Assembly (NCBI GenBank): GCA_963965975.1
Contig: OZ014423.1
Location: 2,790,001-2,854,000 of the forward strand
DNA from: Xestospongia bergquistia
Lineage: Eukaryota > Porifera > Demospongiae > Haplosclerida > Petrosiidae
Direction of reading: 5' to 3'
Length of the DNA stretch: 64,000 nucleotides
The translations under genes and the position numbers were made by a program. This document shows, piece after piece, positions 1-64,000 of this stretch. The notes under the pieces were generated by a model. The model ran no database searches, was not told where the DNA came from, and saw nothing but the letters and a program-made list of their open reading frames with translations. How positions within the stretch are numbered: position 1 is the stretch's first letter; each line of letters opens with the position of its first letter.

Positions 1-498
1 AATACCTTTCAAAAAAGCACATGCAAGAGAAGAGTCCATCACTCCAATAAAACTGTGTGTATAAACTATAAAATATAGTTAGCTACACCTCTAATGTGGG
101 AATATTCATAAAAAATATTTTGTTCTGAAGTTATGGCTAATTTTATTACCTAAACAGCCTTCTTTGCTAAGAAGATACATCTGAGATAGTTGAGACTACC
201 TGATATAATGTTACATCCAAGTCTACAAAAAATGCATCTTAGCAAAAGAACAGAGTCTTAAACAACTGTTACTTACAAAACATGACTGACACTTGCCATG
301 CATATGGTTTTTAGCACTGTCTGCCACCATCATTTGCATAAAGCAAAGCTATGATTATAAGACTTCTATTTTGTTATAAGTTAATTTGTACAGTGACAGC
401 ACAACTAACACTACTCAGTGAATTCAGCTATATACTGTTGTGGAATTTAATACATTTCATTAATGAATAGTATTTGATTTCTTCATGCGTTCCATTAT

Positions 499-982
499 CA
501 GGGTTGGGGTCAATTACATGAAAATGATTACGATTATGATAATACGATTATGATAACACAGTGATTATGAAAGGTGATTACAATTACAATTATAGGGAAA
601 AAAGCATGATTATGATTACAATTATCATTACGATTACAGATTACAGTCTAGCAGTGACAGTATATATAGGCTTTTTACATTCAGCTGGAAATATGCAAGG
701 TGTAATCAGTGTAACCACATGTTCTTTCATGCATCATTTTATAAATATTACATCAGTAGATGCTAACACAGGCAACATGTACTTGTTCCATGTACTACTT
801 GCAATGGCTACTGTAATCGCTGTAATCACTTGTGATTATAGTAATTACTTTGTTTGATTATAATTACGATCACTGATTACACTGTTTCTGGAAAGTTGAT
901 TACGATTACCATTGCGATTACAGCAAAAAATGTAACTGATTTTAATCAATTACAATTATGATTGTAATCGGCCCCAACCCTG
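499..982. mobile_element. hAT-like MITE, copy 1
   Basis: A 484-bp non-autonomous element. Its ends are inverted repeats beginning CAGGGTTGGGG (499) and ending CCCCAACCCTG (982), matching 17 of 19 bases. The flanks TCCATTAT (491-498) and ACCATTAT (983-990) match at 7 of 8 positions, as expected for an 8-bp hAT target duplication. The interior is packed with GATTAC/GTAATC words in both directions near the ends and a more complex core in the middle. It lies in the CHMP3 intron upstream of the exon at 1361. A second copy in opposite orientation is at 40441-40914. The 98-codon ORF inside has no sign of being a gene. Confidence 0.8.
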
Positions 983-1360
983 ACCATTATGTAAGAATGA
1001 TTCCATTGCCATTGCTGCTACCATGTTTGTTATCAGTGGATGCTGAACCATCCCTGCATCACATTCATTTTTATTAAAAACTTATATATTTGTTCACGAT
1101 GCCTTTTAAAAAAGTATAGAACATATGTAGCACTATGTAGTTGGTGAGAAATGCACACTTTACTATTAAATCTGCACTCAGTATATATGCAAAAGCACAC
1201 AGTTCATCCTACATATGTGAAAATGGTGGCTAAGTACTGTTTCGTTATTGGCTTCAATCAGAAACTACAAAGTCAGCATTTCACTTATAACTACTGAATC
1301 TTAGGCTAATCTTACAGTTATAAATTTGTTTTTATAATGCTAACAGTATGTTGTTCATAG

Positions 1361-2370
1361 GCTGGATTACTTGAGGAAATGATAGAAGACACTATGGAAG
1401 GACTTGAAGACGATGATGTTGAGGACTTGGCTGATGAGGAAGTAGAGAAAGTTCTTCTTGAAATAACCCAGGGTATTATTACATGTGCAATATAACTTAC
1501 TATCTTTGTCTTTAGGTAAACTAGGAGATACTGATGCTATCCCTACAGGATTGCCTAAGGAAACTGAAGGGGTATGTCAGTCTAATCATTGTTCTCTTAA
1601 CTAAGTACCAGTATTGTTTTTACATTAATGTTTGCTATATTATATTAACTACAATTCAAAGAGTAAATGATTTCATTGGCAATAACTGTTTGTGCATCTG
1701 CATGACTTATAAGCTGTTTGCTGTACTGACTATATGGCTATGTTTATTTTCATTGTTTTAATAAGTTGCTGTATGCAACTTCAAGAGCAACAAATGAAAA
1801 ACTGCATTCTTTAACCACAGACGCATTTAGCAACCAATGATTATTATCAAACTTAGCTGCAAGTGGTACAACAATGAGTGTGACTGACAATGCTCAAAGC
1901 TTCTCACTAGCTTGATTTTCTATATTTAATGCATTGTGTAGCTATTAATTTTCCATTGACAACTGCTGCTAATTAATGCAATTTTTGCAGCTTTGGTCTG
2001 TAAAGTCAGTATCTTCCAAAAAATTAGAGAATGATTTTTTTCAACGCCTTTTCTTCCTTGAGCCTTCAACGAGTATAAAAATGATTAATGTCAACTTGAT
2101 CTAATAAGTATTTAATATCCTTACATGTTTTTAACATAAAATTTTATAATTATGTGTCAATATAGCCATATTTGCATATTGGTAATAATACAGCTTATTG
2201 TTGGTAGCATACTTGCACTACATCAATAGCAGATACTTTTGGAACCTTACAATTAGTAATTGAGTACTCCATAACATGTTATATTATCGTAGGCTACTGC
2301 ATTAGAACCTGAATCAGATGAGGAAGAGGAAGCAGAAATGTCACAAAGATTAGCACAGTTGAGGAGCTGA
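1361..2370 (+). CDS. CHMP3: CHMP3/VPS24, ESCRT-III subunit (last three exons only)
   Basis: Three exons: 1361-1472, 1516-1571 and 2293-2370 (stop TGA). Phases join cleanly with AG acceptors and GT donors. The first reads AGLLEEMIEDTMEGLEDDD, the acidic C-terminal half of CHMP3. The last gives an acidic stretch and ends MSQRLAQLRS, a typical MIM1 motif (R-L-x-x-L) that binds MIT domains such as that of VPS4. CHMP3 co-assembles into ESCRT-III filaments on endosomes for inward budding and scission. The N-terminal helices must lie left of the window: 1-1360 is intron holding the hAT MITE. The frame is intact. CHMP2 is the alternative family, but the residue pattern fits CHMP3 better. Confidence 0.88.
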
Positions 2371-2887
2371 GTGATTGAGTTGTATATGATATGTAGTTTT
2401 TAAAAACATGACATATTTTATAAATTCACTACTAATAATTATTGTTAAAGCTAGTGTGTTACTGTTTTTGTACATTTGGTTGTATAGTCAACTTTCTATT
2501 TCAATATCAAAGATACAACACTATACATGATATCACTAGTCATGACAAAAATTTAAATGTATTGTAATTCTACATTCACACAGATAGAGGTACAACAGAA
2601 AAGTAGCTGGTAGTCAAACACTACTACTACTACTGTTATTGGAACCTTCCTTATTTTTTGTAACAACAATTTTGTCTGAATGATTCACAAAAACACCCTT
2701 GGATATGGTCTGATGACACTACTGATAGACCTTATGTAGGTCTAATTGGAAACTCTTCCCTGTATAGATAGTATTGGAAACTATTGGATAACCTGTTCCG
2801 AAATTTACCTGCTTACAGACTTAACACACTCGTGGATGTCTCCTGACAGACACACCTTTGAATGGGAGGAGTCGTTGTAAGAGCAAA
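2371..2887. other. Intergenic spacer between CHMP3 and GLRX3
   Basis: About 500 bases of AT-rich sequence between the CHMP3 stop and the GLRX3 ATG. It must hold the CHMP3 3' UTR and the GLRX3 promoter. I see no clear poly(A) signal close to the stop and no TATA box I would defend. Confidence 0.6.
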
Positions 2888-5800
2888 ATGTCTTCTCTTG
2901 TTGACTTGCAAAGTCAAGATCATTTGCAAGAGCTTCTAGAAAAGAAGAGGTCAGCGAGATGATATATAATCATAATCAGACATACTGTGATGTGATTGTT
3001 TGTTATTAAATATTAATTGATGCAGAGCTACCTTTACTATTGGTCCTATAGTGTATTGACTACCCATAGAGATTACAGTAAAAGGAAAGTATCATGTGCC
3101 ATTTAAGTCAAAATGTTCTGATGATTGTGGGAGTGGTACTGTCAGCTATATAGTGTTACTAAACCCCATCCTAAACCTTCATAAATCCAAAAGAGTGTCA
3201 GTACAATCCACAGTCAGTAATGAACCACCAACACTCCTATAAATGAGTTGTGTGTGTTTACATAAAGTTATGTCGTTTTGTGGACTCAGCCTTTGGAGAT
3301 TTTCTGAACTTCTAAATTAGGATTGCCACAACTATTTTAGTGCCTACCAATAACATCATGTGCCTGGAACATTTTTATACTTTGTTGAGCAAGGTATACA
3401 TTTTGAAATACTTATGAGTATAGAATTAGTTGTAGTTCACTAAAGTGTCTATCTGAAGTCCATAAATAATATTCATTCTGTTTTATAGTTTTAAATAGAT
3501 CATTTTTGTTATAGTACAGTGGGTTCCTATATTACAGCTTTGTCAGAATCAATATCAAATTTTATAAATCAAATACCATTTATAATACCGAGGGAAGTTA
3601 AGTAACTCTTGCTAAGTGAGGGTTATAGTACTTGTCTGTCTATCTGTCTGTCTGTTACCCTGGCAGAGTACTTTAAATAGCCACACCTTAACATCATGCT
3701 CTCTAAAGTTCTAAAAACTCCTGCACAGATGTCAAGAGTTAGGGTATATTACGTCAATCTATTTGTAAGCATCCCATCCAGAGAAAGCATTAAATTTTCA
3801 GAATGCAACACTGGAACTGAGTATCCACCAAGAAATAATGTAAGTAAGCTCCTAGTTGATAGAAAATAACAAACAAATGAAATGTGGGGATTCGTGTTAA
3901 AGTTTCTGCTATAAAGTCATGCGATTTACTTACCTTGGCCTACTTATAAACACTCCTCACTGAAAGTAAGTAGATCAACAGGTACTTAATGGGATATTAA
4001 GCCTACAATGCCCTATGGTAATAGGTAATACCAAACACCTACCAATACTAAAGGCAACCAAAATACAGCCATAAGACTAGTCATCATACTTCACTGGTAC
4101 AAACTGCATCTATTAATAATCACATTATGGCTACTTTTGGTCTTGGTTGATAGTGTTTGACAATTGATATATTCTTCTTCAGCATATTTTGCCACTATAG
4201 CTTGTCTACATCTATTTGTGATATTTTATATCTGTCAAAGATATGTAATAGCTAGGGCTTACACTTTAATGCTTTTCATTGTTTGGTTAGTTTTGCTGTG
4301 GCAATGGTTTGGCACTTTAGTACCTCTCCTTTCACAGATTACTTGTGTTACACTTTTGGACATCATGGTCAGAGCCCTGTACTCATATCAATGAGACATT
4401 GAACGATTTATGTAAAGAGATCTCCCAATGTTTCTTTGTGAAGGTATTTATTTGTTTATTAGTCAGCTCAGTTTTTAACATACTAGACTGATAAGTCAAC
4501 TTGTTTCACTTTTAGGTGGAGGCAGAGTCATTGGCTGAAGTTTCTTTGAAATATGAAGTAGTTGCTGTACCAACTATTGTCTATGTGAAGGTATGCTCTA
4601 TTGGTAAAATTTCCTAGGCTGTCAATAACCATCACTGTTTGTATAATTGAATAATAATTTTATTCCAAGAGTAATTGGATCATGATTGTGTCTATAATGG
4701 GGTTAAAATGCTAATGTCACAGTAAACACATAGAATGATAGAGAAACATCAAGCCACATAAGGTTCATGGTAGAGGCTAAGTTCAATCGATTTATTATTT
4801 GGTTTATCAGTTACATGAAGTGGATTTATTTCATTTGTCACTCATGATAGTCATATGCAACAATACTATTGGACTATGTGAAACAGATATGACCATGTAG
4901 TACATGTATGTACGTGTACATACAACAATGTCCAAAACAATTATAGGACTGCCAGGCAATAAAAGTCTACAGATTGCACTGAGATGTGATGTGGGTAAGG
5001 ACAGGACATGCAGCAGCAAAGACTATGTAAAATAATAGCAGTAAACAACTATCTAATTCCAAAATGTCAGCAATTTCACAGAATTAACTAAGATTGTTGT
5101 TATATGCATCACATAAATAAAGTGATTTGATTGGTTGGTTTACTACAAACATGGTATATTAAACCAAGCAACTCAGTTAGTTGAATTTGGGTCTGTTACT
5201 ATAATAGTCCCTTAAGTGACTATGGAGAATTTTGTAAATACAATGTTTGATGTCATATGAGCTTTTGTTATAAGTGTTTATGCCAGTACATAACACATCA
5301 TTAAGCATTATAGGAATGACCTGGAAAAATGACTGTCACATTGATCTTATGTGGGTAATGTCCATTGAAGTATTCATAATATCTGATATTGACTGTAAAA
5401 ATTTATTGTACTCTCTCATTCTTATACTGAAATGGCTATAATGTCTACCTAAAGACCTTTACTTACTTGTTTTCTTTTATAGGATGGGCACATCGTTGAC
5501 AGAGTCAATGGAGCTCATATGCCAGAAATAGTCAGAAAAGCTCGTGCATTGAGTGAAGGAATTAATACTAGTACTCATCAGTCATCAACAGAGGTACATA
5601 TTGTATTTCTAAACCCTCCAATCTGTTGTGCTGTATATTAGTATCTTGATACTCGGCTTAAAATGTTGGTCAACACTGCTCCATGTATGCTTTTTATGAA
5701 AGGCAACCCTCAGGAACCACAATGTGGTAAGATAAATTTATTATTACCAGGGCTTGTCCCTGTCCTACCATTTACATTCAATACATGACACATAGAAACA

Positions 5801-6990
5801 TAAAAAGTTAATAGCTCATCGAATGCTATAGGAACTGTACTTCTTGTTTTCTCTTGTATGTGTATATTCCTAGATATAAAGAGCTTACATTCACAATAAC
5901 ATAGTTTGTACATACTTCATCTCATATTCAGGTTTTAGTCGCCAAGCTGTGTCTATCCTTCAAGACTGTAATGCAGAATTCTCATCGTTTGACATTCTAC
6001 AGGACGATGAGGTAAGCTGTTATCACATGCATATGGGACCCCCTCTGTTCTCTTAATGTTCATTGGTAGGTTCGAACAGGCCTTGAAAAATACTCAAACT
6101 GGCCAACCTATCCACAATTGTATGTTAATGGAGAATTAATAGGTGGATTGGATATCATGAAGGTGATTGGGACATCTTTTAATTGTTTATATTATTAATT
6201 TTTGATCTTTAATAGGAGTTAAAATTGAATGGTGAACTAGAAAGTATGCTTCCAAAAATAATTACATTACAGAAAAGGTGTTGTTGAGTTAATTCTTCAT
6301 GGAATATTTTGTATCCATGATTACATACTCTGTTGCACATTTATAACAAATACAACTTTGATGTAATTCAATTCATAACTTGAAAGACACTTTGAAATTA
6401 TAAGCATATAATGTCATCATATTTTCTTTTTTTCTCTTATAGACTTCAAAGTCTAATTTGTAAATCACCAATTATGTTATTTATGAAAGGTTCTCCTGAG
6501 GTCTGTCTGTCTAACTTTCTACTTAAATTGTTTTATAATATATTTCATCGTTATAGCTTCCAAAGTGTGGGTTCAGTCGCTCAATGTGTGACATCTTAAA
6601 AGAAGCTGGGTAAACAGAATGCACACAGTTATAAGAAACTCTTATATAAAATATCTAATCTATAATAAATGTAGTAACAGATGCTGTCATGCTAGGTTTA
6701 CCTTTTAAAATACATTTAGTCACTCTGCACCAATCTACTGTAATTCGACCTTGCTTTTCTTATGTATAGTGTTGATTACAACACTTTTGACATATTGCAA
6801 GATGATAAAGTTCGTCAAGGTCTTAAGAAATACTCAAATTGGCCAACTTATCCACAACTATACGTTAATGGAGAATTAGTGGGTGGACTGGATATCATCA
6901 AGGTAAAGGAAATGTCTTGCATTATTTCTATGTTGCTTATAGGAGCTGAAAGAGTCTGGGGATTTAATGGCCACATTAGAACCACAATAA
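2888..6990 (+). CDS. GLRX3: Glutaredoxin-3 (PICOT): thioredoxin-like domain plus two monothiol glutaredoxin domains
   Basis: Twelve exons, all with GT-AG ends and matching phases: 2888-2949, 4338-4443, 4516-4590, 5483-5593, 5642-5726, 5932-6011, 6070-6162, 6216-6277, 6443-6500, 6557-6609, 6770-6902, 6943-6990. Together they give 966 nt, a 321-residue protein (human GLRX3 has 335). Residues 1 to about 115 are the thioredoxin-like domain with WTSWSEPC in place of the redox CxxC. Two glutaredoxin domains follow, each with the monothiol CGFS motif and the substrate-binding run [13 protein letters not shown]. The family binds [2Fe-2S] clusters with glutathione and, with BOLA2, traffics iron in the cytosol. 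The two Grx units are close copies, including their intron positions. The ATG is the first in frame and precedes [10 protein letters not shown]. Intron 1 (1.4 kb) holds a short CTGT microsatellite near 3640. Confidence 0.95.
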
Positions 6991-7014
6991 AACAGACAAT
7001 TTTCAGTTAATAAA
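6986..7014 (+). promoter_or_regulatory. Candidate GLRX3 poly(A) signals
   Basis: AATAAA occurs at 6986-6991, overlapping the stop codon, and again at 7009-7014, only 19 bases after the stop. Either would give a very short 3' UTR. This fits the 78-base gap to the stop of the convergent macro gene. Confidence 0.55.
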
Positions 7015-7068
7015 TCTATTTAGAAAATCAACAATTAAAATTAATTATCAAGAAGTAAATTTTAACAC

Positions 7069-10000
7069 TTAATATTCACAATATTTCAATGATTCCTCAA
7101 CAGAGGTAATATAATTTAAAAAGGGATAGTAAGTATCTTTATCCCAAATTATAATGCGAATATCACCAAGGCACTCATTGCGAGTCTTTCGCTTCTGATA
7201 GTCTACCAGAGTATCTATGATAGTTGCTGCAACAATATCTTTATCCATGCCAAACAATCCAGAACTAATAGCAGGTAAAGCAATAGAATGTAATTTTAAA
7301 TGACAACCTTCACGAAGGGCATCAAGAACAGCAGCTTTAAGAAGTCGTGCACACTCTGGCTCAGACTTTATTTCATGAGCATTAGGCCCAACAACGTGGA
7401 TTACATACTGACACTGTAGCTGTCCACCACCTGACCTCGTTGAAACAGCTGTTCCTGTTTTAATGTATCCTCCATGACGTTCTAAGGCGTCGATTGAATA
7501 TTCATAAATTTTCCCTCCACTGGCTTCATTTATTTGTTTTGCTATTCCTGCTCCATGGCTTAAAGTTTTGTTTGCTGGATTCACAATTGCTCCTACAGTT
7601 TCCTTTAACAAGTTACCATGACGAAGTGTGAGAGATCGACCATTCTTAAATTGCATAACAACTACAGGTCGAAATTGTACTCTCTCTACATTTTTTGGTT
7701 TTCCCGACCCAAATATTTTCTGCTTTACCCATTCACTACCAAACATATTACCACTGCTACTGACTGTCTTTTTGTCAGTTTGTACAGCAGTAGGACGCAT
7801 TCTCTCAATTTCATTTTCCAAATCATTCTGTACTTTATCTGCTTGAGTGGACACAATTACAAACTCCAAATTTTCTGGCACCCAATTTATAACAGTATCT
7901 TCAAACCTTGACTCCAATTCAGATATCATTTGACCCAGCTCTTCTACATGGACACCTGGAGGAAGATAAACAGATTTGCTTTCCACACCCATTTTTTCTA
8001 GACTGTTATAAGACTGTTCAAAATTGGTTAAAGCTTCATGAAGACTCTCTTGACTTGGAAACGTGAAGTGAACAGTCCTTTTACCTTCTTTATATTCTAC
8101 TCCAGCTTGAAAACCAATTCTACTGTGTTTCATCAATGTAATGATATCAGGTGACACGTCTGTTAACATATCATAATGTGAAGAGCTAGAAATTTCCCGT
8201 TGTAGTTGATTAGAAGGTATTGTAGGAGGAGATGGTTTGTGTTCAAAATTGGTGTGCGCATCTATTATAACAAGATCACAATATAAAAAGGTGTAATTAT
8301 TTCTATAAAACACTATCAAGAATTATAACACAGACTATATTAATTCACAAAAGGGAAGAAAGTACATGGGCAAACCCCTCCTCTTTTTGACAATCTGATG
8401 GTAAAGACTGCACCCCACCTATTGGAATGTGGACCAGTACCACAATGTTTATAAAGCAGTTATGAATTGTTATTGTAATTGCCACAAAAGATTGTCCTTA
8501 ACAAAGCTTGGAAAAACTTTTAGACCAATAAGTCTTTGAATATTACTGGCATTAGAAGAATCTCTTTACAGGAATCTTGCTTGACAAAAATAATTGCTTT
8601 ATAGACAATTGAATAGCTACTTCAGCCTGAAGAGTAGCAAAAGGCAAATAAAAAGGTAATGATGTGAATATAATACCACAAATATTAGAATGTAAATTAT
8701 TATCTATGATCATAAGTGCTATGTGGTATTTCCTCACATTCCATTGGAACAGTACACATACACAGTTCACTTTTAGATCATCCTCAGCTCCTCACTTGAC
8801 TAGAGCTTAGAAATCATTAATAGGTACAGAATATTCACTAGAGTCTACAGACACATTGCCATTCAATGATTACATTAATATTATTTAGTACAACATATTT
8901 TAGCAGTCACTTTGCACTGAGCTCAACTAGCTATGAATTAGCAATGGTAATATCTTACTTAGTTTGTGTGTCTGATAGTTATGTAAAATATTCTCTTTCT
9001 CTAAAACATAATTATTATCTTGAAGCATATCAAAAATGAATCAATAGTGTAATTTACAATAAATTATCCCAAGATTGTATTGATGGTGCAAATAGATGTC
9101 CAACCATTATCACCACAAACCAATGCATGATTGACAAAAGCTTCTAGGATCTTAATGCAACAGAAAAAACACTTAGAAGAACTTTCACAATATAGCAGCC
9201 TTGCTCTATGTAAGATACAAATTATACAACTACAACGAAACAGTATGATAGGTGGATAATTTCAGTTGTTACAGAACATATTCTATCACATTGATATGCA
9301 TTGACAAGATAACACACAGATATGTATAAATAAACCAACTCTTGAAAAGAAAAGGATTAACAAAACAAATTAACACACTAACCTAATTTTCCAGTTCCAT
9401 ATCTGTCATAGCCCAGTGTCAATCCAGAAAAACCTTCCTGGATATCTGTTTCACGCATTGGAAGAGTAGGCGCATCAGTCTCATCCATTTTGTTTAACAA
9501 CAGAGTATGAATGGCAGCCCTAGCATTTTGCAAATGACTCCAACAGCCAGTTATTGTAAGTGAAGAGTCATGATGAGAAAGATGACATTGCAACGAAGGG
9601 TTAATACGCTGTAAGATGTGCTGAATATATATGATGGGTATATTCATTATAAGGTCACCTTTAAAGGTGAGGGATGTCGATTCAGTGACCTACAAAAAAC
9701 AAAGCTAATCAATCTTGTCCTAACATTGAAACATAAGTTAATACTGAATGACTCACTTCATGTACACCAACTCCTAAATGCCTACCATAAGAACACTATC
9801 TTATTTTTTGTAGCAATGTGTGTATTACTTAGCTATCATCAATGAATATACGACAATTACATAGTGGGTAATGAAGTTGGGCATACACCCAGCTATATAA
9901 ACAAAATTTAATAGCAGCAGTGAGCAACACTTTTCTGCATGCATACGATGGTCTTTTGAAAATATGTTTGACATCTAACTATGGTCCATGTTTAAGGTGC

Positions 10001-11032
10001 TATCCTTTAGTATTTAAGAATACAATATATCCCATTGGCAAACGCACCCTCATTATTGTGAAGAGGACACATCTTAGGATACTCTTTAGAAAATGTTTGC
10101 TAAAAAGTAAGCATGGTACACTTGAGATCAAAATAAAAAGGGCTGAGCAAGTATTAATACAGGTTACCATTTGCATTCCAGGTCTTTTAAAGGGGTCATA
10201 ATTAAGTGATCTGGTATAAGTCATTCACCCAAGGAGGCATAAGGTGACACTGAGGCTTGTTATATACCAGTATTGTGGTATATTAGTCTAACAGAGCTAA
10301 GCCCTCCTTTCTCCAAGGATTTATATGATGTCTTTCCCATTGATAAACACCCTCTTCATGAAGTTGCTGGGCAGACAGTTCTTCTTATGCATAATATTAT
10401 GAAGCATATCTATTATGTGTGTATCTATAGATACACACGTTTTCAATAATTATTTCTATCATCACTATAACAGGCAATTTAATTGGATAGGTTGAATTCC
10501 AGCCTAGCTATTTAGGTTTTGTGTAGCCAGTTCTGCATTGGAAAGGGGTTGGCTACACAAATAATTTTATTGTCGGGGCCATAGTGTACATCTGGCTAAT
10601 TTTTTGGTATAGTCCACAAAAATTTTCTTGCTTTCAATAACACAAATGCAATAGTCATGCATAGCCTGGTCCTCCCTGCAGGGGTAGAGACTGGCTACGG
10701 GAGACTAGCCACATAAGTACATAATCTTTTCTTACCACAGATACAATAGTGGCAGCTCCTGGTACTTGTTGATTAAGTGACATGTCCACAGCTAAAACAA
10801 GGCAGTCAAAGTTAAAATTAATTACAAGTCCTTTTGTCATACCTTCTGCTTTATCAACAGACACTAGACAGTGCCCATTACCAATGTAGCAACCTTCAAC
10901 TTTTCCTTCATCAGTAACCTTTATACAATCACTAACAGACTTTTTGGCTTGAAGTTCTAACCAGTCCTTATTTGAAGAGACATGTTGAGCATAAGGAGTC
11001 TTCACAACGTACAGACCAACGGAAGAGGCCAT
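7069..11032 (-). CDS. Macro-domain protein (PARP9/PARP14-like macro, no ART domain)
   Basis: Three exons on the minus strand: 11032-10736, 9689-9383 and 8261-7069, phases 0 and 1 matching, giving 598 residues. The C-terminal third is a canonical macro domain: VNPANKTLSHGAGIAK forms the ADP-ribose distal-ribose loop, then YVIHVVGPNA, then ALPAISSGLFGMDK as the diphosphate-binding loop. Such domains bind or remove ADP-ribose. Residues about 100-400 look like the small alpha/beta (KH/RRM-like) modules that precede macro domains in PARP14, but I cannot prove this. The first exon contains a run (DCLVLAVDMSLNQQVPGAA) that could be a decayed macro start. No catalytic ADP-ribosyltransferase domain follows; the ORF stops 10-20 residues after the macro fold. 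The start ATG at 11032 is chosen because it begins the conserved-looking frame. The exon 1 link is less certain than exons 2-3. Confidence 0.8.
10518..10561. repeat. Small inverted repeat in macro-gene intron 1
   Basis: TTTGTGTAGCCA and TGGCTACACAAA, 12-bp arms around a 20-base spacer, inside the first intron of the macro gene. It may be the end of a small transposon; nothing more can be read. Confidence 0.45.
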
Positions 11033-11240
11033 GGCTATTGAGTAGGTGTAACCCGTGATCCCGTGACATTGGAAATTTGAATAAAATATTTTTTCGTTAA
11101 AGAATGCAGTTAAAGCACGCCCTGACTCTCTCGCAAGCCATCCCCTTCCTCTACAGACGAAGGCGCTGGCTCGCGATAATTTAGGGTACAAAACAACAAT
11201 GATGCTCTCATTATCACAATTAAAATATGAAAATTTTACA

Positions 11241-14200
11241 CTATAATGACTGTTTCAGCCTTTGAAGGTATTCTTGGACAACCTACAAAAGGATGATGAA
11301 TACATACTTTCTTCTCAAATTCATACCTCAACTGGTGTAAAACCATACGGCATACTTTGGATCACATAGAATCTCATTAATACATCTGCAAGTTTCCTCC
11401 ACTTAGTAAAGTTGACAACATCATGTCTACCAGGTAGTGTATCACTCATGTCGTGACAAATGGATGAAATATCCTGTAGCATAGCACCTTAAATATAAAA
11501 AATGATAACATTGCATTGGTGACATGATAATACTACTTCTGCAAGATATCAGCAGTTTCATTACCTAAAAGAGGAATGCAAGGAATAAAATAGATGTCTT
11601 TGAATTCTTTGTAATAATGATGGTAATTGGCCTCCGTAGAAACAAGGTTTTGCAAAGATTTGAACATCTGCAACTGACTTTCATCCAATCTCTTGCAAAT
11701 TTAAATAATTCATATGAGAGAAAATGTACCATTTCTTACTTGCCATGCTCCTTGAGTAGAGCCTCTGAGATATTCAGCAGTTAATCCATCCAAGATAGCA
11801 TACATTGCCTCATAATTCTTGAGACTGTGGCAACTCTTGTCAAATAAAAATACAATCATATCAAACAATTACTTTAATAGAGACCAACCTCTGCCGTTTT
11901 GATAAAATATGAGATAATAAGGGACATGTCATTTTCATTCTTTTCCGCTAACAGAATGCTAGATATCAAGTTCGAAAACTATTTTGAGTAGTGATAGCAT
12001 CCAAGTATAATATGACATGACTGACATTTTTAGAAAATGTTTTAGCAGTCTGCAATCCAGATATCATTCCTTCTTTTTTTTCAATATTCTTTTCTCCACC
12101 TCCTTTCCATGATGTTAACAACTCTTTTAGCTACACATTTATTATAAAGGATTGATCACATTGTATAATGTATTAAGGGAGCAACTTACATGCACTTCCT
12201 TCAGCAAATTTGAGTAAATAATACACAGCTGTCTGGCTAACTCTAGTGAATTGCAATCCACCAAAACCTATATATATTGCAATTATAACATGAGCAAATG
12301 TACATGTCAATTTATGTCTTACAAAAGACGTTTTATCAGTTGTAGGCAGAATAGGTTGTGAGGATTGTCTTGGCACAATCAGTAATTGATGCGGATTGTC
12401 TCCTTTAAGTAGTCCCAGAAGCTGCTGACTACATTTGGTCATGTCACTGTTATACATCATCATTATAAGAATAGATTGCCAAAATACTAGCAAATCACCT
12501 TTCTATTTCATTCAAAAACTTTTCTAATTGATCCTTTACTGTTGAATTATTAAAGTCCTGAGGATGATATTGCAGCCAAAGCAGAATAGCATGGACAACT
12601 CTGGGCGGAGTAAAATATTGACTGGAACACAATGCAACACAAATACCTTAACCTAATAGGTATGATTGTCTCAATTTCAAAACCTTCTTGCATACTGCAA
12701 TATCTAGGAAATATGTCATGTCAGCAAATTCAATCTCCATTAGGAACTTACTTTTCTATCAATGCGTTCAGTAAAACTTCAGGTGACAAATAAGAATGAA
12801 ATACCAAAATAAAGGTGTTGACAAATTCTGAGTCTAAAAACAGTTCTTAATCACAAATACAACATTATATATAATATACCTACAACATGATGATATGTCA
12901 ATCTCTGTAGCAATTGTTCAAGAGTACCACCTATTATTTTTGGTGTTATTTCCAACTATTTGTAAAACATATGACAATATCACAGTAATACAAAGAATAT
13001 ATACCGAAAAAACTTTAGGAGGCTTTTCTTCAAAAATCACACTCTCAGCATCATCATCCTAAGATTATAATTGTAAAAATTACCCTACAATTATTTTAAG
13101 AGATATTTTTCAATAAAACAGTAATGGTAAGTCCTAAGTCCATTTGGTCACATGAAAAGCTGCAAGTAATTTAAGCAAAGTCTTCAGAATAATTATCACT
13201 CACTCTGTTGTTCTACATTCACAGGAATATAATTATGTGCATATGTTGCGATGTGTGTCAGCAGTCAATGACTTCAGTTTATAACACAAACACAAGAATA
13301 TAATTGTAAAACATTGTCCTAAGATTATTTGATGGTGCTGTTATTGCTATAAGGGACTCCATTTTGCCAAGTATAAGGACTGGGAGAGTTGGACAAACTA
13401 GGATGCTACTCAAAGACAATTTATTAGAGCATCGATTAGCCACGAAGTGCTCACAGTAGCAACAATTAATTTCATTGGTTGCAATGTGCACCAGAAGTTA
13501 CTATTTGAAAGTTCAATTCATTTGTAAGCTACAAAGGTTGCATACAACAGTGTGGAACTGAAATAGACATATTTCATGGTACAAAACAATCTTAGGATCA
13601 CCTCGCATGTGCCAGGTGGAATAACAATTAATGCAATCAATCCAGTGTTGTTACTGAACTTACACTAGGCAGCTTTATCCCTTTTCTTTTGTGTCTATCA
13701 ACAATACCAGATTCTGGTGGCTAAGCAAAATATTCATATCTGATCAGCATTAGTTCATTCTTACAGCTGTGACTCTTTGCTCTTTGTGTAATGTTTGCCC
13801 AGTCATCAATGCCACAAATTCTTGCTCTAGCTTCTCAGCATGAACTAAGGCTTTGCTGTGGTCAACTACCAGGGCCAGTGCATCACCAACCTATGCAATT
13901 TGTGAGATGTGATGTGTTTAATGGAATGTTTTTACTATCTTTGAACATAATTCATTAAGATTGGTAGCAGCTGCCATAAGCCTCATTCGATCCTTATCAC
14001 AAGCATGAACAGCTAAACAATGAGCAATCCTATTAAAAATGTTATCTGAAAACTTAACTTACTGGATGCAGACATAAGTGACATGTAAATGTCACGAATC
14101 ACCAAATCCACTTTTTCCCGATAGTTAGATAAAATGTCTTGCATATTCTTTCTTTCAACTAAATCACACTCCATTATTAAGACCTAACATATTTATAGAG

Positions 14201-17200
14201 CATAAACATATTGACCATATAACCATTACTATTACTGTAATTATTCTAAACATTCATCCCTCTAATTTCATAAATAAATAATAATTATTATTTCATGAAA
14301 ATTTATCATAAATATAAGCCTCCAATAATTCACCATCGAATTTCTTATTTGGCTCTGATGTAAATTTATGCATACAAACAGTATAGGATCTCAAATTTTC
14401 ATTTTGCTACAGACTATAAATCTATTACCAAGAATTTTTATCCTCAGAGAAAGTTCTAACAAAAAAAGTCAAACTTTGTTTCTCAAACCATTTGGCTATG
14501 ATTATAATATTATCAACAATTTGAAAAGAAATGATAGTCAAAGCTTGGAAGGGACAAAGTTCCATAACAAGCAATGGGACACAGTGCAAGGAAGTAGTCC
14601 CAATATGATAACAGTCCTTAGGGTGGACCGGCCATTAACAAATGCTAAGCTCAAGAAATGAGGTCATGACGGCATTGCTAAAGACCACACCCACCATGCA
14701 ACATATCAACATTACTGTACAGTATGACTACTATTGCATGGATGGTGTCTTTGATACAACCACACATCAGGCAATATTATATCTATAATAGTGACACAAA
14801 CTTACTTCTTCTTGTAAATGCTTTGCTGTTACTAGAAGAGTCTTCACAGTAGAACAGTACACTTTCCTGTTATTTTCTTGGCATTGTTGACATAAAAGAT
14901 TAACACTCTGTGTAACAGTCAGTAAAAGACCTTCTGCCACTCTAGTAATGGTCTAGAAAATAGGCTAAGTTGCATTTCTCACACATAAGCACCTTATTCA
15001 GTAAGTGATGATGTCTCAAATGCTGCACTGCAGCAACATCAATGCACTATTGAATTAATGAAATAAGTCTTAAATAATAAAAAAGATAATACATATTAAA
15101 AATTAAAACTGTGTAAATATGTAGATTTTGAAAGCAACAAATACTGTATGATTAACTGCACACATTGACTATATAAGTAAGCATGTTGAATAAAATAATA
15201 AAGAGAGAGAATGCTGTTCACCTTTGAACTATCAATACAAAATAAGTGTCGTGATTGTTGTTTAGAAGGGCTGGAAGGTATTTGGCCTAACAATTTATCT
15301 TCAAAACATTTCCTCTGTACAGACATTTGATGACTACACAGTCGTGATCTAAAGAGAGACTAGGATTATTCCAACTTGTGAAAAGAAGCCAAATAACCTT
15401 CCAGATTTGTTATGAGCATCCTCTCCAGTCTCTCCCAAATAACCAAGTGGCAAATGATTGGGGTGTGATAATAATCCAACACTAACAGTAGCATATCCAA
15501 CCTCCTCAGCATACTCTTCTGTTTCTATACCTTCCATGAAAAATTGTTACATTAGACTTAATAATTAGCCATTGTTCACATATACTGTGAAACAATATCA
15601 ATAATATGAGATATTTACCTTTATCACATTCTCTCTGAGGATATGTGATCCTTGACTTTCTTTCCCTACCATGGCGAGGACGACTTGATGCTGTACCAGA
15701 TGATTTCTCTGTAACTGAATCAGAAGAACTAGAAAGTTGGTCTGTGAGATATGATGACGACAGTGAAGTCGTACGTTGGATTCCACTGTCAATTCTATTA
15801 GTTTCTGGTCAGAGAAACGATAGGATCAATTAACATACAGCTCAAAATTGATACCTTTGACATAAGCCCGTCCTCGAACCCATGGCATTTGAAGTAATTC
15901 CCTTCCACTTATGACTATCTTATGCAAAAGAGATGCACATTGTGCCACAATTAGAAAATCTAACAATGCAGCAACAAGTTGATGACCTGCTAAAAGCATC
16001 TCCAGAAAAGACACTGTAAAGTAAATATAAGTCATAAATAAGTAAATGTACATAATTTTGTACCTAAAGGAGGATCAGCTAAAGCTGCTACTTTAACTCG
16101 GTTAACAAGAGTATCTATAGAAACTTGTAGTTTATACTCTATATCAGTCACACGACTTGTTAATGGATGAAGATGAATGACAGCATATCTATATAAGTGA
16201 AGAAAGTGAGATTGTGGAATAACATTACTTGTTTGTAGCTTTAATTTTCTCTAATGCCTTGTTTGTGCTAGTTAGCATATTGTTTGCCAATGCAGCAAAA
16301 TGATCTGTCTTGTTTTCATAAGCTGCTCGTACAAGTCTAAGGACAAGAAAATATAAATGGAATTTAACTCATAGTTCCAACCCTAAGTAGGACGTGATTA
16401 CTGTAAAAATAAGCACACCAGAGACAGCACCTGATCCAGTGAAAACAGACTCTTCCTGAAGAACAAGTGAGTCATTTCCTCAACATAATCCATGAATTCA
16501 CGTACATTAAAAGGACCTTTAACAAAGTTTTCTGGATCAGTAGCATGAAGCAAGTGTCCAGAGACAGCCACAGCATAAAGACAGTCATATGTCTTTCCAG
16601 CTAAATCAGAAATATATCTAATCAGCTGAGTAAAATTATCTAATGACATATCAAAATCAGTTTTACGTGCTCTGCTAAGACCACACAACTCTTTGGTCAC
16701 AGTTATAAGCTGCAAACATTACATACAGAGTGAATCAACAAATTATGCCATATCTATACCTCTCTGCTATAGTCAGTGATGAGTTCAAGAAGAAGAGTTA
16801 CAACCAAACGAAATTCTTCTGAAGGACAATGCTTTGTCACCAGAAACTCTCCATTGTCCACAAGATTTCGGATGTCCTTCACTAACTAAAAGACAATAAT
16901 AAATATAGCTGTTATGGGCATATAATGCCTATGAGAAAAATTGCCTGATAAAACTTTTCTCAAGGGCATTAAGTATTACTTAAAACATCCTTTTCAGTAT
17001 TTCACAGAAATTACAGCATGAGAAATATTGGTGCTTAATGTTATATGCATAGGTTAATCAAACATGCTGGACAAAGTTGCATAGAAACATGATAGTTATA
17101 TTAAGTAATAATACTCATTGTCAATGATAAATATCTGAGCAAAAATTGATTCAGGTGAGTTTCTACTGGTGAGAAGGAGACTTTGTGTTCTTTCTAGGCA

Positions 17201-20200
17201 TATCAAGGACACAAACAACTTCATTTCTTTTGTTGCATGACCATGTCTACCATTATAAGAACTTTCATACCACATGTGCTCTGTACAAAAGATGTAGTAT
17301 GGCCATGCATCATACAAAAAGTAATTGGAATATTTTTAAAAAGAAGATAATGCTAAAATGCTAGCAATGTAGGGATTCTGAGAATATGACATGTTAAACT
17401 ACTATTCTTTACAATTTAGAAACACTTGAAATGAAAGGTAGGTGCTTATAAAAACCTGAAAGATCATTATAAGATGTGAGGCCATGATGTGTATCAGATT
17501 TAATCAAGTGGCCTTTTCCAGGAAATACTATATTCAATTATTTTCAGGCCTTAATACTGAAATCTAAGTAACTCATCAGAATCAGCACAGTATGTTAAGT
17601 GTGTTAATCCAACACAACTTTTGTAGCGAGACATCAGTAAGCCATGCTCTAAATCTACTTAATGACAACTTCCTGTGGTACATGTACATTTAACAACTAA
17701 AGGTGTAGCATGCTCAGCAGGACATTTCTCCACAGGAAACAGAGTAAATAAGTATACTCCATTTTAATGTTGCTGCAGTGCAGTAATGTGTGTATCAAAT
17801 GTGCAATGAGAATTGTACGCTTTAATAACTGCTTTGCAAATTTCTAATGTTGTTACTTGAAAACAGTTATTGCCATAATGTACTAAATTTGTAGCCCATG
17901 ATGCATTCTTGATTGAAGTAATATATCACAAAGGGTTTCAATGACATCACTCGACAAGAGCATAAATGTAAAAGTCATCCATTTTGTAGTACTTTTGTTG
18001 CTGTAAGAGACTGGAGTTTTGTTAAATTAAAACATAGCTGTGTTACAGAACTAAGAAGCATTTATCAGACATACTCAATACAAAGATGTAGCTATAAGAG
18101 TAATTGCCTTCATGGGTGGAGGGTGCAAGACTGCTAGTAGTTACTTACGTGGGTTATATCATTCCCTGTTTGAAGGTCACACACAACAATTTTGAAAATG
18201 ACATACATACCATAATACATACAAAATAATGTTAGGATTGCTTGGCACATGAAGTATGTCAAGCAAAAGTAAACAACTACCATAATTTCACACCCTAAAA
18301 CTAGTTTACTTACAACTTACAGAAGATATTTGTGGTTTCAAAGTATCCCAGAGGTAGTGACGAGGTAATAGATTACTACTTGGTTTCCCACCATTTGCAA
18401 CAGTTTCAGAAAGACCTATTCAGAATGTCTTCACACAAAACATTAATAAATAAGACTTACGTCTTAATCTCTCTTGGACATCAAACACTGAAGCAGGCAA
18501 GTCTTGTAATGCCTCATTAATTATTAGCTCAACATTTGCAGTCCCATGATCTATAACTATACAATACTTAGAATAAAGATCAAATATCCATTGTATCTTT
18601 ACCTTCATCCTTGGGTACAATACTTGAGTCACTTACTGGTAGAAGCTTTTCATCAAAGTAATTCTCTTTGCGCATACATGTATGTTCACCAAACTTGCTA
18701 TCATTCACTGATTTGAGATGAATCTCAAGCAATGAACTATGGGATCCATATTGCAACAGAAGATTGAGTGGGCATTCTTTCTTCTTCAGAGTTCTAATTT
18801 CTATCAAAAATGTATTGAAACATTCAGATTAAAAGATAAAACAAAAAAAGACATAAAAACGCTAGAGGCGAGAAACAATGAAAGCATTTGTAGTGCAAAG
18901 TCTTCATGCAACCATGAAGCAACAATATACAACAAAATTATAAATATCAAACCTGTCCCACAGTACCCTCTTTCTAGTCTAGCAAAATGTTTTATAACTA
19001 TTGCTCCATTCTAAGCTATTGCAAAGCTTGAAGTCACAAACATTTTGGTGAGGTATATAACTGCTTTATTCATAGATTTTTTGCTGAGACTTTATGGTTA
19101 AAACATATACTAAGCTATGTATTGTTGATATACTTTACACTCTGCTTTTAGCAGCCATACCAAAGCAAAAGTAGTGTCATCATTCTATTAGGAACACTCA
19201 TAAAGTGAATAGGGGACTCAAGCATAAAAGGGAATTACTCATGACTGGTGAATGTGTTGCCTTAAAAAGTTTACTGTCTGAGTGTCTGTAATTGATTTTT
19301 TGCTATCATGCAAAGATATATGTACTTAGTACAACCATACATATTTAACATATGCAAAACATTAAGTATCTATGGTACAACTAATCCTTGCCATGTGTCA
19401 GATGATTCTTTTCCTGAAGAACATAGTCTTCTACACAACCAGTCAGTCCAAGGGAACATATGAGTTGGTCAATGAGCTCCTCAGATGACGTATTATTGCC
19501 AACTAATAATGACTTAGTCTGAATTGCATAACCACGATCATATGTAATTTTCATGACTCCTTTATATATAAGATCCTATGGAGAAGTGATCATAACACAT
19601 AAATGTTAGGTACTTATGGCAATGCCATGATGTGTCACCAAAAGTATTTCATCTTGGTACACTTGCTATCACATTATGAGTAAAGTATGTTTTAAAGTGA
19701 CAATATGATCACTACATATACACAACATTTTACATTCTAGAGACATAAGAAAAGTAAGTAGTAAGGCCAATATGGCTTGTGAAGCACACCTAAAAATTTT
19801 AGGGTTAATTGACCATTTATGACTGTGCAGCTCTTAATTAAACATCATAAAGCAATAGCTAACAGTAATCAGAAAAAGAACGAATACAGCAGATTATCAA
19901 CTAATTGACAATTGTGCTTCTAACGAAATCCTTTTCTAAGAGGTAAGTAAAGAAAAAAGGAATATCTATATAGTCGTAACATTACCAATATCCTAAAATG
20001 TGAAAATTGTTGAACATGAAAACCTCAGATGTCAAAAAGTGGTCAGGTCAGTCAGGTAATGGCCTAACCACTTTTTGATATCTGAGATTTCATGGTTTTT
20101 CAGGGTTTACAGCCCTGTTTTTCGTCTATAATAGCGAAGTTGTAAAGAACAGAAGTAAATGGAATAAATCATGTGACTTAGATTTCTGAAAAGGATAACA

Positions 20201-20353
20201 CCATCTTCAAGTGTAATCTGAAGGCTCATCAATCTCAGCTTGCTTTTTTTGCAACAGCTATTGGATTAAAGCTCAATTTAAAGTACATAATACATGTCCT
20301 TTGTAAAATATGTCACTGATAGCTATAACATAAGTACGTCAACAAAAAAATAT

Positions 20354-20398
<45 letters not shown>

Positions 20399-20612
20399 GT
20401 GGTTTGGGATTTCAGCTGCAAAAGAAAAGCCTTCCTAAATGTACATGCAGCATGAACCTTACCACAGCAGGAGTCGAGAGAGGAAAAGAAGACTCCTTGG
20501 TCTTTCTGATTTTTTTGTTGTAATGTTCAATTTTCTTAAGGAGATCCTTACGGGCTGAGTTGCGTTCACAGGCTGTGAAATCATTCACATCTAGTGGATT
20601 TGGAGAAGCCAT
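11241..20612 (-). CDS. Ras-family GEF with N-terminal RA domain, long helical region, REM and CDC25 domains
   Basis: I reconstruct 32 exons totalling 3,786 nt (1,261 residues), first to last: 20612-20463, 19575-19392, 18800-18603, 18550-18461, 18415-18321, 16885-16760, 16709-16417, 16336-16229, 16188-16064, 16013-15855, 15804-15619, 15530-15398, 15348-15222, 15046-14993, 14952-14806, 14183-14059, 14029-13936, 13890-13765, 13720-13664, 13058-13005, 12955-12880, 12833-12752, 12703-12653, 12621-12499, 12446-12323, 12267-12190, 12130-12026, 11978-11889, 11835-11740, 11691-11565, 11487-11327, 11282-11241. Residues about 52-135 form a Ras-association domain (KGVMKITYDRG; KKECPLNLLLQYG). About 240-510 and 660-840 are helical, with a Ser-rich linker (510-570) between. 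About 878-985 is REM (GGTLEQLLQRLTYH; DSEFVNTFILVFHSY). About 1029-1250 is CDC25 (KNYEAMYAILDGL; IPCIPLLGAMLQDI). The product should load GTP on a Ras/Rap-type GTPase. All phases close. Two junctions are atypical: a GC-AG intron 2 and an uncertain exon 7 donor. No DH-PH pair, so it is not SOS. Confidence 0.85.
20015..20094. repeat. Fold-back repeat in RasGEF intron 1
   Basis: Arms of about 33 bp at 20015-20047 and 20063-20094 (core AACCTCAGATGTCAAAAAGT against its complement), with three or four mismatches and a 15-base loop. It lies in the intron between the first two RasGEF exons and looks like a small MITE or snapback element. Confidence 0.7.
20357..20398. repeat. (AT)n microsatellite
   Basis: About 42 bases of alternating AT in RasGEF intron 1, just downstream of exon 1. 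Confidence 0.95.
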
Positions 20613-20627
20613 TTTTTGCTTTGTTTA

Positions 20628-20635
20628 TCACGTGA
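20628..20635. promoter_or_regulatory. E-box palindrome TCACGTGA upstream of the RasGEF start codon
   Basis: TCACGTGA lies 15 bases before the ATG at 20612. It matches the core of bHLH-Zip sites (USF, MITF/TFE type). In AT-rich DNA such a site next to a start codon is suggestive, but it would sit in the 5' UTR or core promoter and is unproven. Confidence 0.3.
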
Positions 20636-21788
20636 TGTGTCATGCCCACGCTCTGTATACCTACATGCCCACTCCTTAATACGACCTATGACGATCGACT
20701 GTAGTCTATCATCTGCCAGATAGTATAGAAAGTGTACCTCCACCTTACCTTGTTTTAGTGTTTTCCACAAGAATAGCACGAATTTACTAAGACAAACAGT
20801 CTAAACTAACATGCTCTTATTTTTTCTAAATTATTAGTCCTAAATCTTTTAGAAAGGACATTATCATAAGAAGAAAGAGCTACAAAAGTATTCTGAGTGC
20901 TATTTTATTGTAAATAAGTAATTTAAAAGTGAATGATTGCAACATCAACAACTTTTAATAATAGAACATAGAGTCAATGTGTTGATAAAAAATCGCCTAA
21001 TATTTTTATTAAAGCAATACAATACTGATAATTGTGTCCAGTTTACAATGTTATGTAATAAAAATTATTTGATTTCTTTGTACATGGAGTGTATTTTTGA
21101 GAATAGATTGTTGTGTTGTTATTATTTGCTTTGACAATCTCATATCATAGTTACGTGTACAAGATGTGTAAGAAAAAGGTCAGACTGTACTCTAGAAAGC
21201 ACAGGTCAACTCCAAGATGTTTATGTGCATTTCTTCCAAAGTCAATTTATATTCATGCTCCTTTCCATTCTTTGTCTGTGCTATGAAAGTGATTCCATCC
21301 CTTCAGATTATGGACTATATAGCCATGTTATCACTTATCACACCATTTATTCACTTTATTTTAACGCATGTGTAGCAATTGGTGTATCCACATTAAAACC
21401 TTCATTTTGAAGAGTACCCTTGTTGTATTAGCAAAAAGACTTCTGTGTTAACATGAGTTTGACCCAATATTATCAGTAGGTAAGTTATAATTACTTCAAA
21501 TACATATTAAAGTATTAATATAAAGTAATGCTTAATTAAAGTAAAAATTTCCAAAATACTACATACTTGTGTCTGAAGAACAGGAACATTGTAAGCCATA
21601 GTATACGCACAGTTTGTGCCTGTCAAACCAGGATTGCTCCGTCAAAAGTGGCAGACAGCACTTTAAAACCACATATTTCTAACCTGAATATAGCTTACCA
21701 AATGTCTGGATGGTTAACAATTTTTTTCATTTTGTATATCTGACTTACAAGTTAAATCGGTGCAGACAAGTTCAACATAAGGATACTA

Positions 21789-22677
21789 GAGTATGAATAA
21801 CTGGTAGAGGAAGACCATGTTATGTTTGTCGAAGGGAGACTGACATTTTCTTTGCAAGCATTACTGGTTAATATGGAACTTCAGCAGTTGAGCTAGGAAA
21901 GAGGTACACATGGACTTGGTTGGCCAGCAATTTTCTTTTGTTTCGCACGTCTATTTTGGAACCAACTCTGTGTGAAAACAAATAAAAAATATATGTTTGC
22001 CACACTTCAGTTTAGTTATATATGTGTGTAATCTAGACTTACATCTATGTTCTATTCTTTGAGTTTTAGCTTAACAGCAACTTCTTCTCTTTTCAACATG
22101 TTAGGGTAGTTTTTTTACCAAACAGTGACTCTAAAGTTAGTAATTGTTCCTTTGTTTACCGAATAATCATTGATGCAAGGGGGCGGTGAAGTAAATTCCA
22201 CAGCATTTAACAAAGAATTGGTTGTATCTGCAGTAGCAAAACAGTACGAAGAGTTGGTGTGGTGGTTAATGATAGAGCTCTATAGGTTATGATAGGAGCT
22301 GAGTAGGAACAATTGGTAGAAGAAGACAACGTTACATTTGTCGAAGCTGTTTGATGTAATTTTTGTTCATGTGGAGGATAGACATATGACTTGTATCATC
22401 AGTAACCTGTTCTAGAGGAGGATGTCTGAGAATAATATGTTGATGTTTCTTGTGTTGTTTATTGAGTTGTCATTGGATGAGGGGTGTTGTTTGAGGCAAG
22501 ATTAAGAGAACACCTCAATGGAAAACAAGGGGGTTGATAAAATGTTTAATGGTAGTGGTCGTCGAAGGGAGACTGACATTTTCTTTGCCAGCACTACTGG
22601 TTAATATGGAACTTGAGCTAGGAAAAAGAGGTACACATGGACTTAGTGGGGCACCAATTTTCTTTTCCTTCGCACGT
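21789..22677. repeat. Dispersed direct duplication in intergenic DNA
   Basis: Segment 21828-21950 recurs as 22561-22677 (same start GTCGAAGGGAGACTGAC and end TTCGCACGT, roughly 90% alike). The piece before it (21789-21833) recurs at 22291-22336. In one frame both short pieces read Cys/Arg-rich (RGRPCYVCRRET and RRRQRYICRSC), like the tail of a transposase, but no larger ORF supports that. The surrounding stretch 20640-23900 has no gene I can recognise. Confidence 0.6.
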
Positions 22678-23909
22678 AGAGCTGTGAATTACTTCATATA
22701 TCTAAAGTGTATAGTCTGTTAAGTTCATATCAGGTCATTGTTACAACTTGGAATTATAAGAGTTGATGAATAGCATTTTATATTTTTATGTTTCTCTGTT
22801 TCAAGTATAACATTTGAGAAATGACAAGTCATAAGTCAAGATTCTTTAGTCATTTCTGTCATTTGTCTTCACAGTCATCAATTTTTGTAATTGTCTGGGA
22901 TGTTCTACTGTATAACTACATTATATTTATAAGATATTTTGGAGATATTATAATTATGTACAGCAAACTCAGACATCAAATAGTGCCAGTAATACTACCT
23001 TTTAAAAATGAATATTTTATGAGTTTTCTTTGTTCTCATTACCTGGGTAGATAGCTAACATGTGGACAAGATATTATAAGATCATTGTCACTGGCATCTT
23101 CTTGTGGTTTTTTGCTTGGACGCTTTCTGGTGTGTGTTTTATTATCAGCGTATTGCCCTAATAATCCATTATTTTTTGTAATATATGCACTTGCATATCT
23201 TTGTATGCTGTAGTTGAATATGCTGGTTTTCGTGCTAACATTGTTCAGTTCAATATTGATCAACTTGTAGGAGCTTTAGCAGATTAACTAAGTTCTGTCA
23301 TATACTGGCATAGTATTAATGGACAGTTATATTTGCTATATTTGAACTTGGATGATGTTCTTTCCACCTTTTTCTTCTATTATCCTTTGTAACAGTAGAA
23401 GTAACAGTCTCTGTAGTAATAATAACTGATTCCTTCTAAACATTGGCTGGCAACTACTCTCATGAATTTTATCAAGTTGATTGTATTCAACTATGCTAGG
23501 AAGAACAAGTACCCAAAGAATTGCAGTGCCTTGACCTACTGGGAGGAGGACTACCATACCAAATCACTCATCATCAGCACTTTATATTAGATAATGCATA
23601 TAATATACTTTATATCAGAGAAACTGAATTTTTTTTTAGCTCTTTTAATGTGTTTCCTGTAAAGGAAACAACAGACACCCTTAATGTTAACTGTGATTGC
23701 AGCATAATTAATTCTTGCATTACTCCTGCTCTGCTCTACTAAATGGCTTTTTGAAAGCCACCATTACAAGTGCTGTTGTTGTTTACTAGAAGGGACTGTG
23801 GCTGATTCGATAGTATGTGTTGCAAACTGCTCTATTAAGTATTCTTTAATTCAATATACTGAGACTATATAAGACAGTATCTTTCATACTAAAGCTCTTT
23901 CCTCCTCTC

Positions 23910-24672
23910 TCATGCACTCACTCTCGCTTTCTCTTTTTTCATCTTGTCTAATATGTCAGTTAAATCTTTGTCTTCATTTATATGGACTCCAACTGAACCT
24001 TGTTCTCTGGCATTTGCAATTTCATAATAGTATAATTTGTTTAGCTGCATTCAAATATGACAATATGCACCTTTAATTAATATTATTATACCTTAGCAGT
24101 AGTGACAACACAGTTGACCTCTCCTCTATAAGCACTCATATTTGTACCAAAAGCTTTGATCACTCCACAAACTTCGGTGAAATGATTATCTTCAGCTAAT
24201 GCACCTGTAAAATTATTATGACAACACATAACACGTCACTGTAGATTAAAGACAACTAACCAAAGATGTTCACAGTGAGATCAGAATACTTCTTTTCTTT
24301 TAAAACATCATTAAGAGCAGCTAAAGATGAGTAAGTATTAAAATAGCACTTATCTTCATTACTTACTTTGCTTCTGTTGTTTTCTGATGGTAGGGTCATT
24401 AACAAAACCAAAAGAGCTGGTGAATCAGTTTCTATAAAATTAAGAAATCCATTAATTTAAAAAACAATTGTATAAACCATCACATGTACATATACACTCT
24501 ACATGTACTTCATTATAAATTATACATTAGCAGTTATAATAAGAGTTATATTAATATCTATAAATTACCTGAAAGTCTTTTAGTTCCTCTTCCATTTTCT
24601 CTAATGACTAGGAGCTGAAAACAAAGCATGAGCATATCTTTCATCTATTCCATAAACTTGAATAGGAGGAGC
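23910..24672 (-). pseudogene. ATP5PO: Decayed copy of ATP synthase OSCP subunit gene
   Basis: Minus-strand exon-like pieces: 24672-24569 (PPIQVYGIDERYAHALFSA), about 24433-24380 (SPALLVLLM), 24320-24261 (LNDVLKEKKYSDLTVNIFG), 24204-24092 (AFGTNMSAYRGEVNCVVTTA) and 24044-23910. Order and residues match OSCP, the stalk protein linking F1 to the peripheral stator of mitochondrial ATP synthase (human PPVQVYGIEGRYATALYSA and SVHRGEVPCTVTSA). The first piece shifts frame after FSAPS, so that SLEKMEEELKDFQ continues in another frame. Exon phases of the next two pieces do not join. The C-terminal GGM-V-IG--Y-D motif is missing; the last exon reads an unrelated tail. Introns are kept, so this is a DNA-level duplicate, not a retrocopy. 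I found no presequence exon. Confidence 0.65.
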
Positions 24673-25321
24673 CTATAATATAAAAGAAATAAAAAGACAG
24701 AGTTGGTGTGGGATATTAGGAGGACTGAGTGAAATCCAGTGTTATATTAAGTTTAGACTGTCCTTATGATACAAAGAAGGTAGGGAACAATCAAACAGAT
24801 GTTTAATATTTTATGATATGGTTATGTTATATATAAGGATATATTAGAACACTGTGAATATAGGAAAAATAAATTTAATGGGTGGTAGTAACTACATTTA
24901 TGTTGTACATATAGCAAGTTTATAGGGAATAAAATATGCTTTGAAAACAATTTACTATAATGAAAGGACAATAGGCTATCAATAATGGAGAGATCTATAT
25001 GCTGTAATGCACTACACAATAAGTACAACTATATAAACTTGTCACAAATCCCAATGGATATCCTTCTTTGTTTAGAAATCAAAATCTAATGACCACATAC
25101 CATTTAATTACTATTAATAATTTAGCATTATACAATAAATTGTCTTATACACATCATTCTCTATATCTGGTAATGTTATTAATATCAGGTTTATTCAATT
25201 TTAGGGTGGAATCTAGTTACTATAATTTTTATAATTTACATAAACTAGATAAAGTTGCGGGCTTGAGACTGTTGAGAGCAAGACCACGTGCTGCATGTAC
25301 ATACTCATTAACAGAACCAAA

Positions 25322-25447
25322 TTAAATACTCTTTATTGAGATGATTGCTTCATTAAAATGTTGACCAATACTATACCTATCATCATAAACATTTTTGGCA
25401 ATTATCTTAACACTTTGTTGTGCAGCTGCTTCTGTTGGAATGTTGTA
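25322..25447 (-). CDS. Exon-like open frame, unidentified
   Basis: A frame open from an AG acceptor at 25449-25448 to a stop at 25322, 41 residues beginning YNIPTEAAAQQSVKIIAKN and ending AIISIKSI. The amphipathic composition and clean acceptor suggest a real terminal exon or its relic, but no upstream exon was found and I do not recognise the protein. It lies 650 bases upstream of the OSCP relic on the same strand. Confidence 0.3.
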   Translation of the reverse strand, partial: YNIPTEAAAQQSVKIIAKNVYDDRYSIGQHFNEAIISIKSI

Positions 25448-25643
25448 CTAAAATATCTCATTGAACTAGTCTAAATGAATAAAACAACAAGTCACATATA
25501 ACTTAATGTACTGTAAATTCTAAAAGCATTGAGATACACTTTCATATTGATTGTCTCTAATTCTCAATCTTGATACAAAGGAGGTTATCCATTACTGAAT
25601 GTTGTGACAATGACCAAACCAGAAGTCAGACTCCACATAGTCT

Positions 25644-25680
25644 CATACCCAGACCTACAAACATTGTAGGTCTGGGTATG
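25644..25680. repeat. Perfect 17-bp palindrome with 3-base loop
   Basis: CATACCCAGACCTACAA at 25644-25660 and its exact complement at 25664-25680. It is GC-richer than its surroundings. It may be the fused ends of a small inverted-repeat transposon. Confidence 0.9.
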
Positions 25681-26199
25681 ATGCTGTACATAGCTCAACA
25701 TTGACCAATTTCATGTTGGATATGATGCATGTAATATATCCAGAGTTATATTAAGAAATATATGTATAGCATTATGTAAGTAATTACTGAATGTTACATA
25801 ATTATTTCAATACTTGTTTTAGCTATATACTTACTAAATGGTTGACTCTGAGCCAGCTAGGTTATACAAAAATTTAACCCCTCGTTAAAATATAACAGTA
25901 TTATTATTAGCTGTTAAAATATAACAGCATTATTTTAATTAACTTTACAAAGATAACAGTAAAATATAGACATTACAGATGTATACATCAATGAAACTGA
26001 TTTATAATGTTTTGATTTTTATTTATGTTAATATTAATATCTTGTCATATTGATATGATTTTATATTTATACTGTTTCAACTATTGTTCATTGGGAAGCA
26101 TACTTAATAAATCATATGGTTTGAGGCTTATGTTCCTCAATTGATCCAAATGCTAGATAAGATATAGGGAGTTAAATTGAGTAACTCCACCCATTGTTA

Positions 26200-29100
26200 C
26201 GAGGTGATGACGTACTGCAACACAATGGCAGGGCTTCATATATTTGTGATTAATACACTTATATTCAGACAGACAATGTTCATTGTGTACTAGATAAGAT
26301 ATACAGAGTTATATTGTTGTTATTATCATAGCGCAATATCCATCATCAACTGAACATTCTCAGTTCGATTAGCCACACTAGTGGCGCCAAATTAGTACTA
26401 GAAATTAATAAACTTAGACGCCACTACTTCATTTTAGGAACCAGAGTGTTTGGACTTTACTTCTGCAAGGCTGTTTAGCAAGACAGAAGAAGGAACTGGA
26501 TTCCATGTACCCAAGTCTTTTGACAGTGTTCTCTGCAGTAAATCTGAGACAATGATGTTCTTCGCTACAACAAAAGGGAAAGACAGTAGTAACAAATACA
26601 ATCAGAGAGCAGTACTCCATATGTGTTAGTATATTTTACTTCCCCAACTTAACTTTTAAAATCAGTGACCTTTAGCCCTTAGTTTTAGTGCATCAGTTAT
26701 CTGAACTATGCCTGTCATCAGTCATTATGAAACATATCTCGTTAGTCCTTTTCCCTGTAATATATAGACTTTAGTAACCAGTGTATTTAGTACAATGTAG
26801 CAAGTCTGAATAATATTAGTCAAGTGTTTTATTTAGTACAAAGCCTATTTACCCCCATTGTGTCTACTTTTGTATAAGTATCATGGTTTGTACTAGATAT
26901 TATATATAATAAACTTAGACAGCATTACTTCATTTTATCAACCAATGTCTGAGGTCTTTACCTCTCTCTGCAGGGCTGTTTAGCAATATGGAAGAAGGAA
27001 CTGGATTCCATGCACCAAAGTTGTTCTCTGCAATAAATCCGAGACAACGATGTTCCTCACTACAACAAAAAGGAAAGACAGTAGCAACAAATACATCTGT
27101 TGTCTGAACTAAACCTGTCATAAGTCATTTTAAAACATAATATCTCACTGTTCCTTTTTTCTATAATATATAGACTTTAGTAACCAGTACATTTAGTACA
27201 ATATAGCAAGTCTGAATAATGTTAGTCAAAAAGCCTATTTACTGCCATTGTTTGCATTTGTATCACCTTATAGTGGCTTCTACTACAAATCTTTTACAGT
27301 ATTACTTCATTTTAGCAAAGATGGATCTGGATTCCATGCAGCCAAATCATTTGACAGTGTTCTCTGCAGTAAATCTGAGACAATGATGTTCCTCGTTACA
27401 ACAAAAGGGAAAAACAGTAGTACAAATATGGTCAGACTACCAGTACTCCATGCGTGTTACTATATCTAGCTTGCCCAACTTAACTTTTAAATTCAGTGAG
27501 CTTTAGCCCTTAGTTTTAGTGCATCTGTTAAGCCTGTCATCAGTCATTTTAAAAGATATCTTACTAGTCCTTTTCTTTGTAATATATAAACTTTGGTAAC
27601 CAGTATTTTTAGACTAATGTAGGAAGTCTGAACAACAATAGTCAAGTGTGTTTGTTTAGTGCAAGCCTAGTTACTCCCATTGTGTCTACATTTGTATCAG
27701 TATCATCTTGTAATGACTTTTACTAGAAATGATAGACAGCATTATTTCATTTTAGCCACCAATGTGTTAGGACTTTATTCCTGAAGAGCTGTTTAGCAAG
27801 ACAGAAGAAGGAACTGGATTCCATCCACACAAGTCATTTGAGAGTGTTCTCTGCAGTAAGTCTGATACAATGATGTTCCTCACTACAACAAAAGGGAAAG
27901 ACAGTAGTAACAAATACAGTCAGGTGTACTCCCTGTGTGTTAGTATATATGTATAGCTTGCTCAACTTTTTAATTTTAGCCCTTACATTTAGTGCATTTA
28001 TTATCTGAACTAAACCTGTCATAAGTCATTTTGAAACATAATATCTCACTAGTCCTTTTCTCTGTAATATGTTGACTCTAGTAACCAGTACATTTAGTAC
28101 AATGTAGCAAGTCTGAATAAAATTAATCAAGTGTTTTTATTTAGTACAAGCCTATTTATCCCGATTGTGTCTACTTTTGTATCAGTATCAGTTTGTACTA
28201 GAAAGTTCTCAGAGTGGCCCTCACCCATAGTTCCGATTACGAAACCAGACAACAAGTGGAACACAAAAGATTATACGCCTACAGACGACTACCATTCGTA
28301 ATCAACTCAACACCATCAATATTTTAGTGCCTGATGGAAAATCTCCACCAAGGACAATGATGTTCCTCGCTACAACAAAAGGGAAAGAAAGTAGTAAGAA
28401 ATACAGTCAGAGTAGCAGTACTCCATGCCTGTTAGTATATGTAGTTTGTCCAACTTAACTTTTAAATTCAGTGAGCTTTAGCCCTTAGTTTTAGTGCATC
28501 TATTATCTGAAGTAAACCTGTCATAAATCATTTTTAAACATAATATCTCACTAGTCCCTTTCTCTGAATATAGAGACTTTAGTAACCAGTATATTTAGTA
28601 CAATGTAGGAAGTTTGAATAATATTAGTCAAGTCTTTTTATTTAGTACAAGCCTATTTCCTCCCCCCCATTGTGTGTACTTTTGTATCAGTATCAGCTTG
28701 TGACAGCATTGCTTTATTTTAGCAACCAATGTGTACTGTGTTATTATTTGGTTATTGTGTGGTGTACACTTCCTGTCCCATAAGTTATCTATGCAGCATA
28801 CTTTATAAAATGTGCATGTTGTATTATTGTTGAGGTCTTGAGTTTTGTGCTATATCATATCTGAATATGTTTGTATTCAAATAAAAACAGAGAAGTCAAA
28901 ATGACTACACATGGCAGCGTAGCAGAATTCTTTCCCAAAAGAGAACAATGGGACATGTATGTAGGTGACTTCAGAACTGTTTTGTAGCCAATCATATTGG
29001 AGCTGAAGCAATGAAACGTGCCATTCTCACACTGTTTGTGGAGTTACCACCTATCAGTTAATTAGGAATTTATCAACTGAAACGATTTAGTCAAGTTAGT

Positions 29101-32100
29101 GGGAGAACATTTTCACCCAAGACAGTTGGAGATAGTTCAACATTTTCATTTCAATTCTAGAGTTCGTCAGTCGAACGAAACTATTACCACTTTTGGAACT
29201 GGATTCTATGCAGCAAAGTCATTTGATAGAGTTCTCTGCAGTAAATTGGAGACAATGATGTTCCTCGCTACAACAAAAGGGAAAGACTGTTGTTACAAAT
29301 ATGGTCAGCCATACTCCATGTATGTTAGTATATCTCAACTTTTAAATTTTAGCCCTTAGTTTTAGTGCATCTATTAGTTGAACTAAACCTATCATAAGTC
29401 ATTTTGAAACATATATCTCAATAGTCCTTTTCTCTTTAATATATTGAGTTGAGTTTAGTAACCAGTATATTTAGCACAATGTAGGAAGTCTGAATAATAT
29501 TACTTAAGTGTTTTTGTTTAGTACAAGCCTATTTACCTCAATTGTGTCTACTTTTGTATCAGTATCATCTTGTAATGGTTTGTACTAAAAATCATACAGA
29601 GCATTATTTCACTTTAGTAACCAATGTGTGAGGACTTTACTTCTCCAGAGCTCTTTAGCAAGACAGAAGAAGGAACTGGATCCCATGCACCCAAGTCATT
29701 TCTGCACCCAAGTGTTCTCTGCAGTAAATGTCAGACAATGATGTTCCTTACTACAAGAAAAGGGAAAGACAGTAGTAACCAATACAGTCAGCTCAGTATC
29801 AGCTTGTAACGGTTTGTACTAGAAAGTTCTGAGAGTGGACCTCGCCCATAGTTCTGGTTACAAAACCAGACTACTCAATACGTATCTGTGGAGTGTACAA
29901 AACCACTATCAATGAAGCATCTAAGCCTGACACCTACCCATTTCCTAAAGTTGATGATCTCTTCTCTTCATTAGCAGGAGCAAAGTCCTTTACAAAGATG
30001 GATCTGTCACATGCACATCAACAATTAGAACACAAAGGGTTATAAGCCTACAGACGACTACCGTTCGTAATCAACTCAGCACCATCAATATTTCAGCGCC
30101 TGACAGAAAATCTCCTCCAAGGACTACCACAGGTCAGTGTGTATATGGATGATGTATTAATCACAGGCCATACTGCATCACACAAAAGGTCTGAAAGAAA
30201 CAAGACCATGAGGAAAAACAAAGAAGTCAAAATGGTTAAACATGATAGGGCGGCAGAATTCTTTCCAGATAGAGAACAATGGGACACGTAGCTAATGATA
30301 TTGGAGCTGAAGTGAAGAAATGTGCCATTCTTCACAGCGTTTATGGATTTACCACATATCAGTTAATTTGGAATTTATCGACTGCAACGAAGAACTCAGA
30401 CTTATCTTATGAGGATTTACTCAAGTTAATGGGAGAACATTTTCATCCAAGATGGTTGGAGATAGTTCAACTTTTTGATTTCAATTCTAGATTTCGTCAG
30501 TCGAACGAGACTATTGCCGCTTTTGGAACTGGATTCCATGCAGCAAAGTCATTTGAGAGTGTTCACTGCAGTAAATCCGAGACAATGATGTTCCTTGCTA
30601 CAAAAAAAGGAAAGACAATAGCAACAAATACTATCAAAGTAGCAGTACTCCATGTGAGTTAGTATATCTAGCTTGACTTTACACTCAGTGAGCATTAGCC
30701 CTTATGTTTAAACATCTGTTACCTGAACTAAGGCTGTCATGAATAATTTTGAAACATAATATCTCACTAGTCGTTTTCTCTGTAATATATAGACTTTGGT
30801 AACCATTATTTTTAGTACAATCTAGGAAGTCTGAACAATATTAGTCAAGCGTGTTTGTTTAGTACAAGCCTATTTACCCCCATTGTGTCTGCATTTGTAT
30901 CAGTATCATCTTGTAAGGGTTTTTACTAGAAATGATAGACAGCATTACTTCATTTCAGGACTTTATTCATGCTGGGCTATTTAGCAAGACAGAAGAAGGA
31001 ACTGGATTCCATGCATCCAAGTCATTTCACAGTGTTCTCTGCAGTAAATCTGATACAATGATATTCCTCGCTACAACAAAAGGGAAAGACAATAGTAACA
31101 AATACAGTCAGGCGTACTCCATGTGTATTAGTATATATAGCTTGCACAAATTAAATTTAAATTTTAGCCCTTACATTTAGCCTATCTATTATCTCAACTA
31201 AACATGTCATAAGTCATTTTTGAAACATAATATCTCACTAGTCCTTTTCTCTGTAATATTTTGACTTTAGTAACCAGTACATTTAGTACAATGTAGCAAG
31301 TCTGAATAAAATTAGTCAAGTGTTTTTATTTAGTACAAGCCTATTTGCACCCATTGTGTCTACATTTGTATCAGTAACATATTTCCTAAAGTTGATCATC
31401 TCTTCTGTTCATTAGTGGGAGGAAAGTCCTTTACATAGATGGATCTCTCACACGGATATCAACAAGTAGAATGCAAAGGGTTATATGCTTACAGACGACT
31501 ACCGTTCGTAATCAACTCAGCACCATCAATATTGCAGCACCTAATGGAAAATCTCCAAGTGCAATATCTGGTCCACAAGATCACTAAACTTGGAATTGAG
31601 CCTACTGAAGAGAAATGTAGATGCCATTGTACGGTCACCCTGTCCTACCAATTTGTCAGAACTTAAATCATTTTTAGGCTTAATTAATTACTATTGTACT
31701 ACTATTTTGAATCCATTATGTTCACTTTTGCACAAAGACAGGAAATGGAACTGGAAGTCAGAATGAGAAGAACCATTCAAGAAAGCTAAGGAATTGATCA
31801 AGTCACCAACAGTACTTGCTCATTATGATGGTACACAGAAATTGTTCTTAGTTTGTGATGCATGACCCATTTGAGTAGGAGCTATTATTGCGCATCGTAC
31901 TAAAGTACTTAATTTGGTATGTGGAAGTTGGCCAAAGAACGTACCAGATGTTCTGTCAGATTGCATATCCTACTATATAACAAATACAGTTAGAGTAGCA
32001 GTACTGCATGCGTGTTATTTACCCATGTGTGTTAGTATATCTAGCTTGACTTTTAAATTCAGTGAGCATTAGCCATTAGTTTTAGTGCATCTGCATTCCA

Positions 32101-32390
32101 TGCAGCCAAGTCATTTGACATTGTTCTCGTTCCTCACTACAACAAAAGGGAAAGACGGTAGTAACAAATACGGTCAGAGAAGCAGTACTCCATATGTGTT
32201 AGTATATCTAGCTTGCCGTTAAATTCAGTGAGCTTTAGCCCTTAGTTTTAGTGCATTTGTTATCTGAATTAAGCCTCTCAGAAGTCATTTTAAAACATAA
32301 TCTCAATAGTCCTTTTCTCTGTAATATACAGACTTTTAGTAACCAGTATCTTTAGTACAATGTAGGAAGTCTGAATAATATTAGTGAAGT
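26200..32390 (+). mobile_element. Fossil Ty3/gypsy-type LTR retrotransposon region (several nested or repeated fragments)
   Basis: Pieces of at least two or three copies of one family are mixed. Gag-like segments lie near 28910-29330 and 30235-30620. Gag zinc-knuckle segments occur throughout. Reverse-transcriptase segments lie near 28200-28350, 29830-30190 and 31380-31670, followed near 31670-31960 by RT-thumb and RNase H traces. A TGGCGCC motif like a primer-binding site lies at 26392. No intact LTR pair was identified. Everything is heavily broken, with many interruptions, so the element is an old relic; differences between its own repeats suggest amplification after insertion followed by decay. 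Confidence 0.75.
26430..32200 (+). repeat. Reiterated gag zinc-knuckle module, about ten copies
   Basis: A segment of about 110 bp (GGAACTGGATTCCATGCA ... AAAGGGAAAGACAGTAG) recurs near 26485, 26997, 27320, 27810, 28355 (partial), 29200, 29670, 30525, 30995 and 32095. Most copies share the same flanks: an upstream ACAGCATTACTTCATTTTAG and a downstream block containing GTGAGCTTTAGCCCTTAG and CCTTTTCTCTGTAATATA. Spacing is mostly 320-560 bp, so the unit is a tandem array rather than separate insertions. It derives from the fossil gypsy element described for this interval. Confidence 0.8.
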
Positions 32391-32399
32391 GCTTTTAAA

Positions 32400-32492
32400 T
32401 ATGGAATACGAACTACGACAAAAGTAGGCGCCAAATTCACGATTATTGCACACTCAAAATTCACGATTTTTTGTCGTAGATCGTATTCCATA
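32400..32492. repeat. 93-bp fold-back element
   Basis: Arms at 32400-32423 and 32469-32492 are 24 bp, with one mismatch (TATGGAATACGA against its complement). Inside, AAATTCACGATT occurs twice in direct orientation. It sits at the right edge of the gypsy array. Confidence 0.8.
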
Positions 32493-34424
32493 CCATTCAA
32501 GACTATTTTACAAACACATACTTAGTGATTATGCAATAGACTATGTCACAATTTGATAACATCACTATAACAGTTATGGAATCAACTAAATTAGTAAATT
32601 ATGAAACTTGAGTGACTATACATTCCACTATAATGCCTTGTAATGAAAGACTCTTGTAAGATTGGGTTTTACAAGTATATTATCATTCTTATTACAATCA
32701 GTGACCATTACAAATTTGAAATTTTCTACAAAGTAGTAAAACTTCATCGTTTGTGTTTGTGGTCCTCAGAGGGAGACGCCCACTTTTAATCAAACTAATA
32801 ATGAGTGACAATGAATATGCTCTTTCAAGATGTTAGTTCCCATTTTAGTTTTTGTGGGTTTTATATTCATTTCCTTGTTGGATCAAGAATATTTGTGGAA
32901 TATGGATGCTTATCTTCACAAATGAGGCTTAAAGAAGCCAGTGTGACTTAGAATGTCCTGCACACCCACAAAACCTCATATAACACAAATATGTTTGCTT
33001 TGACATAATACTTTGTGTTACCAACTTAAAACTTCTTAAGTGGCTTCAGTTCTGATAGATTAGATGTATGTCCAAGTTTTAAAGTTTTCCACCTTACTGA
33101 AGTGTCACAGTATATACATTCTTATGCCTTAGATGTAGCGATGATCATCTAGTCAGCACGATATTGGGAACACTTACAGGTTTGCTATCTGTAGAACAAA
33201 TTGATTTTCATTGCAATATATAGAGAAGTAGTAACTTTATTTACTATAAAAGGTTGAAGCTTAAGGCACATAAGTTTTAAGAGTTACAGCCAGAAGTGCT
33301 TACAGTATAGGCTGTGTCATGGTTTTGTGACATCCAGGTTTTCTGAATTATTATTGTTGTCACGTATTAGTGACATTCAGTTTCTAAAGGATAGAAGAAA
33401 CGGTGATTGCAATTTTAGTAATAATGACAGTATAAAATAGCATTGTAAGTCTTTAGTACTTATGTCATAATAATAGAAATTGGTGCAATTCTATGTCTTA
33501 GTTAAGATATTATTATCATGTATATAACAAATGTAGTAGCCCTGGTTATTCAAACCAATACACTTATAGAAGGAAGGGATTATATTTACATTGACATTGA
33601 TTAACTATAGCATATAGTAGATTATTTGATGTACTTTGTAGCTAATACAGGAGTAATGTGATGTAATTACATTACAAGGCAATCATCACTTTATAGATGT
33701 TTCATTAAAGAACATTGTAAAAATCACTGTTCATGATGTGTTCTATTTTGATAAAGTGTACCATATGATGTAGCATCTCAATAACTAAAATGGCAAATAA
33801 TGTTATTTTAATTGATAAGTTCAAAAAGACAGTTTTATTCTTTTACAAGCAAATAAACTTCAATAATTATTAGTTAGATATAATATAAACTCATCTAATA
33901 GATATATTGTTGTAATTGATTTTATTTCAATGCTGCTTCTTTAAGAAAGTTTAAGACAAGTATTTACTATCATTACCAGTGCTGGTTGGTAATAACTTCA
34001 ATACTTAGCAGTTATTTTTACATTCTTTTTTTTCTTTAATTTTAGTTTTATTGCCAAATTCTCCAGATTCCATGTAATAGGGTCTATGTCTTCATTACTA
34101 TATACTTTTCTAAGGGCATATCCATATGGACTCTCATCAATTAAATAGATTTTACTGCAGCTTGAACTCATCTACACCACATAAATTCTTGATGACCTTG
34201 TAGTATATATGAATTAAGCTGTTTTGTGTCTGAAATACTATTAATATATATTAAACTTTATAATGCCTGAAAATAAGTTATTTGATATCTATAATACTAG
34301 GCTAACATAAAATGTTTTCATTACTGCTTACACCTAAAGATACCTGTGTACAGTTGTGTTTGTAAGGAATGCTTCTCTTTAAATACTCACTCTTGACCAT
34401 ACTATGCATTTTATGTTTCTTTAG
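32493..34424. other. AT-rich stretch without recognisable gene
   Basis: Nearly 2 kb read in both directions without conserved protein similarity or strong repeats. It may be intron of the ankyrin gene that follows. Confidence 0.5.
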
Positions 34425-35809
34425 GATGGGAATACTCCATCGATGATAGCATGTCAGAAGGGATGCCTCAATGTGACTAAATATTTATTAGAAAAAGAAG
34501 CTGATACATCTGTAATTAATTCAGTGAGTTAACATATTATACTTACATTATTTATGAAACAATTTCAATATATGCAGCTAATTTATGTTGTATGACACTT
34601 CTGTTTCTTTCATGTCATTGTTATTAAAGATCCACATTTTACAATGTTGTACCTTTTGGTTTTCAATAGCAATAATACACTAATATTATTTGTTTGTCAC
34701 ATGGTTTAATGTGTAGCTATTTAGCCAATGATTACTTTATACATGAGCAGTTTCATTTGTTACTCACAGTGTTTGAACATATTGCTATGTTAAGTGCATT
34801 CTAGCTATTATAGGGTCTTCCATATTAGTTTAGTACTGAGATATATCATGACATACCATCTAGATTGCATTATATAGAGAGTGCCTGCATTGGAACATCA
34901 ATGTATATAATTTTTCATCAAGACAATATCATATGCATAGTGTACATTGTACTGTTTGTTTGTTTTATTACTACAGTATAGCTGGATAGCACTACATTTT
35001 TCAGCTAACAATAACCACCCAAGTATCATCAAAGTGTTAATTCAAAATGGTGCTGACATCACTGTTGTCACTAAGGTATGAAAGATCATTGTATGATTGT
35101 ATCACTTATTCAAAGTTTATGAACAATATGTTAAGAATAATATTAAAATGTTGTTGTAAATGCAGTCAAAATAATTTATTCTGCTTTTTGTCGTTGTTTT
35201 TAAGTGTGATGTCATTCATAATAACTTCAGCTGTGTACACTGAATGTACAATGTGCCAGTACAATGTGCCAGATCAACATAAGAATGTTTTGGTCATGTC
35301 ATTGTCTCTATATGTATAGTTTCACATGATCTTCATGAATTGAATCCTCAAATTTTTTTCACTTCAATTGTTGCATACTTTGCAGCTAATATATGTTAAA
35401 ATGTATCAAGATTTTTAGCTTGAAAGTGCAGCTATTTCAATTTAGAAATATATAAAAGTTTGTAACTATAAAGTACAATCATATGAGTTTCTAATACAAA
35501 GTTTTCAGAACTTCATACAAAATGGCTGTATGCCAAACGTTAAGCTGAATGGATTGGCTTGACTGATTTTGCCATTTTGAAATGGCCCCTTTTCAGATCC
35601 AATGTATATATTTATATATATTTATGCATACATGAGAATGTCCATTTCATACTATTCTATTATATTGTTCTGTGTGACTCTTAAGACCAACGATGAACCT
35701 ATTAATTTAAATGAAGTTGCTGCTCGCACAAAGAACAATCTACTGTCTTTTATTATCACAACTTCAGCAAAGTCACAGTCACACCGTCACGATAGGAGCC
35801 ATGCACATG
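34425..35809 (+). CDS. Ankyrin-repeat gene fragment (two ANK exons plus a possible third exon)
   Basis: Two exons of exactly 99 nt, both phase 0 with AG/GT borders: 34425-34523 (DGNTPSMIACQKGCLNVTKYL) and 34977-35075 (IALHFSANNNHPSIIKVL). Each encodes one 33-residue ankyrin repeat with the usual TP-x-A and LL-x-x-A pattern. One-repeat-per-exon organisation is common for ANK arrays. A third open piece, 35686-35809 (TNDEPINLNEVAARTKNN..., ending SHRHDRSHAHG), follows a plausible acceptor in the same phase and could be the linker after the repeats. No start, further repeats or stop were found, so this is a partial gene or a relic. Ankyrin repeats bind protein partners; nothing more specific can be said. 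Confidence 0.6.
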
Positions 35810-37758
35810 GTTAGCAAAAAGCTACATAAATTAACTTTACTATTCAGATAAACAAATGATTTCATAGTTTTAGTAGAGTAGAAAATAAACAAATGCATGA
35901 CAGTAGTTATTTGAGAACTTTAGAACTTACTTTGGATAAAAAATGGCAAAAGAGCAGGTAAATATTAATTGTTGTATAGTCTTTAGTTAATCAATATTAA
36001 AACTATGGTTTCAGAAACATTTGTAGGATCAATGCTAATGAAGGTCATATTATGACTGAAACATTAGTCTTTTAAAGTTTATATATAAATTTAAAAATGC
36101 TAGCTGTCTTCTATTTGATTTTCAAATAGGAAGTAACAGTGTTATTCCTTTGCGGAGCACAATTAAGATAACTCAGCAAGTTTGAAATGGTCATCTACAT
36201 GTCTGGAGAACATTGCAATCTTTCCTATTCTTGTGTGCTTGTAAGGAGCCCACCTAGTCTTAGCTGAGATCTATTTTAGTGTTCATAGGACACAATTGAA
36301 ATATGTAAAAATGACAGCTTTTAGGATTCACAATACTTCTCTTACATTCCAAAACTCAGCTCCTTTTTCCTTCAAAATGACGAAAGAATTTATATGTATG
36401 CAAACAATCACAAATCCTCTCTCTTCTCACGAATTAACCTTTGTGAAAATGACAAGGTATATTAACTCTGATATCTCCTTTTATTTCTAGCTATACATAA
36501 GACATTAAAGAGACTCTTTATTGTTCTGACAGTTAACAGCAGGACTGTCAATTTGTATTTTATGTTCAAAATGAAACAATGTGATGTTTACTATTTTGGA
36601 ATCTTATCTTATGTTATATGCAACATGATGAACATGGATTGGATAAATCAATCAATTCATATTTACTGTGATGTTGCAAAACGTTTGTTTAATTGTTAAA
36701 TTGAAACCTGTGTTCAATAATGAGATATTTTTAATTAGGGAAAGCAATGTCTAGTTTGACTTACTTTTATACACTGAGAAGTAATGTAAATTTTTTACTA
36801 CCCTTATCTGAACATATTGGAAGAATTTCTTTCTCCTTGCTACATTATTTACCACACAGTGAAATCCAAAATGGTTGCATAAGCTTAATCAAAAACTTCT
36901 CTTTAGTGTAGCAAGTACAAATAAAAGACTTGACCTCGTCATGATTTCAAATAAATTATGAGCAAAAATAAATAACCCACTTGGGGTCCAATTGGAAGTC
37001 AGCAAATCATTATATCCATGACTGATTGTATGCCCGTTAAGACCATCATTATGAATAAAGTTAGAGAAAACGTCTTTAACATAAAAGTTAGAAGAAATTG
37101 CAATGATGGCTAGTCATTATGTAACTGACAGCCAGATCTAGGTATATAGATCAAATATATATGCAGGGATGAAAGATCAATTGTTGCTGAAAAGTAGACC
37201 AGAATATTTACTCAAGTTGGGGTTTTATTATATGAATTGACACATCAAGGCTCAGCAGATATCATTACATAATTATAAGAAATTATAAGTAGAAGAAATA
37301 TCATTAAGTTTTAGAAATTGATTTAGAGGTTGAATGTTGAGATTGTAGAGGATCAGGATAATGAGAAACAGAAAAGACAAACTTGATGTAAAAGTGTCGT
37401 TATATTTTGTAGAGTCTGCAAAGAAGGGAGTGTTTCTGTTTTCCTACCATTAATTATGACTGCAGCTAGAGTGACAGTCACACTCTCATGATGAGAGGTA
37501 TGATTTTGGTTAGCAAAAGAAAAGCAACATTGACTGATTTAGCAATTTCTTTCATAGATTTAGCTGCTAAGAAAAGAAACAAATGTAATCCTAAGTTTTT
37601 TAGTCATAGTAGACAGCGTTAAAACCAATGCAGGTTGCTAGGAATCTAGATTGTATGACTGAAATATGCTAGTAAAATACAGTTGGTATGCCTTCCATAA
37701 GATATTATGAGTGGAGTGGAGTTTGAGACTCTGCTTGTGTTTAGTGAGGTCATATGAG
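35810..37758. other. Gene-poor stretch with a diverged echo of the SHRHDRS exon
   Basis: The block around 37440-37640 resembles 35745-35930 (shared GACAGTCACACTCTCA-like core, then GGTTAGCAAAAG), so the exon-like piece at 35686-35809 and its downstream flank seem to have been duplicated. The copy is not open. Nothing else is recognisable. Confidence 0.45.
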
Positions 37759-37760
37759 TA

Positions 37761-38149
37761 GTGCCAAAATAGTCACATTAAAGAGAGGCTAGTGAAATCT
37801 TAGAAAGGGTAGTAAAATCTTAAATAGGGTGGTGGTTTTTTAAGATAGGGTAGTGATCTTTTAAAAAAGGGCAGTGGTTTTTAATGTAGTAGCATTTAAA
37901 TAATATATTCCTTTTGTGGAAGTCTATTTCAAAAAGGATCGTGTCTTTAGAAGTAGGATAGTGTCTTTTAAAGTGATAACATTCTAATAGGGCAGTCAAT
38001 TAATGCCACTCTAGTGACTTTTAAATGAGGGTGGTGCTTTTTTTGATTTAAAATCACTACCCTACTTTATAAAACCACCACCCTATTTAAGACTTTACTA
38101 CCCTCTCTAAGATTTCACTAGCTTCTCTTTAATGTGACTATTTTGGCAC
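37761..38149. mobile_element. Tc1/mariner-type MITE with about 100-bp terminal inverted repeats
   Basis: GTGCCAAAATAGTCACATTA at the left end and its complement at the right end continue as arms of roughly 100 bp, about 93% identical. The element is flanked by TA on both sides (37759-37760 and 38150-38151), the target duplication of Tc1/mariner elements. The 390-bp length and absence of an ORF mark it as non-autonomous. The arms hold repeated AGGGTAGT/TTTTAA-like words. Confidence 0.85.
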
Positions 38150-38151
38150 TA

Positions 38152-40440
38152 ATCACCTCTCATAAGGGTCAGTGTTCAGAGATAAAATGGCCTCTAAATG
38201 ATGAGATAAACATAAATATATCAGAGTAGATTCACGTTTCCAGGTGTATGTAAATTGTTATATGGTTTGTAAATATGGAAATTTGGAAATTAAAAATGAT
38301 GGAATAGAATTCATAAAGAAGAACATTCTGACTTAGTTTGACTAGCCTCCTAAGTCTTGTTTAACTAATGTGTACCCCTCTAACTTGTATGTACTTGTGA
38401 GGGATTTAAAACATTATTTTCAAAACTATACAGGTTAAATGTTCATTACAGCTTGTTTCCTAGTTTTCTTTTCTGACTGTGCACAGTCAGTTATTAACTA
38501 TTAGATTTCTGATGTCATTTATTGCTAATACGTTTACAATGTTAGTTCATGCAGTCTTGTAGAGTACAAACTATAGCAGTTGTATATACAGCAACATATT
38601 CTGGACAAATGTCTCTTGATTAAACAAAGTTAACCTTTCACAACATCACATTTATTTATTGCATAGTACATGCATCTCATAAATTGTGTCATTTAATTTT
38701 ATAATTTGCTCCCCTAGACTTAGTCATTAGTATACTTTCCTGAATTTTTAAAGAGATTGTAAAATGTTTTTAGACTAATTTTTGTTTTTATTTCTATTTT
38801 TACTAATTTAATGCTTGGGTTGTGTACTGAGAATATGTCGTGTATTTTGTTAGGTGCCATTTAAATGTATTTGCTAAATTACTTTATTATAGCTACATTA
38901 TGATTTATTAGATTCAGATTATTTAATTTTTAGTGATATTTTCTTTGTTCATTCCTTTTTTTCTAATTTTCCTTTTTTTATTATATTGTAATTCAAACTT
39001 TCTAACAGTTGGAGACTGCACAGCAGTCTGTCCTATAGCTTAGGAAATCACAGCGTCCTAATTAAGGCATAGTTAATCACTTTAGGTAATATTAATAAGT
39101 AGCTCTGTAACTCGTAAATTGATTGTTGATGCCTACTGGTCCTTTAAATGACAACAGAAACTTCAACATTCGATATTGCTTCAAGGCTTTTTTCAAAGGT
39201 ACTTTACTCGTCATATTATATATAATTATGCTCCCTCTCAAGTACTTAAGCATTAATAAATATTCAGTATCAATAACATATAATCAGTATATATGTATAT
39301 ATACCTTAATCATTATAAACAGCTCAAAATTACAGGTGAATTTCATCTTCCAATTGCAATGCTTGCTGATTTTCTTTGAAAAACGTCTTGTATGACATTA
39401 GATTTCTCATTATCTCGTTCTTATGTGTTATAATCGTCAGATTGTGCCTCAAAAATCAGATAAGTAATTGACAATGGAAATACTGTGTGCCAAAGAAGAC
39501 GTTCATTTCTCTTAACGTGAAGGTGCTACTTGTTTTACAGCATTCAAAGGGTACTATTGCGCCTCTTTAGGTTGTATACCATCTCCTATATTCGTATCAT
39601 TGCATTCAAGATTGCTATAACAGCTATTTTCAAACCTATTTCGATTCACTCGTCATATTATAGTCCCACTCAAAGTTGAGTAATGCAACTGTACCAACGG
39701 ACAGTATCATGTTCTCAGCCAGACTTAACATAAAGCATATCGTAAATAACAAAATACAGAACTTAAATAGACCAAAGTACAATAGACAAAAGTAAGGTAA
39801 CCACACAACAAAGAAGTGCAAAGTAACTATGACAAGATCTAATTAACCCACATACACTACTTAACATGTCATTCAGTAAGACAAATACTGATTAACAGGA
39901 CATTCAGTAGGACAATCAAAAGGTGAAGTGTTGAGTGAACTTTGTTACAGTTATTTTATTCATCGCTAAAATAAACATCCATTGAAGATATGGCTTCAAA
40001 GAGGTATTTCTGGACAGACAGAGGGTTTAATCTGAGTGATGGTGAAGATAAAGTTAATGAGTACTATTTCAATTCCCAGGTAGTGATCATGAACCAGATT
40101 TAATGATTTCAAAGAGGAAGGTCCAGTAGATAAAGATAACATCAAATGCAATGATTATATTGTCATAATGTTGACCATGATATATCTAGTGAAGATAATG
40201 ACATCTTTTGTAGTCATAAGATGATTGGTTTACATTTTTGATTGTGCATTTATCATTCATATAATTATGACTGCAGGCTGTTAGACAACATATTCCATTA
40301 CACTACAATTAGTTAATCATTGAACTAAAGTCTAAAGTGAAAAAGGAATAAAAAGCAGGACATTCATTTAGCAGTGTCACAACATGTAACGTTTTTAATG
40401 AAGAATTCATAGTATACACAGTAACGCATGTATATAATAT
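38152..40440. other. AT-rich stretch, no recognisable gene
   Basis: Both strands were read. Only short ORFs of low complexity or biased composition are present, without splice-linked partners or family motifs. Confidence 0.5.
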
Positions 40441-40914
40441 CAGGGGTGGGGCCGATTACAATCGTAATTGCAATCGATTACAATCAATTACATTTTTTGG
40501 TATAATCATAATCGTAATTGTAATCAACTTTCTAGAAACAGTGTAATAAGTAATCATAATTGTAATCAAACAAAGTAATTACTGTAATCACAAGTGATTA
40601 CAACAATTACAGTAGCCTTTGCAAGTAGTACATGGAACAAGTACATGTTGCCTGTGTTAGCATCTGCTAGTGTAAATTTATGAAATGATGCATGAAAGAA
40701 CATGTGATTAGACTGATTACACTTTGCATATTTGCAGCTGAATGTAAAGCCTATATATACTGTCACTGCTATACTGTAATCTGTAATCATAATCATAATT
40801 GTGGCTCTGTAGTCATAATCATATTTTTTCCCTATAATCGTAATTGTAATCACCTTGCATAATCACTGTATAATCATAATTGTAATTATTCTCATGTAAT
40901 TGACCCCAACCCTG
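40441..40914. mobile_element. hAT-like MITE, copy 2 (inverted relative to copy 1)
   Basis: Starts CAGGGGTGGGGCCGATTAC and ends GTAATTGACCCCAACCCTG. The body matches the reverse complement of 499-982, including the unique core near AGCAGTGACAGTATATATAG. The left end corresponds to the right end of copy 1. GTAATC words again dominate both ends. The 8-bp flanks (TATAATAT and CATGATAT) match only in part, so the target duplication is weaker than in copy 1. The 95-codon ORF shared with copy 1 is a by-product of the repeat. Confidence 0.8.
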
Positions 40915-43900
40915 CATGATATAATGGCTTTGTATCCATGTACATATCATATTCACTGTGGATTACTACACTTGAATAAACTTTCTAATGATCAGTTGTG
41001 CAATTTTGCACAGCACCAGCTCGTAGTAGCAACCTTGTACATGAACTCATATACAACGCATTCAACTTCTCATGAAGCTAAAGAATATACCATTCCAAAC
41101 GTTTAATCAATTACAACAATCATTCATCGCAATATGTTCCATCTAATCCAGATTTTATCTTGATGATCTACTATTCGACATTCTGATAGCAGGTTGATAT
41201 ATTGATGAATCCGCCACTGAGGATGAACATTCTCTAACTGATCACACAAGAGCTCTTTACAGGGATCATCCCACTTCCCAGTGCTCCACCTAGTTCAGCC
41301 ACTCCTATAATAGTAATTTGACCACCCACAGCAGTATGTATATGCTTTCATAGGTATGTGTCAATCCATTTATTCAACTCTTTATCATGTCCATCCATTT
41401 ATCTTTTCAATCGATCCATATATCAACATTGCTAGGCATATGTCAGTCTCTATTATTTATTGTATGGAGGAAATCTTAATTAAACAGACATCATTTGCAA
41501 TCAACAGCTAATCATGTAAGTTGTTCCTTGCTCTATGACTTCTGCTTTGAGGTACCCATAATTAAGGTCAACTGCTAACAATACATGCATTAGTAGTGCA
41601 ATACATGTAAGTCTGCAAAATCAATATTAATAATTTTACATTTATTAGTTCTGCATTGACACTATAGTGACTTGTACTAGTACTGATTCAGGAGCTGAGG
41701 AAGAACTTGATAGTTGCTCCACTCATTGACCTCACATTACTAAACTATGATGAAATTTTTTCAATACATTTGTTGTTATTTACAAATGTTTTCTATTTAA
41801 GAAGTATGCTTATCGTACATTACCAGTTGAATTAGCTATTTCTAGCTTGGTTATACAGATATTATAATAAATCGTTTTTCTGACGCACGGGTTGTTCCCA
41901 GAATGTGTAATCTCAGAAATATTAGTTTCTAAACTAAAACTGTCTAATCAAAGAATGTCTAATCAAATACCAAAATGTCTAAAAAGTATATTAATATATC
42001 CTGAGTACACTCATTCAGCTTTAATAATAAAGAAAACACATTGTGAACATACTTTAACTATAGTAGATTGGGAAAGTTTCAATGTAAAAAACGCTCGAAC
42101 GCTGGAAGCTTAAGATCTACGAAAAATAAGCGCACTTACATTGGAATGTTTAGAGTAAACTGTTGACATTTATAAGAGTTAAAAAAGATCTTCTCAAGTG
42201 ATGTTATCACTACAAAAATTGGATTGGTTTAAGAGTTAAAAGATCATCTTGAGCAACGTTGTCAGTAGTTTCAAAGTCATGGCTATTGTGGTCATCACTT
42301 TCTCTTTAGCTTTTTTCATCAAGCTAACTCAATTAATGATTGAAGTTGTGTTGCTACGTAAATATATCAACCTGACACATCTACTGATAAACTGTGACCA
42401 AGTATACTTAATAATTTAATTAATAAGAGGATGAAAGGATAAGTAAAAAGTGCATATTGTGCTAGTGATAGTGTAGGTGAAGTCGTCATTAGCGATATGG
42501 TGACATTTCATACCTTAGCACAAGATATTTTGACCAAAAGTTTTCATGTTTTGATTACAGCTTGTAGTGGTGGATTAGCTTAGTTGGAAAATTGAACAGC
42601 TTGAAGAACAACTTGAATTACATCACTTGGTCTAGTAGCACATCACTAGTTAAATTCTTAAACATGAGATATAATCAATGAATGTATAAATGTATGATGT
42701 CCCAATCAAGTTAAGAAGTCAATAATAATCACAGCAAATAGCTAGAGTCCAAAAATCATCCCACCACACATGACTTTATTTTGTACCTATTTATTTTGTA
42801 CACACTATGTAAATGTTACAGTTGATCTTTTAGTTATAGTTGAATAAACAGAGAATGCCTAAATACTTTAACAAAATCCATACAAGGTGTGGCAGGATAT
42901 TCCTGCACATCAGTCAAGAAAATGCTTTATTTTGCAGGATGGTGTTAAAGTGATGACTGTTTTCATAACGCCAACTTTCAGCTCAATACTTCTACCTATA
43001 ATTGGACACAACTATAACCACCAGATGATAACATACCTGTTGTGAAATGAAACACTGATGACATGATGTCATCTGAGTATGAAGGACAACACAAAAATGA
43101 TAGGATTTTATGGGTTCACATGCACCCTCTACATAAATATCGCAAGCTCAATATTGTCACTTATTCTGTGGTAGAGTTATACACCATTGAGCACAATCCA
43201 TTTGATGTATCAACTGGTAAGAAGATTAAATTATCACATCTAATTATCAGATATTGCTCACTACAGTCATTGTCATGATCTAACCACTACTACTGATGAG
43301 TGATAATGATGAGTGATCTATTTGTTCTTTTAGGTAAATGGATCATATCTCAGATCACTGGACATACAGCAAATGCCACCTGATAGTTAGTTTGAAATAC
43401 AATTTGAAGAACAATCATCTCTGGTGGCTATGTTGAAGGTGCAGTATCAAATAGTCTCCTTATATTGAATATCATCAAGTGTACAGTGGTAAGTTATTTT
43501 ATCATACACTGAATGATAGCATGTTGTATAAGACACATTAGTTGAGTTCATTTGTCTATCTAGCACAAGAATGCTGAGACCATTGCAACACTACAAAAGT
43601 ACTCGAACAATCTAATCAACTGCTCAGGAGTTATTATTAGAAAAATGTGTTAAGACTTGTCATCCCAGCAGAGGTCATCTCACCAGTAGGGTCTGTATAT
43701 GAAGTAGTTGCTTAAGGTTTGTGGATGCAGGTGAATTTCATTTACCTAAAGATAGCATTATATCAGTATGCAGATGCTCTGAGTACAACAAACCAGTTAC
43801 TATTGAGCTAATGTTTGTGCTCATATAAGTGATGAGAGACAGACACAATATTTGTTGTTTGTTGCTGCTAATTCTTTTCCATTGCGTTCAACTACATAGA

Positions 43901-44394
43901 AGTATATGATTTTTTATTTATAGAAGTTCTTAGTGGATACAGGTAGTGGGATATATTTTGTTAGTTATGTATATAATAGTATATTGTATACATTTTGTGT
44001 GGACAGCATTGCCACATCATAAACAGTTAATGATGATCACTCATGAACAACATGTGACAAACAGTTGAGCATTCATGTCTGTAGTGATAATAAAATGTCA
44101 CCTTCTTTGAAATGACCTAATATCTTTAATATTGATTTCTATGTATATATGATGATTCATTCTCTTGCTAGATATATCATCGAAAAGCTGTAGGAGCAAT
44201 GTACAATGTTACAAAGTATATGACATGAGAAAGTAGAATCATCATTGAAAGTATTGAAAGATCATTCAGATCCTAACATTGTTGTTCTGTCAGTAGATGA
44301 TAAATTAGTTAGAGTTAAGGCATCTTAGATCTATACCTATTGAGAGAAGCTAAGCAATTTGATGATCAGTTTGCAATGAGTAGATGTAGATACA

Positions 44395-44399
<5 letters not shown>
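40915..44399. other. Long stretch without recognisable gene
   Basis: Short plus-strand frames occur at 40900-41106, 41892-42113 and 43063-43278. The last reads like real protein (KLNIVTYSVVELYTIEHNPF) but has no partner exons I can link. The broken, protein-like texture between 43000 and 44350 suggests another decayed gene that I cannot name. Confidence 0.4.

Positions 44400-44426
<27 letters not shown>
44400..44426. repeat. (AT)n microsatellite
   Basis: About 27 bases of alternating AT. Confidence 0.9.
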
Positions 44427-44429
<3 letters not shown>

Positions 44430-45000
44430 GAGATATTAAAAGTAGTTATGACTGTTGACCATCATAGGATTGTGATAGACTAGAATATAGTCACAGTAAC
44501 AACCCTAATATACTCCGAAGGAATGACATTACTGTTATGACTCTGATGACCATCCCAAGTCACAGTAACACCAATATTCTAGATTACTTTGATACAATTG
44601 TAATTGCTCAAATGCTCACCTTAGGATTGTAACAAGATGTAACATTATCAGTCAATGTAACTTTGATCAGTATATATATATTCCAGGATACTTTCACACA
44701 AGGGTTATGACTGATGACTATTCCAGAATTGTCCTGGGATAGTCAACATAACATCAGTATTCTAACAATAGCCAGAATGACCAGTCAATCTTGCAAATTT
44801 TTCTAACTAATTGACTTACTACAGTTATAATTCTAGTATCTTTGTTCTAAATTAACTTTATGTAGAACTTTAAATATCTTACAAAAATTACACAGATACA
44901 AACAATTATTGCAAAATTTTGTATAAGATACAAAAATACTACACCTTCTAATATATAAAAACATAAAGCCATGTGCATGACAAGTTTGTTATTTGTGGTA

Positions 45001-45200
45001 NNNNNNNNNNNNNNNNNNNNNNNNNNNNNNNNNNNNNNNNNNNNNNNNNNNNNNNNNNNNNNNNNNNNNNNNNNNNNNNNNNNNNNNNNNNNNNNNNNNN
45101 NNNNNNNNNNNNNNNNNNNNNNNNNNNNNNNNNNNNNNNNNNNNNNNNNNNNNNNNNNNNNNNNNNNNNNNNNNNNNNNNNNNNNNNNNNNNNNNNNNNN
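45001..45200. other. Assembly gap (200 N)
   Basis: Exactly 200 N, so likely a scaffolding gap of set or estimated size. It falls next to the C-terminal (C2) end of the MUN-C2 relic. All reading frames across it are artefacts. Confidence 1.
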
Positions 45201-48055
45201 CCAATGAAAATGAGAACTGAATTGAAAGGAATGTCCAACATTGGTTTCTCTCTTGAAGTTTTTAACACTTTTCATAAATTGGCGAGCCATTGGTTCAGTA
45301 ATCCTTTTCTCTAGTTCATTAAAGGCAAGAGTGTTCTCATAGCAAAAGAGGTTTAAGTGCTCTAGTTTACATTCATCTTCTTCCAAAGGTGTTGTATTAT
45401 AAGATACAACACATATACCAGAAAAGTCATCACTACCAAATGTATTGTGATCAAACATAGCGAGAAGAAGAATAGCACCATCTTGTTTGAGTTGTGAAGG
45501 ATCAGCAGTCCTAACAGTAATATTACAATGAGAAAAAGACCTGGATGTTTGGGTAGATTAGCGTTTTCAATATTCATTTTTATTTCACCAAACAAAAAAT
45601 GTATTGACACCAAACGTTTCAACAGTCAGACTGACTATCTTCGTCAGTGGCTTAAATAATGTCTATTGAAAGTTAATACATTTTTTGTTTTGTGAAATAA
45701 GAATGAATATTGAAAGTAGTAATATTACAATTACAGTATATACACATATATAGTTACTGCAACATATTGTCTTTACATATCTTGTAGAGACAAAATTTGA
45801 AGCTTAGAATTCAAATGTCTCATTGAAGATTGGATCTAATGTTTGCTTCTGCACAGTGGTTTTAAGGGATTTGTGTTCAACAGCAGTAAATATTATTGCT
45901 GGTAGTAGGTACAACTTGACATAAGGGTTGCTTTTTCCTAAATCAATATGACTATGACATATGAAACTAGTTGACTCACCACTTCAATCTAGACCAGGAA
46001 TATGCTCAGCAAACAATACTTCAACTTCTTTGTAGAGTCATAAATATGACTTATATGAAGGACACCAAATTCATCCTTTGAAAGAACCTTTAAAATATAT
46101 ATAAACATTAATGTACAAGTATAACAATACTTCAATACCTGATGTTTTACTAAATCATGACAAAATTTCTTTATAACATCTTCTGTTGATAACACAGAAA
46201 CACTAAGTTCATCCAACAAGGTCTGCAAAGAAACTCATTACATGTCATAAGTTTAGTTACTCACTGTGTAGTCCTCTGTCTCCAGTTCAGTATGTGATAA
46301 TCCATTTCCATCAGCTTCAAAAAAGTCACCTAGTGTAATTAGAGTTACTCTGAAGTATTTATACTTGTGACAATTAACAGCTGATTTGCATGACAACTTG
46401 ACATATTCTCCCTTTAACTTGCTGATAATATCTAGCCATATTTCCTTCATAATGCTGATATGATAATAGTAACAGCAATGTCTAGATATGATAATTATTT
46501 ACTACCTTAGGAAGATTGGAATCAATAAAGCTTGTCCAGTTTGCTCATATTAGTAGCAATATAGTGCAACAGTGGTTCTAATACCTAACACACAGTATTG
46601 ATATTATATTGACATTTCCTGACTTGACTAACTTTGTCTGAAGGCATATCATTATTAGCTTCCATAATACCAGGTAAATAAGTGAATATACTTGGTGACA
46701 ACTAGAGACACAATGTTTCTATCTATGTATATAATATATGTACTACACCTTTCCCTTGATGATCTTTACTATTGAATCAATCTTGTTGAAAATTTCCTCA
46801 TCAACATTATTCAATATGCTAACAATCAAAGAACAAGCATGCTGGCTTAGCTTTAGTCCTTCAACTGTTTTTCTTTATTAAGCCATTTTCTTTCTTCATC
46901 CAACCATTGGTAATAAGCCAGTAAATTTAGTTCAGTTTCACTATTTTGCAATACTTGCTTAATATGATGGATATTATTAAGAGTGATGCAAAGCTAAAAA
47001 ATATTTAATCATAGCACACAGAGAATTGTTTGTTAGAGTTATTTTACTTTGTCAGTGACTATAAAGTGTCCATGTTTATCAATATAATAATCAGGTTCAA
47101 ATTTATGAAACATCAGCTCAGCATAGTAAGTAGACAGTTCACACAGGTTCTAAATAGTAAATCATTTATAATATATTGACAATGATGTGTACCTGTACAA
47201 CTGTTACAAAGTAACCTATAGACTGTTTTCTGTCTGGCCACTTTAAATCATTCCAGAAGGAAATTACCTAGTATAATAAAGATTTACAAAAAGCCTAACT
47301 TAAATTTTCATACTTGCAAGAAGAAGGCATGAGTATCTACAGCAGAAGATGAGAAAGATCCTCTGTCTGTATACTTGACAATGGTGTCCAATTCAATGGC
47401 TTTTAACAGCCTGTCTTTATCTTTATTCTGTGCAAAATGTATCAACTTTGAATGAAAAGGTTTAAACCAAAGATGATAGGAAATAACTGTAAGCTCCACA
47501 ACTTCCATTTTTCCTAAAAAACTATAGGTATATAAATAAATGAATAAAAGATATATGAATACAGGAATGTTAGAATATATACATGTATATTAATGAACTA
47601 AAAAAGTCCAAATTTACTCAGAATCAACATTGTGAGCAAACACAGAGTTCTTGAAAAATTTTATAAATTTCATATGTAACAAGAATAATATCTGGATGGT
47701 CTTCTTCAAATCCAAATTGACTCTTAACCTCACTATATAGCTAAGTACAAAGTTAGAAAATGTGAAGTCAGATAGGACTGACCAAATTGTCCAAAGTAGT
47801 AAAGAAAGGAGAGAAATAGTCTACACCTATTTTAATGAAGAATAAAAATATGGCTTGAGTTTTGAGGTTTTACTTACTCCATAAACATAGAATGAATTTT
47901 GCTATGTACTTGCTCACACTGTTTTGAACAATGAAAACACAGTGCTTTAAAGGCAACCATATTAGTTAGAGAGATCATACACAGGTATATATACTTACAC
48001 TATGTGCTGGCATTAGACTTCCTGATGATGTCAGCATCCATTGTGAAACAGCAGT
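45201..48055 (-). pseudogene. Decayed Munc13-4/BAIAP3-type gene (MUN region plus C2 domain)
   Basis: Minus-strand pieces in family order: 48055-47999, 47918-47878, about 47742-47640 (LYSEVKSQFGFEEDHPDIILV), about 47508-47310, about 47150-47050 (LCELSTYYAELMFHKFEPDYY), about 47000-46860 (LCITLNNIHHIKQVL), about 46590-46505 (LEPLLHYIATNMSKLD), 46450-46265 (TLGDFFEADGNGL), 46224-46140 (LSTEDVIKKFCHDLVKHQ), then a C2 domain (SNPYVKLYLLP; TLDPIFNETFEF; MFDHNTFGSDDFSGICVVS). This matches the MUN-C2 half of UNC13D/BAIAP3, factors that tether vesicles and open syntaxin. Frame breaks occur after YEIYK, after KLDK and after STKKL, and stops follow GLD and FEF, so it cannot make a full protein. A fold-back element splits the C2. 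Introns survive. Repeated assembly error is the alternative but less likely. Confidence 0.7.
45530..45717. mobile_element. 188-bp fold-back insertion inside the C2 region
   Basis: AGTAATATTACAAT is found exactly on both sides (45516-45529 and 45718-45731), a 14-bp target duplication. The insert contains inverted arms of about 38 bp (around 45564-45602 and 45675-45714). On the minus strand the loop has CTGACGA, a short self-complementary stretch (AGTCA-GTC-TGACT), then GAAACG and GTGTC, the order of a hammerhead ribozyme core. It interrupts the C2 coding sequence just before the DHNTFG strand. Confidence 0.6.
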
Positions 48056-48239
48056 CTAAGCAGTCAATGTCAATACTAATATATTAACAACATCATTGAC
48101 AGTACTTGTATAGCTGATGTCAATAGAATTTTATAATTTAGATTTGGATGTTTTCAAACTTTAAAATGCTGAATCTGGTAAACATCATAAAGAATCCTTT
48201 CAATAAGATTATAATTTATTTATTATTTATTATTATAAT

Positions 48240-51200
48240 TAATAATGTCACACACAGAAGACTGCCCAGCCACCAATGGCTTATGAGTGACAAGTTAGTT
48301 GCAAAATAAAAGTGATATGATATAAATAAAATTTTGGATTAAGTAATAAACTTACAGTGACTATACAAAACATGAAAGGAAAACAAAATTAATAATTAAA
48401 AAACTAAATTTGATCTTAAAATAAACATTTCATTAAAATATAACGACGATATATGGCTGAATTTGTTTGATAAAATGATAGTGAGTTTGTCTGTGTGGGG
48501 AAGTGAGTAAAAGAATGGTACTTTAGAAGTGATCGTGTTGTAAAGTTTGAGTCGTATGTTATTGTACTTTGGACAGAACAGGACAAAATGAGGTACATCT
48601 TCCATTGAATTGGTGTTGCAAAGAATGCATAGTCTATCCCTTAGAGGTATCTTAGGTACATGAAAACGCCCCCTCTCAACTGCTAGGGGCAGACAACCTC
48701 CACATATGGCCGCCATAGTGCTACGTCTTTTTGCAGTCATGTTGGCAAGTACATAACTAGGTGGCAATGGCTCCTGTTGTAATTGTCTATATATTACTAA
48801 CTTACCTCCTGTCTCAGATGAAGGATCTAAAGGTTTATTTAGTTGAGACTGCCAGTCTTCATTGGCTATAGTGTGTATTATATTATGTAGTTCTGAAGGT
48901 ATTTGCCAATTAAGTAAAGATGGCTACCTTCAATGGAGTCTGTCAATTCGTAGCTTATCTGGTGTTCCTGTGATGTTGAAGTTGGAAGCACATTTACCAA
49001 GAAGACTTCTTCATCATGACCTGTTGCATATGTAAAAGTCTAGGCTCGTGTAAGAACTGTAGTTGTTCAAAAAATAAGAAGAAATGTACAAATTGCCTGC
49101 CAAGCGGATTGAATAGGTGTAAAAACTACCTTGAAACAAGTGAGAATAGCACAGAGGGAAGTACTGGAGACCCAGATGCAATCCAAAGCAATATTGCCAT
49201 CACAAATAGCGTTCTACCCATCCAAGTACTTTTAACTCCAATTAATGTCCCCTCCACTCGTGGAAGCACATGGCAGGAAGAGCTATCCAATAGCCAAGCT
49301 CAAAGAAGCGATTCAAATTACTGTGATTCAAATTACTGTGAGTGGCCAGATCCAATCCCTATAGCAGTTCCCTCATTATCTTGGGGAGATAGTGATAGCA
49401 CCATGTTCATTGCCAACGTCAATAAAGCCTATGCAGAGGTGATTCATTGGAAATCTAATTTTTTCCCTGTTCTCTTTGGTTCTATTGGAAAGAGTTTCGT
49501 TACCAAGTTAGCCAGACTTTATCGTGCCTTCGCAATAGCCTCTGCCTTGGAAGGAATAGCATTGAAGGCTGCTACAGTTTTGACTGTCCTAGTCTTGCAG
49601 AGACCTTACATCCGTTCTAAGGCTAAGGTCCACGTAAATTGTCTGCAGAGAAGAATGGAGAGTTGGTCGAATGGACAGGTTGACGAGCTCTTAGCAGAGA
49701 GCAAAACTATCCAAGCAAGCACATTCAAACAGAGTAATCAGTGTCGCTCTTCGAAAAACACTCCCTCCATTTCCAGATCGTTTGCAAAACTAATGTTCCA
49801 AGGGAAATGCAACTCTGCTTTCAGTATACTTGTTGAAGACGAAAAATTGGGAGGTGTTTTGAACGAGAATGATAAGCTGCCCACTGGTGAAATTGTCTGT
49901 GATGTTCTGTGTCAGAAACACCCTAAAGCTCAAGGCCTAAATCAAGAGGCTCTAATCGCCCAGCCAACCCCCCCAATCACTCCTAACCCAGTTATCTTCG
50001 ACTGCTTAGATGCCGACCTCGTCCGTCACGTGGCCAAACAGACAAAAGGCTCTGCGGGTTCCTCTGGTCTCAATGCTCATGAAGTCCCTAGAAGAATATT
50101 ATCGAAAGCAATTTTATTCATTCTCAAAAGTGACATCCAGGAGGCCGCCGGCTCAAACCAACTCTGTGGTGGCCAGATAGCAGGGATAGAAGCAGCAGTT
50201 CATTCGGTGAGTCAATTGTTTAACGATGAAAACTCCGAAGCCATGCTGCTGGTTGACGCAAATAATGCCTTTAACAGTCTAAATCGTGCTTCAGCTTTGA
50301 TGAACATGTCAACAATTTGTCCTCCCCTTTCGACAGTCCTAATGAACATCTAGAGTGAAAGTTCTGATCTTATTCTAGGCACTTGCACTTTGCAGTCCCA
50401 GGAAGGCACAACGCAGGGAGATCCACTGGCCATGCCATTCTATGCCCTCGCCACAAGACCGCTGATCGATGCATTAGACAAAGATCTTCCAGATCTGAGA
50501 CAGATATGGTACGCTGATGATGCCACCACTGTTGGAAAATTGTGTGACCTAAAGTGTTGGTGGGAAAAGCTCTCCATGATTGGACCTTCATTTGGTTACT
50601 ATGTAAACCCGAGCAAGACCTGGCTTGTTATAAAAGAAAAGTGTGTTTCCGCTGCTTCTTATTTATTTGGTGAGTCAAACGTAAACATAACCACTGAGGG
50701 CCATCCTGTTCTTGGCTCCCCTATCGGTAAACCAGAATTTATCTCTAATTTTGTGGATAGAAAAGTGAACCAATGGATAAGAGAAATCGAGAAGCTAACT
50801 GAAGTTGCCAATAGTCAACCACATGCAGCCTATGCTGCTATGACACATGGATTCACTAGCAAGTGGACTTATCTCACCAGGACAATGCCCAATATAAGCG
50901 AGCTCCTAGTTCCCCTAGAACAAACCATCAGGAGCCGGTTAATTCCAAAAATAACTGGAAGAGAGGCCCCCAATGACTCCGAAAGACAACTGTTTGCACT
51001 CCCAACAAGACATGGTGGGTTGAACCTCACAGACCCAGCTGCAATTGCCAAGGAACAGTTTATCACCTCTAAAAATATTACCAAACCTCTCGTCGATCTT
51101 CTCGCAGCAAAAAACAATACCTACCCGTACAGCGTTCTCGAGGACCAAATCAACGCAAAAATGAGCATCAAAGCAAAACAACAAAAACATACCATAAAAC

Positions 51201-54200
51201 ATGCTGGTAGTATAAGGGAGTCTTTGCCTCAACCCCTACAACTCGCAATGGATCTTGGAAGTGAGAAAGGCACATCCAGCTGGCTCTCTGCCTTACCTCT
51301 GGAAGAGCATAAATTTGTCCTGCACAAAACTGCCTTTCGTGATGCAATAGCTCTGAGGTATGGATGGACCCTTCAAATATTCCTTCTCACTGTGTGTGCA
51401 GTCAAGCTTTTCAATACAGCACGCCCTCTCATGTCCTAGAGGCGGCTATCGCAGTATTCGACACAACGAGCTAAGGGACGTCACTGCCTCTCTACTCAAG
51501 GAAACTTGTCATGGAGTTGCAACCGAACCATCACTGCAACCTGTGACCAGTGAATCCCTCGATGGTGCCTCTACAAACAAACATGATGGTGCCCGCCTCG
51601 ATATTGTAGCATACAGTTTTTGGGTTAGTTCTTTTGAAAGGACATTCTTTGATGTAAGGGTGTTCAACCCTCTAGTCCCTTCTAACAGAAAGTACCCACT
51701 GCCTGCTTCATATAGGAATCATGAAAAAGAAAAGAAGAGGCAATACGAACAACAAATCCGTGAGATTGAGCATTCCTCATTCTGTCCTTTTTGTGTTTTC
51801 ACTGACTGGGGGACTTGCACCCGCCGCCACTGCATTTTACAAACGACTAGCATCTCAACTATCTGGCAAATGGAAACAACCCTATGGGTCCACAATGGGC
51901 TGGCTCAGGTGCCGTATCTCATTTTCCCTCTTGAGATCATGCATTATGTCCATTCGAGGAGCCAGATCATCAGCACACATTTTCAATCATCATTTCGCAT
52001 CAACTGTCGACCTAACAATTGCAGACACTAACCTAGTCCCATAATTGTACCCTTTCACTATGTCACCATAGTATCATTTTCACTTCTATCTGCTCTGCTT
52101 GTACATGTATTAATAACTTTTGGTTGTAATATAAGTAGTTAAGGAAATGACATTATAAATATATGTATCATATGACATTGTTTAATAAAAAAAAAGTTGG
52201 CAATTACATTTATACCTCAAAAAAAAAAGTTCTGAAGGTATTGGGTTCATGCTTTTATTATATCCTCTTATTTTACAGATTAATTTCATGTAATGCCAAG
52301 ACCAAGTGTGTTTTCCTAAATTACCTTAGTCAGTAGATTGTTTGAATAGACTCTGTAGTAAGGGGTTACATGTATTACTTTCTAATTGTATAAAGAGCTT
52401 AAGAATGATATTCATTTGTCTATAATGGTGGGAAGCCATCCAATTTCTCCTGTTAAAGCAACTAGAGGCATGGACTTATTACATCCTAAGAAGAAGCGCA
52501 TTGCATTGTTTTTGTACAATGGTTAACTGGGGATGTTCTTGGTAGCCCCATATACAAGCACCGTAGTCTAATATTGGAGTTACTAATGATTTATATAACA
52601 ATGTATATGTCTGATAAAGAAAGCCACCAAATTTTTTAGAACATGCACAAACTCCTGCCTGAGCTTTCCTGGCTGATCTTGCAGTATGTTCAAAAGTTTG
52701 TTTACAGTCCAAATATTGATTAAATCATATTCCTAAGTATTTATATTCATTACAATAGTCTATGATGATACTATTACATGCAATGGGAAAAGATTATCTG
52801 GCTTTTCTTTTTGGTCTAATATGCAGTACTTTAGTTTTATTGATGTTCATAGCTAAACGATTCTTGTCACACCATGTAGCTACTCTACAAATAATGTGTT
52901 GTCAATCATTTTCATTGTTGGCAAACAGTGCAATATCATCAGCATACAATAGGATACACATAACTATGTCCTCTTCTGTATTTACTTCTAAATTTAAATT
53001 TTTAACATAGGGAACTAGGTCATTAATATATAAATTCAAAAGTGCTGGCGATAGGAGGCAAGCCTGTTTGACACCCCTATTTACTGTAAACTACTCAATG
53101 CCAGTACCATTTATTTCTAAACAATAATTAACTGTAGAATATAACGCTTTAAGATTTTCTAACAAATTACCATTAATTCCATAACATAACAACTTATACC
53201 AAAGTAAATTCCTATCTACACTATCAAATCCCTTCTTTAAATCAATAAAACACATAAATGTATCTTTATTGATAATTTTTCTATTTTGTGCTATTAAACA
53301 GTGAGAGCATGCTCAAGACAGTTATGACCACTTCTAAATCCTAGTTGTTCTTGTACAAGTATTTCATTGTCTTCTAGCCAGTAAGTTAAACGTTTATTTA
53401 ATATACTTGTATATGCTTTAAGTAAATTACATTGGAGGGCAATTCCCATATAACTTAGAGGGTCTGTAAGATTGCCTGTTTTCAGGACTGGTAATATGTT
53501 TGCTTTATGCCATAAATTAGGGAAACAACTAGTTAAAAAACATGTTCTGAAAAGCTGGGTAATAAAAGGAATAAGATTAGGATGTTTAAAGTAATCTGCA
53601 TATATGTTATCAGGTCCACAAGATTTCTTAGTAGGTGCTAGATAAATTGCCATATGGATTTCATCAAACAAAAGGTCATCATTGAGTATAGATGTATCAA
53701 GGCATTTACTTTTAATATTTATGTATGTAAAGTAATAATCTATATATCTATCTTGTACAATGGAGCAATTATATAGTTTGTAGTAAGTGTCTTTCCAAAC
53801 TTGTAGTATTGTATCCTTGTTGGTACAAATATTACCCTGTATATTGACTTCCCAGGGGATGGTTGATTTCTTGTTAAAATAACTGATAGATAGCTTTTTG
53901 ACATTCTTCCAAAATGATCTAGGATTGTGCTTTTGTAAGTCTAATAGTTCTTGTCTTTGGGTTGAAAGAAACAGTCTTTTTTATGTCTAACTAGTTTGTC
54001 AAAGTTTTGTTGGAGAGTCAAATAAGATTGCTTAATGCTTACTACTGATTTTTTTTAACCATGCTTTAAGTGCAAGTCTAACTTCTTTCCTCATAACATG
54101 AAGATCACCATCCCACCATGGTTTGTGAAATTTTTTTTGATTTTCCTTTTTACTTTTACGATCTAAGTGTAATGAGTTAGAAATAAAAGAACAAAATTTT

Positions 54201-55760
54201 CATAAACACTGTCCACTCCTTCACTACTAGAAATTAATGAACATAAATCATCAATATGACGTAAGGCCTCCTCATCTTTTAAATAATTTGGGATAACCTG
54301 TTTAGGTAGTCTAACTACAGAGGAAGAGAGTGCATGTGTGGTATTATGGATAGGGTTATTAAATTTAAATTCCCAAAGTAATATAGAATGATCTGGGACA
54401 ATGCTATCTATGTGAATGTTAAATTTGTCCATGAAGTCATGCATTAATTCTATTTGAAAAGATGTAATTAGGTGAAAGTTTGAGGTAGATATAATACAAT
54501 AGTCTACTACTGCTGATCTTCTGTATGAGACAGAGGTGTACTTATTAGAAATAGGACCAAATTGCCCATTAAGCATGCAAAAGTCAGTTTCTTCTAGGAA
54601 ATGTATAAAAGACAATCCTTGTGAGTTGGTATTTAGGTCACATATACTTCTTAATGGTAAAGACAATGGGTTCGCCTCTGGTATATCAATAGTATGCCCA
54701 CAACAAGCATTGAAATCACCACAAACAACAATATGGCCTAAGGACTGGTATTATAGTATTTGCTGCTTCAGTATATTGAAGAATTCAAAAGAGTGGTCAC
54801 CTCTAGAATTAGTAGCAGGGGGAAGATAGCATACACAGAACAGGCTATATCTTTAGATTTTAGGTGTCTTAGTTGTAACCATAGACAGTCTTTTACTTTA
54901 TCATTTAAGATTGATACACTAAAGTTGTTAAAAAGATGATTAGATACTAAAAAGCCAACACCACCAAATCTTTTTTTCGCTCTGTTATTTTCTTTAACCC
55001 TGTTATTACCAAACCAGGTGTAATAGGGAATATCAATTTTATCATTGAATCTTAGGTGAGACTCAACAATTCCAACAATATCTCTATTAAGACTGTGAAT
55101 TACAGCTTCTCTTAAGTTACTATTTCTATGATACCAACCACCAACATTCCAACATGTACAGGTAACACAAAAAGACTTAACACATGAGTTATTTACATTT
55201 ACATTATTTACATTTTTTACATTAACACCACAACCAGGGCCCTTGTCAACAGATAAAGTGTGCATATCAGACACCTGACCTGTTAATTGATTCTTTGGAT
55301 GGGTGGGGGGTCTACCACAGTAGATTGAGGACACTTCTTGGCTTGAGCTGACATCCTCTGTGCATAAGTGTGATGTACCATGGTAGTTGGTAGTAGAGGG
55401 GTTGGACGCACTTGTGATGGTTGATGTAATATTGTAGACATTGGAGTACAAGGATGTTGTTCAATAGGGAGCAGTGGAGTTGAAAGTAGGGAGGGCAGGA
55501 TGGGAGGTATGAGTGGTGGTAGTACTGGCTGTGATTGTGGTTGGTTTAAGGACTTCTGAATACGAGGGTGCTGTATTGTAGGGAACAGTGAAGTTGGATG
55601 TAAAGGGGTAGGGATAGATGGTACTTGTGATGGTTGAGGAAATGGGTGATGATAAAATTGATGTGGAGGAGGATGATAAGGAGATAAAACTTTCAATAAC
55701 AGCACATGGAAATAGAAAAATAGTATAAGCTGAAATGCAGTGTAGCACCAAAATTATACA
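48240..55760 (-). mobile_element. APE-type non-LTR retrotransposon (LINE), minus strand, split by another LINE
   Basis: Read on the minus strand: a Pro-rich leader (about 55705-55280), an apurinic-type endonuclease region (about 55200-54165; CWNVGGWYHRNSN, VDYCIISTS, SIVPDHSIL), reverse transcriptase (about 53671-52760; KKSCGPDNIYADY, LGFRSGHNCLEHAL, YADD at 52946-52935), and a C-terminal part with a zinc motif C-x2-C-x8-H-x4-C (RLCILCNTNSMEDVPHFVLFC) at 48767-48396. About 4.1 kb remain once the inserted LINE is removed, and the C-terminal frame runs straight through the empty site. Several stops and shifts make it inactive. TAA-rich repeats at 48210-48250 may be the 3' tail. The outer ends are approximate. 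Confidence 0.85.
48904..52227 (+). mobile_element. Plus-strand retrotransposon (LINE-like) with Cys-rich leader, RT and nuclease-like C-terminus
   Basis: Bounded by a 15-bp direct repeat AGTTCTGAAGGTATT (48889-48903 and 52228-52242) and ending in an A-rich tail, so it inserted by target-primed reverse transcription. The first ORF starts at 49016 with a Cys cluster (CCICKSLGSCKNCSCSKNKK). The RT part has VDANNAFNSLNR, EGTTQGDPLAMPFYAL and WYADDATTVG (YADD at 50510-50521). The C-terminal part has ARLDIVAYSFW and FFDVRVFNP, resembling a PD-(D/E)xK nuclease, then GWLRCRISFSLLRS. A TAG at 50351 splits the RT. Frame shifts lie near 51370 and 51795. Compared with relatives I remember from other invertebrates, about 60 residues seem missing between GLNAHE and VPRRILSKA. 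I can give no family name. Confidence 0.8.
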
Positions 55761-55844
55761 AAGATATAATCTAAGGACTGTAACAAGAAGTATATACCAG
55801 GCAAGAAAATGCGCTTGTATTAGAGCATATACGTATGGTCTTAC

Positions 55845-55969
55845 TGGAGATGTTTCTGTAATTGCTTGATGCCATCACTTGACTTCAGATTGAATACATT
55901 TAAATGATCTTTCATAAGATTTATTACATATGAATTTAAATCTTTGTGATTTTGAACCAGAGTTATAAC
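55845..55969 (-). CDS. Orphan exon-like open frame
   Basis: A 125-nt minus-strand block between a good acceptor (TTTTTACAG) and a GTAAGA donor, reading VITLVQNHKDLNSYVINLMK and on. It lies just beyond the LINE pair and could be an upstream exon of the MUN-C2 relic at 45201-48055, with the LINEs sitting in the intron. Its end phase does not match the next known exon (48055), so at least one exon would be missing. I do not recognise the sequence by itself. Confidence 0.35.
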
Positions 55970-56559
55970 CTGTAAAAAGATGTTTGATATTGTCTCAAAA
56001 TACAAGTGTGGATAGCAAACTGATTGAATGCATAAATGTGTTGCTAATAAAAGTTAAACTTTAACACATAAAGTAATCATAAAGTGCTATATGTTAAATT
56101 GAAAAGTACATAATGATATATGTGACAATAAATATTAAAATGGTACAAAGTTTGAATGAAAGCTTGCATATAAACAGTTGCTATGACATAAATATTGATG
56201 CTTATTAATTTAAAGCTTACAATAATGGTTGTGCCATACACTGTTAAAATCAATCAATTTTAATAACAAAACTGCATGTGTGGATTATTGTGAAATCTAG
56301 AATTAGTGTGATTCTACTCATTGTATATTTATTGTCATGGGAACAAAATTATACAGTGAGTAATTCATATGAATTTTGGATTTGATAGTAATCCACCAAT
56401 GTAAGGTACAAATTAATTGTTAAACAACAAATAATTTTAGGCTTATATACGTACACAACTTAAGTGTGTACACACACCTGCTTATATGAGTATGAAATTA
56501 CTTCTTGAGAGAATTACTTAACTGTTGAAAAGGAGTCACTTGCTATTAAACTCACCTTT

Positions 56560-56750
56560 AAAGTGTACCTTTTAGGAAAATTGTTCACTGTTTAGACTGA
56601 CCATAGAGCCATCAAGTGGTTACATTCTTTTCAAATACTGATGCTATACAATAACAATGCAGTCTTCAACTCCAACAGTACCAATTTGAGTTGTTCATCA
56701 TCTGGTGAGTATTAACGGTAATGCTAACACCCTTTTGAGATGTACTTACT
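56560..56750 (+). mobile_element. Fossil Ty3/gypsy RNase H fragment
   Basis: A short relic of the RNase H region of a gypsy-type LTR element, recognisable by the TDHRAIKWLHSF-like signature. It is isolated, interrupted and old. No LTR or other part of the element is visible nearby. Confidence 0.6.
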
Positions 56751-57429
56751 TAAATGCCCAAGTCTTACTTGTTTCTTAAGAAGATAGGAGTTGAGGTAAG
56801 TAATCTATAGGTTTAAATTTTATTCTTGTCAAATCTAATGTATTCTTTTAACTATTGTATTAATGTTTCAGATGTTAATTTTTACTTTAGTCTCATTTAT
56901 ATATCAGTGCTCATGTCTTGCACCTGATAGTTACATTGCTTCATTTGTTATTGCTCCTCTTTTCCTAATAAGTCATGACCAATATCTAGCCAGACTGTTA
57001 ATGTTTCCTTGGGTGAGACAGGTCATCAAATATCCTTTCTCTGTCATCAACAGGGTATGCTAAAATATAAAATAATACCAAATACTCCATAAAAGGTGAT
57101 TATCCACTATATCCTGTTTACAAATCTAGAGAGATGTGGAATGCAAATAATATTTTAAATATGAAATACTTGACAGAATATAGATATAGGCCATAGAACA
57201 AAGAGCAACTGTACCAAAAGCACTACCCTTCCCAGAAAGTAATCTTTATTAAGATCAGCAAGTAATCTTCTGAATCCCTTCACCTTGCCTTTGTGAATGT
57301 TATCAGAATTCTTATGATAATTCCTATTTAAGAAGAAGTCTGAAATGCAGAAGTGCAGATTGACCACTTTTTACATTGGTTCATATAAGTGTTATTATTT
57401 AAGCATTTCCTCAATTCAGTGGAGGTAAT

Positions 57430-58862
57430 AAAGAAAAGTGGTATATAATGGCCACTACACATGGTAGAGTGTATCAGTTTATTGGTCCAAGACAACCTCG
57501 TTTAGAACCTCACTTCATGGAACTATTTAGTGTCTATAATGACACTGTTAAAAGAAAGATACAGGATATGTAAATATAAATCTATAAGTAAGATGTTATG
57601 TATGTGCAGCAGTGGAGATTAAGATCTTAAAAACATTTTTTTATCTCTCCTCTCTCTTTAATTCAATATCAAGAGGTTCCTGGTATTTTAAAAGACAGCA
57701 AGTTATGTGTGTGGCCACCATATTGTAAAGATCCTCAAGCCCCTTTGCTTGGTTAACTGGAGCTAGTATATATTAAAGTACAATGGTGTTTGGTGATCAG
57801 GAATGCGGAGAGAGTATCTTTGTTGAGAAAAACCTAATACCATATCCTTATTGAAATAATAATGAATGGATAGATAGACTGAGAGTTAGGTGGACAAATT
57901 AATAACTGATAATGTTAAGTGATCAAACAAGTAAACAAAACAGTTAGTATTGACAGTGAAAATAATAATTAATTAAAGAGGACATGACATTACTTGACAC
58001 AAGTCCTATGAATAAGGTCAACAAACAATATGCTTTGAATCTATTTCTCATCACAAACTTGATTCTTTAACAGATCTAGACAAAATTCAATGGACAGTGT
58101 TATCAACCTAGTTAACTGAACTCTATTTTAATGAACTAGGAACTATTCATGATTAGGAAAAGATGACGGCCTTTTGAAACTACAAAAGGAATTTTAGGTT
58201 CTCTATATGTCAAAGTAGTACTTACAATAAGGTTATCACTATATATGTCCATGTATAGTACATAATTTTATTACACATGTATAATATATAGTGTAATTAT
58301 AATGTCATATTAATAGTAAGACAAGAGAATAGTAAGACAAGATATGATCTGATGTCTAGTCACAGAGCTGCTAATGATAACATTGTATTTGCCAAACTTA
58401 TGAAAGGTACCTCATATTAATAGTCTGTCTGTTAATACCTGTTATTTAAGCAATACTCTCATTACATCTTATCTCTTATATACATATAGACTATGATCAT
58501 GTTATTACTCACAATATTCAACAATACTGATATGAAGAAGCTCTTGATATGCTCAGTGAATGCACTATAGAAGAAGCTCTTAAAATTAAAAATAAAGTAA
58601 CATTTACATGCCGTATTGTAGGAAAAGGATATAATACTCCTCTATCTCTCTCTCTCTAGCTCTCCCTCTCTCTCTCTCTCTCTCTAGCTCTCTCTCTCTC
58701 TCTCTCTCTCTTTCTTTCTCTCTCTTAGCATCTTTCAGATAATCTGATTGCTAGTGACTAACAATATATTTTATACATTTTATAGTTTGACTATGACATA
58801 ATTCATTACTCTACCTCTGATTCCCCTAGATAATATTGATCAAGTACTTGACTTTTGGAAGT
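57430..58862 (+). pseudogene. VPS18: Decayed VPS18 copy (HOPS/CORVET core subunit)
   Basis: Three recognisable blocks in VPS18 order. At 57448, MATTHGRVYQFIG with downstream HFMELFSVYND corresponds to the beta-propeller segment (human TPQRLFQFIG). At about 58337-58406 and 58490-58594, RYDLMSSHRAANDNIVFAKLM then DYDHVITHNIQQY and YEEALDMLSE correspond to human YELIASHGREEELLYFAVIMNDYERVV and YEEALAVLA. At about 58795-58860, IPLDNIDQVLDFW corresponds to IPRQLVDAWIEMG. VPS18 is a core subunit of the HOPS and CORVET tethers that fuse endosomes and lysosomes. A TGA lies between QQY and YEEALD, large parts of the gene are missing between blocks, and the last block shifts frame. The G|AC junction at 58406/58490 keeps an intron, so this is a genomic duplicate. 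Confidence 0.65.
58640..58728. repeat. (CT)n microsatellite
   Basis: About 90 bases of CT repeats with a few interruptions (AGCT, TTTC), in an intron-like part of the VPS18 relic. Confidence 0.95.
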
Positions 58863-59820
58863 AACTCCCACAAGGTATCTTGTAGAATATACATAAAGGA
58901 AATATTAATGCATCCTATTTTAAAGTTTTTAAAACAGACACTATAATTTACAAGGAAGTGTCTTAAGTTAAGGTTACTTGGATGTCTTTGCAGAAAAAGG
59001 GTGGGGTTAGGTTACGATATTCTCGTGTCCAGATGATCATTCCATTAAGGTGAGAATACATTTGTATTAGTTATGAAGATTGTCTTATTAAGAGCATATA
59101 TCGTGTTTATGACAAATTTTAAATATTACAGACAGTGCAGTCATTAATGACCCTTTTGCTACTGATAAATTGATGATCAGTATAGTTTAAGAGAGTCACA
59201 ATGATAAAAGTGACAAGACATAAAAACTCACCAGCCTGAAAAATAACAAGCACCTTGTGCCAGCTACTTTCAATATATGAATGCAAAACATGGATGTATG
59301 TGTATGTACATTAACAATCCTTACAATGCTGGGCTTCTAATACATGAAAATTACAGGTAGTGTAATTGGAATTCTAACAAAAGAAAGAAAAGCAAAGAAA
59401 GTATTAGTCAACCAGAGGTCCAAAAATTCAATAGAAATATCACCAATTTTAACATCAGCTAGTCAACATACAATGCAAAACATGTTTTGGGCTCATAATG
59501 TATGTAAATCAAAGTAATTATTTTATTTACTAGTTGCCCATTTTAAGTCAGAGAGCCAAAATTAATTTGAACACTTGCATGAGATCAGGATGGTTACAGT
59601 AATGATAGAAATATCTAATATGGTCTCATGACACACCTTTGGTGATTCATTTGTCTGTGGTCTAATAATGCATGTATTTTCAGTAAGGATTATTTTATGA
59701 AATGTTGGCAATTTGATGTTCTGTGAAGCTTGTCATATATATATATATATATCTTATATATATATAACTACAGCGTAAAATTATACTGGACAAGACTTTA
59801 AGTAAATTATACCTAATGAA
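58863..59820. other. Stretch without recognisable gene
   Basis: AT-rich sequence with a short AT/TA palindromic run at 59737-59767. No conserved coding signal seen on either strand. Confidence 0.5.
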
Positions 59821-60062
59821 TACATGTTTTCAGTACATTTCTAATACGTAAGTGCTATGTAAAACATTTAAAATGGCTTTATATAAATTAATTATACTAT
59901 TCCTCCTACTTAGTTGAGACTTTGAAATAGGAGTCCAACTGCATCCTGTATTCCTCAGAGATATTGGCCTCTCACTTGCAGAGACTTTTCCATTCCCTTC
60001 TGACCTTGGTTGATGCTTTTCAGTTCGTCTTTCAGATTCACAGACACTTTCGGACAGTGTGT

Positions 60063-60464
60063 TCACTCTTCCTTGTACTTCATAAGAATCTCCATCATGC
60101 ACTTCTGTTGCTCTTTCGCCATTGTAGTGTACTTCTCCAGATCTTTCCTCACTTTCAAATGTTGTTCATCCAAAAATTCTATCGCTTGGCTTTGAGAATT
60201 GTCTTGGACTTCTTCAAACTCTTTCTGCAGTAGCTCTATTCCTTCCTGTAGGTGATCTATCCTTTCGTCTATGGTCACAACAGCATCCGTCATGTCTTTC
60301 AGTCCTTCCTCATTGTCCTTTGCCATTTTGTACACTTCCGAGAAGCATACTGTGACTAAACCAATTTTCATGCAAAAGTCCCCCTTGAATACTGTTGTCT
60401 CCCCAGCAGGCCCCACATGCATTAGTTTTTGGGCAGCTTGAAGACCGAAAATCATGTTCTCCAT
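60063..60464 (-). CDS. Predicted coiled-coil protein or exon, unidentified
   Basis: An open frame of about 133 residues from the first ATG (60464). The same frame stays open further upstream to about 60530, where a pyrimidine-rich tract could be a splice acceptor. The product is highly charged and helical, with heptad-like spacing through IDERIDHLQEGIELLQKEF and DLEKYTTMAKEQQK. A second open frame continues downstream to 59830 in another frame and may be part of the same gene. I do not recognise the family. It belongs to the ORF island that fills the right end of the window. Confidence 0.45.
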   Translation of the reverse strand: MENMIFGLQAAQKLMHVGPAGETTVFKGDFCMKIGLVTVCFSEVYKMAKDNEEGLKDMTDAVVTIDERIDHLQEGIELLQKEFEEVQDNSQSQAIEFLDEQHLKVRKDLEKYTTMAKEQQKCMMEILMKYKEE

Positions 60465-60619
60465 TGTTACTTTCCACTGTGCAAAAGTCAATTTGTGCGT
60501 TTGAAGGTCTTCAGTCAGTAGATTTAAAGAAAACTATATTTGAATACAAAAAAACAAAATTAATTTTTCAATCTATTAAAAAAAGGAAAGGATTAGAGTC
60601 ACATTGTAAACAAAAGTCA

Positions 60620-61134
60620 CTAATGTAAGTAACAAAATGTTTGTGACAATTCAGGCAAGGACGAGATGTTCATACAGGTCGTTTCTTCATTTTGTATATC
60701 CTCCTTTTCCCCTACATAATAGTCTATATGAAACTCTCTTAAAGCTTGTTCTGACTTAACACATTGTGGGCATGGTTTTGAATGATGAAAGGGTACAAAT
60801 TCAAGACAGTTAATGCACCTCAGAAACTTTCAATCTCTTATAGCAATGTCACGGTCACTAAAATTATAATACTTCAATCTAGAATTACTCAACTTGCAGA
60901 CAGTCTGAGGAGCAATACTATATATTATCATACTACAGTATGCACAACGGTTAACCATAAATCTTTTAACATTAGGTCTTATGGGATTACTAAGGAATTG
61001 TTCCCATTGATTAACTTGCTCTTCTGATCTAGTTTTTTCAAATCTTCTTGTTATACTATGATTGGCATTTTTAATCTCATTATTGATAATGGCTAAACAA
61101 TCTAATATATCTAAAGTTCTCGGTTTTTAGTAAA
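60620..61134 (-). CDS. Unidentified protein with two Cys-x2-Cys pairs
   Basis: A minus-strand coding texture from about 61134 to 60620. It begins TLDILDCLAIINNEI, has a basic middle (RPNVKRFMVNRCAYC), then CINCLEFVPFHHSKPCPQC, which looks like a zinc ribbon or treble-clef finger, and an acidic tail. It is not a single uninterrupted frame. I cannot name it. It could belong to a host gene or to a virus-like or transposon-borne ORF; neighbours on both sides are equally unfamiliar. Confidence 0.35.
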
Positions 61135-61139
61135 ATTGA

Positions 61140-61800
61140 CTTAGTAGAATGTCTCTTGTAGATACGGCAGCAGACGACTTTTCTTGTAGTGATTTGTCAT
61201 CGGGCAAAGTGATCTCCTCTGACTTTTAAGAAGTGGATGAAGTAGTGGAAGTACCTTTCTTTCGTTTGCGTTTATTCGGAGGATTCTGCAAGAACTTCGA
61301 GGAATGACTCTCCTCTTCCGTAGTCAGGCTCCTCTTTCCAAAAGAAATAGATTGACCCAAAGCCTTCTTTTCAATGTACTTTGCAAAAACACAGGTTGTA
61401 AAGTTGGATGAGAAGAGACAGCTTCTGGTACTGACGGATTCAAATGAAAAACAGTTTTTGTACCTTCGTTTGCTTCTAACACAGAACGGATACCTGACAG
61501 TGCGAAACATCACTGAGGCAGTGGGGTATAACCATGGCTTTGCCTTTGGCACACATCATTTAAAGTACAAAATTTGCAATCTGATCCTCCATCGGTAGAA
61601 TCTTTTAATGTGTGATCTTTGTCTTAAGAGTCTAAGTCGAAACAAACGGACTTCTCTGTGGATGACATCAAGATAGAGTCGAGTCTTGCAGTTTTTTATC
61701 TTTAACTCTTTAGTCTTTCTTGGCTTCTTTTCTTCTTTCACTTTGACTCTCGGACTAGAAGTGAACTAACTGAACTTGCACCAAAAGTAGACTCTTATAT
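61140..61800. other. Overlapping unresolved ORFs
   Basis: Three frames compete: a minus-strand frame at 61226-61552 with a basic tail (NKRKRKKGTSTTSSTS, like a nuclear signal), a plus-strand frame at 61374-61598 (QVVKLDEKRQLLVLTDSNEK), and a basic minus-strand frame at 61556-61741. I cannot tell which is real. Confidence 0.3.
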
Positions 61801-62149
61801 AGTCTTTACTGTGTGTGGGTCTATAGGTAATATGAATAGCATTAATTTATATAGACATATATAGATTAGTGTTACATAATATATTAAATTTTAAATAATA
61901 TAGTTAGATATATAAGTGTAATAAGTACAAGATACTTTAAAATATGCTATAATTATATTCATAACTCTTATATTATACTTTAAATTAAGTGAATTAAATG
62001 TAATATACTTTAAAGTATATTTAGTTATGTTTTAATTATTCTTTAAAGTATATTGTACATTTAATTTCTACACTTTCTAATTTCCTGGAAGTGATAAGAA
62101 ACTAGATCTCGGTATACTTAATACACTTTTGTTATTTGTTTTGAAGTAC

Positions 62150-62349
62150 AACTTATGAATATTTATTAATCCCCTTTAACTTTCTGAAATTAAGTTGGCT
62201 CCCAGGAGGTACCGTTTAGCTAAAGTGACTAAAGGATAATGGCGCATTATAAAGGGGGTCTATTATGTGGGACTGAAGCCTGCATCACTAGTGCAGTTAA
62301 TTCACTTAATTTCAGAAAGTTAAATGGCATTAATAAATATTCATAAGTT
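62150..62349. repeat. 200-bp palindromic element with 46-bp arms
   Basis: Arms at 62150-62195 and 62304-62349 (AACTTATGAATATTTATTAA against its complement) match with few differences. The 108-base loop includes TAGCTAAAGTGACTAAAG. It separates minus-strand ORFs on the left from plus-strand ORFs on the right. The AT-rich DNA just before it (61800-62100) has no coding signal. Confidence 0.85.
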
Positions 62350-62574
62350 AACTATGTAAGACTAAGAAATTATGTAAATTAAGATGATTATACTTTATAA
62401 ATACGGTAACTAAATAAGTATTGAACTAATATACTATTACCCTACTATACTATTACCCTAATATTTACACCCAACCATGCATGCAATGGTATTTGGGTAT
62501 AAAATAAAGGTATAGTATAAAGTATATTCAACATAATTCACTTGTTTTCAGAGATGTAAAGAGGAATTACATAC

Positions 62575-63193
62575 ATGTCTTCCTCAGTTTACTATAAAAG
62601 GAATTGTTATCTACAAGGTAACTGTACTTGCAGTGGAGACTATATTATGGCTCATAATCATCCTGGTCAACCATCACCACCTCCAGATAAGCCAAAGAGA
62701 AAACGATCAAGGTTTGAGTAAAACATTTATCCAAGACCTGGTGACTATGCGTTACCTACAGAGGTTAAGGAAGCTGAAGCATGTATGATTGATATACTTT
62801 CTTGTCCTCGAAAGATAGCTACGTGGTATCATTGGTGGTGTACTGCTGATGAATGGTGGTGTAAACATGCATGCAAATATCCAGAACATATAACTAACAG
62901 TGAGGAAGGTATCACGTGGATGCCTGCAAGTGAATCAATTTCACGATTTATGGATAAGAACCTTTTTGATTATAACGATATGGTAGTTTTTGCATGTTTT
63001 TCTGATGATCATCATGTACATAGATGTCTTCATGTTATGTATGGCTGAAGATATATAAGGCAAAATCTTTTGTGTTACTTTTGCATGTGTGGAAATCAAG
63101 GAATGGTTCATTTGATGGAGTCTTGCAGGTTAACTCCCATGGAAGTCTTTGAAGAAGCTGAAAAGTTTGTTCCAGCTTGTGTTGTTCAATAAG
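62575..63193 (+). CDS. Unidentified Cys/His/Trp-rich protein
   Basis: Plus-strand coding texture starting MSSSVYYKRNCYLQG, then a Pro/basic stretch (QPSPPPDKPKRKRSR), then a block rich in Trp, Cys and His (WYHWWCTADEWWCKHACKY; FSDDHHVHRCLHV), and a last block with CYFCMCGNQG and LTPMEVFEEAEKF. The Cys/His spacing suggests metal binding. The frame is not continuous. I do not recognise it. Origin in a mobile or virus-like element is possible but unproven. Confidence 0.35.
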
Positions 63194-63319
63194 TATATTA
63201 TGTAACTTTCTAGGAAACTGAAATTTACTTAGTTTGTTTAGTTTACTTAGTTTATTTTTGTATTTTATTTGTATTAATACTTTGGTATATAAGTAGTATG
63301 TAATTATATATCCATCATT

Positions 63320-64000
63320 TTTTATTATGAGTCAACCATTGGGAAGCGTGCTAAAGAGGAAGTTATAAATGGAGAGGTTTATGTCATTGTCACAGGAAAG
63401 AATGGAAAGGAAAGGAAGTACAAAAGAGAGAACTATACAAAAATGTATGGTAATCTCAGACAGGGCAAGACGTCTCAGGGAGGGGGTTCGTCTTTACCTA
63501 CCTCAATACCAAAATCCTATAACAGTTCCTAGACAACTCAGTATAACACAAATGGAGCAGGGGGCAATAGAGTGGGGGGACATTAAAGCTATGGAGACAA
63601 TTTTGAACAATGACCCTCAAGGTATAATACCAATGTGGTTCATACTCTTGAAGCTCTCACAAAAACAGTCACTAAGTTATCAAAACCAAAAAGTGCAGTC
63701 AAAAATAAAAGAAATGCAAGACCTCATGCTTAGCCTAGCAAAGGATGCCGAAGTGCTCCTGCCAGAAGTTGCAATCCAGTCAGAAGAGATGCCGTCTCGT
63801 GTACTGTATCTCAACCCGCAGGACATCAACAGGTCATTCAAAATGTACAGATGGAAGACTTTGAACTTGAGGACGTGGCACTGGGGGTCCACAAATTAAC
63901 TGATGATACATATGCATTGAGACCTTCAAATGACATGTCTGAAAACGAACTACGTCATTTTTTAAAGGATAACGCATTGGCTGATCCTACTCCACCAGAT
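63320..64000 (+). CDS. Unidentified ORF running off the right edge
   Basis: Two overlapping plus-strand frames carry protein-like sequence: one with KEEVINGEVYVIVTGKNG near the start and EDFELEDVALGVHKLTDDTY near the right edge, the other covering 63369-63899 with DIKAMETILNNDPQG and a helical, charged middle. The product is cut by the window end. No family was recognised. Confidence 0.35.

Follow-up and report, generated by a model that had tools for sequence, protein, structure and literature searches.

The position and kind of accessory domains determine what activates a Ras-family exchange factor (GEF). RA domains of several effectors bind GTP-loaded Ras-family proteins, as described in two reports (PMC8163975; PMC5147862), and the first of these also lists RA domains that bind Ras weakly, for example those of RASSF7-10 (PMC8163975), which counts against the explanation that we favor below. 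In C3G (RAPGEF1), regions located ahead of the REM-CDC25 unit control activity. According to PMC9896810, the N-terminal domain of this protein binds REM and favors activity, and a segment of the linker binds and blocks the catalytic domain. New domain orders are not rare among Ras-family GEFs.

Here, we analyzed a 64-kb stretch of DNA, called the window throughout (C13:2790001-2854000 in a genome whose 21 contigs total 146 Mb), and describe a gene whose predicted product carries RA at the beginning and REM-CDC25 at the end. The most likely reading, to which we assign a probability of roughly 55%, is a single animal-type gene for an RA-regulated, divergent Ras-family GEF. No GEF with RA in first position was found in a search confined to the literature, mostly open-access papers, including PMC1273635, PMC8163975, PMC9896810, and PMC5147862; within this scope, the search agrees with the first-pass annotation of this DNA, which knew of no GEF with RA first and a long helical region behind it. 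Relatives of the gene were likewise absent from viral and prokaryote contig collections queried with six peptide patterns each, as expected for an animal gene. By its gene set, the genome is likely to be that of an animal, a sponge being no more than a guess: a silicatein-type pattern and innexin both went unmatched, the innexin negative being weak since its control matched nowhere.

Gene model and domain order

The gene runs on the minus strand from 20612 to 11241, and its 32 exons join in phase to 3,750 nt, encoding 1,249 amino acids and a stop codon (Table 1). The first-pass annotation had arrived at the same ends and the same number of exons in phase and, with 1,261 residues, at a close but not identical length, the comparison covering ends, exon number, and length only. 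All 31 acceptors are AG and 30 of the 31 donors are GT, the exception being the GC donor of intron 2 within the RA domain. Introns are mostly short (median, 50 nt; 25 of 31 between 40 and 90 nt), the longer ones being introns 1, 2, 5, 13, 15, and 19. The N-terminus is set by the in-frame stop ahead of the ATG, barring an exon spliced in from upstream.

Because splice sites were selected for phase retention, the open chain by itself is weak evidence. The chain is supported by the RA domain, unbroken across intron 2, and by the REM and CDC25 domains, unbroken across several introns. Further support came from a codon model trained on the Pfam-supported exons and a neighboring macro-domain open reading frame (ORF) and applied to the 19 left-out exons, with exon 24 in its older version. 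In 18 of these 19 exons, the assigned frame outscored both forward alternatives, and 16 scored above at least 95% of intron segments, the misses being exons 8, 14, and 32. Exons 14 and 32 scored higher in a reverse-strand frame, and exon 26, a training exon, in another forward frame. Exon 24 was placed at 12600, which lengthens the adjoining intron from 25 to 46 nt; the accompanying rise of the Pfam REM score from 58.6 to 64.6 bits also supports the chain. A home-made spliced profile aligner returned the same position, which is no independent check, since its profile contained the corrected window protein and introns shorter than 36 nt were forbidden. The junction of exons 27 and 28 is ambiguous by three residues.

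In a Pfam search, RA, RasGEF_N, and RasGEF were the only families to exceed their cut-offs in the 1,249-residue protein, all three within the same open chain, in agreement with the order claimed in the first-pass annotation, RA first and REM-CDC25 last. As far as the gene model goes, RA does come first, with a long stretch ahead of REM-CDC25. In a genome search, the RA profile also matched exon 2 alone (22.7 bits). SH2, DH, PH, SH3, cNMP, and PDZ domains were not found in the window protein by Pfam.

Table 1. Exons, domains, and predicted regions of the RA-first gene, in window coordinates
Feature	Window position	Strand	Basis
Whole gene	11241..20612	-	32 exons; in-phase chain of 1,249 aa and codon-model support
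Exons 1-8	20612-20463, 19575-19392, 18800-18603, 18550-18461, 18415-18321, 16885-16760, 16709-16417, 16336-16229	-	
Exons 9-16	16188-16064, 16013-15855, 15804-15619, 15530-15398, 15348-15222, 15046-14993, 14952-14806, 14183-14063	-	
Exons 17-24	14012-13936, 13890-13765, 13720-13664, 13058-13005, 12955-12880, 12833-12752, 12703-12647, 12600-12499	-	
Exons 25-32	12446-12323, 12267-12190, 12130-12026, 11978-11889, 11835-11740, 11691-11565, 11487-11327, 11282-11241	-	
Exon 1, start codon and N-terminus, aa 1-50	20463..20612	-	ATG, in-frame stop 15 nt upstream
RA domain, aa 59-141, exons 2-3, spanning GC-AG intron 2	18712..19551	-	PF00788, E 3.2e-8, 34.5 bits, cut-off 21
First probably helical region, about aa 180-508 (~330 residues)	15859..18545	-	Helix moment > strand moment in 13/16 segments
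Ser-rich linker, about aa 509-660	15041..15858	-	Composition, 18% Ser
Second probably helical region, about aa 661-822 (~160 residues)	13798..15040	-	No Pro, 34% L/I/V/M; helix moment > strand moment in 6/8 segments
REM domain (RasGEF_N), aa 877-970	12516..12937	-	PF00618, E 1.1e-17, 64.6 bits
CDC25 catalytic domain (RasGEF), aa 1026-1213	11396..12243	-	PF00617, E 2.2e-30, 106.3 bits

The macro-domain ORF lies on the minus strand at window positions 7069-8322 (PF01661, E 2.1e-27). Between it and the GEF gene, a short ORF without Pfam match starts at 11032 on the same strand, about 210 bases past the GEF stop. Elsewhere in the window, long ORFs on the plus strand (48980-52031) contain Cys-rich motifs and the reverse-transcriptase-like motifs QGDPLAM and YADD, recognized by eye, and are likely a mobile element; G+C content is higher at 48001-52000 (0.418), and the first of these ORFs had no Pfam match at 0.01. 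LINE-like ORFs at 53294-55460 on the minus strand resemble endonuclease and reverse transcriptase by eye, and the one tested was likewise without a Pfam match at 0.01. An Rfam search of the whole 64-kb window at gathering thresholds was negative.

Divergence of the CDC25 domain and its relatives in the genome

A RasGEF profile search of the genome gave 40 exon-level matches, covered by 19 regions and the window. CDC25 domains of the 19 regions were rebuilt with the home-made spliced aligner, and a 20-row tree was computed from 15 of them, the window, and four references, none of them C3G; L039, L040, L046, and L047 were left out as fragments or near-duplicates. The window CDC25 fell into no supported group, and its pairing with L029, its closest row by identity (26%), lacked support (52/4). 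Forcing it together with L041 (p-AU 0.432), SOS (0.431), or the EPAC group (0.112) was not rejected, so that the tree is compatible with several ancestries of the gene.

Several other regions could be related to described families. L044 clusters with SOS2 (starred), with three PPxIPPR-type motifs further downstream. EPAC2 is joined in the tree by L033 and L032 (starred), L033 matching EPAC2 chains at about 1e-71. Presumably, the CDC25 domain of L041 is C3G-like; in a motif scan of five of the 19 regions, three Crk-type motifs were seen upstream of it in raw translation. The window gene is unlikely to be C3G or SOS itself, as the marks of these proteins are carried by L041 and L044; the tree is compatible with kinship. 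RA matches near CDC25 were detected at two other places in the genome, both described here by match coordinates and not by complete gene models: at C11:6844155-6847774, RA follows CDC25 as in RalGDS, and at C12:528281-530407, an RA match of 22 bits (cut-off, 21 bits) lies between REM and CDC25. L031 has RGL2 as best match, with an RA match after the CDC25 match. We take L036 to resemble RalGPS and L040 to resemble RASGEF1. Four closely related CDC25 genes, L030, L038, L039, and L042, form an expansion (L030, L038, and L042 starred; L039 almost identical to L038 by eye), which includes two equal-scoring places on C9, at 2747368 and 2749982, 2.6 kb apart. A weak CDC25 fragment, L047 (C11:5744500-5754400), is assumed to resemble the NSP group (BCAR3/SHEP1). 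A CAS_C match occurs as well, at C14:619391, so that the genome may contain the two partners, NSP and Cas.

The window CDC25 has the longest end branch of the tree (1.89 versus a median of 0.88). In 48 columns, identity among the other 19 rows reaches 60% or more; the window CDC25 keeps 25 of these, the lowest share of any fully covered row, whereas 12 others with 46 to 48 columns filled match 30 to 41. The count is biased toward these rows, from which the consensus was derived. A few of the misses may stem from the ambiguous splice of exons 27 and 28 and from local misalignment around residues 1077 and 1132. Many core positions are retained, such as A1028, Q1030, L1031, E1046, N1115, P1180, G1183, N1208, and K1211. 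Deviations include M1096, where 19 of 19 other rows have Arg, and D1195/M1196, replacing a Gly and an Asn retained in 12 and 9 of 15 others, respectively. Judging from these replacements and the low consensus retention, catalysis may be weakened or absent. Among solved structures, the best matches are to exchange factors, namely Cdc25 (chain 7nzz, 1.4e-25) and SOS2 (2.6e-20), in a search run on a 1,256-residue draft of the protein.

The main rival to our reading takes this divergence one step further, with a CDC25 domain devoid of exchange activity and a protein that would act as a scaffold through RA and the helices, comparable to the NSP proteins, in which the CDC25-like domain is a binding module. 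The branch length, the low retention, the loss of a residue common to all other rows, and the presence elsewhere in the genome of the NSP-like fragment L047 are consistent with this idea. However, the REM domain is retained with a good score and the consensus count is tilted toward the rows that helped to define it. NSP proteins, moreover, possess an SH2 domain, of which the window protein showed no trace in Pfam, and are devoid of REM. We regard a non-catalytic scaffold as less likely than a divergent GEF, which is the preferred reading.

One gene or two, and the region between RA and REM

A further possibility is that the model fuses two neighboring genes, one for an RA protein (exons 1 to 5) and one for a helical REM-CDC25 protein (exons 6 to 32), or that it is to be split at intron 19. 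Introns 5 and 19 measure 1,435 and 605 nt, and read-through past exon 5 ends within four residues. When the six long introns were scanned for ATTAAA and AATAAA, one or more of these hexamers occurred in introns 2, 5, and 19. Yet introns 5 and 19 both preserve phase, and exons 6, 14, 16, and 20, each behind a longer intron, have an in-frame stop directly upstream in the form of the acceptor TAG. None of these exons can thus simply start a second gene; a break at exon 6 or 20 leaves only a first exon hidden within the intron, and since the second gene would need such an unseen exon, a split into two genes is unlikely. Exons 4 and 5, in which the first helical part begins, are tied to RA across introns of only 52 and 45 nt.

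In the single gene that we prefer, 735 residues separate RA and REM. About 490 of them look helical and about 150 form the Ser-rich linker, so that the first-pass estimate of about 700 residues of helical protein was somewhat high. Helical character was read only from a simple propensity and moment scan of 20-residue segments, in which the helix moment was larger than the strand moment for 19 of 24 segments from the helical parts, versus 4 of 8 from the linker. Neither part matched a solved PDB chain at E ≤ 10, and no Pfam family scored above cut-off, the second part giving sub-cut-off matches only. One of these, FtsJ (PF01728; 0.0019 for the piece, 0.026 for the whole protein), lay below the curated cut-off and was taken as chance. 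Paralogs of the helical parts were not detected among 20 scored candidates in the genome; the only match outside the gene was to the REM region (C1:19241975, 33% identity). An AlphaFold model of exon 7 alone consisted of four helices with a mean pLDDT of 42, too poor for a fold search. Identity with Cas was rejected, the sole CAS_C (FAT-like) match in the genome belonging to another gene.

The first-pass annotation had likened the helices to talin, vinculin, or FAT-type bundles, which would connect GTPase activation with adhesion; on such a reading, adhesion or tension would be coupled to the activation of Ras-family proteins. The richness of some stretches in Leu and Ala, together with their helix-type moments, agrees with this notion, as does C3G, an adhesion-promoting Rap GEF with an E-cadherin binding site in its N-terminal domain (PMC9896810), but with neither a paralog, nor a solved relative, nor a Pfam match above cut-off, and with CAS_C located in a different gene, the similarity is one of look-alikes and the notion very improbable.

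Proposed relay and comparison with known exchange factors

If the protein is indeed an RA-regulated GEF, one Ras-family exchange factor would sense one GTPase and then act either on that GTPase or on a different one. At the N-terminus, RA would bind GTP-loaded Ras or Rap, as its domain type suggests. This binding would recruit the protein to the membrane and release a restraint imposed by the helical regions and the Ser-rich linker, whereupon the C-terminal REM-CDC25 would open the nucleotide site of a Ras-family GTPase. Past the domain order, we infer each of these steps by analogy. A Ras sensor in first position, followed by a long helical module ahead of the catalytic part, would wire a Ras-to-Ras relay in a new way, and this possible relay sits in an animal-type genome that retains standard GEFs too. 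It is tempting to go further and to propose, tentatively and at well below even odds, a distinct and undescribed animal Ras-GEF family that combines an N-terminal Ras sensor, a helical module of about 640 residues with a Ser-rich hinge, and a REM-CDC25 unit with an altered catalytic surface, in which a novel coupling, mechanical or conformational, might place one GTPase under the control of another and the GTPase specificity might be unusual.

With the NSP proteins BCAR3 and SHEP1, the window protein shares a divergent CDC25-like domain, but it differs from them in having REM and no SH2. SOS and Cdc25 have the REM-CDC25 module in common with it and provide its best solved-structure matches; no DH, PH, or SH3 domain was found in the window protein, and it is another locus, L044, that groups with SOS2. 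To our knowledge, C3G has no RA domain. The general layout of C3G, an N-terminal domain, a long linker, and a C-terminal REM-CDC25, as described in PMC9896810, resembles that of the window protein. The same source assigns SH3-binding Pro motifs to C3G (PMC9896810), whereas the window protein has 0 matches to P..[LVI]P.[KR] and L041 has three. RA, REM, and CDC25 are all present in the EPAC/RAPGEF2 group, yet RA is located there between REM and CDC25, as the C12 matches suggest, and no cNMP or PDZ domain was found in the window protein. RalGDS and RGL likewise combine all three domains. In these, RA comes after CDC25, as suggested by the C11 matches, whereas in the protein described here RA (aa 59-141) stands first and CDC25 (aa 1026-1213) follows.
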